Source of the DNA: Powellomyces hirtus
Taxonomy: Eukaryota > Chytridiomycota > Chytridiomycetes > Spizellomycetales > Powellomycetaceae
Reading direction: 5' to 3'
Assembly: GCA_025526995.1 (NCBI GenBank)
Contig: JAHLKG010000011.1
Coordinates: 682,001 to 746,000, forward strand
Length of the DNA: 64,000 bases
Within the stretch, counting starts at the first letter, position 1, and each line of letters opens with the position of its first letter. The position numbers and the translations under genes are program-made. Below, in pieces: positions 1 through 64,000 of this stretch. Below the pieces are notes generated by a model. It was not told the DNA's origin and did not search any database. It saw only the letters and a list, made by a program, of their open reading frames with translations.

Positions 1-13
1 AAATGTGCATTAG

Positions 14-1098
14 AAAGCATTCAAGGAAAAGCTCGTTCGAGAGCGCGACGCGGAGATCGAGATGATTGTTCAACGGCTCGAGTCTGAAACGAGCTGCAAC
101 TCGAGTGAGGCGACGCGGAGGTACCGCATGGAAGTGGAGCGGCTGCGGGCCGAGACTGCGGATGAAATCAAGCAGGTAATGTGTGTCATTGGAAAAAAGA
201 AAGGGGCAAAACCAAAGGATCCACCTGCTGAGGTCTAATCACATTTGTTGTTTCACGTTTGATCAGTTGCGGGATCAACACAGCTTGGCGCTGGATCGAC
301 TCGTCTCGGCACAAAGCGAGCAGCGCACCGCGGAGGAAGTCAAGCGGGAACTCGAGAAGAAGCTGCTACAAGCACAATATGAGTCAACCGCAAAGGTAAA
401 GGACGTGTAGTAACATGGAACGCTCAACTTTCTTCACCAGTGATCTGACGGCTTTTTTTTAATAATGTAGGACCACTTGATAAGAGAGCAGAAGAACGAG
501 CTGGCGCGATTAAAGGTTGATGAAGACACGTTGGTGCAATCAATACGTAAGTAATATACCGCGCCCCGAATGCAATACTCGGATTTTTCGCAAAAGTCTC
601 ATCGAGAACTTGGGGACCCACACAGGTGGTGACTATGCCGAACACCTCGACGCCAAAGAAGCAGCACTGCACGCCATGACCGAACAAATCGCGCACCACA
701 ACCAGCAATTAGAGGAGATGCAGAACCGACATCGACACGATATCGAGGAACTCATCAAAGAGAAGGTATGGGAGAGATTTGGGGGGTTTTTTTTTGTGAT
801 TGTTGTTTTGCTGGAAACCTGAGATGTGGAGAACAAAAACCAATAGGAACAAACCGTGCATTTGATTGAGGAACGCGTCCGAAAAGCGTTGAATTCAAAG
901 GATCAGCTGCTTACGAGTCTGCAGTCGGAAGCGGATGATTTGAGTATCAAGAATGCGCATTTGGAGAGGTTGATGGAGCAGCAGAGACAGGTATGTGTGG
1001 AGGATGTCAGCATGGCAGGGTGGGTTGGCGATATCATGCGGGTGGTTGGTTGATTGGGGGCTCTCTTGGTTGGTCTACAGGAACTCCTAAATACATAA
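14..1098 (+). CDS. CEP131: CEP131/AZI1-like centriolar satellite protein, 3' part
   Basis: Last 222 residues of a long coiled-coil protein; the 5' part lies outside the window. Exons 14-175, 267-395, 471-546, 626-765, 847-990 and 1081-1098 (TAA). Bases 1-13 are the end of an intron (in-frame TAG, acceptor ttag). The first visible exon encodes FKEKLVRERDAEIEMIVQRL, very close to the conserved C-terminal coiled coil of animal CEP131, and the last exons carry the matching HLIEERVRKALNSKDQLL segment. CEP131 acts at centriolar satellites and the basal body in cilium assembly. Its presence points to a flagellated cell. Family assignment is from remembered sequence; splice joins are inferred. Confidence 0.85.
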
Positions 1099-1379
1099 TA
1101 GTCGACTGCAAAGCTGCTTGTCTAGCCACTCTGGAACTAGAGTACGACTGTTGCATGATCGCGGAGACGCAAACTGACACTGTAGAATACGAAAGGATTT
1201 TGTTTTTTACGAAATAATATTTCATTGTGGGCGCTGCCACACAGCATCAGAAATCGAAAGGGGGGAAATATTCTGGCGAAAGCCACTAGCCTTGAAAAAA
1301 CTACTACTATCACTCAACACTCAACGGTCTATAAAGAGAGAAAAGAGTCCTAATCACGACAGACTCCCACTAGGGGCGT

Positions 1380-2098
1380 CTACAGGAGGGCCAGAGCGGA
1401 TCCAGCGGCAACAAACGCGGCGGCGGCGGCGGACGAGTACCAAGTCATTGACGGGGCTGCCGAGTTGGAAGCACCGGCGCCAGTTCCAGCCGCCATGGCG
1501 GCCTTGGTAGCAAACTCAAAGTCCTCCATCTTAAGGAGGGTACCGTTCTTCATGAGGGTGACCTTGGGGGCACCTGTCCCAGTCCAGTTGTAACCTTCAC
1601 CGTTCTCGCACAGCTGGCGGGTCTCGAACGCGACGACGGTACCGTCGGGCCCGGCGGGCATGCGGACCGAGAGCCCAAAGTCCATAAAGTAGCCGTCTTG
1701 CAGGGTTCCGTTTTGCCACGTGACGGTGTCGGTGGTGGTGTTGACTTCAATGCCGTCCGAGATGACAGGCGGGTTCAGCGGGCGCGTCGTCAGGACAATG
1801 GTCCAGCCGGGGATTTGTTGGGGCTTTACGGACGTGACGTCCGCGGGGATGGCGACGGAGACCCAGTTGGTGGCAGTCTTGTTGCATCCGTGGGCTGGAA
1901 GAGGAGAAAGAGCCAAGGGGTTGGGTCACTCCACATGGGTTGAGCAAGAAGGGGAGGGATTGGTAACTTACGAATTCGGATGGATGTGACCATGGACTTT
2001 GCGGGGACACCAACGGGTGGGTTGGCCGAGGCATGTCCGTGGACAACGGGGGTCAGGGCCAGGGCAAAAAGAGCAAAGGAGGAGATAATTCCGTGCAT
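1380..2098 (-). CDS. DUF1775 (YcnI-like) secreted copper-type protein, GPI-anchored
   Basis: 213 residues, exons 1972-2098 and 1380-1894 with a GTAAGT...CAG intron. Residues 1-21 form a signal peptide, and cleavage before HASANPPVGVP leaves an N-terminal histidine, as in bacterial YcnI, whose mature His1 binds Cu(II). The family landmark PHGC follows across the splice junction (SIRIPHGCNKTATNWVSV), then VKPQQIPGWT. A Ser/Ala-rich stretch and a hydrophobic C-terminus (AAAAAFVAAGSALALL) look like a GPI-anchor signal, so the product is probably on the cell surface. The family is mainly bacterial, so transfer or an old acquisition is possible. The function in fungi is unknown; copper binding is inferred from the family. 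Confidence 0.8.
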
Positions 2099-2665
2099 GG
2101 TTGGTTGAATTGATTGGATTTGGAAGAGAGTAGTGTGATGAAAAAGAAGTGTGAAGTGTGAAGGAGGAGTCGCGCGTTGTTTTTGCGAATGGGGGGGGGT
2201 GAGCGGTTTTTGCCTGGCCTTTTATATAAAAAATCCCTCACTTGAGGTGTGGCTTGTTTTCCCTCAAACAGAAAAGAAAAGCGGCGCGAAACGAATGAAT
2301 TGATTGATTGGTCGCCACTCACCGCCCCGCGCCATCTGTTTGATGCTAAATTAGGTATGAGGAGGCCGTCACTCTCATTCCATCGAGAGGCAGACAGACA
2401 GACGGACTTGTTGTTTGTCGTTCAGACTGTCGCACGGCCACCATGTCCTACTTCTAGGCTGCAATGGATGGATGATACTTCTAGGCGCATCCCAGGGTCA
2501 CCTGACCTTTGCGCTTAGGCAAGCAAGACGATGCTGGATATAGATCGCGGAGGTGACGTTTGTGGCTTTGCAGTTCAAGTTGGAAAGTTGACAAGTCGCT
2601 TCAGCAAGACATTCCGCCCTCCTAGTACATGCAGATCAGCGATTTTTTGGCAGTCTTTTCGGGAA
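2099..2665. other. divergent intergenic region
   Basis: 567 bp between the divergent DUF1775 and FIST genes. It holds the TATA-like element and short pyrimidine tracts. An in-frame ATG at 2531 could extend the FIST protein by 45 residues. Nothing else recognised. Confidence 0.5.
2221..2230 (-). promoter_or_regulatory. possible TATA box
   Basis: The palindromic tttatataaa lies about 125 bp upstream of the DUF1775 start codon on the minus strand. It is a plausible TATA element, but the sequence alone gives no transcription start. Confidence 0.35.
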
Positions 2666-4588
2666 ATGTCCTTACTAGTAGCCTGCGCACTGCGGAGGCC
2701 AATACCCTACACTAGGGCAGTGCGCAACCTCTGGACCACGGCAACCTCATCCTCTTCCTCCCTCGACAAGGCGCTGAACGCCTGCACAGCCGCACTCCAC
2801 AAATCCAAACAATCTCCACGCAAACAGTCACAACTCTGTGTCGTTCTCGCTTCGGCTCACTATCCAGCCGCGTCTCTCGAACATCTTGGTCGCGCCGTGT
2901 CTGATCAATTCGCTCCCAAATGTCTAATCGGCGCGGTAGTGGACTCGGTCGCCGGCACGGAAGGAAGCAGTCTAGGACCTGGACTCAGCATCACCTTGAT
3001 GGATAATGATGCCAAAGCAGAGTGTGTTGGGTTCATGGTCAATAGCGATAATGTTCGGCATGTCAAGCAGAAGGCAGTTGGACGATGGCCGGATATGGGG
3101 CGAGGATTTGGGATCAAGGGACGCGACACGGATGCAGAAGCATTTGACCTTGAACGGTTCACGACCGTCTCGATGGGAGGCGGGAATGTAGAATTACCAG
3201 AAAAGCTGCAACGCATTCTTCCATCCAGGTAAGAGATACGCGCTGTGTGTCGGCCCAGCATTGTCATCAGACCTAAACTGGATCGACGCTTTTGCAGCGA
3301 GGAGACGGCGCTTCTTCTCACATTCTCCGATAAAGAGCCATATCAGTTCCTGGAAACTCTTGACCACTCATTCCCGAAGGCAACAAAGGTATGAGCTCAC
3401 GTCCAGATATCATCCAGTGCCGCGCCCTGACTCCACACGCACGCAGATTGGACTGATGGGAACCATGACCCCCTTTGTCAATGGACGACCTCATACTCTT
3501 TATTACAACGACAAAGTCCTCTCTGGTGGTCTCGTCGGAGCTGCTTTCGTCTCCAAAACACTCAAGGCTTCGGAAAAAGTCAGTTTTGCGGGCTTGGAAG
3601 CATTAGGGGAGCCGCTCACCATCACAAGGTATGGCTGCTCACAGTTTCTGCATTAACAGGTATTTGTTGACGCGTGATTCGCGACATCTAGTTGCCGGGG
3701 CAATATCATTTTAAACATTGACGATACGAATGCCGCCAAAGAGCTGTTGGCCCGGATGAATAATCGCGAAATGACTGCAGGTATTGCGGCCGAACGGCAG
3801 CTGTACGTTAGAGTCAGCCGTGGCGAGGTGAGCGCCAACATTTTGAGTCATTGCGCATCCATTCCCGTCACTGACATGAGAAACTTGCTCAGACTTCCGC
3901 CGTGTATCGGCTAACTGGAGGAGACCCTTCAAAGGGGACCCTAGCCGTGGATACCATCAAAGATCTGGAGATTGGAATGCAAATACAAGTGTGTAACAGT
4001 CATATTTCATTCTGTCTCTACGTGGGCTAACTCGTAGTACAGTTCATGCAACACATGGGCGCGAAAGCATCTACCAACACGATGCAGGGTATGCCTTTTC
4101 ACTATCGGTTGGCCAGTTACAGCAGATTTTGATCACCTCTCCCGATAGGCAAAGCGCTTGTGTTCACGTGCACGGACCCTGACATGCCAACCCAGGCGTC
4201 AACAGATTCGCAGACTCCCTCAGCACATATCAGCAGCACATTATCAGCCGCGAGCGAAGGTGGATTCTTTTCCGGTCATGCCATGGACCAGACCGGCGCT
4301 CTCAATGCGCTCACTGGTAGCCTTCCATGTGATGTACCCTACTCTCGAGTAGCAGTGACCTTCAAAGAATCGAACCGTCAGGCACCGCGTAGCGCCCGCC
4401 ACTTTTCCACCTGGTCACCATCCCATGCACTTAAGACCAATCTTCCCAACCCACCAGCCATCCCCAAACCAACAGCACCTGTCAATCCCCTGACTGCGGG
4501 ACGAGACGGGGAGGACTCGCTTTCGACCTCGGTGGCTTTCATATATGAGGATGCCGATAGTCTTGGCAAACTACCGTGGGTGGAGTGA
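2666..4588 (+). CDS. FIST-domain (FIST_N + FIST_C) protein
   Basis: 517 residues; exons 2666-3228, 3298-3388, 3447-3628, 3692-3827, 3893-3988, 4043-4088 and 4149-4588. Residues 1-30 are basic and hydroxylated (ALRRPIPYTRAVRNLWTTAT), like a mitochondrial presequence. FIST_N follows: CLIGAVVDSVAG, LLLTFSDKEPYQFL, GLMGTMTPF and SGGLVGAAFV. FIST_C has GNIILNIDDTNAAKELL, then GKALVFTCTD and a late GGFFSGHAMDQTGAL. FIST is a small-ligand sensory domain in bacterial signalling proteins and occurs in eukaryotes in FBXO22; no F-box is seen here. The stop lies only 31 bp before the MRS2 start, and a 70-nt intron (4576-4645) would fuse both frames (see findings). The ligand is unknown. Confidence 0.78.
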
Positions 4589-4619
4589 TGGCAATACATT
4601 TCTTTGCCACGATGATCTG

Positions 4620-6179
4620 ATGCGTGTCCCCAACTCATTCTCCAGTGACCCGGCTTTGAGTCTTCCAGGGACAAAGAAGGTGCGCCATCTGGCTGGTGGT
4701 GCATATATATACATGTATATTTTCAATAACCATTAGTGTGTTTCCAGACTCTCAAACTCCGTGCTCTTGTAAGTGAGGCGTCCTGTATCTTGATGATTCA
4801 AATGCCGTCCTCACTTCGTGATACAGATCTATGATGGAGAGGGAATCCTGCAGGAACCTGTGGAAGGGGAATTTTCAAAGATTGGCATTTGTAAGGCACA
4901 CAGCCTGCAACCCCGAGACTTGAGAAAGGTAACTTCCGCATTTCTGCGATCTACAGGACTAGGTACAGCAGCACGCTCATAACCACAATTGCGATCCACA
5001 GATGGACAACACCTACTCGGAACAAACACCCATTATCCTTGTTCGTGAGAAAGCTATCCTAATAAACCTCTTGCAATTCAAAGTCTTAGTCAAAGGTATA
5101 TACATGCTCATGACCGAGTATCATTGCAATTTTGCTGAACGCGTGGATGCAGCGGATATGACTATTCTGGCATCAAAGATGGGATCCGATCCTTACTCGC
5201 CCGCCTTTGTGCAAGAGCTGGGCGGAAAGCTCAAGATGAAGGAGGGTCACTATGAATTCCGGTATGCACAGTTTCATCTTTCCAACGACAACATTAGCTT
5301 GAACTGAGCGGACCTCTAGGGCTCTTGAAACGGTGTTTCTCAACGTCATTGCGCAGCTGCATGCCGAACAGCAGGCCATCTTTCTTCGCGTAAATGGTAC
5401 ACTGAAGACATTGGACGACCGCATTGAGGAGGCGGAGCTCAAAGGGTTATTGATAAGCAGAAGAAAGCTGGATGAGTTTGCTGTCAAAGTTAACTCTATA
5501 CGCGCTTGCTTCACGGCGATACTTAATCAGTGAGCAGTCTTCAGTACTGTCTGTACCTACTGGTTTCGAAGATTGACAGCGTTTGGTTTCTCAATAGGGA
5601 CGACGACCTGGCAGCCATGTACTTGACTGACAAAGCTCGAGGGCGACCGCGCGCTATTTCTGACCACATGGAAGCCGAGCTTCTTTTTGAGCATTATCTG
5701 AATCTTTCTGACGGTCAGGCCCCTCTTGCGTGAGGTCTTACACCGAAATGCGACTGATGACTTGGACGTTAACAGAAGTTGCTAATGCCACAACGCAACT
5801 CTCCAGCAACATTGCTGCTACTCAAGGTGTGTCTCTGTCCATTCGCTAACTTGATCATATCATGTCGACCCACCTCCTCTCCCCGTCATCGTCAGACATC
5901 ATCAACATTGTCCTCGGCTCTCGCCGCAATCAACTGATCCATTACGAGCTCATGGCCAACCTCTCCATGGCGGCCATCGCGCCCGCCGCGCTCATGGCCG
6001 GTCTCTTTGGCATGAACATTGCCAACGGCCTCGAACAAGACATGCATCTGTTTTGGGGCATCTTTGGTGGAACGTTTGTCGTTACTGGGACAGTCTGGTT
6101 TGCGTCGGTGAAGAAAATGTGGACCATGGCCCTGGCGGGTGGGTATCGTCGCCAAGCGCCTGTAAAGGGAAGTAAATGA
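4620..6179 (+). CDS. MRS2: MRS2/CorA-type magnesium channel
   Basis: 348 residues if it starts at 4620; exons 4620-4679, 4748-4768, 4827-4928, 5002-5095, 5153-5261, 5320-5529, 5598-5713, 5776-5826 and 5896-6179. Landmarks of mitochondrial MRS2 are clear: SLQPRDLRK, PIILVREKAILINLLQFK, DDDLAAMYLTDKA, DIINIVLGSRRNQLI, and two C-terminal membrane spans with the pore signature GMN (AGLFGMNIAN, about residue 292). It forms a pentameric Mg2+ channel of the inner mitochondrial membrane. It is about 100 residues shorter than yeast or human MRS2 because no presequence is encoded. Together with the 31-bp spacing, this suggests the upstream FIST exons supply the N-terminus. Confidence 0.88.
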
Positions 6180-6492
6180 GTTTGAGAATTGAGGGAGAAC
6201 GGTATTGTGGTGTACATAGAGTGTAGATGGTGAGATAGGAGTAAGACTAAATGGAAGACATACAACCATGTCGCCGTCAGTGCAAACATGTGGGTAGAGT
6301 TTGAGTCTAACAGAGGCAGGTTCGGCGGCACGCACGGCTTCAGCTAGGCTACGTCGTGCTGGGATACGGTTGTGATGCTGTACATTATAATATTCATATG
6401 TTTATGTAGATACAAGGGAAATAGGGCCGGCTGAATCATAGATGTTGCAGGAATCAACACATTGTTTAAACCGTAGCGCCCTGACAAGAACC
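6180..6492. other. convergent 3' intergenic region
   Basis: 313 bp between the ends of the MRS2 and C9orf85-like genes. No further gene or repeat recognised. Confidence 0.5.
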
Positions 6493-7216
6493 CTACTGCT
6501 CGTCCTGATCATCGCTGCTTTCCTCCTCACCATCATCTCCAAAATCATCGTCAAAGTCACTCCATCCCCCATCCTCCTTCTCTGCCGCCGCCGTGGCCAG
6601 CTTCTCGGCGCCCTCGTCATCTCCGCGGTCCATTTTTCGCAGATATGATCTCCGTTGTCGTTCCGACATGGATGCTAGTACCGCTGCTTGCTCCTGCTGT
6701 TCCTTCAGACGCTGCGCGGGGGTCTTGACGTCCGAGCTGTTTTGTTTTGGGGTTCAAAAAGTTAGCTGCGTGATGCTTATGATGAAGGCGAGTTATGTTG
6801 TGGGCACGTACATGACGATATCGGTACTCTCTTGGCACTTCGCGCACACGTTCCGCTCCCCAGCACACCCTTTACATAACACGTGGTACGCATCGGTGAT
6901 TTTCTTGCCCTTGCAAACAAGACATGTTTTGGGTTGTGACAGCGGCTTGTACTTGTTCATTCGCTTCCTGTGGTCACAAAACGCAATGTGTCAACGTTGG
7001 TCAAGATTTTTCCTCTGGGTTTCGGGGTCAGCTGTCCACGAACCTCCAGTCGATGATATCCAAACATCTTTGACACAGGCCTTGCGCAGGCAAGTTGACA
7101 ATCCTGACAGCGGCGGTGTTGTTCTTATTGGGTTTGAACGCAAAAGTGTTTTGGTACTTTTGTCGAGACTTTGTCGCGCCGGTTTTTCCTTTTGCTGTTG
7201 AGACTTTTCCGGCCAT
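6493..7216 (-). CDS. C9orf85-like zinc-ribbon protein
   Basis: 190 residues; exons 7044-7216, 6812-6967 and 6493-6736. The N-terminus has QKYQNTFAFKPNK, then GLCQRCLDIIDW, KYKPLSQPKTCLVCKGK, DAYHVLCKGCAGERNVCAKC. The spacing matches human C9orf85 and its relatives, which carry conserved CxxC pairs that probably bind zinc. A basic stretch (SERQRRSYLRKMDRGD) and a very acidic Asp/Glu tail (SDFDDDFGDDGEEESSDDQD) follow. The molecular function of the family is unknown. The gene is divergent from eIF2B gamma, whose start is 298 bp away. Confidence 0.82.
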
Positions 7217-7514
7217 TTCGAAAATTTCTACAGCTGATTGATGATGATCGCTTTAAAAGTTCAAGAAGAGGTAGTCGTGGAGGTGCTGTAAGTTCACTTT
7301 CGGGGTCGGGTTGTTAATTGTCAAAAAGAAAAAGTAAAGAACAACAGGAAACGCATGTGGATTCTGAGAATTCTCGTAAGCGATCGAGAGTATGCCGTAA
7401 GCACACAAGCCACACTTCTTGCATGACTCATGTCACACTCTGCCAAAAGGCTTCCCAACCCATTTTTGACTTTGGGCATTTGAACTTTCTCCACCAACGT
7501 ATAATAACAAAAGA

Positions 7515-9824
7515 ATGTTTCTTAATAAAGGAAAGACACCGAAAGGAACAGTCAACCTGGTGACTGAGTTCCAGGTAATTGTTTGAAAAGAGTGGGTGTG
7601 TTGTTTAGTGGCGGAATGGATACTGATCTCCGAAATAGGCTGTCATTCTGGCGGGACGGCCGAGTGGCTGGGGAAGGTACGCCCCTTTCTACTATGAAAG
7701 TGTCAACTTTGCGGATCTGAAGGCTCATTCAATGTCCAACTGTAGTCTCGATGCGATTACAGATGATAGCGAGTTGAAAGCGGAACACAACATTCCCAAA
7801 GCCGCCCTGCCGGTCGCTGGCAAGCCGATGATTCACTACCAGCTGGCCTGGCTCGAGGCTGCGAAAGTGCAATGTAGGTTTAGATGACCCCGCTCACGAC
7901 CCCAAATGATGCACAAGTTAACGGGCGTGGTTGCACCCTTGTAGCTGTCCTAGTGCTTTGTCCTCAAGGATCAAAGAACGAGATCCAAGCTCAGCTGCAA
8001 AAGTACGCTGGATCAAGTGATGCGTTGAAGTTCAAGTTGATTTGCACGAACCATGGGGAGGGAACAGCAGATGCTTTGCGTCAAATTCATGATGAGATCA
8101 AGGTACTTGGAGCCCGTGTTTGCATGAATGCGGACATGTAACCTCAGATACCACACTAGAGTGATTTCATTGTGATGTCCTGCGATGTCATCACCGACCT
8201 GCCCGCCCACCATCTCATAGATCTGCATCGCATTCACGCTCCAGCTGTCACCACTTTGATGTATGAGTCAATGCAGGTGGAGGGCGCCGCCCCCTCGAAA
8301 GGAGATGGTGAGATGGAGTGAACAAGCAGAATAAAACGTAACATTCTTGCTAATGTGCATGAAACAGGATATGCGGAGTACATTGGGATTGATATGGAAA
8401 AGGGGCGACTTGTGTTTGCAGCTCCACAAGACACTATGCGATTCCAGCCACCCATGTTGCGAAAGTATGCAGCGTTGATACTTAACAGAAAGCATGAGCT
8501 CTTCTTGTGACGAGTTGTGAAGTGACGCGTTGATTTTTTCCAGATTTCCCCGTGTCCGCATGTATACCAACCTGCGCGACTCCCATGTGTATATATTCAA
8601 GCGATGGGTGCTGGACGTCGTCGTCAACGATACCACAATCTCCAGCATTCGGAAGGACTTGATCCAACGCCTGTTGCGCTCACAATATAGCGAAACGGCG
8701 AGAATAAAGTTGGGGATAAATGACTGTGAGTTTCCGGAAACGTTCCCGTACGCTGAAAGAGTAGAAAAAGCTCATTCATTTCTTTCGATGCAGTTATCAC
8801 AAGCGAACCGGATCCGTTTTACCAGGCCTCACTGCTCTCCACAACAAACAGCCGCGGCACAAAACAATGTACGTATTCGGAGCTCGCTTCCACCCAGTTA
8901 TGCGGCGGTCCCTTTGCTAACCTGCCTTGTGGATGCAGTGCTGAAGCTCAAACCAAGAAAAGGCGGTGACGAGCGAGAAAGCGTGACGGAAGAAGCGAGT
9001 GGGACCGAAGAAACAGGCGGCAAAGAAGAAAAGGACGTTAAGGAAGACCCAGCTACCAAGGAAGTGGTCTGCGCGACCGTCATCTGCCGAGATGCATTCT
9101 GCGCGAGAGCGAATACCATTGGTTCTTATGGAGAGATCAACCGGCAGGTGAGAACCATTAGCCTCAATCCCAGTTATTGATGATCCGGTTGTTTGACCAT
9201 CTATGCGTCCCCGTAGAGGGCGCAGGTTGCCCGTGCCGCCCAGTCAGCCACAACATCCGATATCAAAGCGAAACAAGCACAGGTAGAGCCCCCGCTCGTC
9301 GACAAGGTGAATGTGCGTCAACTTTACTGATGATGTGATTCAGATTGGACCGGACTCGATCATCGAGTCGGAACAGATAGGCGAGCGCTGCAGTGTGAAG
9401 AAATCAGTGATTGGCAAGCACTGCACGATTGGGAAGAACGTCAAGATTGTGAATTCTATCATCATGGACCACGTTGTGATCGAAGACTTGTGAGTAATCA
9501 AAAGCAAACGGATTTGTAACCCCCCCTCCGAAGCGTGATTACGGGTTGCTGACGGGCACAATATCTCAATAGCGTGAAGCTGGACAAATGTGTGGTCAGC
9601 ATGAACGCGCAGATCCTCGCGAATTCGCAATTGAAGGAATGCGAAGTTGGACCCAAGATTGTTATCGATAAGGGCAGTGAGTATTCCCTTTTCCCGTCTC
9701 CCCTTTGGGTGGACCCTACGTCGTCTGTTTCGTTTGGGAACTCATGGTGTACCTTTTATCTGTAGCGATCCGTACCGGCGAGCAATTTGTGCTGTCACAT
9801 TTCTTGGACATTGATGAAGCCTAA
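7515..9824 (+). CDS. EIF2B3: translation initiation factor eIF2B subunit gamma
   Basis: 497 residues in 13 exons: 7515-7574, 7639-7676, 7746-7873, 7945-8102, 8160-8307, 8368-8464, 8544-8725, 8794-8868, 8939-9147, 9217-9306, 9344-9489, 9573-9676 and 9766-9824. It has an N-terminal nucleotidyltransferase-like fold (TEFQAVILAG, IPKAALPVAGKPMIHYQL, FIVMSCDVITDLPAHHLIDL, FPRVRMYTNLRDSHVYIFKR) and a C-terminal left-handed beta-helix of hexapeptide repeats (IGPDSIIESEQIGERCSVKK). It is a subunit of the exchange factor that reloads eIF2 with GTP. Residues 320-390 form a charged, low-complexity loop. The intron at 9307-9343 is only 37 nt. The start at 7515 is the first ATG in frame with the conserved start of the fold; its context is unremarkable. 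Confidence 0.88.
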
Positions 9825-10259
9825 GCTCATATTGGTATATCCCTTCACTTCATGCTTCTTATATATATATATACACATTGAGATAGATTTTGGATTCGCA
9901 TCAAAAACTTCCTACATACATTGCGTTTCTATCTGAAGTGATTTCGACCAGCTCAAGCGCTACATAATACGCCATGGCAGTATCGAAATCTATTGCAAGC
10001 TGCGCATGAGAGGTCGTTCGTCAAACTGCCTCAAATGAACGATGCACAGCAGCCTCTGAAGAATAGCTCCCTGGATGTGCAGCATTTCCTGAGAGAGGCT
10101 CGGCGGAGAATTGGATGTAGCACGACCATACTTTCTCAGGCCTTGTCAAAGCCTGACCCACGTAATAACAATTCATGAGATAATGTTCGATGCAGGATGT
10201 GATGATGGCTGGGGTATGTTTGCGTGGGATGACAAGAGAGACAGTTCCACCATCGTGCT
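9825..10259. other. intergenic region with AT microsatellite and a short open frame
   Basis: 435 bp between two 3' ends. It contains a short (AT)n tract near 9860-9873. A 47-codon open frame starts at ATG 10035 (plus strand), with coding-like composition (LDVQHFLREARRRIGCSTT), but no family is recognised. I do not call it a gene. Confidence 0.3.
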
Positions 10260-10817
10260 CTACTCGAATGGGCGAAACTCCAGATCGTCAATCTGCATCT
10301 CGCCCAGACACACCACCGCGGTGGTCGTCGGCGTCAGCTGCTTGAAAAATCGTTTCATATGTTGAACAGCATCCTGCAATTCGACAGAATCTCAGCACAA
10401 CATTCCCCCGATTCATGGCATAATTGAGTTGACTTTCATGCCTACCTCCTCCACCTTGACACACGTCGTCTCAAACTCCACCCTCCCCTGCAGTCCCACT
10501 CCACTTTTGATCGGCCCCTCCTCACATTCCTCGAATTCGGTGCTCAAGACCACACAATCACCCCCCGCCGCGCGCTGCTGTACAATACACTCGGCTTCCA
10601 GCCCGCGATCCCAGTCGCGGATTCGGACGTGCCAGAATGCAGTTGGTGGGCAACAGGGGTGAGGTGCCGGGTGGGAGTCTTCGGGAGCGGGTGTCCCGAC
10701 GAGTGAGAGGTTGGAGGTGGGCGGATTCGAATGGGGAGAGGAGGTGGGGAGAAAGTGCCCTTGGAACCATGTAGGTAGAAAACAAAGTTGGGCGAGGCCT
10801 TTATGGGATTGCGTCAT
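10260..10817 (-). CDS. hypothetical protein
   Basis: 161 residues; exons 10446-10817 and 10260-10373, phase-0 intron. Notable segments are AFWHVRIRDWDRGLEAECIV, GDCVVLSTEFEECEEG, GRVEFETTCVKVEEVDAVQH and TTTAVVCLGEMQIDDLEF. The C-terminal half reads like a compact alpha/beta or beta-barrel domain after a Pro/Ser-rich loop (residues 25-55). No signal peptide or membrane span is seen. The start at 10817 is the first ATG downstream of the divergent neighbour's start; the open frame continues upstream into that neighbour, so the N-terminus is uncertain. Not recognised. It shares a 76-bp divergent promoter with the gene at 10894. Confidence 0.55.
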
Positions 10818-10893
10818 TGGTGGTGATGGCAGCAGAATGTGAAGGTCGCGTTGTGAGATTTCTCTGGAGTTTTCCGCGACGTGTGGCAATCCA

Positions 10894-11862
10894 ATGTGCG
10901 ACGTGGAATGCTTGACCAAAGTCGATGAGACATTCACGGCCAAATACAATGATTTGCGGAGGCGACAGATCGACTGGACGAAAAGCTCGGTGCTGATTGT
11001 CCGTGGCGAAGAGCTGGTGCTGCTATACCTGGACGAGTCCACCAACGAAAGAGGGCTTGACGTATCCCTCGAGACGCTTGGACGGCGAACATATACTTTC
11101 ACGGCGCCTCTTTTCCACCAATTGAAAGCGTTCTGCCATATCCCTCTTGCATTGATGGCGATTGTCAGTGGAGGATCGGATGATGGTCAAGTGAAAAGCG
11201 ACTTGCAACGTCTTGCGGGTCAGGTCCACGAGGTTCAGGCTGCCCTGAGGAAACCTGACACTATCCGGTTAACGGAGGATCAGGAACAGCGGAACAGCGA
11301 AATTCTTGACCAAACGTTGAGTTTCATCAAGAGAATAGTGTCGGACTCGACCATCTCATCGCCGAAGCTCGAAAAGGATGTGAAAGCATATCTCCAAAAA
11401 CTGCAGCCACACTTTGCTTCCAACACCCTCGATGCAACCACAGCGTGCTTGGAAAGCCTCGACAAAAAGCTCCGCCAGATTCTGTCCGAAAACCGCCAGA
11501 GCACAGTTGACAAACGTCTCCACGTGGTCATCCAGGGCGAGCATATGCCCGCCGACGGCAATATGACGATGCAGTACTTTCTCGCCGCCAAACAGAATGT
11601 CCGCGCCTGTGATGGAGTCTACTATTGCTCGTCCAAGCTCAATGAAGAGGAGGCCATTACGTTTGTGGCTCAACATCTTGTTGATGGTCTAATTGGCGAT
11701 CGGGTTTTTGGCGAGGCGGACCGGATGCATACCGATGTCCTTGCGGATGCTGCTGCGAGTGTTTTGAACAAGTGGAAGGAGAGTGGACGGATGCCACTCC
11801 CGGGCCTGGTGGAGACTGGTGGACCAAAAACAGCACGGCGGTGTCCATTTGCATATAGATGA
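10894..11862 (+). CDS. uncharacterised single-exon protein
   Basis: 322 residues with no intron, unusual here. The N-terminal part (residues 25-90) contains SSVLIVRGEELVLLYLDEST and FHQLKAFCHIPLALMAIVSG, which looks like a folded domain. Residues 95-200 are helical and probably coiled coil (KSDLQRLAGQVHEVQAALRK). The C-terminal 100 residues include LHVVIQGEHMPADGNMTMQY and a helix-rich end. No membrane span or signal peptide. I recognise no family and propose no function. It is transcribed divergently from the hypothetical gene at 10260-10817 across 76 bp. Confidence 0.65.
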   Translation: MCDVECLTKVDETFTAKYNDLRRRQIDWTKSSVLIVRGEELVLLYLDESTNERGLDVSLETLGRRTYTFTAPLFHQLKAFCHIPLALMAIVSGGSDDGQVKSDLQRLAGQVHEVQAALRKPDTIRLTEDQEQRNSEILDQTLSFIKRIVSDSTISSPKLEKDVKAYLQKLQPHFASNTLDATTACLESLDKKLRQILSENRQSTVDKRLHVVIQGEHMPADGNMTMQYFLAAKQNVRACDGVYYCSSKLNEEEAITFVAQHLVDGLIGDRVFGEADRMHTDVLADAAASVLNKWKESGRMPLPGLVETGGPKTARRCPFAYR

Positions 11863-12285
11863 GTCTAACGATCTATGCACACAAACGAGTGGGACCCTCC
11901 CGGCCGGTATGAGCACTATGCTTTCCTGGGCTTTCGGTTCGGACTTGACGTTATTTGGAGAAGAAGGATCCGGACATCCAAGACCACATATGGACCCGGA
12001 GCCTTAATTGTTGATACGCCATCATGCAGAAGGGTTGCTTCGACGACGGTGTCGGCGGAGTGGGGGCGTTGAAAAGTCGACGACGCTTGATTGTGAGTTA
12101 CCAAAGATGGACAGGACGCTGTACGATCTAGAGTGCTCGACCACAGAGTGAAGTGTCCAGATCAGGAAAACCCCGACGGAGATACTCCGTTATTCCTTCT
12201 GCTTCGTGCGACTCGGATACATTGCATTTCTGGCTCAGCTTGGATGAGCATCTTCTGATTAACTTAACTACATTTCATAAAGGCC
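11863..12285. other. intergenic region without recognised features
   Basis: 423 bp between convergent genes. Only short open frames that do not look coding; no repeat or RNA gene recognised. Confidence 0.5.
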
Positions 12286-12497
12286 TTACTTCTTCTCCAT
12301 GCATGCTTTCTTGAAGTCTTCCCATTCCTTCAAGCATTTTGACCTGTCACCTATGCGTTTATCAAAGTTTAGAAAAACCCCAAAGGGACCTTGAAAACCA
12401 GTCTTTGCAAACTACCATTGTTCTTCTGCAGACATTCTTGCAGCTCTCGGGAGTCGCACACAACGGTTGGGTCTGCTTTCTGTGGTGGTAGCGACAT
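12286..12497 (-). CDS. small CHCH-like (twin-cysteine) protein
   Basis: 48 residues; exons 12416-12497 and 12286-12350. The pattern VVCDSRELQECLQKNNGDRS then KCLKEWEDFKKACMEKK gives two cysteine pairs (CX7C and CX10C) on predicted helices. This resembles mitochondrial intermembrane-space assembly factors of the COX23/CHCHD7/COA4 kind, which import through Mia40. The first pair is shorter than the usual CX9C, so the exact family is open. An in-frame ATG at 12581 would add 28 basic residues. The gene is divergent from COG6, with 86 bp between starts. Confidence 0.6.
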
Positions 12498-12583
12498 GAC
12501 GGCGAAAGTGACAAAACGGCAACGTCCACCGCGTCGCGCAGCATTTCGCTGGGAGATCAACCCCCGCAGAAGCAACCGCAATA

Positions 12584-15383
12584 ATGAGCGTCACGGAGTC
12601 CCCTTCTATGCAGCCACGGCTGAACAAGAGCAACCCATTGTCTCGTAAACTCAACAAAACGTTGGATATTGTATGTGCTCAAGGGAACACAACCCAATGC
12701 CATGGCATTTACTGACTTTGACTTCAAATAGTCATTGGACGACCCGCAAACGCTTGAGGCACTGGGAGCACTATCAGAATTCTACACTGATAACACATTA
12801 CTTGCGAGACGAGCATTACGAGGAGATGTTGAGCGTCGAGTTATGGCTACGAATGAGAGATTCTTGGTGGCTTTCGACGTCGTGACCAAGGTTCGTCCTA
12901 GTTTCAGTCTGTCTATGATTAGAGCTATGAGCCGACTGATCGGCTACGATACTGTCATTACTGCAGAAAGTACAATTGATGGAGCAGGAGATGCAGAACA
13001 TGAATGCTTGTTGCAAAGAAATGGAGGAAAAGCTTCATCTCGCAACGAGCGAAACGTCGCATCTGATCAAGCAAACGCATGAATTGAAGGCTCAGAGGTA
13101 CAGATGACCCCATGTTTAGAGATGTAGGGCGCAAACGGCTTACCCCCACTCGATTAGCAAGCGATGTAGTGTCCGTCGGGCGATAGTAGATGTATTCCTG
13201 GCGAGGTTCACCTTGTCAGACGCGGAGGTCGCGCTGCTCACGGCGCCCAACCAGCAAGTTGGTGTGGAGTTCTTTGACGCTCTCAAGCATCTAGAACGCA
13301 TCAGCGAGGACTGCAAAGCGCTTTTGGTCACTGAACATCAAGAGGCTGGGTAGGTTTGTGGGTGCTCCTTGTGCTAGTCAAGTCGAAACCCTTACCGATC
13401 TTCTGTCAGATTCGAGATTATGGAACGCATGGCCTCGTTTCAGGAAACAGCATTCGACAAGCTGTTTAGATGGGCTCAGAGTGAGTGTAGATCACTGAAC
13501 AACGATGCGCCGGAGGTCACGGCATCCCTGCGGCATGCCATGCGGGCTTTGAAAGAACGACCTGTTCTATTCCAGTAAGTGATATGATATCAAACCCCAT
13601 CCACTTCGTCTATTACTCAGGCTAGTGATAGGACCTGCATAGACGAGGTTTCCAACATCCGTTGCTCGGCGATGGTGCGATCATTCCTGGAGGCCTTGAC
13701 CAGAGGTGGCCCTGGTGGATTTCCGCGGCCAATGGAAATGCATGCGCCCGATCCGCTGCGATATGTGGGGGACATGCTGGCTTGGTTGCATCAGGCTTCA
13801 ACAGAGGAGCGGGAAATTCTTGAGGCTATCTTTGATGTGAAAGCTATAGGTAGTTTGCCCTTGGTCGAACCCCTACGAGACGTGCCATATACTGAATACG
13901 CGAAACAGCTCAGAAACGACGCATGGCGTCCGAACTTGATTCGATAGAAGAATCACCTTTGGATGCTCTTGGCGGGCACTACGTTGCAGATCACGATGCA
14001 ATACGGCGTGTTCTTGATAAAAACATGGAGGGTACATGCCGGCCTTTGAAGGTGAGTTTGACATGCCGGCTGCACAGTTGAAAGCGGCATCTAATGTTGA
14101 TGGTAGGTCCGACTTGAACAAGTTCTTGCGTCACAAGAAGATCCGATAGTTGTTTACCGTCTTGCAAACCTGGTTCAGTTCTATGAAGGGACACTAGCAA
14201 GCGTGCTGGGTACGCAAGCACAATTGTCCCTGACAGTCAAAGAGTAAGACGCGGCAGGTGCATATTGGTGGACCAACGGTTTCTGACACAATCCATTGCA
14301 GCATGACCAAAACAGCATACAAAGCTTTCTTCGATACGCTCAACGCTCATGCGTCACAATTGTTACGCCTTTTCCAGGTACAGTCTTAGAGGCTCGATGA
14401 CGTTAAGTCTTTTGCTCGGGACCATCAATTGACGGGCGAACCCGTTTACAGACTCCAGGGTCTGATCTGTTACCGCCGCCTGCGGTTCGAGAAACCGTGC
14501 TACAATTGGTATGTCAAATACGCTCAAGCTAACCGAGGCGTTGATGCTAAAACGCGTGTCTGTACAGCGAGAGATCATGGCTATCTACGATGAATCTCTT
14601 GTGGTGTCCGATCGCCGAGAAGACGACTTTGCTGAAATCCTCACAGCTCTGCTCGATCCTCTGTCACAAATGTGCGTTCTAGGCGCTGCAAGCTTACCAA
14701 CTATTGAGAATGCAATATACTCCATAAATTGCTTACTGCATATCCAGGTGAGTCAGAACAAAAAGCTCCAAAAAAAAACGTTTGCGTTCTAAGTCCCGAG
14801 CTTGCAATAGTCTGCCTTGAACCTCTATCCCTTCACCAAAAAACAAGTGGATGCACTTGAAAGTCAAATTGGAGCACAGATTGACGTACTTGTTAATGCT
14901 GAGGTATTTAACTTATTGGTGCTGGCCAGCTGGAAGTCACCAGGTCCCTCACCATTCTCTCTCTGGCAGTACTCGAACGTGATGAAAGAGTCCGGCCTAC
15001 AAGAGCTGACCACAGCGAACATGGAAGACATAACCCAACAGGAGTTGCAAGACGCGGTGTCGCAGTTTGAGAAGTTCCTATACAGTGGTTCCATGGAGGT
15101 CTCATCATCTCTGTCACGGCTGAGTGGCAGGAAACTGGCGTCAACCATCACACATCGTGCGTTCCGCCTGTTTGTCGACGCATACAGAGCCATATATCAG
15201 AAGCTGGAGGATCCTACTACCAAGGTGAGTAATGACACAATATATTTGCTGATGATGGTAGCGATAATTTGTGATCGCTCATTTCCTGCGTTCTGTTACT
15301 AGCATCCGCCACTAGCGACGCCACTCCGGACTCTGGAAGAAGTAGAAACCCTCCTATCTCTAGAGCATGATGACTATATATAG
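12584..15383 (+). CDS. COG6: conserved oligomeric Golgi complex subunit 6
   Basis: 657 residues, 14 exons: 12584-12670, 12732-12890, 12967-13097, 13158-13349, 13410-13574, 13632-13849, 13909-14051, 14107-14243, 14302-14377, 14452-14508, 14568-14747, 14811-14903, 14970-15224 and 15303-15383. Diagnostic stretches are NPLSRKLNKTLDI, RRALRGDVERRVMATNERFL, FRWAQSECRSLNNDAPEV, LTRGGPGGFPRPMEMH, DPLRYVGDMLAWLHQAS and VCRPLKV-type TCRPLKVRLEQVL. It tethers retrograde vesicles at the Golgi as part of the COG lobe B complex. The intron 14904-14969 is 66 nt with no stop, so retention would keep the frame; the family alignment and a strong pyrimidine tract support removing it. Confidence 0.93.
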
Positions 15384-15533
15384 TTGAATCTATTCATCTG
15401 CTTTCGTCCACTGAAATATGATGGATCCGTCAGGAGCGAGGTTGTGCAGGAACTATTGCGGTTACACGGCAATATGTGCCGATTCCCGTGCGTTGGGTTT
15501 GGTATGTAATCTTTCTGTCGCCGTCCGTAGAAT

Positions 15534-15991
15534 CTACTTTTTGGCGTTCCTCTCCTTTTCCATTTCGGCCTTTGCTTTCTCGCCCAGAGTCTTCATTATC
15601 GTCAGCTTTCCTGTGGCTCCCGCTCGAGCTGCCATCAATCGTTCCGTTTGGACAATAGACCGGGCGGACAGTTTCTTCTGCAGGGTTTTCTGGTCGACCA
15701 AGGACCGAACCTTTGGCGCAATGTACTTGCCTAGCGTGGGATAAAGCATAAGAAACGACTAAGCAAGCAGGGAAGTGAAACAAATGTCGTAGGCTCTTTC
15801 AGGAGATTCCATGGCCAGACTGTGCTGCGTTTACTGTTCCTGCAATAGCATGTAGGAAGAGGGGGCGGCCTTTGAGACTCACCTTCTCGCGCTTTCGGTC
15901 CTCCTGCTCCTTGCTTCTTGGCTTGCTTTTTCATAATGGCCGAAGAGCTAGAGCTCGCGGTTGTGGCCTTCTTAAACTTTCCTTGTGCCAT
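15534..15991 (-). CDS. DUF2462 small basic protein (C19orf53-like)
   Basis: 101 residues; exons 15883-15991 and 15534-15730. It starts MAQGKFKKATTASSSSS, followed by GGPKAREGKYIAPKV across the splice junction, then QKTLQKKLSARSIVQTERLM and a Lys/Ala-rich end. This is the layout of the DUF2462/UPF0390 family, small Lys-rich nucleolar-type proteins such as human C19orf53. The function is not established. The intron (15731-15882, 152 nt) is about twice the local norm. The start is divergent from the cysteine-rich membrane gene. Confidence 0.75.
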
Positions 15992-16230
15992 TTCGTTGTG
16001 TAGTGGTGGTCAACTGGGATATGTAAATTTCGTTAGACCCAGCAAGTGTTTGACAAAACAAAGGGAAGGCCTTCGAACGCTCGCTTACGAGAATCAAATT
16101 TTCATACTGCGCCACCTGAGCGGTTCAAGTCTCAACGTCGCGTTTCCGCTCTCACCCGCCGAGGAGGAGGCGGAAGAAGAATGAAGAGATTCTCTGGACC
16201 CCAGCGAACACGGAATATCCAAGGGAAGCA

Positions 16231-17079
16231 ATGGCCGCAACACGACTAGAGCTGCGCACATCTTGGTCGAGGCCAGGACGATTTCTGCCAACTCGGCAGC
16301 TGGGCATAGATAACCCGTCACCACTCTCTTCGAATGCCCTCCTTTATCGAACGAGAACGCTCTCCAAACGCGCGGGCTCGCAGTATCCTGCAAAGTTCAA
16401 GTTTCTCATACCTCTAGCTATAGTTCTCATTATCTGGGCTGTCATCGGACCTCTCTACATCATGAAACGTATAGGCCCGCGTACAGTGAACTGCCACATT
16501 CGGCCGGCTCCGACAGGACTCCAACAGGAAGATTGTGCAGCGTTCAAGAGAGCGTGCAATACCAAAGATGCTTGCGAATCATTACCGCCAGCGAATACAT
16601 GCGAAGCATTGGATTTCTCTTGTCGATCCAAGATAGCTCGTGACTATGAAGAATGCATCGACAAAGCCAATCAGGATGACTCGCGGTGCCTCATGCAAAG
16701 CGCGACAGACGTCAGCGAATGCTACAAGCGGAATAGTTTGCAGAAACAGGGCCGAATCGAAATGTGTGAGACAAGAGGGGGGAATTCTGCGCCACTGGTG
16801 TACTCCATCGCTGGCGCTTCTGTTGTTTTTGCGGGCTTGGTCGGAGTGTTGTTGCAGCATAGGGCTGTGATGAGGGTGCGTGATATGGCAACACAATATA
16901 CCCGTGAAATGAATGTGGCCGACGGAGCTCAGGACTACTCGTTGCAGTGGAACGTGTGGGTGAAGAGGAATAGGACAGCGGGGCTCTTCTTGGGCAATGC
17001 GGATATTTATGTAGAGGTGATGGACGGACATCACATCTTTGGGAGTATCTCACGGCCTCCACGGTACCCACCATCTTGA
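16231..17079 (+). CDS. cysteine-rich two-TM membrane protein, unknown
   Basis: 282 residues, single exon. A basic N-terminus (residues 1-50) precedes a first membrane span (FLIPLAIVLIIWAVIGPLYI, about 53-75). Residues 85-188 form a cysteine-rich loop with ten cysteines in regular spacing (CHIR, EDCAAF, RACNTKDAC, NTCEAL, FSCRSK, EECIDK, SRCLMQ, SECYKR, EMCETR). A second span follows (PLVYSIAGASVVFAGLVGVL, about 189-210), then a 70-residue tail on the side opposite the loop. The loop would be luminal or extracellular and probably disulfide-bonded. No family recognised. Confidence 0.7.
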   Translation: MAATRLELRTSWSRPGRFLPTRQLGIDNPSPLSSNALLYRTRTLSKRAGSQYPAKFKFLIPLAIVLIIWAVIGPLYIMKRIGPRTVNCHIRPAPTGLQQEDCAAFKRACNTKDACESLPPANTCEALDFSCRSKIARDYEECIDKANQDDSRCLMQSATDVSECYKRNSLQKQGRIEMCETRGGNSAPLVYSIAGASVVFAGLVGVLLQHRAVMRVRDMATQYTREMNVADGAQDYSLQWNVWVKRNRTAGLFLGNADIYVEVMDGHHIFGSISRPPRYPPS

Positions 17080-17599
17080 AGAATTTGAACTGACAGAGAG
17101 GGGCGTGTAGGGCAGGACCCACATCATTATAGACTTTAGATAGACCAAGTACTGAACGACTCCAGTGCACCATTATTACGCTATAGAGGTGCTTAATCAA
17201 AATAAGAAGATCCTAAATATTTGTGCTCTCGTTGCACTTTGTAAACACCCATAGGGACAAAGCCGGATGTCAGTTCTTATGGTGGTACGCTCGCTGTGTT
17301 CCGTGAGAAATCAAGTCAGAGACAGATCAAAAGGCCATATTGTGAAAGAGTGGATAGGTTAATGCAGGCATCGATGTGTACCAGATATCATCTGAAGTTT
17401 TTCGAGTAAGGTCTGAGAAGCCAACGAGCGCGTTTCTTCGCAACCTTCCCTCTCCCACAGCACCTCGCTTTTTAGTGATCCCATTCCCACTCCCTCCTTC
17501 ACCCGCCCGCGAATCCCATTTCCAGTCACAGAAAGAGAGAGGCTCCTGTATTCAATACTGTTCTCCTGCAACTCGAGTAAAGCCGTCCATCTCCGCACA
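17080..17599. other. intergenic region upstream of BTB gene
   Basis: 520 bp holding the 3' flank of the cysteine-rich gene and the probable promoter and 5' UTR of the BTB gene, with C/T-rich tracts at 17440-17520. No gene recognised. Confidence 0.5.
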
Positions 17600-18880
17600 A
17601 TGATCTCCGCATCATCTTCGCCCCTTCTGGACAGTCCGGCTGCCGAAACCGCCCCAATCATCAGCCGTTCTCAGCAGGACCACACTGATGACTCTTCTCA
17701 GCAACAGCAGCAGGGCCTTCTGAATTCGGGCTATCACGACGAAATATGCCACCATCTCTATCACAATGGCTACATTCGAGGTCTTTATGCCGATCTCATT
17801 GTGCACTTGCAGACAAACGCAGGATCGCCATCCCTCGACGGCACCGGTGGCGTTGTACTGTTCAAGCTCCACAGGATTATGGCTATCCGAAGTCCTTACT
17901 TTGCCCATCTTCTGGCGGAGATGGAGGAGGCGAATGCTAGCAATAGTGGCTCGGAGTTTCAGCCAGTCGTGACGCTGACCATCCCAGCCCACGATCCCAA
18001 CTTGACCCCCGAGGGATTCTCGATTGCCCTGTCCGGCCTGTATGCGTCCTACCCCCAAGCGCTGCTAACCGATCCGTCTTCCTCTGCCAGCAACAATCAA
18101 CAACGATCAACACTGCTGCGGTCGGTGCTTTGCGCAGCAACGCTGCTGCAGCTCCACCAGCTCGCCGCCCTTGCGACAGCTCAGATCAAACAAGATATCT
18201 CCCGTGCCACTGTTCTCGAGTACTGCCACTTTGTCAGCCAACCCGACTTCCAGCTTAACTATGGACATCACACGGCCATGGAGCTTCGCGAGGCTGTTCT
18301 CATATACCTCACCAAGGGAGTCGTGCAAGATGTCTGCGACCAACATGGTATTGCTGCCGTGTGGAGTGACCGTGACGGTGCTGCCTATCGGGATCTGGTC
18401 ACCACCTTTGCCAAGCTTCCGTTTGAATGGCTGAAGAAGGTGGTCGAATCAAGAGCATTCAAAGTTCCAGGGGAAATGGATCGCTTCCAATTTGCCAAAG
18501 AAATCGTTGCCACCCGACAACGCGCCCGAACATCCAGTTCCCCCAACAGTCCTCCCGCAAGCATGGCCACCCTCCTCCTCGCGGGCGAGGAAAACGTTTT
18601 GCTTGCTTTCGGCAGCAAGGACCGCACCGGCGTCACTATTGTGAGGAAAGCTCCCCGTCACCACCACCATCACAACCACCATCACCACAATAGCAACCTG
18701 TATCACTTCAACCACAATGGCGCCAGTCAGAACGGCTCTACCCCACCCTCCCCGCCTAATTCGTCCACTCAGCAACTGTTACACAACATAGCGCCCCATC
18801 CAATGAGTGGTCATAATTCCGCAAGGGGTATGGCAGGAGGATACCCAGGCGAACGTCGCGTATGGAAGGCCAGTCACTAA
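17600..18880 (+). CDS. BTB/POZ-domain protein with His-rich tail
   Basis: 426 residues, single exon. After a Ser/Gln-rich leader, residues 48-160 form a BTB fold: GYIRGLYADLIVHLQT, VVLFKLHRIMAIRSPYFAHL and, after the insert, VVTLTIPAHDPNLTPEGFSI. A BACK-like helical region follows (LLRSVLCAATLLQLHQLAAL; EYCHFVSQPDFQLNYG). This matches fungal germ-cell-less-like BTB proteins, probably substrate adaptors or scaffolds for CUL3-type complexes, though that role is inferred. The C-terminus (residues 350-395) is rich in His/Asn. The BTB core has a long Ser-rich insert between strands. Confidence 0.78.
   Translation: MISASSSPLLDSPAAETAPIISRSQQDHTDDSSQQQQQGLLNSGYHDEICHHLYHNGYIRGLYADLIVHLQTNAGSPSLDGTGGVVLFKLHRIMAIRSPYFAHLLAEMEEANASNSGSEFQPVVTLTIPAHDPNLTPEGFSIALSGLYASYPQALLTDPSSSASNNQQRSTLLRSVLCAATLLQLHQLAALATAQIKQDISRATVLEYCHFVSQPDFQLNYGHHTAMELREAVLIYLTKGVVQDVCDQHGIAAVWSDRDGAAYRDLVTTFAKLPFEWLKKVVESRAFKVPGEMDRFQFAKEIVATRQRARTSSSPNSPPASMATLLLAGEENVLLAFGSKDRTGVTIVRKAPRHHHHHNHHHHNSNLYHFNHNGASQNGSTPPSPPNSSTQQLLHNIAPHPMSGHNSARGMAGGYPGERRVWKASH
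18654..18720 (+). repeat. histidine/asparagine-rich coding tract
   Basis: CAC/CAT/AAC-rich DNA encoding about 20 residues dominated by His and Asn (RHHHHHNHHHHNSNLYHFNH) near the C-terminus of the BTB protein. A possible metal-binding or aggregation-prone tract. Confidence 0.8.
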
Positions 18881-19498
18881 GAAGAAACCTGGATGAGCTT
18901 TTCAATATTTGATTCCTGCTCCCGCGCCGCCTCGGGCGATTTATCCTAGCTGTAGTCCCCCGGGCGGGTAACTGTTCTCTCCTCCCCCTTCCGTATCTAG
19001 TCCCCGCGTGTTTCCATCGCCGCAAGATCCGGCCCAAAAATATATATTCTTCGTGCAGAGACATTCTTGTATCTAAGTTTTGAACATGAATGTGCGATCA
19101 ATTCATCCTCTGTTTCCGCTGATTTGACAGGAAGCGATTGTCTAGCGACTTCAATCTGGCAATGACCGTGGAAACGTCGTTCGTGCAATCAAGCCAGGAA
19201 GCTTTCCCGGTCCTTAATCCAGCTGCGTATTCTTAGCAATTTTTGATAAAAGGAACATAAAAATGAGGCTCAGAAAAGGAATGGGAAAAGAGAAGCCATA
19301 ATGCTGACATAACCCGCTGACAGGAAGCTCGATCGCGTCAGAACTGTCACTCGAGCCTTCCCCCCGCTTTGTCCTCATAGGCAGCTCGTAAACAGTCAGC
19401 TCTCACTAAGCCAGAATTGAGGTAAGACGCAGTGGTTTGCCGTCCTTGGTGGGCTAACGAGACCGCTGCACGATCATCATCAAGGGAGATCGCAATAG
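18881..19498. other. gene-poor stretch
   Basis: 618 bp after the BTB stop with stops in all frames; no gene, RNA or repeat recognised. It is the left flank of a decayed FtsJ-like gene. Confidence 0.45.
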
Positions 19499-20120
19499 TG
19501 CAAGTCGGAGCTGACAGTCTCATGTTTTTATGGCAGCTCTGCAGAATCAAATGCTCCCATAGCTCCAGCCGGCGAGGAGACAGTGCATCCGTTCAATCCT
19601 TTGGGCGCACCATCTTCCTTGGTAGATAAAGAAGAGAGGGCGCCCGTCGAGCGTTATGTCCACCAGAACTCGCCTATATTTCAGGAGCTCACTGCGTTGA
19701 GGTGGGAATGGAGCGGATTGGGCAATTGATTATTTTTGCGTAGAAGTAACGAAACTTGACGCGGCGTTTGGCTACCAACGCAAGGCCGCAGACACTGCTT
19801 TGCCAAACAGAGACAGACTCACGTTTTTCCCACAGATGGCAAAAATTAGCTAAAGCGTATGGGGTGTTGACAGCCTCTTTTACGCTGAGCTCTTTGCTTT
19901 ATAGATCCTGCAGGAAATTGACTCGCAAGTCCCGGTCCTTCCTTCGACTGGGGCTGTCCAGTTCTAATATCTTGGTAGGAGAGCTGTTGTTCGGCACATG
20001 TGTTGACCACAAGCTGATGTATTTTGACGCTTCCGCAAGTTGCTGTCCTGGCGGATTTGCCCACTATCTACTCAACAAAAACGCCCAAGCTCGCGGCTTC
20101 GGCATCTGCCGTGGAGTAAG
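19499..20120 (+). pseudogene. decayed FtsJ/RrmJ-like methyltransferase
   Basis: Pieces of a fungal FtsJ-like SAM methyltransferase lie in correct order but in different frames. At 19499-19726 is SPIFQELTALRWEW, the typical FxELxxLR start. At 19746-19850 is AFGYQRKAADTALPNRDRLT then FFPQMAKI, ending in a stop. At 19905-19964 is ILQEIDSQVPVLPSTGAVQF. At 20041-20108 is the SAM-binding motif CCPGGFAHYLLNKNAQARGF. Where FLDLG is expected before CCPGGF, the DNA reads F-stop-Y-L-G, as if TTA became TAA and GAT became TAT. Two in-frame stops, a frame change and no start codon argue against a working gene. The continuous frame over 19756-20382 mixes a wrong upstream frame with the real motif. Confidence 0.6.
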
Positions 20121-21126
20121 TAAGCATTCTGCGATGATAAGGGTTCTACCCGCGGACCGAACCAACATAAACACTGCAAATATCTATTTGAGCGTCTATC
20201 AGGTCCCTGTACATGAGGATCTTGCTTCGCTTTCTGATGCGCTCAATGTCCATTTCAATCTCAGCGTTCAGTGTATAGACGGTTCCGTGGGTTCCCAGTG
20301 TATGCACTCGTGGGTACTCCCGTCGAGCATAACAACTGACCATGGCGGTACGCCGGCATGCCGGAGAACCGTCGTTTGTTAAACAAACCAAAAAAGGTCG
20401 TGCTTCCGAGCTTTTAGAAGCCCTTGGTGGGAGGCCTAGTTTCTTCACTTCCAGCTTTTGGGTTTACCATGCCAGCAAAACAGGCGCCAGCTTGAAAAGG
20501 GCGTATGGGGTGTTCTCGGAGGCACCCGCCGGGGCAGAAGCAACCTCCGAACCCGCGAACGGCAAATTCCAGGCCGCCGTATCTCTATGCTGAGTCCGGG
20601 CCAGGCATAGGAAAGCAAACACTTTTGACAGTGGGGTTCTCATCGCGGTGGAAAAGTGACAAGTGTCGGACTAGTGAAAGAAGTGCCTTCCGGCTAATAT
20701 ATAGGATTGAACAGCAACAGAACGGAACCTTACAGCAAGCATACCGTTTGCCAAGAAGCTGCAGCCTACTAAGGTGCATCTCAAAAACACTTTTGTATGC
20801 TCGCACATGATGTCCAAGGCACAGCCGTCAAGATAGCGGCGCCACAAATTGACGTATGTTCAAGGTTAGAACGTGTTTCAGCAAATGGCGGACACGGATC
20901 ATTCCATCCTGTTCATCAATGTGCTTCAAAAGCAATATTTGAACGACCAGCGTTGCAAGGAAGCAAGAAATCAACAGTCTACGTATCTAACACAAACCGC
21001 AAAAGGTAAAAGTAAACGAAAAAAAGGAGAAGCGGAAAGTAGTGTAAAGAGGGACTAGTGTAATCGAAAACTATCTAAATAACGCTGCGCGTTGCGCATG
21101 GCGTTGTATCAGTGTATGGTCGGCTT
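20121..21126. other. gene-poor stretch right of FtsJ relic
   Basis: About 1 kb with only short or weak frames. One plus-strand frame at 20342-20593 (GRASELLEALGGRPSFFTSS) might be a further fragment of the relic, but I cannot assign it. Confidence 0.4.
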
Positions 21127-22946
21127 CTAAGTATAACTTGGATTGCTGTCGAGGTTCAGCATCAGTGTCTGGCGCTTGTTTGCCTTTTGAGTCTTTTCTT
21201 GTCTATAAACGGTCATGATGTCGTTTTCGCAGTACGGACGCTGTCCGAACGAGTAGTAGGTGGATGTGAGGGGAACATGGCAAACGTGGCATGCCCAGCA
21301 TTCTGGATGGAATCGTTTGCCGACTTCTGCGATATCTGCGCATGGACCTAAGAAACAAATGTGCTTAGGACACTCTCGGAACCTGACTGCGTTGCGTAGT
21401 TGAGATATTACCTTCGATGGGTTCATTGCAGGCTCCACAAAGCGAGTTATTCTTTTCGTGGTAATGGAGGCGACAAAGTGGTTCATCGCCAACGACATAG
21501 AAGCTCTTGTCCGGGAAGGGATCTTTGCAGGTTGCGCAAACAAAGCATTCCTTGTGGAAAGTCGAGTCGAGTGCGCAAATGGTTTCCCCCTGGATTCCTT
21601 GACCACATTCTCGACATTTGGGAGCAACCAGTGCTGCATAGTCGACAGAGCAGAATACCTATGGTACAGTATAGCGTGTTCATATTGATGATGAAAGTAG
21701 ATTTGCGGTCGCATGCAGTTCTTACCTTATTTTCATGCTCGAACGGGTTTCCTTGAATAGGCTTCCTGCAAGCAGCGCATCTCAGATGATGCTCGTGCCA
21801 GGCCTTCCCGAGCGCATACACGGGACGCTCAAAGATAGTTTGATGACTGATTCAATGTAAAGAAACACGATTAAAATAACATACGAAGAAACAAAGGGAC
21901 ACAGCAAAGGCATGATGATGTGCTTACCATCCACCACAGATCGTATCAAGGGCTTGATTGTAATCAGCCTCGCAGTAAGGTTGATTTTCGTGTGGGATAT
22001 ATGGGTTTCGCTCGTCAAACGACATCTGACAGACGCAGCACCGGAAGCATTGAATGTGATAGGTTTTCTGCAAAGCTGGAATCATGTACGCCAGCTTGGG
22101 TTCCAGAATGTCCCGACCACAGCCTGCGCACGCAGGTGGTGCTCGTCGGTTTCTGGAATCGCCGCGGTTCGCAGGCGGTCGGTCTGCCCGCGGAGAAGGC
22201 TGCCGCTGGTCCACGGACAATTCGTCAATCAGATCCGACATGACGTCGTCAATGGATCCCTTTTTGGCGCTCTGTGGCGTGTACGGACTTTCCCGGCCGT
22301 CGCGGCCGCTGTTCTGCCGACGAGCTCTGTCGTCCAAGCCCTGGGTTTTGATGTCGGCGAGGTCGTTCTTGCCTCGAGGTGCAGATCTGTCCCTCGGGCG
22401 TTCACGCTCACGATCGTTCCGAGACCTCGACTTATCTCTAGGTTGCGGAGAGTGACTGTATGGATCGCGCGGCTGCGATCCTCCGCTTGGGTCTCTGTAT
22501 CGACTCCGCTCCTCACGTTGGCGGCCATTCGGTTCATACGGATCCTGCGGCTGACTACGCTGGCCTTGTTCGGGGCTGTAGTATCGCTGATCCTGCGGGC
22601 GACCTCGCGCCCTGTTGTCTCTGTCATAAGCATTCGGACTTCCGCGGCCGGCTAGCTGTCCAGGATGAGGGCTTCCATGAGGGCTCATTCCGTTAGAGTA
22701 GGCCTCATCCCGATACGAGTCTGCGGGAGAATAAGGTGCTTGCTGTTGCTGCGGCCGAGGAGGACCGTAGGCAACGTTCGGGTTCTGCTGGTGGTTTGGA
22801 CTTCCGTTCTGCATTCTCTGCCGTTGGTCAGCGGCAAAGTCGGGTCGCGTGCCATTGCATTTATGCTTGACGTTGAAGTCGAGAACCTGCCCGCAGTCTC
22901 GACACCGCACTGTAGGCAGCTGGGAGTAATACGCTGACTTTACCAT
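21127..22946 (-). CDS. four-LIM-domain protein, paxillin/Pxl1-like
   Basis: 535 residues; exons 21928-22946, 21726-21846, 21412-21658 and 21127-21347. An N-terminal CxxC (VRCRDCGQVLDFNVKHKC) precedes a 220-residue disordered Arg/Asp/Pro/Gln-rich region. Then come four LIM zinc-finger pairs: ACAGCGRDILEPKLAYMI...YCEADY; IFERPVYALGKAWHEHHLRC...FCSVDY; CRECGQGIQGETICALDSTF...CRLHYH; and CGACNEPIEGPCADIAEVGK...YCENDI. LIM arrays of this kind link the actin cytoskeleton to adhesion or septation machinery (paxillin, fission yeast Pxl1). The partner is unknown. A purine-rich, weakly conserved 5' region follows upstream. Confidence 0.85.
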
Positions 22947-24099
22947 GGCGCAAAAATGTCAAACGCTTCTGATTGCGGAAAAGTGAACGGGTGGAAATGG
23001 GTGAGGAGAAAAGCGGAGGGTAGAGTCAATGGGTGGAGAGAGCCCGCCCGCTCTTGCTTTTTTTTGTTGACAACAGAAATATAAGATAAAAATATGTGTC
23101 GTGTGAGGTTGACCCCGCCTCTCTCCTCGGAGGAAAAGGAAGGTGTGTTTTGCCCGGCGTGGCGGGTCAGGGCAAGTAGGTAGGGGGGGCCAAGAGTGTC
23201 AAAGGGACAAAAGTGACAAATCGGGTGAGCGGCGGGGTCAGTCAGTCAGTCCAGGAGAGACGGCCCTTTGTTTCGAACAAAAAAGGGCGGGGGCTTTGAA
23301 CCGTAAATCGGGGCCCACTGCATTCAAACCTCAACGTACCACCAGACAGGTAAGTATGATATAACCGGGGAATGCAACCATGAGCTTCGTAGTACAAACG
23401 TAACTTGATGCTACGGTTATGCAAACGCACACCGACGACACAAATAGAGTAGATTGCAACGCGTGCACGGCCGCTACTACGTGCGTGTTTTACAACATTC
23501 GAGTTGTGTTGAATTGGGCGATTCGGGACCTTGCAATCAAGTGATTCATCAACTTACCCAAAGAACGGATCCAAGTGTAGAGACCCCTTTCTAAACCGAG
23601 GTAAGCGCCTCGTTTACCAGAGTTCTGTTCTTCCGCGTGGCTGATGTCCACGAATTGCAGGAACACGTGCTCATCTGGTCGGAGCATCATGATCGTTGTA
23701 TGAACTCACCTGGAGAATTGAGACGGAAGCGTGGCGCCCAAGAATGCGAATAACCAGTGGTACTATGGAAACTAGGCAAGATTACTTTGCCATTCGGGCT
23801 CAGGAATACAGGAACAAAATGTATAATATACTAAACAAACAACGACACAAACTAAAATGTACAAGTGAAGTGAGAGAGGAAGAAACATAAACACGGAGCG
23901 GATGGCGAGGACGTCGATGAATACTGAAACAGAGCAAAATACGTGCTCGGAGAGAACACTCGGACTTGCTGCCGTTCAATTGGTGGCAGTCGGCCACGTC
24001 AACGGACAGTGGGTATCAATTATAGAGGAATATGAGAGCAGGATGCAGGATGGGATGGCGCACATGGAGGATGGACCAGAGTTGAAGCGTGCACGAGTT
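22947..24099. other. intergenic region, 1.15 kb
   Basis: Upstream of the LIM gene and downstream of the bHLH gene. It contains a gtcagtcagtcagtcc tandem (about 23236-23251) and a G-rich run near 23181-23190. A minus-strand frame at 23490-23690 (MMLRPDEHVFLQFVDISHAE) has some coding character and a GTAAGT-like site, but no family is recognised; not called. Confidence 0.4.
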
Positions 24100-25759
24100 T
24101 CATTGACGTGGGGTGGGATGTGGCGGTCCGTTGTGGTACTTGCCTGCCCCACCCGGATGATGTTCGACTTCGCCCAAGAGTGCACGCATGTGAGCAATGC
24201 GGGCCTGATAGTCTGCTTGTTGAGCCATCAAATGTTGGACATACTCCACCGCTATAAGAAGAGGAAACAAAGACAGCCGAGGTCAGCAATGCTAATTCAT
24301 CTCAGTGACGTGATGAGACAGTGCACCATACATTTTTGCAAAATGAGCGACTCGCTTCTCTGACACTGGCCCAGCGTTGGCACAATCTCCACCAACTGAT
24401 CGAAACCAGTGCGAATATTCTGCCGCCGTTTCTTTTCCGATTCAATATGATTCGCCCGTTTCTCCTCCTCCGTCAACAACTGCTTGCCATACTTCTTTCC
24501 CGAAGTGCCCGGTTCGTCTCCGTCGCCTTCTCCTTCGGGCCTAGAAGGCTGGTAAGCGGGCAGCTCGAGGTGCGATACCGTAGACCAGCGACGCTTGTTG
24601 TTGTTGATGTCCACCAGAGCACTAGTCGGTGAATCGGTCGCTTGCGTCTGGGTCGACAGTTTCCGTTTTCGTTTCTTTGCAGATGAGGCGCTGGTTTGCG
24701 GTGTAGATGGCGCTGGAGACCCGCTAAGCTCAGATGGCGGATGGATATCCGGAGGAGCGGACATTGGGGGAGGTTCTTGACCGGCTGGTGGGTTTGTTGG
24801 ACTGACTTCCCGGCTAAGATCAACAGCAACAGCAACAGAATGACGACGGTGAGCTTCACCCTGCTTCTCGGATGATGTCGCAGCGGTTTCAATGGGCGGA
24901 ACGCCCTGCTTCTTGCCGCGATTGGAAGGTGGTTTAACTGGTGGTTCGTGGTATTTTACAGGTTCAGGGTCACTGACATCCTGAGCCGGAGGCTCGGAAA
25001 GCACTATGGTCGGCGGAGCCACTTTCTTCTTACGGTCAGAGCGCGCAGCCGTCGGCGGCTGAGGATTCGGTTGTCCGTGAGTCACATCAGTACTGACACG
25101 CCGATGCGGAGCATGCGGGTGGGAAAAGTTCGCTGTCGGGGTAGGTGTAGCGGACTCTCCTTGATTACTCTGTGGAAATGACGGATGCTGTTGCTGTTGA
25201 TGTAGTTGCTGCTGATGTTGTTGCTGATAAGACTGCTGTTGTGACGGTCTCATCATCTGTGGCGGGTGTCGAAACACAACATGGCTATGCCGACGTTGAT
25301 CTCGGATCGGCGAACCGGCGGGAATGATCATCGACATGCGGTCATTCGAAAGATACGGCAGGCCTGAGTTTGTCATGGTGACATGCTGCTGCTGCTGCTG
25401 TTGCTGATGTTGTTGCTGATGTTGTTGCTGATGTTGTTGCTGGTGCTGCTGCTGTTGCTGTTGGCCTAGCCCTGACGGCCCTGGATAGCTCGCCTGTTGC
25501 ATGTGATGTTCCCCATGTGGTCCAGCCTTACTATTAGCTGTCGATGCCACTCCCTCAGCCGCCGCCGGCTCCTGCGTCAACCCATTCAAAAATTCCGCAA
25601 ACTGAATCTGCTCCGATTCCGACAAAATATGGGACCCTAGTCCATCTTCGTATCCGTACAAAAACGTTTCGTCCACCTCTGTAGAACCAGAAAGAGAAAA
25701 GTGCCCACAGCTAATTAGTTCCTGTCTTCCCAACAATGTGCCAATTGACCTGTCAACAT
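24100..25759 (-). CDS. bHLH transcription factor with Gln/His-rich activation region
   Basis: 502 residues; exons 25750-25759, 24332-25678 and 24100-24251. The first coding exon is only 10 nt (ATGTTGACAG), joined to DETFLYGYEDGLGSHILSES. The middle is low complexity: long Gln/His tracts, then Pro/Ser-rich sequence. Near the C-terminus is a basic helix-loop-helix: EEEKRANHIESEKKRRQNIR, then GFDQLVEIVPTLGQ and, after the last intron, LILQKSVEYVQHLMAQQADY, a helix continuing as a short zipper. The E and R residues that read E-boxes (H..E..RR) are present. Such factors in fungi regulate metabolism, but the target is unknown. An alternative start at 25868 without the first intron cannot be excluded. 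Confidence 0.8.
25384..25464 (-). repeat. CAG/CAT trinucleotide repeat encoding Gln/His tract
   Basis: An imperfect CAR/CAY array in the bHLH gene encodes units of QQQH repeated four times, flanked by Gln runs. A second, shorter array lies at 25187-25245. A candidate for length polymorphism between strains. Confidence 0.85.
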
Positions 25760-26402
25760 GAGATCCGTCATTTCTACTCCGCCCGAGTCCTTCTATATAC
25801 ACTAGCCACATACCGTGCGCAAGCGAAAAGGGTGTGTTGTGCATGTATGCAGTGGCGATCTCGGTCATTTATTCTATCGAGTCGGAACGGCGATAGAAGC
25901 CCTCGTATGCGAATGGATCGACGGAAATGTCTCAACTTGATGTGCCAGTTCCGGGTTTGTTTCGTCCTATGCCCGGTACCTGATGGCGACACTCAGTTCG
26001 AGCCCGTTTGATTAAGGTTTACGAATATGACCAGTTGATAGAAGTAGTTCCGTGGTAGATATTGCCCAGTTCGACGCTGAATGCAAATGCTGATGGGCAC
26101 TGGTCAATGCTACCCCACCAGGTTGGGCGCACGGGCGGTACGTGACCTGGGAAGCACAAATCGCGCGTGCCAAGTTGTGGACACATAAAGCGCAAACCTT
26201 TGATGAAAACTTGTAATGATATTAAGGAAGAACGGAATACAAGGGTTGCCCAACGCATTTGTTAATGAGAAGAATAAAATTGAAACATATGATACTATAC
26301 ACAAAAAGAGGTGCGTCTACCAGTAGATCACCTCATGCTGAAGGAAAGAAAACATGATAGAGAAACTATGTGATGGGACCAACCTGAAGGGAAGTGAACG
26401 GA
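25760..26402. other. intergenic region without recognised features
   Basis: 643 bp between the bHLH 5' end and the SQR 3' end, both on the minus strand. Promoter of the bHLH gene; no gene recognised. Confidence 0.45.
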
Positions 26403-27927
26403 TTAGGAGTTGTTAAAAGGGTTGGTGAGCTTGCGGATGCCGGTCGGGCCGCCCCACAGTCCCTTGACCTGTCCATTCCAGTAAATGGAAGGAATGATGT
26501 CGGAAGTGAGATAGTATGAGAATGCAGACTCTGTAGCTTGGTTGAAAGGGAAGGTCTGCCGAAAGAATGCGTTAGAATACTCTTATGAAATAAGGGATCG
26601 GGAAGCTGAATTACTTCTAATGGCTTTCCAGTGTATCCAGAGAACTCGGCGAGAATCAGCTTTCCCTTGCCGGTGATCAACGGGCAGCTAGTGTATCCGT
26701 TGTATGCGCTGGGGCTCCCAGCGGTCGACTTGATAGCCTGCAGGAGGTTTTCTCCGGTGACAGCGGACTGCGCGGCAGCGGCAGCAGCAGTCTTTGATGT
26801 GGGCAATCCACTGGCGTCCCCGAGTGAAAAGATGTTGGGGTAAGTTGTGTGTTGAGTAGTCTCCTTGTTGACGTCCACCCATCCATCGGCATTGGCGATG
26901 CCGCTCTCCTTGATGAAGGCTGGGGCACTCATTGGTGGTGTGACGTGCAGAAGATCGTACTTCACAATAGACTCTCCACCCTGAGGACCCAATGACTTGA
27001 AAACCGCTTCCTTCTTGTCGCTTCGCACTTCCACGAGGTTGCTCAACAAGTTCACATTGATGTCTCGGCTTTGGCACACTTTTGTCAGCTCCTCCGCATA
27101 CTTGTCAATGGCAAAGATTTTTCCCATGCCAGAGTGGAACTGGACGTTGGTCTGGTCGCGAATGCCCTTGTTTCTGAAGATCTCCTCAGCCAGGTAAGCA
27201 ATCTTTTGAGGGGCGCCAGCGCACTTGATTGGTGTGGCGGGCTGGGTGAAGATCGCGTTGCCGCCCTTGAAGGCCTGAATGAATTCGTTTGTCTTTTCGA
27301 CTGATTCCACGGCGTAGTTGCTGGTAACGCCATCGCGGCCCAGCGATTCCTTCAGACCCGCGATTTTCTCAAAATCGAGTTTGATGCCGGGAGCTACCAC
27401 CAGAAAGTCGTATTTGATTTCGCTGCCGTTGGTCACAACGACATTGTTCTTTGGGTCAACTTTGGACACTGACTCTCTCAACCAATCCGCCTAAGAAACC
27501 TCGGTCAGTCTCTTGGGGCCATGAACCTCAGAGACGAGGAACGCTTGCTCGTACCTGCTTGGGGATCAACTCACCCATGGCCATCTCACTCTCAGACAGC
27601 TTCTTCAGACCGGCACCGACAAACGTCCACAGAGGCTGGTAGTAGTGCTTCGAGCTGGGGTCAATGACCAGAATCTCCTTTTTGCCTTGGAACAGAGGGT
27701 CGCGAGCAACACGAGCTGCAACAGCCAAACCAGCCGAGCCTCCACCAATCACCACAACCTGCAAAGACAGAAAGTTTTCTATATGTTTGCTACCCAGCTA
27801 TGGCGTCCCTTGAACCAGCGGCTCTCACCTTGTATTGCGGGTTCGGCTTGGCGGTTGTAACAGTGGCAAGGCCCCTGCGGCTAGCAGCGGACAGTGAGCG
27901 ACGGGCAAGGGTTGCGCGGGAGAACAT
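26403..27927 (-). CDS. SQOR: mitochondrial sulfide:quinone oxidoreductase
   Basis: 443 residues; exons 27829-27927, 27555-27758, 26615-27490 and 26403-26555. The N-terminus (MFSRATLARRSLSAASRRGL) is a typical mitochondrial presequence. An FAD-binding Rossmann motif follows (VVVIGGGSAGLAVAARVA). Both catalytic cysteines of the eukaryotic SQR type are in place: PIKCAGAPQKIAYL and YTSCPLITGKGKLIL. The C-terminal membrane-association region is present (SAFSYYLTSDIIPSIYWNGQ). The enzyme oxidises H2S and passes electrons to ubiquinone, in sulfide detoxification. All exons are in phase 0. It is divergent from TMEM14 across 394 bp. Confidence 0.93.
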
Positions 27928-28321
27928 TGTTGTCAATTGGTCGTTTGCAGAGGAAATCCGTGGTGGTTTGCGATGAAGCGTGGGAGAATGGAGAAAAGTT
28001 GGGAGGAATGAGAAACTGGGGGAAAGGGGGTGCGAACAGCAATCCTTAGCACGCTGGCGTGACGCGATCGGATGGAAATTGCGCCATGTGGCTTTGCTTG
28101 ACCTAAACAAAGGCATGCTATGATCAGCATGGTGCCTAGGAATGGTATTCAGGCTTCGCCTGTGTAGTGAGAATCTATGATGCTAGTCGGGCGTCAGGGG
28201 AATGTTGGTGTACTGTACGTATGAATACCTCGGAGGTATTTTATCCTAACCTTGAGTGCAATCCCCGCGTGGACACCATCTTATCAACTACGAATCTCAC
28301 ACTCCTCTGCACAAGCACATC
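27928..28321. other. divergent promoter region (SQR / TMEM14)
   Basis: 394 bp between divergent start codons. No specific regulatory site identified. Confidence 0.45.
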
Positions 28322-28798
28322 ATGTCGCATCACCCAGCCTACACATTTGCCGGCCTCTGTATGTTTCGTTCTTCGAAATAGTCCCTGTCTTGATGATTCC
28401 CGTACGTAACGTAACGCTCACCATGTCTCGAAACTGCCACAGGCGCTGTTGGCGGAGTCATGGGTTATACCCGCACCAAGTCCCGTCCGTCCCTTTTTGC
28501 TGGGCTCGCCTTTGGCGCCCTGTACTCCTTGTCGGGGTGAGAATCTATTCCATACATGCCTTTGCTCCAAGTTAGTCAGTATTGATAGGTTTTGTTGTAC
28601 GCGTCCAGATACCTGATCCAGACCAATGGGGAGTACGGCGTTGAGCTCGCTACTGCCACCTCAACCCTTCTGTTAGCGGCGATGGCTCCTCGTGCGCTGA
28701 GAACGCGCAAGCCGATTCCAATCATGTTGGCCACTCTAGGAACCATCGGCGCTGGATTCTACGGAAAGAAGGCGTGGGAATTTTACAACGGCGTTTAA
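28322..28798 (+). CDS. TMEM14 family small membrane protein
   Basis: 106 residues; exons 28322-28358, 28443-28536 and 28609-28798. It reads MSHHPAYTFAGLCAVGGVMG, then YTRTKSRPSLFAGLAFGALY, GYLIQTNGEYGVELATATST and a C-terminal RKPIPIMLATLGTIGAGFYG. Four short hydrophobic helices rich in Gly/Ala are the hallmark of TMEM14/UPF0136. In animals TMEM14C sits in the inner mitochondrial membrane and supports porphyrin transport. Whether the fungal protein does so is not known. Length and motif order match the family. Confidence 0.88.
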
Positions 28799-28996
28799 TG
28801 TTTTGATGTATGATGGCGTAGAACCCAACACGTGTCAGAAGCCTGATGCCGAAGCTGACGCGACATTTAATGCGACGCCATAGTGTGTCGAGCTGCGACC
28901 ATGGGGAGGGCTAGCTTTGATATGTGCAAGTTTGTACGTAGGAACAATGAAATGAGTTGATACAAAGAACGCTCTCAGCGTCTGTGTGGGGCGAGT

Positions 28997-31628
28997 CTAT
29001 CTCAAAGTTGTAGGGCTGGGAAAATAGTCCGCGATGGTTCTTCCGTTGGGAGCACGTGAGCCAGACCTGGAAGCAGAACCGCTTCTGCGTGAGCCTGCGG
29101 GCTGGCCTGCGCGTCCTCTTCTCGCCGACGAAAGCGGAGGCGGTGTGCTAGTTGCGGATGATCTGTCGACGCGCGACGACGCTGATACGGGTCTTGGAGG
29201 CTCGTTTTCATCATTCTCGTCGCTTGTTCTTGCACGTGATGGCGTACGTTCTTTTGGCGCAGCAGGCTCCTGTTCTTCTCTCAGCCGCCCTTCCTCCGCT
29301 CTTCCACGAGAGTCCCGGTAAGCCATGTTCTGCTCATCTTCGTTGTAGTCCATGTCGACATTCCATATCCGGACGCTGGCGTCGTCTGAGCAAGATGCAA
29401 GCTGTAGCGTGACGCGTGAGTATTAACGAAATCATGTCCTGGTCAATTAGCAATTCAACAACATACCTGAGACAACTCCTGCTTAGACCAAGATACTCCC
29501 GTTACCTCGCCTCTATGAGCCCGGAGGGCAAGCGGTGGTTTGTGCGGAGCGTCAACCTCCCAAATGTACAATCCATGATCAGATGATCCACTGGCGAGGA
29601 AACGGTCATCTGGGGACATCGTAGTTTTGATATAGAATGTGTCACATCGGTACTCTGCTCCGGAGAATCGTTGGATAGGTTTGCCGAGATGGTTTGTATC
29701 AAATTCATACACACTGTGTGTAAAATTAGCGGTTAGATAAACAACTCACAGACCTAAAAGTGTGATGTACGTACTAATTGTCTGTGCAAGCTGCATAAAT
29801 TCGGCTTCCACGGCTGTTTAGACACAATGACGAGAATCCTACAAATTTGTCATCAGATGGTGATTCAAGTGGCGGCTGGACTAACAGTCTCCTTACCATG
29901 TGCCCTTCTCGCTCCTTCGAGTGGGCTAGACATCGCCTGCGGAAGTGGAGCGTCCTTCCGCGAATATGATCCTGGGCTTCTCATATCCCAGATCTTGATC
30001 AAGCTGGAGAAGAGAGGAACGTCTCAACATTGTATTGCACGTGCACTCCGAACCCCCACACTTACCCGTCAGCTGCGCCTGAGGACACCAGCATTGTTTC
30101 TACGCTCGGTACATAGCGGACGCTAGTCACGCTCTGCGACGGGTTGGTCTGTATCGGACGTTCCTCTGTGAGTTATTATGGAATAATTCTGCACACAATA
30201 TGTCAACACGAACCGTTGCAGACAACGCTGATGCAGACCGGCGAGGTTTTCTTGGACCTTGGACGGTGCCGTTCGTCAGGGCATGTGCGCTATTGATGGT
30301 GTTTGTAGGACGGTAATAGAGCTCTTCGGAATCGGTGGGAATACTCGAACATCGGGTGTCCCATGTCATAATTCTACCATCACGTGCGGCAGTAGCAAAG
30401 AGATGCGGGTTACGAGGATGGTTGGCGACTGATTTGATGCTGCAATTGTGGCCTTGGAAGATGATTGTGCATTTCTGAGTTTCTACATCCCATATCCGCA
30501 CAGTCTGGTCTCCAGCGGCGGACACTAGATGCCGGTCATCTGATGTCCAGCAGATGTCAAAAATGGCGTTGTGATGGGCCAGCCATCGAGTCCGTGGGTT
30601 TTCTAGACATCGAGTCAGCTTGAAGAACCATTTAGAATATCGTCTGAGTTGAGAAACAAACCTTGTTCCCATCGCGCATCATGTTCAGCGTTGATGATCC
30701 CGATCATTCCCTCCTCGTCGGCAACGGCGAGATACTGTGCATTCATTCTGGCTGAGTTCATGAGCCGCGTTAGAAATACTGACATGTTTTGCAAGAAGGA
30801 CTTTGCTTACTGTTTCCAAAACTGCACGCAAATGGAGGAACATATGTGGTGTCCTCCGCTAGTATCCTGTACTGATCATATTCGGTGCTCACAAAACTCG
30901 ACACGTAGTTCCGCATCGATGCTATGAACATCTGGTATGTCAGCCTGCGGATCATGTTGCAGTTCTGATGTCCATCATCTTCTTACGCATGATGGGCCCC
31001 TGACGGATAGAACCATACAACTCTCGGCCCATGAGGGCAGTGTGAATCGAGAGTGGGACGCCGAATCTCCGGCCGGATTCCCATGCTCCTCTAGCATATA
31101 CGCCGGTTTGAGGTAGAGGCTTGACCACATCCTCGGTTCGACGCTGTGTCGTTGGGGCTCTCGGGCCCCAATGTTTTGTAGTGTTTTTCCCTTGGTCGTG
31201 CGCCGGCTCCTCTGAATTCTCCACAACAAAAGCCTCAATATCATTCTCAGAGAAGTCCTCGATGTCGTTCCATAACCGCTTCCTCTTTGGAGTGGTAGGA
31301 CGTATCGGGGAAGGATCCAAGCGCGTCGCTCGGCATGGGGAAGTCAACGGAGAACTGGGAAAAAAGCCTGCGAGCAAACCATTAGCAAGCGGACCACTTA
31401 TTGACTCGGCCTTTCCATTGCACCCATCCTACCTTCTGCATGACTCTCACCGTGGCCGGCGCCTGCTTTGCAACGAGGTGGGCTTGGGGCTTGCACCGGT
31501 GACGAAACGATATCGTAATTGAGCGGACGGAGGACATTTGGCGCGGGTCGTTTTGGCGTTGCGGGGAGCACACTCTCCTTCTCTGTGGCATGGGTGGTGT
31601 TTGTTGCATTCCGCAAAGGTGAAGTCAT
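28997..31628 (-). CDS. CDT2: CDT2/DTL-like WD40 adaptor of CRL4 ubiquitin ligase
   Basis: 697 residues; exons 31433-31628, 30987-31367, 30811-30921, 30662-30751, 30210-30602, 30066-30165, 29897-30003, 29775-29838, 29467-29713 and 28997-29401. The disordered N-terminus has KRKRLWNDIEDF. The WD40 propeller then follows: TTYVPPFACSFGN, QYLAVADEEGMIGIINAE, HHNAIFDICWTSDDRHLVSA, GDQTVRIWDVETQKC, SSGAADGLIKIWDMR, GSSDHGLYIWEVDAP and LASCSDDASVRIWNVD. Order and loops match animal DTL and fission yeast Cdt2, which mark PCNA-bound Cdt1 and other targets for destruction in S phase. The extreme C-terminus GRTIADYFPS resembles a PCNA-interacting (PIP) box. An alternative start at 31730 would add 34 residues. 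Confidence 0.88.
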
Positions 31629-32177
31629 TGCAATTTCACGACTCTGGTTGTTGTAGGAATGGCGCAATCTTGGAAAACACGGAGGAGCAGCCTCGTTTCT
31701 CGGACAAACGCGCTCTTGGCTTCCGGACATACATCAACTTCTCGGCCAGTTTCGCGCTGCTCCACCCTTTTGTTCGTAATGAACATACACTAAAGATGCG
31801 AATTGCGTGTATGCGGTTATACATGATGCTAGATTATTGTGCGCTCTCATCCTTGGCCTCAGCAACATGCTGATTTTCTCACAGGTTCTATTGTCCGGTC
31901 AGTAGCACATATCGTAGGTCGCACCATCGTCAGACTGGGGTTTTTCTCGTATTTGAAGAACCGCCTCCAACTTATCTTGTTGCGTATTATGGCGAACAGG
32001 GCTAACTGCGCTGGCAGATAGCAGTTTAGTTCACAAAAGAGTGCGCGATGATACTGTCTCGCGATGGTCATGTCTCGCGCTGGCGGTAAAACGGACAAAC
32101 GCGAAGCTGTGTTGTTTTGGGCTGCAGCCGGCATTCCTTTCTCCGTCACTACACTAAAACCAGGAGGCAAGTTGATG
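31629..32177. other. divergent region between CDT2 and GNAT genes
   Basis: About 550 bp. It includes an upstream in-frame extension of the GNAT reading (from ATG 32064) with no family resemblance. No other gene recognised. Confidence 0.4.
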
Positions 32178-32749
32178 ATGGCTAGCATTTCCAAATCGAC
32201 GAGCTCGCATGAGCAGCAGCGACCAAGGTACTCAGCGCAAGTCGCGTCAAAGCTTTCCGACCAGGATGCCGCTGCTCTCGGCGACATTTTCGTCGCCCTG
32301 GTGGCCCAAGGCCACGCACTGAGTTTCAACCACCCAATGGATCCAAAGGTTGCGAGCGCCTACTTTCAAAACGTCTGCGCCACAAAAACAACCGTCTCCT
32401 GGTCGCACGAGCAGTTGACGAACACAACACAATCGTCGGCACCACTTACGTCGAGCTGGCCGTGTCGGAAAACGCGCACCACAGAGCAGGTATCAGCAAG
32501 CTGCTAGTGCATCCGGAATATCACCGGCGTGGAATTGGAGCGGTTTTGCTCAAAGCTGCCGAGGACGCTGCGAGGGCGCATGGGCGGACCTTGTTGATTT
32601 TGGATACTCAGGCAAACGGCGTTGCGGTTCCGCTGTATCGCAAATGCGGATGGACGGAGGTTGGCGACATTCCGGATTATTCGCGGCTTACGAACGGGGA
32701 GCTAGCGGCGGTCAAGATGTTCTGGAAGAGGTTGCCTGCTGCCAAATGA
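32178..32749 (+). CDS. GNAT N-acetyltransferase with apparent frameshift
   Basis: Two overlapping frames together make one GNAT domain. The first (from ATG 32178, or 32064) gives LSDQDAAALGDIFVALVAQG and MDPKVASAYFQN. The second gives NNRLLVARAVDEHNTIVGTT, then ISKLLVHPEYHRRGIGAVLL, with the acetyl-CoA-binding RRGIGA loop, and ANGVAVPLYRKCGWTEVGDI to the stop at 32749. The change lies at or near an A5 run at 32384-32388, where one missing base would explain it. Either the base is a sequencing or assembly error or the gene is recently broken. The C-terminal pattern is typical of bacterial GNATs, so transfer is possible. The substrate is unknown. No introns. Confidence 0.7.
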
Positions 32750-33175
32750 AGTGGACGCTTGGGTCATTCCATAGACTTATTTGATCTAAAAGCCTAGATA
32801 GTGTGAAGTCCCTAGCTGATTCTGCTGCCAAAGGCAAAAGGCACTTGGGTCAGTTCGTGGAGCATTGGATGAAAGAAGCCTAGACAGACGTCCCAGCAAT
32901 TGGACCCCCAATCGTCATCGGTCTGTCTCTGATCCTCCCTTTCCACTGTGACGGTTTTCCAGCATGGACCCAGATTGAGAAAAATCTGTCACAGAACCCG
33001 TACCGGTTTCTTATCTGCTCATTATAGAAAAAAAGATGTTTGGTAGAATCATTATCAACTTCTTGATCACCACTGCCACGTGTGGCTCAGCGGAAATCGA
33101 ACTCTGCATTTCCCTCACAGTCCTCCGAATCGACCACCTTCTGAAAACTACCTGTAAATACAGGAACCCTCGTCG
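32750..33175. other. intergenic region without recognised features
   Basis: 426 bp after the GNAT stop. An acceptor-like site just before 33161 could belong to an upstream exon of the candidate gene that follows; otherwise nothing recognised. Confidence 0.4.
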
Positions 33176-33645
33176 ATGAGTTCTCGCTCCTTTGTTCGAC
33201 AGTTCCACGCCCGGGAGACCTCCATGCACGAAATCGTGGCAAACTTCTACGTTGGTGCCTATTCTGACGCACTACAGCTTTCGGGAAACCAGTCCTCACA
33301 TCTTGAGCGTCTTCAACTGCACCGAGTAGCTGCCCAAATTCGCCGGAGTCCCTGACGACTCATAGTTAAACTTCCCGAATGACACATTCGAGGACGCTTA
33401 CCTGTTCTACCAAGGTATACGCTTATTTCTGACCTTTATAGATAGAGTGATCTCAAAAGCTCGCCTGTTCTTGTACACTGCCAGATGGATGTATCTCGTT
33501 TTTGCGCTATCGCAGCGGCACACATCTTCTTCATACTGGTATCTGCGCAGACGTTGACGCGGCGTACCAATACGTCATGGATAAGCGCCTACAGGCATTC
33601 GAGAGCGGGACATGGAAGACTGCATTGTATGCCTTCTGCATGTAA
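33176..33645 (+). CDS. candidate three-exon gene, unknown
   Basis: Three pieces join in one frame through GT-AG introns of local size: 33176-33325, 33366-33414 and 33485-33645 (TAA), giving 119 residues. The first exon has MHEIVANFYVGAYSDALQLS, which faintly recalls the first helical repeat of coatomer epsilon; the second gives NFPNDTFEDAYLFYQ. The third (ADVDAAYQYVMDKRLQAFES) is not like that family. It could be a fragment, a pseudogene or a short real gene; a donor-like site near the end (GTATGCC, 33627) could lead to further exons. Support rests only on frame continuity and composition. Confidence 0.35.
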
Positions 33646-34431
33646 CAGGAAGAAGAACATCACTCCACTGACAAAACCCAGGACACATGAATCGACATGG
33701 CCCGCGCGCCCGGATAGACCGGATAGACGTTCTGTTGATTTCGTAGGCTGGCGAATGACTTCATCACGGTGGTGCACGAGGGGGCGCTTCCTCGAGCGCG
33801 GATAACCGGACGAGTCCGTGGTATTTGATAGCAACTGTCGTTGCAAGCAAATACCGGTAGGAGCAAAATTACGCGGGGCATAGAGTATCCATGTCGTTAG
33901 AGTGAAGGTGGGAGGTTGTGACTTAGGGGATGGTATGGCAAGTGAAACCATGTCATTCCCTGAGTTACATCAACAAATTTCAACAAATTGCGTGAGAGAA
34001 TGGGCCGGTACAATAAAATCGTGTTGCCAGGTCTCCTGATGGCATGCGCCGATAAATTCTGTTGTACCTTCCTACCTTGGATCGCTGACGTTTCGTGGCG
34101 CCGGCCACTGTAGCCAACCACCAGGCATGTTTAACAAATGGCCGCCAATTGTTGAGATGTTTTTGTCTGTTTATGCCCAAGTGAACGTAGTTGATATAAT
34201 GAATGCCCGGGCCATAACGTCTTTCATTGAATATACAGCGTCGGAGATGGCTTTGATCTCGTTGTCCTCTGTGTTCTGCACTTTCACGGACTTGTTTCAT
34301 CGCGTCGTCTGTCGAGTTAGTGATCTCTTCCCGGAACGCGGACAGTGCTCCCCATGGTGGAAGGTAATGATATTTGGTATGTTCTATTGGAAGAGGCGTG
34401 TTTGGGGGGGGGGGGGGGTGTTACATTGCAT
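33646..34431. other. intergenic region with poly-G run
   Basis: 786 bp upstream of the SEC22 stop. Contains a 15-base G homopolymer at 34404-34418, 14 bp beyond the SEC22 stop codon. No gene recognised. Confidence 0.45.
34404..34418. repeat. poly-G homopolymer (15 nt)
   Basis: An uninterrupted run of 15 G on the plus strand in the 3' flank of SEC22, so poly-C in that transcript if included. The exact length may be unreliable in the assembly. Confidence 0.9.
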
Positions 34432-35378
34432 TTACCACCACCAGAATCGTAAGTACAGGACTATCATAACGATTCCCAGTACTATGACCGGTGGACCGTA
34501 TTTTTGATAAAGCGCCTGCAGGTTGAGTTGTTTTGTATCTCGCAGGTAACTTTTTGATTGTGCTGAGAGGTCCTTTGATTGTATCGACATGCCTAATGAA
34601 CCAGAGTCGTGCGATCAGCATTCTACGCAGTATGCTATGTCCCGTTGAAGATTGCTGAGCTTACGATCCAGCTGTTCTCCTCGTCCAAGCACATCTTGGA
34701 TGTTCTTGGTCATGATTCGGGTGACATCTTGCAGATCTTCGTTTAACTTGTTCAGATTGCGCTGCGTTCGACTGTCCTTATATTGTCGCTTGACTTTTTG
34801 TATGTATGAATCTGAAGAAGACCAATCGCAAAGATGTTCAATTAATGCCCCGTCAAACCCCATCAATCTTCACATTATCGGACACTCAGTACGTACCGAA
34901 TCGGACGAAGGCATACGGTCGGGCAACGGTCCCAACCTGATCACCATACTGTTCATTGAACTCATGCTGGAGCTCTTCCAAGTAGGCAAAAGCCAGCTTC
35001 CGCGGGTAGGACCTGTCGCATAGACACAGATAGCATACTCCAAATTCGATCAGGTAGCTAAAGGACACAAGCAAATTACTTCCCGGTTAGGTGCTAGAAA
35101 AATGCGATCTTCGACAGGATTTGTGACCGACGCTTACTGGAAGACGAGATTTCCGGTTTCAATAGAGCATCTTTGTTCGGAGTCTGGGGACAGTTTCTTA
35201 AACAGCTGCTTCGCTTGGTTTTTGTGTTCTGTCATGTCGTACGACTAGTTGACATGCGCCACATAAATTAGCGAGGCGGCCTCATGCTTTTGCGATCACA
35301 GTACTTGGCAGTCACCTCTTGATCGGCCGCCAAGAACAGCCCATCGGCTACTCGGGCAATGAGAGTTGATTGAATCAT
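34432..35378 (-). CDS. SEC22: SEC22 R-SNARE (longin SNARE) of ER-Golgi traffic
   Basis: 212 residues; exons 35316-35378, 35138-35244, 34897-35057, 34665-34811 and 34432-34592. The longin domain is [35 protein letters not shown], then [36 protein letters not shown] and [11 protein letters not shown]. The SNARE helix is [20 protein letters not shown], then [21 protein letters not shown] single C-terminal anchor follows ([20 protein letters not shown]), with the classic tryptophan end. The protein pairs with Sed5/Bet1/Bos1-type SNAREs for ER-Golgi fusion. Length and domain order match yeast and human SEC22. Confidence 0.95.
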
Positions 35379-35754
35379 AATATTGTATGTGAGCGGCAGA
35401 AGTGGTCCGTGATGTGTTACGTGGTGAAGAGTAGGTGCGGTAACTCAAGCGGCAGCGGCGGGTCGTAGTTCGACAATACAGTAAACAGTAGGCTACTAGT
35501 GACTATTGGGCAGTTGGTATCTACAGAGCTGTAGCTGCGTGAGAATTAAGTGTCAAATGTAATATCCTGATAGAGTGAGACGTTCTGTTCAGGCTGCGAT
35601 GTTGGCAGTCCTGTTACTCCACGTTGCAGCTCGGAAGTGGCTTTCACCATTCCACCGCGCCACGGTGTTTCTACAACTGACGGCATCTGACGGCATAGTA
35701 GTTGCCCGCCGAACCAACACCGGTGATTGACCAAAGGCTGTTTTCCAGTGATAC
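35379..35754. other. divergent promoter region (SEC22 / VanZ-like)
   Basis: 376 bp between divergent starts; no specific element identified. Confidence 0.4.
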
Positions 35755-36340
35755 ATGCGCACTCCATGTCTAGGAATCCTGGTTCTGCTTCTGGTGCTGC
35801 TCGCTTTGCTCGGATTTGTATGTGCCCAACTTCCCTGATGTCAAGTAGCCTACATGTCCAACCTTACCCTGTCGTAATAGTTGCCTTCTTCAACGACTGC
35901 ACCGTATCTACCGGAGACGCTGCGGAACAATGACAAGCTACTCCATTACATCTCGTTTGCTTTTCTGGCCTTGATCCTCCATTTTGCGCTGAACTTTGAG
36001 TCGATACAAAAAACCGTTGGTGTAGCAGCTGCGGGTTTGGGAGTGCTTGCCGTTGCAAGTGAGATATTGCAGAGCCTTGCTGGAATATGGAGCGGCAGAA
36101 GCTTTGATGCAGCAGATATACTGGTGCGTTGCACAGGCCTCCGCTGACGCTTAATCCTAAAGTTTTGCGACTCATTCGTTTGGTCAGGCCAATGTGTGGG
36201 GAGGAGTTACCGGACTGGCCTTAGCTGTTCTTCTTGATATCCCATGGAGAGCGTTGACAAAACGGCGACGGAAGGCACATTCATGGCGCGCGAGCGGTGT
36301 CGATGGAGAGGACACCATTCCATTGAACAGCATCGTGTAG
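35755..36340 (+). CDS. VanZ-like membrane protein
   Basis: 152 residues; exons 35755-35817, 35881-36123 and 36188-36340. The first exon encodes a hydrophobic helix (CLGILVLLLVLLALLGF). The VanZ core follows: LRNNDKLLHYISFAFLALIL, VAAAGLGVLAVASEILQSLA, then GRSFDAADILANVWGGVTGL, with the D-K-x-x-H and RSFD-x-x-D-x-x-A-N signature. A basic, Arg/Lys-rich tail follows (KRRRKAHSW). The family is widespread in bacteria, and VanZ in Enterococcus raises teicoplanin resistance. Scattered fungal members exist, with unknown function. Confidence 0.8.
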
Positions 36341-36481
36341 GCAAATCATCTCGAATTCATAGGAAGCCCTCAACGGAGGATCGCTGCAACTCATAAAAGC
36401 CGGATGCCTGACCTACTGTACATATGTGACTCCTCTCAAAAGCATGATGCTGTTTCAGATAAATATATTGCATATAAGATG

Positions 36482-39080
36482 TCATGCATAATGCTTAGTT
36501 TTGCCAACCAGTCCGCGAGCTGATGGAGGCTTCTTTTCATCCTCTTGCGCTTGCGAGACGTTTGGACTCGAGTAGCCACTGCTGGCTGTTTGTCGTTTTT
36601 CACGCCCTCCTTTCGTGCTCGGTCTTTTTGCAGCAGAGGGCGGTCGTCCCTTCTTTGTGGGTGATCGCTCGGCACTGCCCAACCCCTTTTTGCTTCCATC
36701 CCCAGGCGCCGTCTTTCTCCTTGACCCACCACTACCCACTGATGTGTCATATGTCAAGTACGGATCGGGAAATGCGACCATGGGGTTCCACGGTGGTTCC
36801 TGCCCATCCATGCCCTGATCTCCAGCCGGACCGTACTGATCCCGATGCAGTGGGAGCCCAGACACCAAGCTGCGTTTTCCTCGGATGTTATTGCCTGCGT
36901 GTGCTATATGTGCGATCCTCCATTTCTCACTGGCCTCGTCGTATTCCGCGAAGGACTCCAGAAGATCGATTGAATCGCGCGGAACGAACGAATCTAAAAC
37001 CAGCATTCGCAGTTTCAGCTCTCGGCTGAGATCCCGCACTGTGTCCAGAAGTTGTTCACGCTCGCGCTGGTGTTCCTCTTGAAGATCTTTAATCTCCGAC
37101 TTGTGTCGCATCAAAAGCGTCCAGAGCTTTTTCAACTTTTTAGTCTTTGCCGCTGCTTCCTCTTGCAGTGATGAAAACTCTTCTTCGATTTGGAACCCAG
37201 CCTCGTCGTGTTCTTCCAGCTCACGTGCAAGTTCACGCTCTCGCCGGGCTCGCTCCTCAACTTCCTGCTGCTGTTTCGCCAACTCCAGCTTTTGCTCTTC
37301 ATGCTTGTCAACTGCATTGACACCACCGATCAAAAGCTTTTGCTCCAGCTGCGATAATTTGGCCGTCAGCTGATCCCTAGCGGCCCGTTCCGTGTCGAGT
37401 TCCTCGGCTCGCACATTCAAATCGTTCATTAACCGATTGCGTTCCGTCTCTTCGATGTCCTTGGATTCCAAGATATGTCGCTTTTCGGCTTCCACCTGTG
37501 CTTGCATCTCTGCAAGCAACTTTTCATGGTCGGCTGGCGGCGGATGTGAGCCAGAAGCCGCTCCCGAGGACGATGCCGTTCCTCCTTTTGGGGCCGTTTT
37601 CGGTTTTTTGGCCTTTGCCCTCTTTGGCTTGTCTCCCTTGGCTTTTGGAGTCGGCTGATCCGCGGGAGCTTCCACGTCCTCAATTTCTTCCACTTCCTCA
37701 ATCTCCTCCACCTCGTGAACGATAGATTCTTCAGCGGGCCCGGCTCCTCCATCCATCTGATCCAACTGTTCTTTGAGCCGCTTGATCTCTTCCTGAAACT
37801 CTCGGAGCATCGCGTCCTGAAGCGACAAGGCTGCTCAGAGTATATTACAACATCTATGTATCGAATCTCACAAGCACCTACCTTTGGATCTTCGTTGATC
37901 TTGGGTTTGTTCTTGATATTCTTGGTCCTATTGGCATACCGTAATGTAGACAAGGTCTCGTCATAATTGTAGCTGGCAGGGCTCATCGTCGCCACCATTA
38001 GCGTTTTGGCATTGCCTCCCAGTGAATCTTGCAGCAATCTCGTCAACTTGGAATCTCGATAAGGAATGTGCGAGCTTTTCCCGTCCACTAGGGCACTAAT
38101 CACGTTGCCAAGTGCAGACAGCGATAGGTTGATTTTGGTCGCTTCTTTCAGTCGTTCACCAGTTGCCCCAGTCTTGCTCTGTCTTTCTGATCCGGCCAAA
38201 TCCACCAAATGCAGCTTTCCAGCCCGGATGTGCTCTTCCCCATCCGGCTTCTTTTCACTCGCTTCCACCGTGATGGAAAAGATCGAATGACTTCGTGAAC
38301 TGGTGGCATTCATTTCTGTAGCACCAACGGATCGGTTTTTGTTTCCAAATGACATCAGTCGGTCCATCTCCTCCACGTCCTTGATCACAAACGTTCTCAG
38401 ATCTTTCACGTATATGCCGGTATCCGCGCGCTCCTTGACTTCCAGTTTTCCGGCTTTGGGATTGAGAAGATCGTGGATATCCTCATTGTAGATTTCCAAG
38501 TAGGATGCCCGGACCAAAAACTGCGTGGTTTTTTCTGCCATTGAGATTTCGGCAAAGATGTGCTCAAAGGCGTTAGGAATGATTCCACGTAGCTCAGGGA
38601 CGTCCCGGATACCCTCCATTGAGAACGTCTGTTCCACAGGGTCAGCAATTACAGCCATCCGCAAGTGTAAGTCACAAGCACAAGTAGCTTGCCTTCCCCG
38701 TTCCAGTCTGTCCATAGGCAAAGATGGTTCCGTTGTATCCTGCGAGAACACTTTCTACGATCGGTCTAGCAGTTTTGTTGTACACCTCCTGTTGGGTACT
38801 GGCAATGTCAAAAACACTGTCGAATGTAAACGTCTTAGGTAATGGATCATTGGGGGTCTTTGGATCCACTATTCCCACTGTCGCCGCCTCTTTGTTGATC
38901 GCGACAACATTTGAATGACCACCAGCTTTTTCTTTTTCGCTAAAGGGCCGACATCGCACAACTACTTTGACTGCCTCTTTCTCAGACTAAACAGAAACAA
39001 ATCCAAGTTTAAAGACTTGTATGGAAATATTTGGGCCGGAGTTAGTCCGCATCCCTTTCTTGAACTCAATGACTTACCAT
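36482..39080 (-). CDS. kinesin-II motor subunit (FLA10/KIF3-like)
   Basis: 792 residues; exons 39078-39080 (ATG only), 38693-38986, 37882-38628 and 36482-37816. The motor domain starts at once ([20 protein letters not shown]), with P-loop GQTGTGKTFSMEG, switch [10 protein letters not shown] and switch [11 protein letters not shown], and a KIF3-type neck ([20 protein letters not shown]). An acidic/Lys-Pro insert, long coiled coil (about 400-600) and disordered basic tail follow. Kinesin-II drives anterograde intraflagellar transport; the partner motor subunit is not in this window. The second intron (38629-38692) uses a GC donor, GCAAGC, directly after the P-loop lysine codon. The isolated ATG exon is inferred from its GTAAGT donor and phase. 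Confidence 0.9.
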
Positions 39081-39358
39081 GACGGGCAAGTGCAGATCTC
39101 AAATAATTTATCTCAAAAATGACACCGCGTTTGACTCGCGATTCCGCCAACTCAAGTAAGCCCATCTAAGCCACATACCGTCAATTCGGCAGTTCTGAAG
39201 GGTTCGACAGCTGTCAGCTGTCAAAACACTGCCCTGCCAGTTCTTTTCTGCCCGTATCGTCTACAGTCGTGTCTCATTCCAAAGATTTCGTCCAGATCCC
39301 AATTTCGATCCCTGAGTGGATAGGATTTGGCAACTCAGAGACAGATGGCTCACCAATC

Positions 39359-40723
39359 ATGACCAACTCCCTCGATCAAGACTTTGATGCAGGTCTGCGG
39401 CTTGCGAAAGAATCGTATCAAAAAAAAGTCAGAACAACATGCAGATTTCTTCCATTTGTGGGGCGTTTTTTGATATTGAGAGTGCCCAGGTTGTCGAGAA
39501 AGACGCGGAAATAGCGCGCAGAAACGCCGAGCTAGACGTCAAAGACATTGAGATCAAGGTGTCTATCTACTTGGTATGGGAGCAATTGGCTCGTATCTAA
39601 CCATCAACTCTCAGGAGCTGAGAAAGCAGCTTGATAAGCTCACACGTCAGTACAAATTTGCTCGCACAAGAATGGCTGAGATGTCGAAAGCCATCACCAA
39701 ACTCGCTAGCTTCAAACAAAATGTTATGGCGTCGCTGAACGAGGACCAGGAGGACGAATGTATAGATTTGGGAAGTGGCAGTGGTATGAATGAAGATGGA
39801 TCCGTCAAAAAACGCCAAAGCGTAACTGACGAGCACGAGGACGATCTGGAAGAGGTCCGTTAGCATCTTCAACTGTTTCCGAGACTGCGACTGACACCCT
39901 GGTCGTCACTTAGAATTCCGATCTGCATGTGAATTCCCGAAGCTTGGAAGACACATGTAGGTAAGCAAAGAAAGGTTGCCAAGAAGCATAAACTAATTAG
40001 CCTCTCAGTTAATACCACTACAGTCTTCTCAACACGGAAGGCCAGGGACCGGTAAGCCAGCTATGAGGCTTGATTGGCAAAGCTCACCCGAATCCGCTAA
40101 CGATTACAGCCCCCCTATGGAAGCCGCATCCTCAACCAATCGCGTGTTAAGGAGCAAATCTTCAAGTGATAGTCTTCGGCGATCTTCGGGCTCTCATCTA
40201 AACACCAGCCAAAATGGACAAGCAAATCGATCGCATTCGGTTCCGCATGCCAATGTTCATGAACGCAAACCACAAAACGTCTCTTTCAATGACAGTCAGG
40301 GCTCGACAGATACTCCTGTACGGGCCCAGTCGCCTGCACCAGCCCCTATCACCGGTCACTCATTCGTTGCGTCCACTTATGGAAACGCCGTTCCCGAATC
40401 GTATGACGGAGCTGAGTTCTTCAGGAGAGCACGGTCAGAAATAAGTTATGACAAGGTATGAAGTGCGAGTTGTGGTCTGAAAGTAACCATTGCTCGTGCT
40501 AACTCTACTGTAGTTTACAAAATTGGTACACTATGTACGGATGTAGGTCACAGTCTTGTCGTTTATGTACACATCGGAGGTAATGGCAATTGACCGGCTC
40601 GCATCCAGGCACAATAATCGCGAAAAAACTCGCGCGGAAACTCTGAAGTCTGTCGGAGAGCTCCTGGACGGGAATGCCAGTTTGAGTGATCTGTTCAGAA
40701 GGTTGCTTTCGGACTCTAGTTGA
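39359..40723 (+). CDS. At4g15545-like coiled-coil protein
   Basis: 321 residues; exons 39359-39427, 39490-39558, 39615-39854, 39914-39960, 40001-40051, 40110-40455, 40514-40542 and 40609-40723. An N-terminal coiled coil (VVEKDAEIARRNAELDVKDI, then ARTRMAEMSKAITKLASFKQ) is followed by a Ser-rich linker. The C-terminal EFFRRARSEISYDKFTKLV and NNREKTRAETLKSVGELL align residue for residue with the EFFRQAR...SYEQF...TREETL block of the plant At4g15545 family, as I recall it. The function of the family is unknown. It lies divergent from kinesin-II and ends 52 bp from the convergent SGF29 stop. Exons 1 and 5 are the least certain. Confidence 0.7.
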
Positions 40724-40775
40724 TGGGTTCCACATATTCCGTGATTTGCGAGTTTTCCTCAGACAGTATATCGTA

Positions 40776-42149
40776 TCACGTTTGGGTATCTGAATCAGTG
40801 TCTGCATGATGTCCACCTCTTTTTGGCTTTGCAACGACGGCTGCTCTGTCAAGCACCATAGTAGCAATCACCGGCCGGTCTTTGCCGTCGTCGTCTTCAA
40901 ATAGTAGGATATAGTCTAGGGAGCCCTAAATAGTACAAACGCAAATAAGTGAGAAGTAGACCTGTCAAGATCATTGGCAATGTACCTTATGTGGCGGCGT
41001 TTTCACTTTCGCTCTATAGAAACATGTTGTACCAGGATACAGCGCAAGGACCTTATGCTCCTTCTGAAACACGGGCCTCCTTGCCACTTCCTGCTCTGTC
41101 AAAAGAGGGACGATGTCTTTTGGCAAATAGTACACCAATTCCCTATCGATTGACATGGCAGTGAGAAAGAGGCCCCTTTGTTGCTCTCTGCACGGAAACA
41201 TACTTGATCTGTGTTGGTATCCCAGGATTTGGATCATCTTCCTCCGCATCTCTGAACAGGTACTTTCCTTTCTCTGGAACCCATCGCTCCACGCTTCCCA
41301 GTATCCAATCATAACCTTCCTGATTGTCCACTTTGCAGCGAGCGATGACCTGTAACGATACGCTCAATACCGCTGCGAAAACGCCATCAGCATGGTATGT
41401 CGCACCTGTTGCCCAGATACCAGTATCTTTTCACCATTCAGGCCATCTTCCTTCCTAAGATTGGCACATCGACGCCATTAATCGGATGCGGTTTCGGCTC
41501 AGGAGGGAACGCGGGGAAGGACTGATTCCACATACCCTTTGACCTTCTTTGTCGGAACCGAAGATGTGCGCGGCTTCTCGTCCAACTTTCTCTTTTTCCG
41601 CCGCTCTGGCTTTTCAGTCCCTAAGTCGCACCTTCAGCACGAGATAAACTCCGACAAGGGAGCAGAGTTTACCGCGCTCACCGTTCTCCGTAGCGTCTCT
41701 CAGGGCCACTAGTATACCCACTTTGTCTAACGCACTATGCAGTACTCTATGACGATGATGATCAGCCAGCCAACCTAGCGTTCCGCTCAAGGAGCTTTAC
41801 ATCTCAGCCGGTCACCCTACTTTTTCTGAGCCTCTACTGTTTCTCGGCAGTCTTCATACAGTTTCAAAACTTTGCGAGCACCAGAGTCCGGGAAATCCTT
41901 TCCTGAGCACTTGTGAGAGGAAGTTCCAGGGTCTGGGGTTGCTGATTGCACATAGGTTCTACCTTCTCGTTCTCTCCGCAATATCCTTTCATTGATATGG
42001 TTAACCTTGCCATGGTGAGCCTCAGCTTCTGAAAAATGCTGAGTGAACCGCCAAAGCTCGTCACATAGTTGTGACCACAAGTTCAACTCCTCATTGGAGC
42101 TAGGATCAGCTGAAGATGAGCGAGACTTCCTCATGCGGTTATCTGCCAT
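40776..42149 (-). CDS. SGF29: SGF29-like tandem-Tudor subunit of SAGA
   Basis: 326 residues; exons 41821-42149, 41682-41746, 41536-41620, 41406-41454, 41204-41349, 40986-41142 and 40776-40925. An N-terminal helical region ends in VLHSALDKVGILVALRDATE, followed by a basic KKRKLDEKPR nuclear signal. Tandem Tudor domains are IARCKVDNQEGYDWILGSVE, ELVYYLPKDIVPLL, VLALYPGTTCFYRAKVKTPP and SLDYILLFEDDDGKDRPV. SGF29 reads H3K4me2/3 and helps recruit SAGA histone acetyltransferase. Alternative in-frame starts lie at 42164 and 42260. Confidence 0.82.
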
Positions 42150-42413
42150 TGTTGAGCGCGGCATGAAGGAAACTATGAGGGGAGCCACAACCGATTGACG
42201 GCATCGCGACGTGTGGCGGCGGTGTCGATCTGGAGCGCGTAAGCACTGTTGACATGACAATAAGCTACTCTCGATTCCTCTGTGCTGTCAATTGATTTTT
42301 TACATTCTAGAGATAGTCTTCTACTGGAGATCCCCGTGAAGTTTTTCGAAGAAAGAAGTTCTTCTGAGTCTTTGTCGTGTATCTCCTGATTCTAGCGCGG
42401 AGGCCGAGAAGTC

Positions 42414-44836
42414 ATGGACGAGAGTTACGCGGAATATGACGACTCATTGGAGGTTGACGACGCGGAGTTCATGGACGTCGACGGGGATATTGAGGCCGAC
42501 CCTGACCCAAGCACCTACATTGAAGAGGAAACGAATGGCGAGGATGCAGAAGCGGATGCCGACGTGCCCAATGAAATGAACACCGACGATGGGGATCCAA
42601 TTATAAAGGAGATTGACGTGTACTTCTCGCAAGCTTTGGCGGACCAGCTTTGCCTGTTTCAATTCCCTACTCGACCCCACCCGTTCGACGACCAAACAAA
42701 GCCAACTGTTGGTCGCATGAAACCGAATACCAAAAGGTTTGAGCTGGAGATACCATTACAAACCCGAAGTCCACATTACAATAAGGAACGTGGTGAAGAG
42801 TTGGGACAAGGAACCGACAATGCGCCAATGCGTGGAGTTTTCGACTATGATGACTCGACACCAGCGAAGCTCCTGGATAAACAGACCCTGAGTTCATCTC
42901 TGCTGCCATCGCATGCAAATTACATGATTGGCGTCATCAAGGATGATGAAATACACCTGACCTCGATTGGAACGGCGCTGCAGCTTCGAACAAGTCTTTA
43001 CTACATCGACAAGATCACTGAAAAGCAAGCGACTCGGTTTGAGGAGGATTCGCTGGAGGCAAATAAGAGGGCCAATCCGGAGTATGAAGAGGACGCGAAA
43101 GTGTTGTCCGTGACTGTAAAAGGTCCAGAAGATAAGGATGCCATACGAAAGGCGGCGCAAGTAGAGTTGCAGCGGAAGGCGGAAGAAGAGGCTTGGATGC
43201 CAATGTCGATCTACCATGCTGACTCGGAAGAATCGCACTTCATTGCGAACAGTCTGCTATCCGCAAACGAGGTCGATGTTGACTTTGTGACCAAAACGGA
43301 CTCATACTTGGATGAGATCAACCCAACCATATCAGCCATGAAGCTGGATGACAGCAACTCCCAGCTGAAGAAGGGTCTCACTCTAAATCACATTGCCCTT
43401 CTTCCTCTGAAGGACAAGCTGAAAGCTCTTCTCATGAATGCGAACGTTGCCAAGTTCTCTACGATCACGAACGTGATACCTGGTGAAGAAGATGAAGACG
43501 AGTTCCTGGCTGGACTACGGGAAGCAGCAGTTCTAGTTCGTGGAACGTGGATCGTGAGGAGCGAGCTGCTTTACAGCGGACATGCTTTGGAGGCCCGTCG
43601 ATGGCTGCTCTACATGTTTCAACGCTCTCAGTACGTCTCGCGTCGGGAGTTTGCAGAATTAGTGCGCATCCCGGGACCGATGGCGACAAGTATGTTGTCT
43701 GAGATTGCAGTTCTCGAACCGTCTGGATGGACTCTGAAAGTCACGCCAGACGAGGTTTTTGTCGATAAGTAAGCATCTTGGTTCATGGGGTCGGCCACCT
43801 GTCTCTGGAGAAGTTTGGAAGCTAACACTGTCGGCGTTTAGGTTTGAGGACATCGTAATGGAGCAGGCTGCGATTGTGCAGAGAGAAGCAGAACAGTAAG
43901 CCCACTCGCTCGTTTCCCTTTGCACGTTATATAAACCGCTCACGTTCCCTACCATTGCAGAGCTAGCGCCGCGTGGGAACCTCGTCAGCCGAAACTTGCA
44001 GCAGGCCCCTCTCGAGCGGCTCGCAGAACAGAAAATGCAGCTGGAGCCAAGCAAGCAAAAGCGCGAACCGCGGCCAAATCAAATGGTGAGTGGTCTTTGC
44101 GTAAATCTACCCTCTTTGATTACTTTCGCTAACATGCGCTTGACCATTTAGTGGTAACACAGAGCATATCCGTCAAAGGGACCAATATGGAGGAGCAGCT
44201 TGATTTCTTCATTTACGATCTGCTCGTGATGCACAACGTATCTTCAGTGCAGTATATCACCCAAGCAGCCCATACCCGTGCGACCGAGACGGGTAAGAAG
44301 CTCCAAATTTCATTGTCTTATGCCTCTGGGCATGATGACCACAAATCTCATCCATGCGCTTCCTGCCCCCCATTTTCACAGATTTGCCCGGAAACTTACT
44401 GGGTCCGGTCACTGATGAGGACGTTTTGAACTCCCTAGAGGAAACATGTATAGAGATTCGAGATGGATTGTGGGTGCGCAAAGAAGTAAAGCATCCGCCT
44501 ACTGATCAGGTACATATACCGGTGGCAATGACGTTCACAGGATCGGCCCCGCTAAGCTTTCCTCATTTCCATCACAGTATCGTCCCATCGTAATCGAACT
44601 ATTCAAAACGAAAGACATCGTCGCGAAGAAAGAAGCGAACGAGGCTGCCAAGGCGGCCGTCGGTAAAGAGATTCCTCTTGGGCCATATTCCAAAATCATG
44701 CACGAACTCGCGACGGTCAAATCCCAGGGAAAATGGGTATGTTACAGGTTTAGCGCAACACTCACTAAAATGTCGCTAAAAGCCTTCTCCCTCACAAATT
44801 CAGCAACTGAAACAATCTCCGGTATGGCCAATATGA
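42414..44836 (+). CDS. RPC37: RNA polymerase III subunit RPC37 (POLR3E/RPC5)
   Basis: 664 residues; exons 42414-43768, 43842-43895, 43961-44085, 44152-44292, 44382-44509, 44578-44736 and 44804-44836. An acidic N-terminus precedes the dimerisation region: EIDVYFSQALADQLCLFQFP, TRPHPFDDQTKPTVGRMKPN and HANYMIGVIKDDEIHLTSIG, then ALQLRTSLYYIDKI. Winged-helix-like segments follow (VRGTWIVRSELLYSGHALEA, RREFAELVRIPG). RPC37 pairs with RPC53 in Pol III initiation, termination and reinitiation. At 664 residues it resembles the longer animal POLR3E rather than yeast Rpc37. It ends 90 bp from the convergent TFB4 stop. Confidence 0.88.
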
Positions 44837-44926
44837 CCGAGATACCCAAAGGGGCCCAACACATCGAATATCAAACCACTGTAAATACTATATACAAAGG
44901 CAGCATAGCAAAACCTATTTATGAAT

Positions 44927-46237
44927 CTATCTTGAGAACTGTGTTTGGCACGTCGGGCACTGCTTGCTAATGCTGCAAAAGACTGAGTAGAAAGTATTAA
45001 CGATGGAGATCGGCAGGAATAGCAGGACAAGGTCCTTACTTGATAAACAAATAGAGCACACGTAGGCCACATCCACGACATTCTTATGACAGAAACATGC
45101 GGCTCTGAAGTCCACCTGATCCTTGTGTGGAATGCAAAGAACGTTACGCATATTCGATTCTGGCAAGAAAGTATACTTCATTGTACGTGAGTGGATGGTG
45201 CGAATTCGGTGTTGGTCACCTTTTTACCGCCTTACCAACAGGTACTGTAGCAGATTGCGTGGTTCGGGAATTTCCAAGAAGATGCCCCCGGTGATGTGGG
45301 ATGCCTGCGGAAGGAATACTGAATCCCCACCGTAATTTCGACCCTGGAAGCGGCAAACATCGATGCGCGTAGCCTGGCACAAATTGATGTCAGCTTCCAC
45401 CTTTGGAATTCCTGGACTGACAACAGAAGGGATGCCCGCCTTACCCCTTTCTGCGCAGCAAAGATGCAGTTCATCGTCGCGATGTATTGGGATGGCAGAT
45501 CCGGTGATATCGATATAACCAGGATGCGTGACTGGACATTGGAATTCTCATTCGCCCGTTTGACTCTGTTGATGTCTGAATGAACAGCAGTGAATCGAGG
45601 GGCAGTCGTTTGCGCATTGGCAACCTTTTGCTTACATGATTGAGCAAGGGACAAGGAACCCGCAATCATTGATTTGTCTTGAATGTAAAAGACGATTGGT
45701 GAGCATTCGTCCAGGATGGTTTGCTTGCAAAGTTAGTGCCTACTTTCTTCGTCAGCCTCTTTGCTCTCCGCGACCAGCTCCTTGAGCTTCATCACCACAC
45801 CCTGATCAACGTCAAAGAACTGCTTGTACGCATTTGCAGGCTTCTTGGGTGCATCCAGTAGCGCGGCTTCGGGATCAGTAGGAGGCAACGGATACAAGAA
45901 GCGACTATGTAATCCATGCGCGTCAATATCTTTCCATCACAGTCCCGAAGTGTGGTATAAACTGACCTTTGATTTGTATGGCTAGCAATAATTGCTAACT
46001 CATTATCAAACTTCAGAGATAGATGGGCATTTATAAAGATGAGAATCTGTTCGATTATCTTGATAAAGTCGAGGGGCCGTTCGGGGTCATTGGCAGCAGC
46101 TGCCCAAGCAGCCGGATTCGTGTCGACAATGACCGTGAGGAGGTTTATATCATCTACGTGCAAGTAGCAGTAGTGAGTTCCAACAACTCCGAATATGATA
46201 TCTGGCCGTACAGTACTAACTAACCCTCAGCGTTCAT
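44927..46237 (-). CDS. TFB4: TFIIH subunit TFB4 (p34/GTF2H3)
   Basis: 307 residues; exons 46225-46237, 45967-46153, 45744-45904, 45445-45677, 45236-45373, 45040-45175 and 44927-44982. The first coding exon is 13 nt. A von Willebrand A-like fold (INLLTVIVDTNPAAWAAAAN, FINAHLSLKFDNELAIIASH, RILVISISPDLPSQYIATMN, CIFAAQKG, LPQASHITGGIFLEIP, NLLQYLLYTFLPES) is followed by a C-terminal zinc finger (VDFRAACFCHKN, YVCSICLS, CPTCQTQF). TFB4 is a core TFIIH subunit in transcription initiation and nucleotide excision repair, paired with p44/SSL1. Divergent from the small secreted-protein gene. Confidence 0.9.
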
Positions 46238-46545
46238 TTCCTATCACACTGTGGGAGACGTCGGGAATGTCTGGAAAACGGGAAAGTGGAAAGCGCAATG
46301 ACAGATTCCTTCTGGGGTGCAAGTTCATTTTTCCCAATCAGGAAGTGGGGTCTCTCGTAATCTGAAAATCCTAAATCCCGCTGTTTATTCCTCCCGCGCG
46401 CCTCGTTCTAAACAAAACCTTGTTCGGCTGAACCTACGACGCACCCGATCGGCCACGTATCTTCTCAGTTACGAAATCCAATTCAACCACCGGCAACTAC
46501 ATTTGAAAACCCCTCGGACTTGAGAAGCACCCCAATCTCTAAAGC
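46238..46545. other. divergent promoter region (TFB4 / small secreted protein)
   Basis: 308 bp between start codons; no specific element identified. Confidence 0.4.
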
Positions 46546-46833
46546 ATGGCAACACTAAAGCGAATTCTGATACTGCTAGCTACAATCATCTCTTTGGTTT
46601 CAGCGGCACCAGCTACCCATCCGACGACGTCTGGTTCTACAAAGAAGGTTGGCCCAAGTCACGAAGCGCGAATAACACATCAACTTTTGGCCAGAATGGC
46701 CGCGCCCAATACTTTTTTGGGTCAGACTGATGGTGAAGGACCGACCACGTTTATTGTCAAAGGAGAACCTGGTAAAATATTTGTGGATGATATGGGGCCG
46801 GCCGTTCCGATTGAGGAGGAGTCTCAGTCGTAG
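46546..46833 (+). CDS. small secreted protein, unknown
   Basis: 95 residues, single exon. A clear signal peptide (KRILILLATIISLVSA, cleavage probably before APATHPTT) is followed by a short mature part with no cysteine. Notable are ARITHQLLARMAAPN and GPTTFIVKGEPGKIFVDD. No membrane span after the signal peptide. No family recognised. Confidence 0.6.
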   Translation: MATLKRILILLATIISLVSAAPATHPTTSGSTKKVGPSHEARITHQLLARMAAPNTFLGQTDGEGPTTFIVKGEPGKIFVDDMGPAVPIEEESQS

Positions 46834-47618
46834 GAATACCGTCGGTGAGAATGTCAATGCATAGAGCAGGTAATACAGGCAGGACCTTGAAAAGTTGCTG
46901 ATTTGTCAATATCCATCTCACATGTTTCCGCCACTTCTAGGTTCCCGACCCCAATAGACTCTGAATTCCTTGGTCATTGCAACTGCCAGTATTAAATCCG
47001 ATTGCCAGATACTAGAACATCTAGAAGTAGGAGAAGCATAACCCTGGCCCATCACTTCATTGTGCTTGAGCGCGAGCCTTGCGAGTGATTCTAAAAAGCA
47101 TTGAGTAGATACCTTAACATATTATTCATCAATGTTGTCGTAGGCAGCCATGGCGCTTGTGAAAATGAGCATGTTTTGAATCGTGCGCTTGGTCTGATTG
47201 CATGCGACTGCGTGGGAAAGAGCAGAGCGCACATGACGATGTCCGCAGTGACAAAGGAGTCGAAGCAATCGGTAGAGCTCTCCTGTGTGAGAGCGCACTG
47301 ATTTCTGGCTGATTGCAAGTCTCTGTGCACATCTTTGTGCAGGAGCAACACGACATGCCTCCATGTCTACACCCTGATCAAGGTCAAAAGAAAATACGGG
47401 TTCTCTTTAGGTCCTAGATGTTGTCTTCCACGGCATTCGTTCTTATCAGCCATTCTCGGAGAAAGTTTGCAGCAATACCAAAATAGTCGATTGTTCTGTC
47501 GAGCCTTCTGGCGCGTTGTCAAGATTCCATCCAGCCACACAAGCCAAGCCACACGCGAATCATCACCCAACAAACTGCGCAGTGCAAGTGAGGCAATTGG
47601 TTCGCCAAACGACATAAC
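46834..47618. other. intergenic region with a short minus-strand frame
   Basis: 785 bp. An 80-codon minus-strand frame starts at ATG 47364 and ends at 47122 (SVRSHTGELYRLLRLLCHCG). It has no recognised domain and no support beyond being open, so it is not called. Confidence 0.35.
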
Positions 47619-50551
47619 ATGGGAAGAAGAAAAAAAGTGATAATCGAAGATGACGGGGATAGCTCCGACGGGGGAAGGCCCGGAGATGAGGGGGAGGGTT
47701 TCGACAATCCGGACCTTGCTGAAGAAGCCGCACTCTTTGCAAACCCATATGGTCGGAAGCGGCCACGGACCAAGGAGGACAGCATCTACGGCTCATTCAT
47801 GGATACAGAGGATGCGTTTGAAACAAAAAGGGGAAGCAAATACTTGTCGGGTGTGAGCTTTGTATCGGGTACCAAGCGACCACCGAAAGCGGATGATGAC
47901 AGCGAAGGAAGCGACGAATCCGAGGAAGTGGATGACGGGAATGGCGCTGAGCCCATGGATATCGATGACGATGCAGATGCGGCAAGGCCAGGTCTTGGTG
48001 CTCGTGCGAAAATTGAAGAAGTCGATGAACGGCCCAGCTTTGGAAGAGGGGCATTTGGCCTTGGGTTCGGATTGGGCCCTGAAAGCCCCGCTGGTACGAA
48101 TACACCGCCCGAGACTGCTCATACCGGCCTCGGATTTAACCCGATCGGAAGAGGAGGGCTTGGACTAGGCGCTACGCCAGAAATGCCAACGGCCTTTGGG
48201 AAACAGAAGCCAAAAGATGCGAAAGCCCGAGAACGTGGCAAACCTCTAGAGAAGCCGAGTTCAGGAAGAGATTCCCCTCTGCAGGCCGTCGACAAGGCTT
48301 TTGGAAAGTTTGATACCAAGGGCGTCGCTTCTCGGATGATGGAGAAAATGGGTTGGAAGAAGGGTATGGGTTTGGGCAAAGAGGGCGAGGGTATCTCCGC
48401 TCCCATCGATGTGAAGCTACGCCCAAATCGTGCTGGATTGGGCATGGTTGACGAACGTACAGAAGCCTTGAAGAGAGAGCAGAAGTCAAGAGAGTTTGAG
48501 CAGCAACTGAGCGAGGAAGTCACAGTCGAAAAGGTGGAGCCACGTACCGGCCAGTGGAAACAGTCGATCGGGAAGAAGAAGGCCGCATTTAAGAGCGCTC
48601 AGGAGCTCATTGCTGAACAGGCGGATGCGCCGATTACCACCGGAAGCGCGATCAAGGCGACCAAGATTTTGGATATGACGGGCCGAGAGGTTCGCGAACT
48701 CGCCCACGTGTCAGAGGCCGCCACTGCGAATGCAGCATTCGAGGTCACTGCTGCCCGGCTGCCAGAGCTGCGACACAATGTGCGACTATTAGCAGACCTT
48801 GCTCAGCAAGATCTGCTGCACATTGGCCGACAAATGCGGATCGAGACAACACGGCAGGAACAGCTTCGTGTTCAGCAAGACAAGATCAGCAAGAAGGTTG
48901 AGGAAGAACAGAAGCGCGTGGTCCATCTGAAAGCGGTGGTGGAGCTCGCCAATGAATGTCAGGTGTCCTCACAAAAGTTCATGCACAGCCTCCAGGAAAT
49001 AAACCTCGATGCGCTTCTTATCGCGTTTTCCCCTCCGTTCCAAAAACTTCAGCACGAGTATTTCGAAGAGTACCAACGATACAAGCTGGACGAGCTGGTC
49101 ATTGCCTCGCTGGCACCCGTGATGAAACGACTTTTAGCACGATGGGAACCCCTGACTGACCCGACATATGCATCGGATGTGTTCCGTCAATGGAAACGAC
49201 TTCTAATGATCGCGTCACAAGCCGACACAAAGCGCACAGCAAATGGGTATCCAGAAGAAAGTCGGGAAATGACCCCTTACGAATCCATGATGTACAATGT
49301 CTGGCTCCCGAAAGTCCGGCAGGCGATCAACAACGATTGGGATCCGAAACAACCAGATGCTGCAATCTCATTGCTGGAATCGTGGTATGCACCAACGCCG
49401 AAGGAATCTCACGCCATTGGAGAGGATCCCGATAATGACCCCTCCAAACTCCTCCCATCCTGGTTATATCACAACATCCTGGAACAGCTCATACTGCCAA
49501 AACTGCTCCGACGGGTAGAACAGTGGAATCCATCCCAGGATCCAATACCCATATATACTTGGATACATCCATGGCTCCCACATCTGGCTGACCGGATGGA
49601 AGGCGTCTTCACGACGATAAGGCACAAGTTCCATGTAGGGTGGAGAGAGCGAAAATGGGTGCCCAGCGATCCTACAGCACTGGAAACTCTTATGCCGTGG
49701 CGGGAGGTAAGTAGTCGCGGTCTTTTGCTTTTGATTTTTTTGAGCGAAAAGGCTCACTCCCTTACTTTCTGGATGATCAGGTGTTCAAGTCGTCCGATAT
49801 GGATTCTCTCGTGATCAAGGCAATTCTGCCCAAGCTAGTGGAGACCCTACAGAACGATTTCAACATAAATCCAGCGGCTCAGGATCTTGCTCCACTGCAG
49901 AACGTGCTGGCATGGAGCGAACTCGTACCGACGCATCTTCTGGCACATCTTCTCGAAACCGAATTCTTCCCCAAATGGCACAACGTCCTGTGGACCTGGT
50001 TATCTAGCGCAGAAGCCAGTCTGGACGAGGTTGCCATGTGGTACCAAAGCTGGAAGACTCGAGTATTCTCACCAGAGCTGGTCAAGGAACCGGGGATGGC
50101 GAACCAGTTCCGAGCGGGACTGGACATGATGAACAGAAGCATTGCGATGGGAGGCGCACGCGGACCCATGCCGGCCATGCCGCTCCCAATTGCACAGCTG
50201 TCGGAAACAGCGGCTGCTGGAGGCAAGGTGGGCTCAGGGGCCAGGAGACCTGCCGCGGGTGTATCCCTGTCTGCGGCCGATACATTCAAGGATTACGTGG
50301 AGCGCATGGCAAGCGAACGAGACTTGCTGTTTGCCCCAGCCAACCGGGTCCATCCGACATCTGGGCGAGCGCTGTTCAGACTTGCTCCGGCCGCGAAAGC
50401 AGCGAGTGGAAGCGGCGGAGTCGTTGGTTACATAGAGGAAGGGGTCCTGTTTGTAGAAGACGCACAAGCTGGGTGGAAGCCCGTGGGAGTGGAGGAGGCT
50501 ATGGATCTCGCAGCCAAGCAGAGAGCCAGAGCTGGCCCGTCATTTACATAG
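47619..50551 (+). CDS. TFIP11: TFIP11-like G-patch splicing factor
   Basis: 952 residues; exons 47619-49706 and 49781-50551. An acidic N-terminus (DDGDSSDGGRPGDEGEGF) is followed by the tuftelin-interacting N-terminal segment (SIYGSFMD). The G-patch (about 235-280) is GVASRMMEKMGWKKGMGLGK. The large GCFC domain is rich in helices: YKLDELVIASLAPVMKRLLA, WLPKVRQAINNDWDPKQPDA, LLPSWLYHNILEQLILPKLL and YTWIHPWLPHLADRMEGVFT. The C-terminus has DYVERMASERDLLFAPANRV and a short PVGVEEAM region. TFIP11 activates the DEAH helicase DHX15/Prp43 to release the intron lariat. Full-length by comparison with the 837-residue human protein. Confidence 0.93.
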
Positions 50552-50734
50552 CAAGAATATCGCCAGAAACCACACGCACGCATCAGTTCATTCGAGCAGG
50601 ATGCAAAAATTATCTATATTCAAAACAAAAAAAAAACTACCGGCGCCTCAGATAAAAGCGTCAGTATATGCGTGCCCATCTATAGATATTAGGTGTCGGA
50701 CTTTCGGCTGCGATTGGCTATGGTGAATCCCACT

Positions 50735-52492
50735 CTATATGCCAAGTATGTAGAACAAGTACGGTATGAACTCGACCGCAAGCCATCCAATCCCGCAGTA
50801 CACGATCAGTTTGGCCGCAATATCGACGTCATACCGGGGAAGTCGGAACCGCAACTGTTCGGTAGATGCCAAGTGAAGCACTGATGGAGCGAAACTCACA
50901 TGGGACGCTGGAATGGATTTGTAGTCCCTATGGAAAAATGTGAGAATGGTGTAGGCGGATCGGTGGCCAGCCATATGCAAACGTACTTGTCAGCCAGGGC
51001 AAAGAATTTCCGTCCAAAGGGAAGGGCAAGCACACGATACAGCGGGGGCAGAATCGTGTAACACACTCTCTTCGTCGTAATTCTCCAGGCAACGATTATG
51101 CTAATACCTGGACATTGTGGTTCATTTGAGTACACACAGTTTGAGCGAAACCGCCGACTACTAGAACCTACCACAGGTTATCCGTTGAAACACCATCAGA
51201 AGTCCAAAGCTGGGTGCACTGAGAAAGAAGTTCGCACTATATATTGCATAGTGCCAGTTGCCAATCATGAGACCTCCCAGCACGCCAACAAAAGCAACGG
51301 AATCATCGAAACAAGGACATGGGCCCTCCGGGTCGGGGTGCACGCTGATCAGGAGGATACAGAGTGGTATCATCACGAGGGGAACTGATCACATTCATAG
51401 CGTGGGTTTGGTAAGTCTTGGCAGAGAATGACAAGAAGGACAAAATGTAAACTCACCAGTCCAACTGCTCATCAGCCACTCTTCCATTGGTGCCATGAGC
51501 CAAAACCAGTGAATGAGAACGATCCCGCCACCAACAAGGGCACCACCAACCACGTCCAACAAGGTGTGCATTCCAGTGACGATGCGACTAATGGCAATCA
51601 GGATCGAATAGGTCACCAAAACGGAGTAAATCACAGTTTGTGAACTCTCGGACCAACTGTCCGCCCAGTATCGATGGAAAAACAATGACGTGAAGAGCGA
51701 CAAAGACACCGCGTTGGCTGTATGTGTGGAGGGAAAGCCGTATTCAACGTCGATCGACGCCGATGTCGACATCCGGACAACGGGCGGGCTTAGAGGTCGC
51801 GGCAGTCCTATGTAATCCTGAGAGTGGGGAAACCAGTCTGAGCAAGGTGGACCATGATTCACCCATCCACACGAAAGAACACGGAACCGACCTTTGCGGC
51901 CCCTGAAAGGTACACGCCCGCAGCCAACATGAGCACTAAGGACCTTCCGTACACTCTGTTTTTATCCACGGATTGCCCATGTACTTCCATCGTAGACCCG
52001 CTGTCAAACCAAAACAAGCAGGGGAGCAGTAGAAGGAAAGCTGTATGTGTTCCAAGAGCACCCTGCCAAGACATTTTGGATATGAGCGGGTCTGATCGGA
52101 AGGCTAGCCCCTCCGAGAACGAGCCTTACCAGGTACTTGAAAAACCCGTCAACGAACGGAGACCGCACACGCGCTTGAAGTGCCGCGATAACCCGGGTCT
52201 CGTTTACAATACATGGGTACAGGACGGCGCGAATAGCTGCCCTCACAGACGAAGTAGGGGATTCCGGACCCGGAATAGTATCCGATGGTTTCGGATCTTG
52301 CGCACCGGGTGCCGTGTGATAAGGTGGAGGAGGTGAGGAGGAGCGGCTTCTTTGTGACGATGTCCCCTTGACATGCTGAAGTCCTGCGTCCGGTGATCCG
52401 CGCTTATCGAACAAAGGCTTCTCTTGCTTCTTCCGCTTTACCGTCCGGTTACCAGCGTGGTCACCGGCATTTGCCGTATCTGCCGTCAACAT
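50735..52492 (-). CDS. sphingoid-base-phosphate phosphatase (LCB3/SGPP-like)
   Basis: 473 residues; exons 52130-52492, 51892-52062, 51457-51817, 51172-51384, 50987-51107 and 50735-50927. A Ser/Pro-rich N-terminus precedes about eight membrane spans. The three PAP2 phosphatase motifs are present: KDYIGLPRP (KX6RP), GFPSTHTANA (PSxH) and SRIVTGMHTLLDV (SRX5H). The family marker CPCFDDSVAFVGVLGG and the C-terminal RYDVDIAAKLIVYCGIGW are also clear. The enzyme dephosphorylates long-chain-base phosphates at the ER, controlling ceramide and sphingosine-phosphate levels. An alternative start at 52558 would add 22 residues. Confidence 0.92.
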
Positions 52493-53316
52493 TTTGCCAC
52501 CGCTTCTACTACTAATATCAGCGATAAACGCAGGAAACGGAGGCGAACGAACAAGCAATGCGGAATTGGAACTACAAAAAAAGCCATTTGGAAAACGGAC
52601 GAGTCGCTGAGGGGTGTCACGTGATGGAAATTAAGCGCGTGTCATGTCCTACCTGGTATTACAGACCTTGCACCCGGTAAAGGGTTGAAGTGTTTCCCAG
52701 CTTCTCGGTCTCGGCTCCCCGCACAGATTAAACGTGTGATGTGAGGAGAAATGCCATTTCAATGATGGTCGCCGTGTATTCCCATTTCAATTTCTTCTCT
52801 GTCTTTACGCTCCTGTTGCAATGTTGTGGTATGTGGATGAGGCTTCCTATCATGAAGGATACTAAGGACACTTCTTCTTAGCAAAGCTTTTGTTTTCCAT
52901 GACTTTGCAAGGCAGGACGCGAACTTTTCCGAAGCCCGATCGATGACGAAAGCGATGCCGTAATGGATGACTGATGCTGTTTATAACCACCCGGATGATA
53001 ACCTCCTGTGTCACTTATTATTGTTATTGCCCATTCCACAATTGCCAGTTCATGCTCGTCTTGCGCGCTTTCCCTTTCCTTTGCGTTTAGACTGCTAGCC
53101 AGCTTTGCTACATTCTTTCTTTCTGCTTGGAAATTGCAAGAGTCGAACTGTCCTGGCTTTATCGCAAAGTCGCCAAAATACAGTTCTCGTCTTGTACGGC
53201 TCTCTACTTATCCCGGTGTGGTTAATACTGCACCACCCCTGTGCACACTGATTGCACACTGGTTCCGCGTTTCTATTCTTGTGTGGAGTGTGTGTGGAAG
53301 ACAAAAGTGACTGTTA
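52493..53316. other. divergent region, 0.8 kb
   Basis: Between the phosphatase and Mdv1 starts. C/T-rich segments at 53015-53120; no gene or RNA recognised. Confidence 0.4.
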
Positions 53317-55989
53317 ATGGTATCAACAATGTTCGACGGCGACTCTTGGATTCCCGCTCCACCTCCTGTGGGCGAAGACAAAGCATGGAGAGAAGTTGAG
53401 AAGGAAAAGGAATGGGTGGAAAGAGCCAAAGGTGTGTCTACTTTTCGGGAGGCTGCATGTAAAGTGGAGTCTCGGGTATTGTGGAATTGACTCATATATG
53501 TGTCTCACAGATATGGCAGTGCCATCACTGAGTGCGCTGAGAACAGGGAGCTTTGGTGGAATAACACCTTCACTATTACAACGGAAAGATTCCACGTTCG
53601 AAAACCGAGTCAATCCCTGGGGCAAATCGCTTTTCTTCGGTTCCACACCTTCCACAAATACGATGAACAATTTTCCCCCAGAACTCTTTGCAGGCGCAGC
53701 CGCTCCAGCAGAGATGTTTGCAAACTTGACTCAGGAGCCTTTTGAAGAATCCGACGACGAGGCCTCTGAACACGGCGCCACCGCCGACCTTGGCCACTCA
53801 GACACCAGGTAACGCGAGTTACCCCTTAAAGCGTCGTGAGAACCTCTTCGCCAGCGTTATGAAACGTTTTGCTGCATCCGGAGATAACTATCTTTAGTTT
53901 TCAATACTGATTGGCGGAATTTTTCTTTTGCTTAGCGACACCGAGTCCCTCCATCGATCACATTCCCCAACGAAACTGCACCGAAGACGCTCATCCATTG
54001 TGTCCATAAAAAGCTTACCGCGGGTGTTCGATCATGAGGAAGGCCGTTGTTCATCACCGGAAGCGCTCTACAACCAACAAAATTCAATACATTCTTCGAC
54101 GTCCACATTGGTTGATCCCAAGCACGATGGCCATGATTCGGATCCGATCGACGAGTTCGACATCATAGAAGGAGTATCAACAGAATCCGATTCAGAGGAG
54201 CTCAGTCCTGAAAACTCCATCACCTTTTATCAAGGATTTCGAGCATTACATCCAAAGATGGCCACCCCATCGAAATCAACCTATCCGCATGCGCTTGGTC
54301 TTGGCCTGAACCATGCGAATGAGATCACCCTTACCACATCATTCAGACCCTTACCCCGCCCGTCAAAACAACTGCCAGACAAAGCAAGACTTCATGCGGC
54401 TTCTATTAACAATATTGCGCGGATATTCACGGAGCTTCTGAACGAACGAGACTCTGTTCTTCAGGAGAGCGAGAAGCTAGAGAGTCAGAGGAATGCGATT
54501 TCAGATGAGCTGAGACAAATTGAGGATCTGCTGACAGATTTGGGGCGGCGGAAGCAAGATCTGAGTGTCAAACTGAAACGGGTCGTCAACAAGGAAGACA
54601 AGGTCAATGGTCTGCTGGAGGAGTTGGATGACAAGATTGGCTGCATAGGTGACGAATCCCAGTCGTTTGAAAGAACCATCCGCACCCTGAAGGGCTACTC
54701 TGCTACTTTTGCCGCTGATGTGGAGATAGAGAATGAGATTCAAGATGTGGCCCCGAATACCTGCTTTAGAACACTCTATGGTCACACTGATAGCGTGGAG
54801 TGTCTCGACTTTGACATGCCATTCGGAACCCTCGTTACGGGATCAGCAGACAAATCTGTGCGCGTATGGGACTTGAGCAGCCACAAGTGTGCGGCGCTTT
54901 TACAAGGACACACAGGTACGTAGGACGTTTTCAATTTTGTGTGAGTAAATCCATTAACAGGTTAATGGTCATCTAGGATGGGTGAGAGCCGTTCAGATCA
55001 AGGGGCAGACGCTGATGTCCGGGTCCGGAGATCATACAATCCGACAATGGGATCTTTCGAATCTACCACCTCTACCAGCGGCACCTTCCAACAAGGTGTC
55101 ATCTTCACCGTTTTCCACCCCTGATGTGGAAGAGGTCTGCACGCACATCTTTTCTGGCCATACCGGAGGCGTTGGATGTTTGATGTTTGATGATCAATGG
55201 CTGGTCAGTGGGAGTGTCGACAAGACTATCCGACAATGGGATCGCGAAACAGGGAATGAAGTTGCGATTCTTCGTAGCGAGAAGTGGGTGGATAGCAACC
55301 TCATGGACAAAGCTGATCGTCTACTCATTGGAGATTATCCGCCATTGGACGGGGATGTGGGAGATCACGGAGGAGTTGTGACGACCAAGAAGAACGGCTT
55401 CAAACTCTCCAATGCTGGAGGTCACGTTGGCGCAGTGCAATTTTGGCGACACGCTTTGGCTGCAGGTTATGGAGATGGCGTGGTACGATTGTGGGATCTT
55501 CGTACTGGAAAGTGCCATCGGGAACTGTCTGGACATGTTGCTGCTGTAACCACACTCAAGTTTGACCAAAACCATGTTATATCGGGAAGCGTGGACAAAA
55601 CTGTCAAGGTGCGTAGTTTAGATGTGGGAAAGCATAATCGAGGCATGATACCAATTGTGCTTATTTTGATAGGTCTGGGATCTTCGAGCTGGCGAGGCCG
55701 TCGATCAAATTCGCTTTGATGGATGCGTGAACGATCTTCACGCCGACATGTTCCGGTTGACCGTTGCTGGCGGGTCAAAGGATGTGCAGGTACGCTCAAT
55801 CTCCCAACCCCCAACCTCTTTCGCCATGCTCAATGTACTCACAATGACTGTTTTTAGATCTATAACCGTACAACCTCCGCTATCAAAGTTTTGGAAGGAC
55901 ATACGAAGCCAGTGCGAGCTTTGAAGCACATGGATGACACACTGATATCTGGAGGGATGGATACCACGGTCCGACTGTGGAGAATATAG
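53317..55989 (+). CDS. MDV1: MDV1/CAF4-like mitochondrial fission adaptor
   Basis: 757 residues; exons 53317-53431, 53511-53808, 53936-54915, 54977-55608, 55673-55789 and 55858-55989. The N-terminal half is mostly disordered, with a helical LPDKARLHAASINNIARIFT and a coiled coil (about 306-386). A seven-blade WD40 propeller follows (TLYGHTDSVECLDFDMPFGT, VWDLSSHKCAALLQGHTGWV, MSGSGDHTIRQWDLS, FSGHTGGVGCLMFDDQWLVS, GGHVGAVQFWRHALAAGYGD, KVLEGHTKPVRALKHMDDTL). This layout matches yeast Mdv1/Caf4, which bridge Fis1 and the dynamin Dnm1 in mitochondrial division. The intron at 53809-53935 is 127 nt. Confidence 0.85.
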
Positions 55990-56569
55990 TCGCAGAACTT
56001 GTCGCTGAAACCATCACGCTCCCCACACTTTGGCCTGTAAGACCTCATGGTCACAACGCGCCGTCATCCTTTAGGGTAGCCTAGGCTTTCAATCGAGATT
56101 GTCGGGAAATGTTTTCATCATTATGGTTCTCTCGGAAGTTATGCACTAAGCTCTACTGTAGACAGGACGGTGGACCGCTTCTATGGCACTTGTAGATTTT
56201 ACTAGCTACTGCATCTTATATATAATATTTCCCTGGTGCGATCACCTGTATGCTTCTGTGAACATCGCACCATCTGCAATCGCTCGCTTGCAGGTTCATC
56301 CTGTACAAATGTCCGCTCATAGCGCTCTCAGAATTGATGTGCGACGTTATTGGCAGAAGCAGAAAAAATTTGAGCAAAACTAATCTGAACAAAACAACAG
56401 AAGGCGTGTGACGCGTCACGCGACGTGTTTTGTCGTAACTCTACGATTCCGCGTTTTGTCCTTTTTTTTTTTGGCATTCGTTTTTTTATATTGTCGTAGT
56501 GCTCGTTGCCATTCACCAGCATCTCCGAGACAAACTCCTACTTACAGTCAACGAAAGGCGGCGTGCAAT
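55990..56569. other. intergenic region upstream of OGDH gene
   Basis: 580 bp. It holds the MDV1 3' flank and the probable OGDH promoter, including a T-rich run at 56461-56490. No gene recognised. Confidence 0.45.
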
Positions 56570-59500
56570 ATGTCTCGTCTTCTGACAGCTGCCGTACGCA
56601 TTGCAAAGCCTGCGCAAGTCTGCAGACGGGCTCCCCGACTCGCGCAAGCTACCGTTGCTTCTCAGTCGAGACTATTCCACTCTGCTCGGCCAGCACTATA
56701 CAACTACGACAAAGACATCTATGGCTTCAGAACTCCGCGAGTCTTTGAGACTCCTGATTGTAAGTGACCATGCAACGGCGTCGCATTGAGAGTTATGCCA
56801 CCATACTGACGCGTTTGGTCCCCTAGACTCAGAAGCGGAACGAGCGAACCGAAACACCAACGCGAACCTCGTCCGTTTGGTTAACATGTACCGATTGCAC
56901 GGTCATAGGGTCAGTTGTAATTAGCGCTTCTCCTGCCCCCAGAGGATATGGCGCTCATTAACGTATGGGTGGGCAATGGGGATAATCAGGCGGCGAACGT
57001 TGATCCATTGAATATCACACACTCCGAGTGAGTTTCTAGCCTCGCAAATGCCAAAGCTGTGGATGACAAGCTAATGTTCGACTGCCGTAGGGAAATTTTC
57101 CAGCTCGACCCGGCGCGATACGGTATTCCCGAGCTGAGCAAGTCATATGACGTACAAGGAATTGTACACGTCGGAGAAGCTGAGGACTGCGCAAAGGGCA
57201 AGTCCAAGGCTACTTTGGGGGAAATCTTGTCACATTTGCGGAGGGCGTACTGCGGGCGCATCGGCTACGAATTCACGCACATTCCGGTATGTGCATGCGT
57301 AATTCCGGACTGGAAAAGGCGTTGTTTGGTCAACTGACGCGATACGTGATTCCGACGCGTCCGATAGAATCTGAGTGAGCGCAAATGGTTCGCTCAGCTG
57401 GTTGAATCATACAACTACAAAAAGCTCGAGAAGAGCGAGAAGCAACGTATCTTTGAGCTGCTCAGCAAATCGGAGGTAGGGTTATTGAGACGGTCCAGAA
57501 AATCTTTCATGATCATACGAACTCAACACCGGCACTTTCTAGGTGTTTGACCACTTCATGGCGAAGAAGTTTCCACAGGTGAAGCGATATGGTCTGGAAG
57601 GGTCCGAGAGCATGATGGTGAGCAATGCGTGGTAGACAGTAGGTTTTATTCAGGGACACCCGTTCACCATCGCACTTGTCTCAGATTGTGCTGGACACTC
57701 TGTTTAAAGAAGCCAATGGCGGTGAGTGTTTCAGTATACTTCTTTCCCTTAGTGCCTCGCGTGCTGACAACCAATCATCAAACAGCTGGAATTCGCGACG
57801 TCGTGCTTTGTATGCCGCATCGAGGCCGACTGAACTTGCTCACCGATCTTCTCGAGTATGATCCCACTGCGCTCTTCCACAAAGTGAAGGGCAACTCGGA
57901 GTTCCCGGAGGACATCCCTGGAAGCGGAGATGTTCTGTCTCACTTGGGTGCGTAGGATGGAATGCTTGAAGCTTACCCGCGCATGATTCCCGATCCTGAA
58001 ACGAGTTTGCTGTTAGCAACTTCTGTGGACCTCAACTATGGACACAAGACGCCCGTTCACGTCGCAATGTTACACAACCCTTCGCACTTGGAGGTAATTT
58101 CCAAAAAGCCACAGCGGGAAAGACAGAATTGTGTTGCTAATATGCCGTTATGCGGTGCGATTATAGGCAGCGAACCCGGTAGCGTTAGGGAAAGCGCGTG
58201 CCAAGCAAATGTATATGTACGAAGCTGGCCAGGAGTCAGATTGCTACATTGGCGATCGCGTCATGTGTGTTCAGATGCACGGTGATGCCGCATTTTGCGG
58301 ACAGGTACTTCTTACGCAACGATGTCGCAAATGCCATTTCTTCACTCATCTGTCTTATAGGGAGTGGTAACGGAGACCTTGGGCCTGGCCAATCTGCCGC
58401 ACTTCACTGCTGGTGGCTCCGTTCACGTGATCGTAAACAACCAAATCGGATACACCACGCCAGCGATGAACGCCAGATCCAGCTACTACAGCTCCGATGT
58501 TGCCAAGATGATCAGCTGCCCAGTTATTCACGTCAATGCTGATCACCCTGAGGATGTCGCTTATGCTACCGCCATTGCCTTTGAATACCGCAACAAATTC
58601 CGCAAGGACGTCATCATTGACCTGATTGCGTACCGACGCATGGGTCACAACGAGTTGGATGAGCCATGTAAGCAGTCATCAGCGAAACCTTTTCTTGGTG
58701 GACATGCTAAAATATTTGGTTACAACAGCATTCACGCAGCCTGCTATGTATAAGAACATCCGCGGGCGACCAAGTGTCCCGAAGTTGTACGAGCAACAGC
58801 TCATGGTACAGTGGGAAAGGCACGATGCTCATGCAAAGTTTTCAACTGAATCTGTTTATATCAAAGTCTGAAGGTGTCGTTACAGACAAGTCAGTAATCG
58901 AAAACATCCGAAAAGACTACTTTGAGAAGCTCGACAAGCATTTAGAAGCCAGCTATGCTTACAAGCCTAAGGCAGACACTGTGGGAGGAAAATGGTCGAA
59001 TATGATTGTTCCTACGGAGGCCATAACGAAACCTGAGACGGGTAAGGAAATGCCCGCGCTAGGAATCGCTGAGCGCGAAACTCACGCTGCGGATGTCATC
59101 AGGTGTTGATGTGGAGGTCCTGAAAGACGTTGCCCGCAAGTCCGTCGAGGTTCCGGAAGGAACGGTGGGTAACCAGAGCATGCAGAATGTAGATGGGACG
59201 CTGCATTCTAAAACAGACACTTCAGGTTGTGCATCCCCGTGTGCAAAAGTATCACATTGATGCGCGGCTGCGCAAAGTTGAGGGAGGTACCGCAGTCGAT
59301 TGGGCTTCTGCTGAAGCTATGGCTTTCGGAAGCTTGCTTCTCGAAGGTAAGAGCTGTGAGATCGTTTGGATGGGCTGAAGTTGCGATACTTATTCTTGTT
59401 TGCTCTGATTAGGGAGCCACGTCCGTATCTCTGGCCAGGATGTAGGACGCGGCACATTCTCACAGCGTCACGCCATGTTGGTTGACCAGGAAACCGAGCG

Positions 59501-60576
59501 CACAACCATTCCTCTGAACCGGATGCAACCGACAGATGCCACCAAGTCACGACAGGGCAAACTGGAGATTGCAAACTCATCACTTTCAGAGTTTGCAGTG
59601 CTCGGGTTTGAATACGGTGTATCGTGGGAAACCCCCAACAGACTTTGCATATGGGAGGCACAGTTCGGCGACTTCTTCAACGGAGCGCAAATCATCATCG
59701 ACACGTTCATCAACAGCGGAGAAGCGAAATGGCTGAGGCAGAGTGGACTTGTGATGCTCCTGCCGCACGGATACGAAAACGGAGGTCCCGAGCACAGTAG
59801 TTGCAGAATTGAACGATTCTTGCAGCTCTGCGACGCATCATTCGATGTCAGCAAGCCGCGCGCAGATGTCAACATGCACGTCGTCAACCCGAGTACTCCA
59901 GCACAGTACTTCCACGTTCTCCGCCGACAGCTGCACCGACCGTACCGTAAACCCCTGATCATCGCATCGCCCAAATCCCTCCTCCGTCACCCGCTGGCAA
60001 CGTCACCACTGTCTGACATGGCGCCCGGAACAACCTTCCAACCGGTGTTGCCTGATGCTAGCATCAAGGACCCCACTGCCGTCGAGAAGGTCATTTTCGT
60101 GAGCGGCAAGCTGTACTATGAGCTCGTGAAGGAACGAGCTTCCAGACAGGGTTTGGACAACACCGTCGCCATTGTGCGGATCGAAGAGTTGTGCCCTGTA
60201 CCCATTGAAGAGCTGAAGGAAGTTATTGGTACATTCCAGAACGCGGAGGGTAAGTGAATCAACATTGGGCTCATCTCAATCAGCTTGGTACGGCCGCTAA
60301 TGGTTTTCATTTGGTGTGACAGAATGGGTCTACGTGCAGGAGGAGCCGCAAAATCAGGGATCTTACACATTCATCGAGCCACGTCTTAAGCAACTGCTGC
60401 CTCAAGGCGCACAGGTAAATTTTGGATTGTGACAGGAGCAATGTATCCTCAAGCTGACATTCTTAATTTACTTCCAGCTCAAGTACCACGGTCGCAAACC
60501 ATCCGCAGCGCCCGCAACTGGAATCTCCAAACGCTACAAGCTTGAGCAAGATCAGGTTGTTAAAGGGGCTTTCTAA
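56570..60576 (+). CDS. KGD1: 2-oxoglutarate dehydrogenase E1 component, mitochondrial
   Basis: 957 residues in 18 exons: 56570-56759, 56827-56909, 56990-57027, 57091-57286, 57368-57475, 57543-57617, 57685-57721, 57786-57947, 58017-58093, 58167-58304, 58361-58667, 58729-58805, 58867-59041, 59103-59164, 59226-59346, 59413-60249, 60323-60414 and 60478-60576. A mitochondrial presequence ([20 protein letters not shown]) precedes [57 protein letters not shown], the thiamine-diphosphate site [14 protein letters not shown] with [37 protein letters not shown] and [17 protein letters not shown]. It catalyses decarboxylation of 2-oxoglutarate in the TCA cycle. Length is close to the usual 1000 residues. 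Confidence 0.96.
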
Positions 60577-60864
60577 AACACTATACATAGATATGTTGAG
60601 ATTTGCTACTAGAAGAACTCTTGCTATTCTTCATACTAGCCTACCTCTATCAACCAGATAGTTGCGTTTTTTGTCTTCCATCACTACACACATCTCTTGG
60701 CTTCCCGCCGCTCAAGTACGACTCGGAGGTACTGTTATGCTGTGAACAGTTGAATCGTGGAATCGGGGATGTTCGGCCCACGTGGTAAACGCTAAGCCAC
60801 ACACTGTCAATGCCGAAAGTTTCTGCCTCGCACAGCAAACCGACAATTTCTACCAACTGCGACA

Positions 60865-62912
60865 ATGATCTCTCGTTGTGCTATACGGTCCCTCAAGCTC
60901 CCTTTGGAATGCCTCTCCAGCTTAGCAAGGTGCCGTAGTGGAAGCGCCCCTGTGCGTTTGCCGACATCGCTATGCATTCAAACGCGACAAAGAAATGGAA
61001 ATGACCCATGGACCAAACGAAAGTCAACGCATTTCACAAAGCACGACGGGAACTATGCAGGGTCAGCCGACGACCGCATCAACAACTATACCAAGCCACA
61101 AGGAATGTCCAAATCTGCTGCGCGACGGATGTCGAAGCTAGCACCACTACCCAAAAAGCCGAATGCAAACGCTGCCCAGGCCACCAGCGACGCCGAAGCG
61201 CCAGCGGTGGAAAAGCGGGAGTTCGAAGTGGAGCTTGATGAACATGGGATGCGGATAGACGAGTTTTTGGAGAAACGGCTGGGATTGCGGAAAAATGTGG
61301 CGCGTCTGAAAGTCCTTAATGGAGAAGTCTCTGTCCGTGGATCGACGCATGCCCGGTTCGTGGATTTGAAACCGGCCGGTCTGCTCAATGCTGCGGATGT
61401 GGTGGTGGTGATTGTGTTGAAACGGAGGAAGAAGGAGGAGGATATGACAAAAGCGGAGAAGAAAGAAGTTGATGCTATGCTAGAGGTGGGTCAAAATCAT
61501 TCACAACCTCGGAAATGGGAGTTTGCGCTGCTTGATGAAGAGCTCATTTCGCACATTTGGAAATACAGGAAGAAATGGCCAAACTGCGCACCTGGTAAGC
61601 TTCAGCAGCCCGTGAGCTTGCCGATCGTGCATTCACTCACCAGAGGGCCAACCATGTAGCGTCTTGTACAAGGATAAAGATGTGATAGTGATCAACAAAT
61701 ATCGTGGCCTAGCGGTGCAAGGGGGATCAAAGATTTCCATGCATTTGGACAAATTACTGGACGGTATGAGCTCAAGCCACCGATAATTCAGTGCAATTGC
61801 ATAGAGTTGCGCTCATCAACTGTTGGCTATTCTTTGAAGGCTTACGCTTTGAGGCTGATGAGACGCCGCGTCTTGTGCACCGACTGGACAAGGTAAACGA
61901 CACTCCGTTCAGTACTCGGCAAACCCGAACATGGCTGAGTTTGAGTCTTTGGTCGCATTAGGATACCACGGGGGCGCTTCTACTGGCTCGTTCCAAGAAA
62001 AGCGCGGCTCGAATAAGTAAAATGTTGAGTAGCGCCGATGACGCAATTGTCAAGTCTGTAAGAACATACGATACTCAACCGCCAAGCATGACCCCTCATC
62101 AGTAGACTAAAAGGTGATCTTCTTAGTATCTTGCTCTAGTTGGACAATCACCTCTCCTCGGCAAGGAGACCGAAACCACCGGCCCACCATCGAACGAGTT
62201 TCAGCGGATAACGACAGGCATCGTTCAAGTTGGGAAGACGGGCGTGGAAAAGATGTCCATAATAGAGTGGTGTGAGTACCGTCTCATCTCTGGGCAGCCG
62301 TCTAAGCATAAAAATCTCACTCCCTCTGCTAACATGATAGATGACCAAGATGAAACTGACGGCGAAGCCGGTGTCAAAAAAGCCGTGACGGATTGGAGAG
62401 TTCTGTCCACGAAGAAACATGCTTCTCTGGTAGAACTCAGACCGTCAACGGGTCGTAAGCACCAATTGAGAGTGCACTGTGCCATGGTGTTGAAAGGTAG
62501 GAGTTTAGACCCAAAGTGCACCATGTTCTATGGAAGCACGTTGTTGATGAGACGCGTTGATGTGATGTAGCCCCAATATTGGGCGACTACAAGTACGGTC
62601 CTGGATGTCCAAAGAGTCTGCGGGTACGTCCATTGCCTCTTCATAACAAATCCTCTCCACATCCATGCAAACTCAATCGTGGTTCCATCAGGGCGTCACT
62701 CCCGACCCCAAGCGCATGCCTTTGCATCTACACATGCGGGACCTCACACTTCGGGTAAGCCGATTTCGGCTGGTCAAATTGCACGATATCACTCATTCCT
62801 AACTTTCACACAGGACTGGTACGGTGCAGGCGCAGATCTACACGTCACGGCGCCACTGCCAACGCATATGGTCAAGCTGATGCAGAAGCTAAACATGAAA
62901 ATAGCTAAATAG
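60865..62912 (+). CDS. RluA-family RNA pseudouridine synthase, probably mitochondrial
   Basis: 471 residues; exons 60865-61485, 61569-61594, 61660-61763, 61841-61893, 61962-62057, 62127-62271, 62341-62496, 62571-62623, 62692-62754 and 62814-62912. A basic N-terminus (MISRCAIRSLKLPLECLSSL) suggests mitochondrial import. An S4-like domain (GMRIDEFLEKRLGLRKNVAR) is followed by DVIVINKYRGLAVQGGS and the catalytic loop LVHRLDKDTTGALLLARSKK, whose Asp is split by an intron from its HRLDK. ELRPSTGRKHQLRVHCA and a C-terminal PILGDYKYG, PLHLHMRDLTL complete the fold. Related to RPUSD/Pus5-type enzymes; the target RNA is unknown. Exon 2 (26 nt) is inferred from phase and alignment. Confidence 0.85.
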
Positions 62913-63231
62913 ACGAGCAATATCGATGGAAGACAAACAGATTATCGATATTTATCAACACTCATTGTAGTATTTAGCAAGTGCATGAAACACTCATGCA
63001 GTGTTGGCACATGATGGGCATAATGGTGACGCATGTGGGATACATGACGTGATAAAAAGTGATAATACTTCGGGCGCATGAGTTGGAGATTTCGAACGTC
63101 AAGCAAGAATTGACGCTCAAGATGTATCCGGTTCGATATGTAAAACAGGCCAGACGGAAGATGAGCATGGTGTTAATCGCACGCGAAGCGCTTCACATAA
63201 ATTTGCTTGTGGTGGAACAACATTCCTAATT
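62913..63231. other. convergent intergenic region
   Basis: 319 bp between the RluA-type gene and the acidic repeat gene. Nothing recognised. Confidence 0.45.
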
Positions 63232-64000
63232 TCATTCGTTATCGGAGAAGACTGGCCGCCGTTTCGCTTGCCGAATTCGCTTTCGCAAGGTGGCCTCAAC
63301 GTCGCTGTCGTCGTCACTTTCACCGTCTTCGTCAATGTCGGTTCTATGCCGTTTGCGGCTTGCTGTAGGTGAACTGACATCATCGTCACTGGTTGCAATG
63401 CTGGATGTCCTGTGATGTGAAGACGCCCTCGGTGGTGTGGAGTCTACTTCATCCTCCTCCTCGTCAACAACATCGTCAGGCCAAGGAGAGGTTACAGACG
63501 GACGGCCCTCGTCATCGCTTGTTCCCGCGCTTCGGCTCCTGCCAGTATCGTCGTCACTGGTTGCAACACTGGATGTCCTGTGATGTGGAGACACCCACGG
63601 TTCTACTTCATCCTTCTCCTCGTCAACACTATCGTCAGGCCAAGGAGAGGTTACAGATGGACTGCGCTCGTCATCGCTTGTTCCCGCGCTTCGGTTCCTG
63701 AGAGTGATTGGTCGCCTAGGCAATGGCGAGTCATATCCGTCTTCAAACAAAGGAGCGGGATGTTCGTGGCTTTCTGATGAACTGCTATCGTCATCGCTCG
63801 TCATGTCGATTCGGTTCCTTCGAGTGGCTGGCCGTCTTGGTGGGGACGAGTCTTCATCTTCATGCCAAGTAGCGGACTGTCTTTCGGTTTCCGATGGATA
63901 GCTTTCGTCGTCGCTCGTCAAGGCGTTTCGGCTCCTGCGAGTAGATCGTCTCGGTGGTGGTGAATCCAGGTTTGTAGCTGTCTCCTCGTCCTCCTCGCTT
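63232..64000 (-). CDS. acidic Ser/Asp-rich repeat protein, partial
   Basis: The frame is open from the window edge (64000) to a stop at 63232, about 255 visible residues; the N-terminus lies outside. It is almost wholly disordered, with tandem units of the form PPRRxTRRxRxxxTSDDxS, followed by TSPWPDDSVDEEKDEVE-like acidic stretches and HHRTSSxATSDDD. It ends with a basic segment RKRIRQAKRRPVFSDNE. Many SDD/SDE sites look like casein-kinase-2 targets. Probably nuclear by composition; no domain recognised. The intron state is unknown beyond the window. Confidence 0.6.
   Translation of the reverse strand, partial: SEEDEETATNLDSPPPRRSTRRSRNALTSDDESYPSETERQSATWHEDEDSSPPRRPATRRNRIDMTSDDDSSSSESHEHPAPLFEDGYDSPLPRRPITLRNRSAGTSDDERSPSVTSPWPDDSVDEEKDEVEPWVSPHHRTSSVATSDDDTGRSRSAGTSDDEGRPSVTSPWPDDVVDEEEDEVDSTPPRASSHHRTSSIATSDDDVSSPTASRKRHRTDIDEDGESDDDSDVEATLRKRIRQAKRRPVFSDNE
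63405..63960 (-). repeat. coding tandem repeats in acidic protein
   Basis: Degenerate DNA repeats of roughly 130-150 bp (for example 63529-63610 versus 63395-63420, and 63480-63535 versus 63640-63695) encode repeated SPWPDDxVDEExDEV and RSAGTSDDE blocks. Confidence 0.7.

Follow-up and report, generated by a model that had tools for sequence, protein, structure and literature searches.

The window analyzed here is a 64,000-nucleotide stretch of the Powellomyces hirtus genome, in which a gene with a FIST reading frame and six introns is followed, on the forward strand, by a gene with an MRS2 reading frame and eight, together occupying positions 2666-6179 (Table 1). The initial annotation had proposed that the two are one gene, and most of the geometry that it described was recovered: the FIST-frame TGA (4586-4588) and the ATG at 4620 lie 31 bp apart, the MRS2 frame runs for 20 residues (MRVPNSFSSDPALSLPGTKK) from that ATG to its conserved core, and excision of a 70-nt intron from GTGGGT (4576) to TTCTCCAG (4645) joins the two frames into 853 residues with no internal stop. 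Position 4620 is indeed the first ATG after the FIST stop, but it is less secure as the start of MRS2 because other starts are possible, the frame being open as far upstream as 4494, with 4545 as the start of a public model. In Pfam searches, the joined protein matched FIST at residues 56-290 (PF08495, 4.9e-13, 49.8 bits against a cut-off of 23.2), the MRS2-like domain at residues 531-770 (PF22099, 1.5e-67, 227.8 bits, cut-off 27), and CorA at residues 633-828 (PF01544, 4.6e-9, 36.4 bits, cut-off 27). A FIST C-terminal Pfam domain was found neither in this protein at E up to 1 nor in any of 31 relatives at E up to 0.01, and NCBIfam gave no match for the three proteins tried. The MRS2 module has the fold of Mrs2, two membrane helices at the C-terminus included, and the joined frame contains both a GMN selectivity motif (LFGMNIANG) and an RDLR motif (QPRDLRKMD), named as MRS2/CorA motifs in the portion of PMC11919701 available to us. 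The calculated mass is about 92 kDa for the whole precursor and about 46 and 44 kDa for the FIST and MRS2 parts.

Table 1. Features of the FIST-MRS2 locus, in window coordinates
Feature	Position	Strand	Details
FIST module, residues 1-446	2666..4372	+	introns 3229-3297, 3389-3446, 3629-3691, 3828-3892, 3989-4042, 4089-4148
Presequence-like N-terminus	2666..2728	+	first 21 residues with 4 K/R and 0 D/E; precedes conserved LWTTAT; targeting putative
Linker, residues 447-514	4373..4575	+	end of exon 7; open frame continuous with FIST C-terminus
RHFST, candidate internal MPP-type cleavage motif, residues 455-459	4397..4411	+	R-x-[FYL]-[AS]-[ST] occurs nowhere else in the protein
Seam segment, residues 496-514, LSTSVAFIYEDADSLGKLP	4520..4575	+	15/19 identical to each of three Geranomyces proteins
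Joining intron, 70 nt	4576..4645	+	spans both the ATG at 4620 and the "FIST stop" (4586-4588)
MRS2 module, stop codon included	4646..6179	+	introns 4680-4747, 4769-4826, 4929-5001, 5096-5152, 5262-5319, 5530-5597, 5714-5775, 5827-5895

The joining intron agrees in size with its neighbors, as had been claimed for it, the gene model's remaining 14 introns measuring 54-73 nt. When splice sites were scored with models trained on those 14 introns and compared with their leave-one-out ranges, the acceptor came out strong (5.64, within -3.49 to 6.39), whereas the donor is weak: its score of 1.08 falls under all 14 leave-one-out donors (1.26-10.21) and is the lowest of the 15 introns. Among nine GT-AG pairs that join the frames openly (donors 4440-4675, length 45-160), 4576-4645 has the top score; the eight alternative joins near the seam also leave open frames, but all of them score lower and were rejected. 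Retention of the intron would bring an in-frame stop after WVE, making a FIST-only product of 517 residues possible.

A whole-protein search (7999 scored candidates, E up to 0.001, query words from the first 500 residues) identified at least seven relatives among the matches listed, three of them fused proteins and four FIST-only. The fused proteins, two from Geranomyces variabilis (P0001, 897 aa; P0003, 860 aa) and one from G. michiganensis (P0002, 938 aa), each carry FIST, MRS2-like and CorA domains, and all three are named "magnesium ion transporter" in the public record. Whether relatives always keep the two parts separate had been posed as a check on the fusion, and they do not: these proteins combine the same three domains at the same seam, running through AFIYEDADxLGKLP-DPxLS (the hyphen marks the seam). 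Identity of the P. hirtus protein to P0001, P0002 and P0003, respectively, is 65, 65 and 67% in the FIST part, 29, 41 and 52% in linker residues 447-495 (P0003 with 28 gaps), 79% each (15/19) on the exon-7 side at residues 496-514, 83% each (10/12) past the join at residues 515-526, and 75, 75 and 74% in the MRS2 part. On either side of the proposed splice, conservation at the seam thus matches or exceeds that of the domains, and the shared fusion and seam confirm, at the level of predicted protein sequence, that the join is more than chance. We also searched the organism's own genome (29.3 Mb, 60 contigs), where the MRS2-like model, the MRS2 protein and the FIST protein matched this locus only (3, 6 and 6 exon matches, respectively), copy numbers that rest on exon-wise matches and scored candidates only, as the six-frame search takes one exon at a time; the FIST Pfam model gave 0 matches there, although the FIST protein query finds the gene. 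With these relatives, the conserved seam and no other copies in the genome searches, a single FIST-MRS2 gene is well supported, and the locus almost certainly comprises 16 exons encoding one 853-residue precursor.

In the public P. hirtus annotation, the locus is represented by two models, both on a contig of 1,003,318 bases. P0061 (DFJ77DRAFT_431584, 373 residues) aligns with the FIST part over 360 positions, 356 of them matching and four of them gaps, and ends inside intron 3989, short of the seam (window 2666-4035). P0010 (DFJ77DRAFT_55854, 224 residues) lies letter for letter within the spliced MRS2 frame from nucleotide 4545, reads through the joining intron, and ends at read-through of intron 5530, leaving it without the GMN motif and membrane helices (window 4545-5532). 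This pair of models is what speaks for two neighboring genes, with the Geranomyces fusions as gene-prediction mergers, but the end of FIST and the conserved seam share a single open exon 7, a start at either 4620 or 4545 has no clear presequence (2 R and 1 D in the first 21 residues from 4545), the seam is conserved between genera, and the genome searches found no second MRS2 locus. On the strength of the seam, the single open exon and the one MRS2 locus found, a merged annotation of two genes was rejected, and we regard separate genes as very improbable. The read-through in P0010 speaks only weakly against the join, as the same model fails elsewhere too, at intron 5530. It also bears on a splicing switch, in which the weak donor would keep the 70-nt intron in some transcripts, the retained form giving FIST only and the spliced form FIST-MRS2: the lowest-scoring donor of the gene, the in-frame stop upon retention and the P0010 read-through all agree with such a switch, but P0010, truncated by an unspliced intron, is a poor witness, and we consider the switch unlikely. 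Public gene models can conceal a FIST-MRS2 architecture by splitting and truncating the gene.

Outside the genera with the fusion, FIST and MRS2 are separate proteins in three outgroups, encoded, assuming that both proteins of each outgroup come from one assembly, on contigs of 1,117,792 and 559,607 bases in Fimicolochytrium, 1,960,441 and 1,210,509 bases in Gaertneriomyces, and 926,056 and 1,759,703 bases in Phlyctochytrium (FIST and MRS2, respectively). Fimicolochytrium, Thoreauomyces, Geranomyces and Powellomyces belong to one family. The state of Thoreauomyces bears on the timing of the fusion; it has a FIST-only model with a late start (P0062, 420 aa), and none of the 53 MRS2 matches with an E-value of 1e-20 or lower is a Thoreauomyces protein. 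In the FIST tree, the branching of Powellomyces, Thoreauomyces and Geranomyces is not separated, and the fused label needs two changes (one change in 11% of 200 bootstrap trees), so this tree neither establishes nor rules out a single origin of the fusion; in the MRS2 tree, the fused sequences cluster with weak support (74/61). Upon inspection of the seam itself, we found that SVAFIYED, just before the splice, resembles SAAFAYED at the N-terminus of the stand-alone Fimicolochytrium MRS2 (P0009), the distance to PGTKK being similar. The alignment of the exon-7 end with the P0009 N-terminus is colinear with a score of 42, reached by 17 of 2000 shuffles, and a profile of the seam segment ranked P0009 first of 53, with an E-value of only 0.011; the linker showed no significant similarity to the N-termini of the stand-alone MRS2 proteins P0008, P0011 and P0014 (scores reached by 1912, 1037 and 298 of 2000 shuffles). 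Judging from this one outgroup, exon 7, which encodes the end of FIST, appears also to have kept, in that frame, a portion of the former MRS2 N-terminus.

The linker contains a further shared feature. The pattern R-x-[FYL]-[AS]-[ST] is typical of MPP sites, and it occurs once each in the P. hirtus protein, P0001 and P0002, always in the linker, where RHFST is aligned with RQYAT (P0001) and RHYAT (P0002) each within a stretch free of acidic residues (45, 44 and 53 residues long, respectively). Shuffled linkers contain the motif in 2.5, 4.1 and 5.8% of cases, the three linkers being related and not independent. The motif is absent from P0003, whose model has a gap at that linker stretch; P0001 and P0003 are both from G. 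variabilis, and the missing stretch may reflect other splicing or a prediction error. A comparable excision of the motif within exon 7 of P. hirtus was considered and rejected: among 33 in-frame pairs, the best (7.46) would remove 216 nt, outside the local 54-73 nt, and the donor homologous to the P0003 gap scores just 0.87. In the predicted structure of P0001, both modules are folded as expected and pLDDT is under 50 at residues 466-544, in the linker region. For the FIST-only proteins of other fungi, 9 of 11 have more K/R than D/E before an [LI]W-like motif (8 versus 6 in P0065), and the other two are P0007, which starts at that motif, and P0062, which lacks it; these net basic starts would fit mitochondrial import.

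The reading that we favor is a composite precursor that is cut. A FIST gene with a presequence-like N-terminus would have been joined in frame upstream of the single MRS2 gene; the N-terminal presequence would lead the precursor into mitochondria, MRS2 would assemble as an inner-membrane pentamer whose N-terminal domains face the matrix, and the linker may retain the former MRS2 presequence cleavage site around R-H-F-S-T. If MPP cuts at the linker, much as it cuts yeast Arg5,6 in two, equal amounts of a FIST protein in the matrix and of a normal MRS2 channel could result, the MRS2 N-terminus lying near residue 457; we judge this internal cleavage evenly poised. To our knowledge, no composite precursor with MRS2 has been described. 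Against this reading stand the weak donor, the read-through in P0010, the missing linker stretch of P0003, the rate of the motif in shuffled linkers, the three dissimilar stand-alone MRS2 N-termini, the FIST-only Thoreauomyces model and the two label changes in the FIST tree. The accessible part of PMC11919701 places the Mrs2 N-terminal domain on the matrix side, and a FIST part in front of that domain would then be located there as well, which we consider likely. As precedents, the available portions of PMC8847149, PMC11342911 and PMC12585908 describe yeast Arg5,6 as cut internally by MPP into two enzymes and ACAD10 as cut at MPP consensus sites. Like the composite mitochondrial precursors Arg5,6, ACAD10 (for which internal cleavage is reported) and Atp25, as far as the same portions describe them, the P. 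hirtus protein has two modules, a presequence-like N-terminus and R-x-[FY]-[AS]-T in a linker disordered by prediction; it differs from them in that one half is a membrane channel and in that the cleavage is putative.

Because of the MPP-like linker motif and the Arg5,6 and ACAD10 precedents, we prefer the cut precursor over a permanently joined protein, which we hold to be less probable although a real contender. In the latter case, a pentamer would carry five matrix FIST domains beside the Mg2+-sensing N-terminal domain, sensing or docking a partner to tune Mg2+ uptake. That every Mg2+ channel subunit permanently tethers a FIST sensor or docking domain is a tentative proposal, somewhat doubtful as it stands; if correct, it would mean a matrix-side regulation of MRS2 without a described counterpart among the CorA/MRS2 channels known to us. 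We also know of no ligand for the FIST family concerned, three of the four fused proteins have the cleavage-like motif, and the linker is disordered by prediction (P0001) and poorly conserved outside the seam, all of which argue against lasting attachment; in its favor are the fused reading frame and seam, P0003 without the motif, and a geometry that fits the matrix position given for the Mrs2 N-terminal domain in the accessible part of PMC11919701. Regarding the initial interpretation as one ligand-responsive channel gene, the single FIST-MRS2 gene is upheld by the relatives, the seam and the genome searches, whereas the ligand-responsive channel stays a conjecture: in the structure of FBXO22, the FIST domain is described in the available portion of PMC11185555 as having no obvious ligand pocket and as binding a protein, and with the MPP-like motif in the linker, FIST and MRS2 may not stay joined.

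By sequence, the MRS2 module matches CtMrs2 (8q8p) at 6.8e-52; it differs from known members of this mitochondrial branch of CorA Mg2+ channels, such as CtMrs2 (8q8p), yeast 3rkg and human 8ip3, by the FIST module and linker in front. By our own mapping, the CtMrs2 gate residue Met417 is aligned here with Ile (window 5937-5939); the same mapping places Leu or Ile at this position in Geranomyces, Fimicolochytrium and Spizellomyces. Small-ligand binding has been proposed for the FIST family. Compared with other FIST proteins (the fungal FIST-only proteins and human FBXO22, 8s7d and 8ua3), the module here is joined to a channel, follows a presequence-like N-terminus, and shows no F-box at E up to 1. 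Fold comparison alone linked it to known structures, with residues 31-463 of P0001 matching FBXO22; a PDB sequence search with the FIST alignment (A3) found nothing at E up to 0.1. Our literature search returned no description of a FIST-MRS2 architecture, nothing with FIST, Mrs2 and CorA together or with Mrs2 and chytrid, and papers on "FIST domain" and "magnesium" that, by their titles and the beginnings of their abstracts, concern other subjects. The architecture is therefore present in public Geranomyces records, with no description found. No function was found for the FIST-only fungal proteins. Gene fusion hints at two proteins working together, and fusion with the only MRS2 found in the genome links this FIST-only protein family to matrix Mg2+. 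The two outcomes weighed here are a FIST domain built into the channel and a composite precursor of which a membrane channel forms one half.

Elsewhere in the genome, further CorA-type matches lie on contigs 4 and 16 (L002 and L001, respectively), without an MRS2-like match. In the rest of the window, a DUF1775 match (1.4e-24) was located at 1380-1925 on the minus strand, in a frame whose C-terminus is hydrophobic, and DUF2039 matches fall in two open stretches, probably exons, at 6793-7252 on the minus strand. A tandem repeat at 63379-63700 consists of two copies of a 159-base unit with 86% matches.
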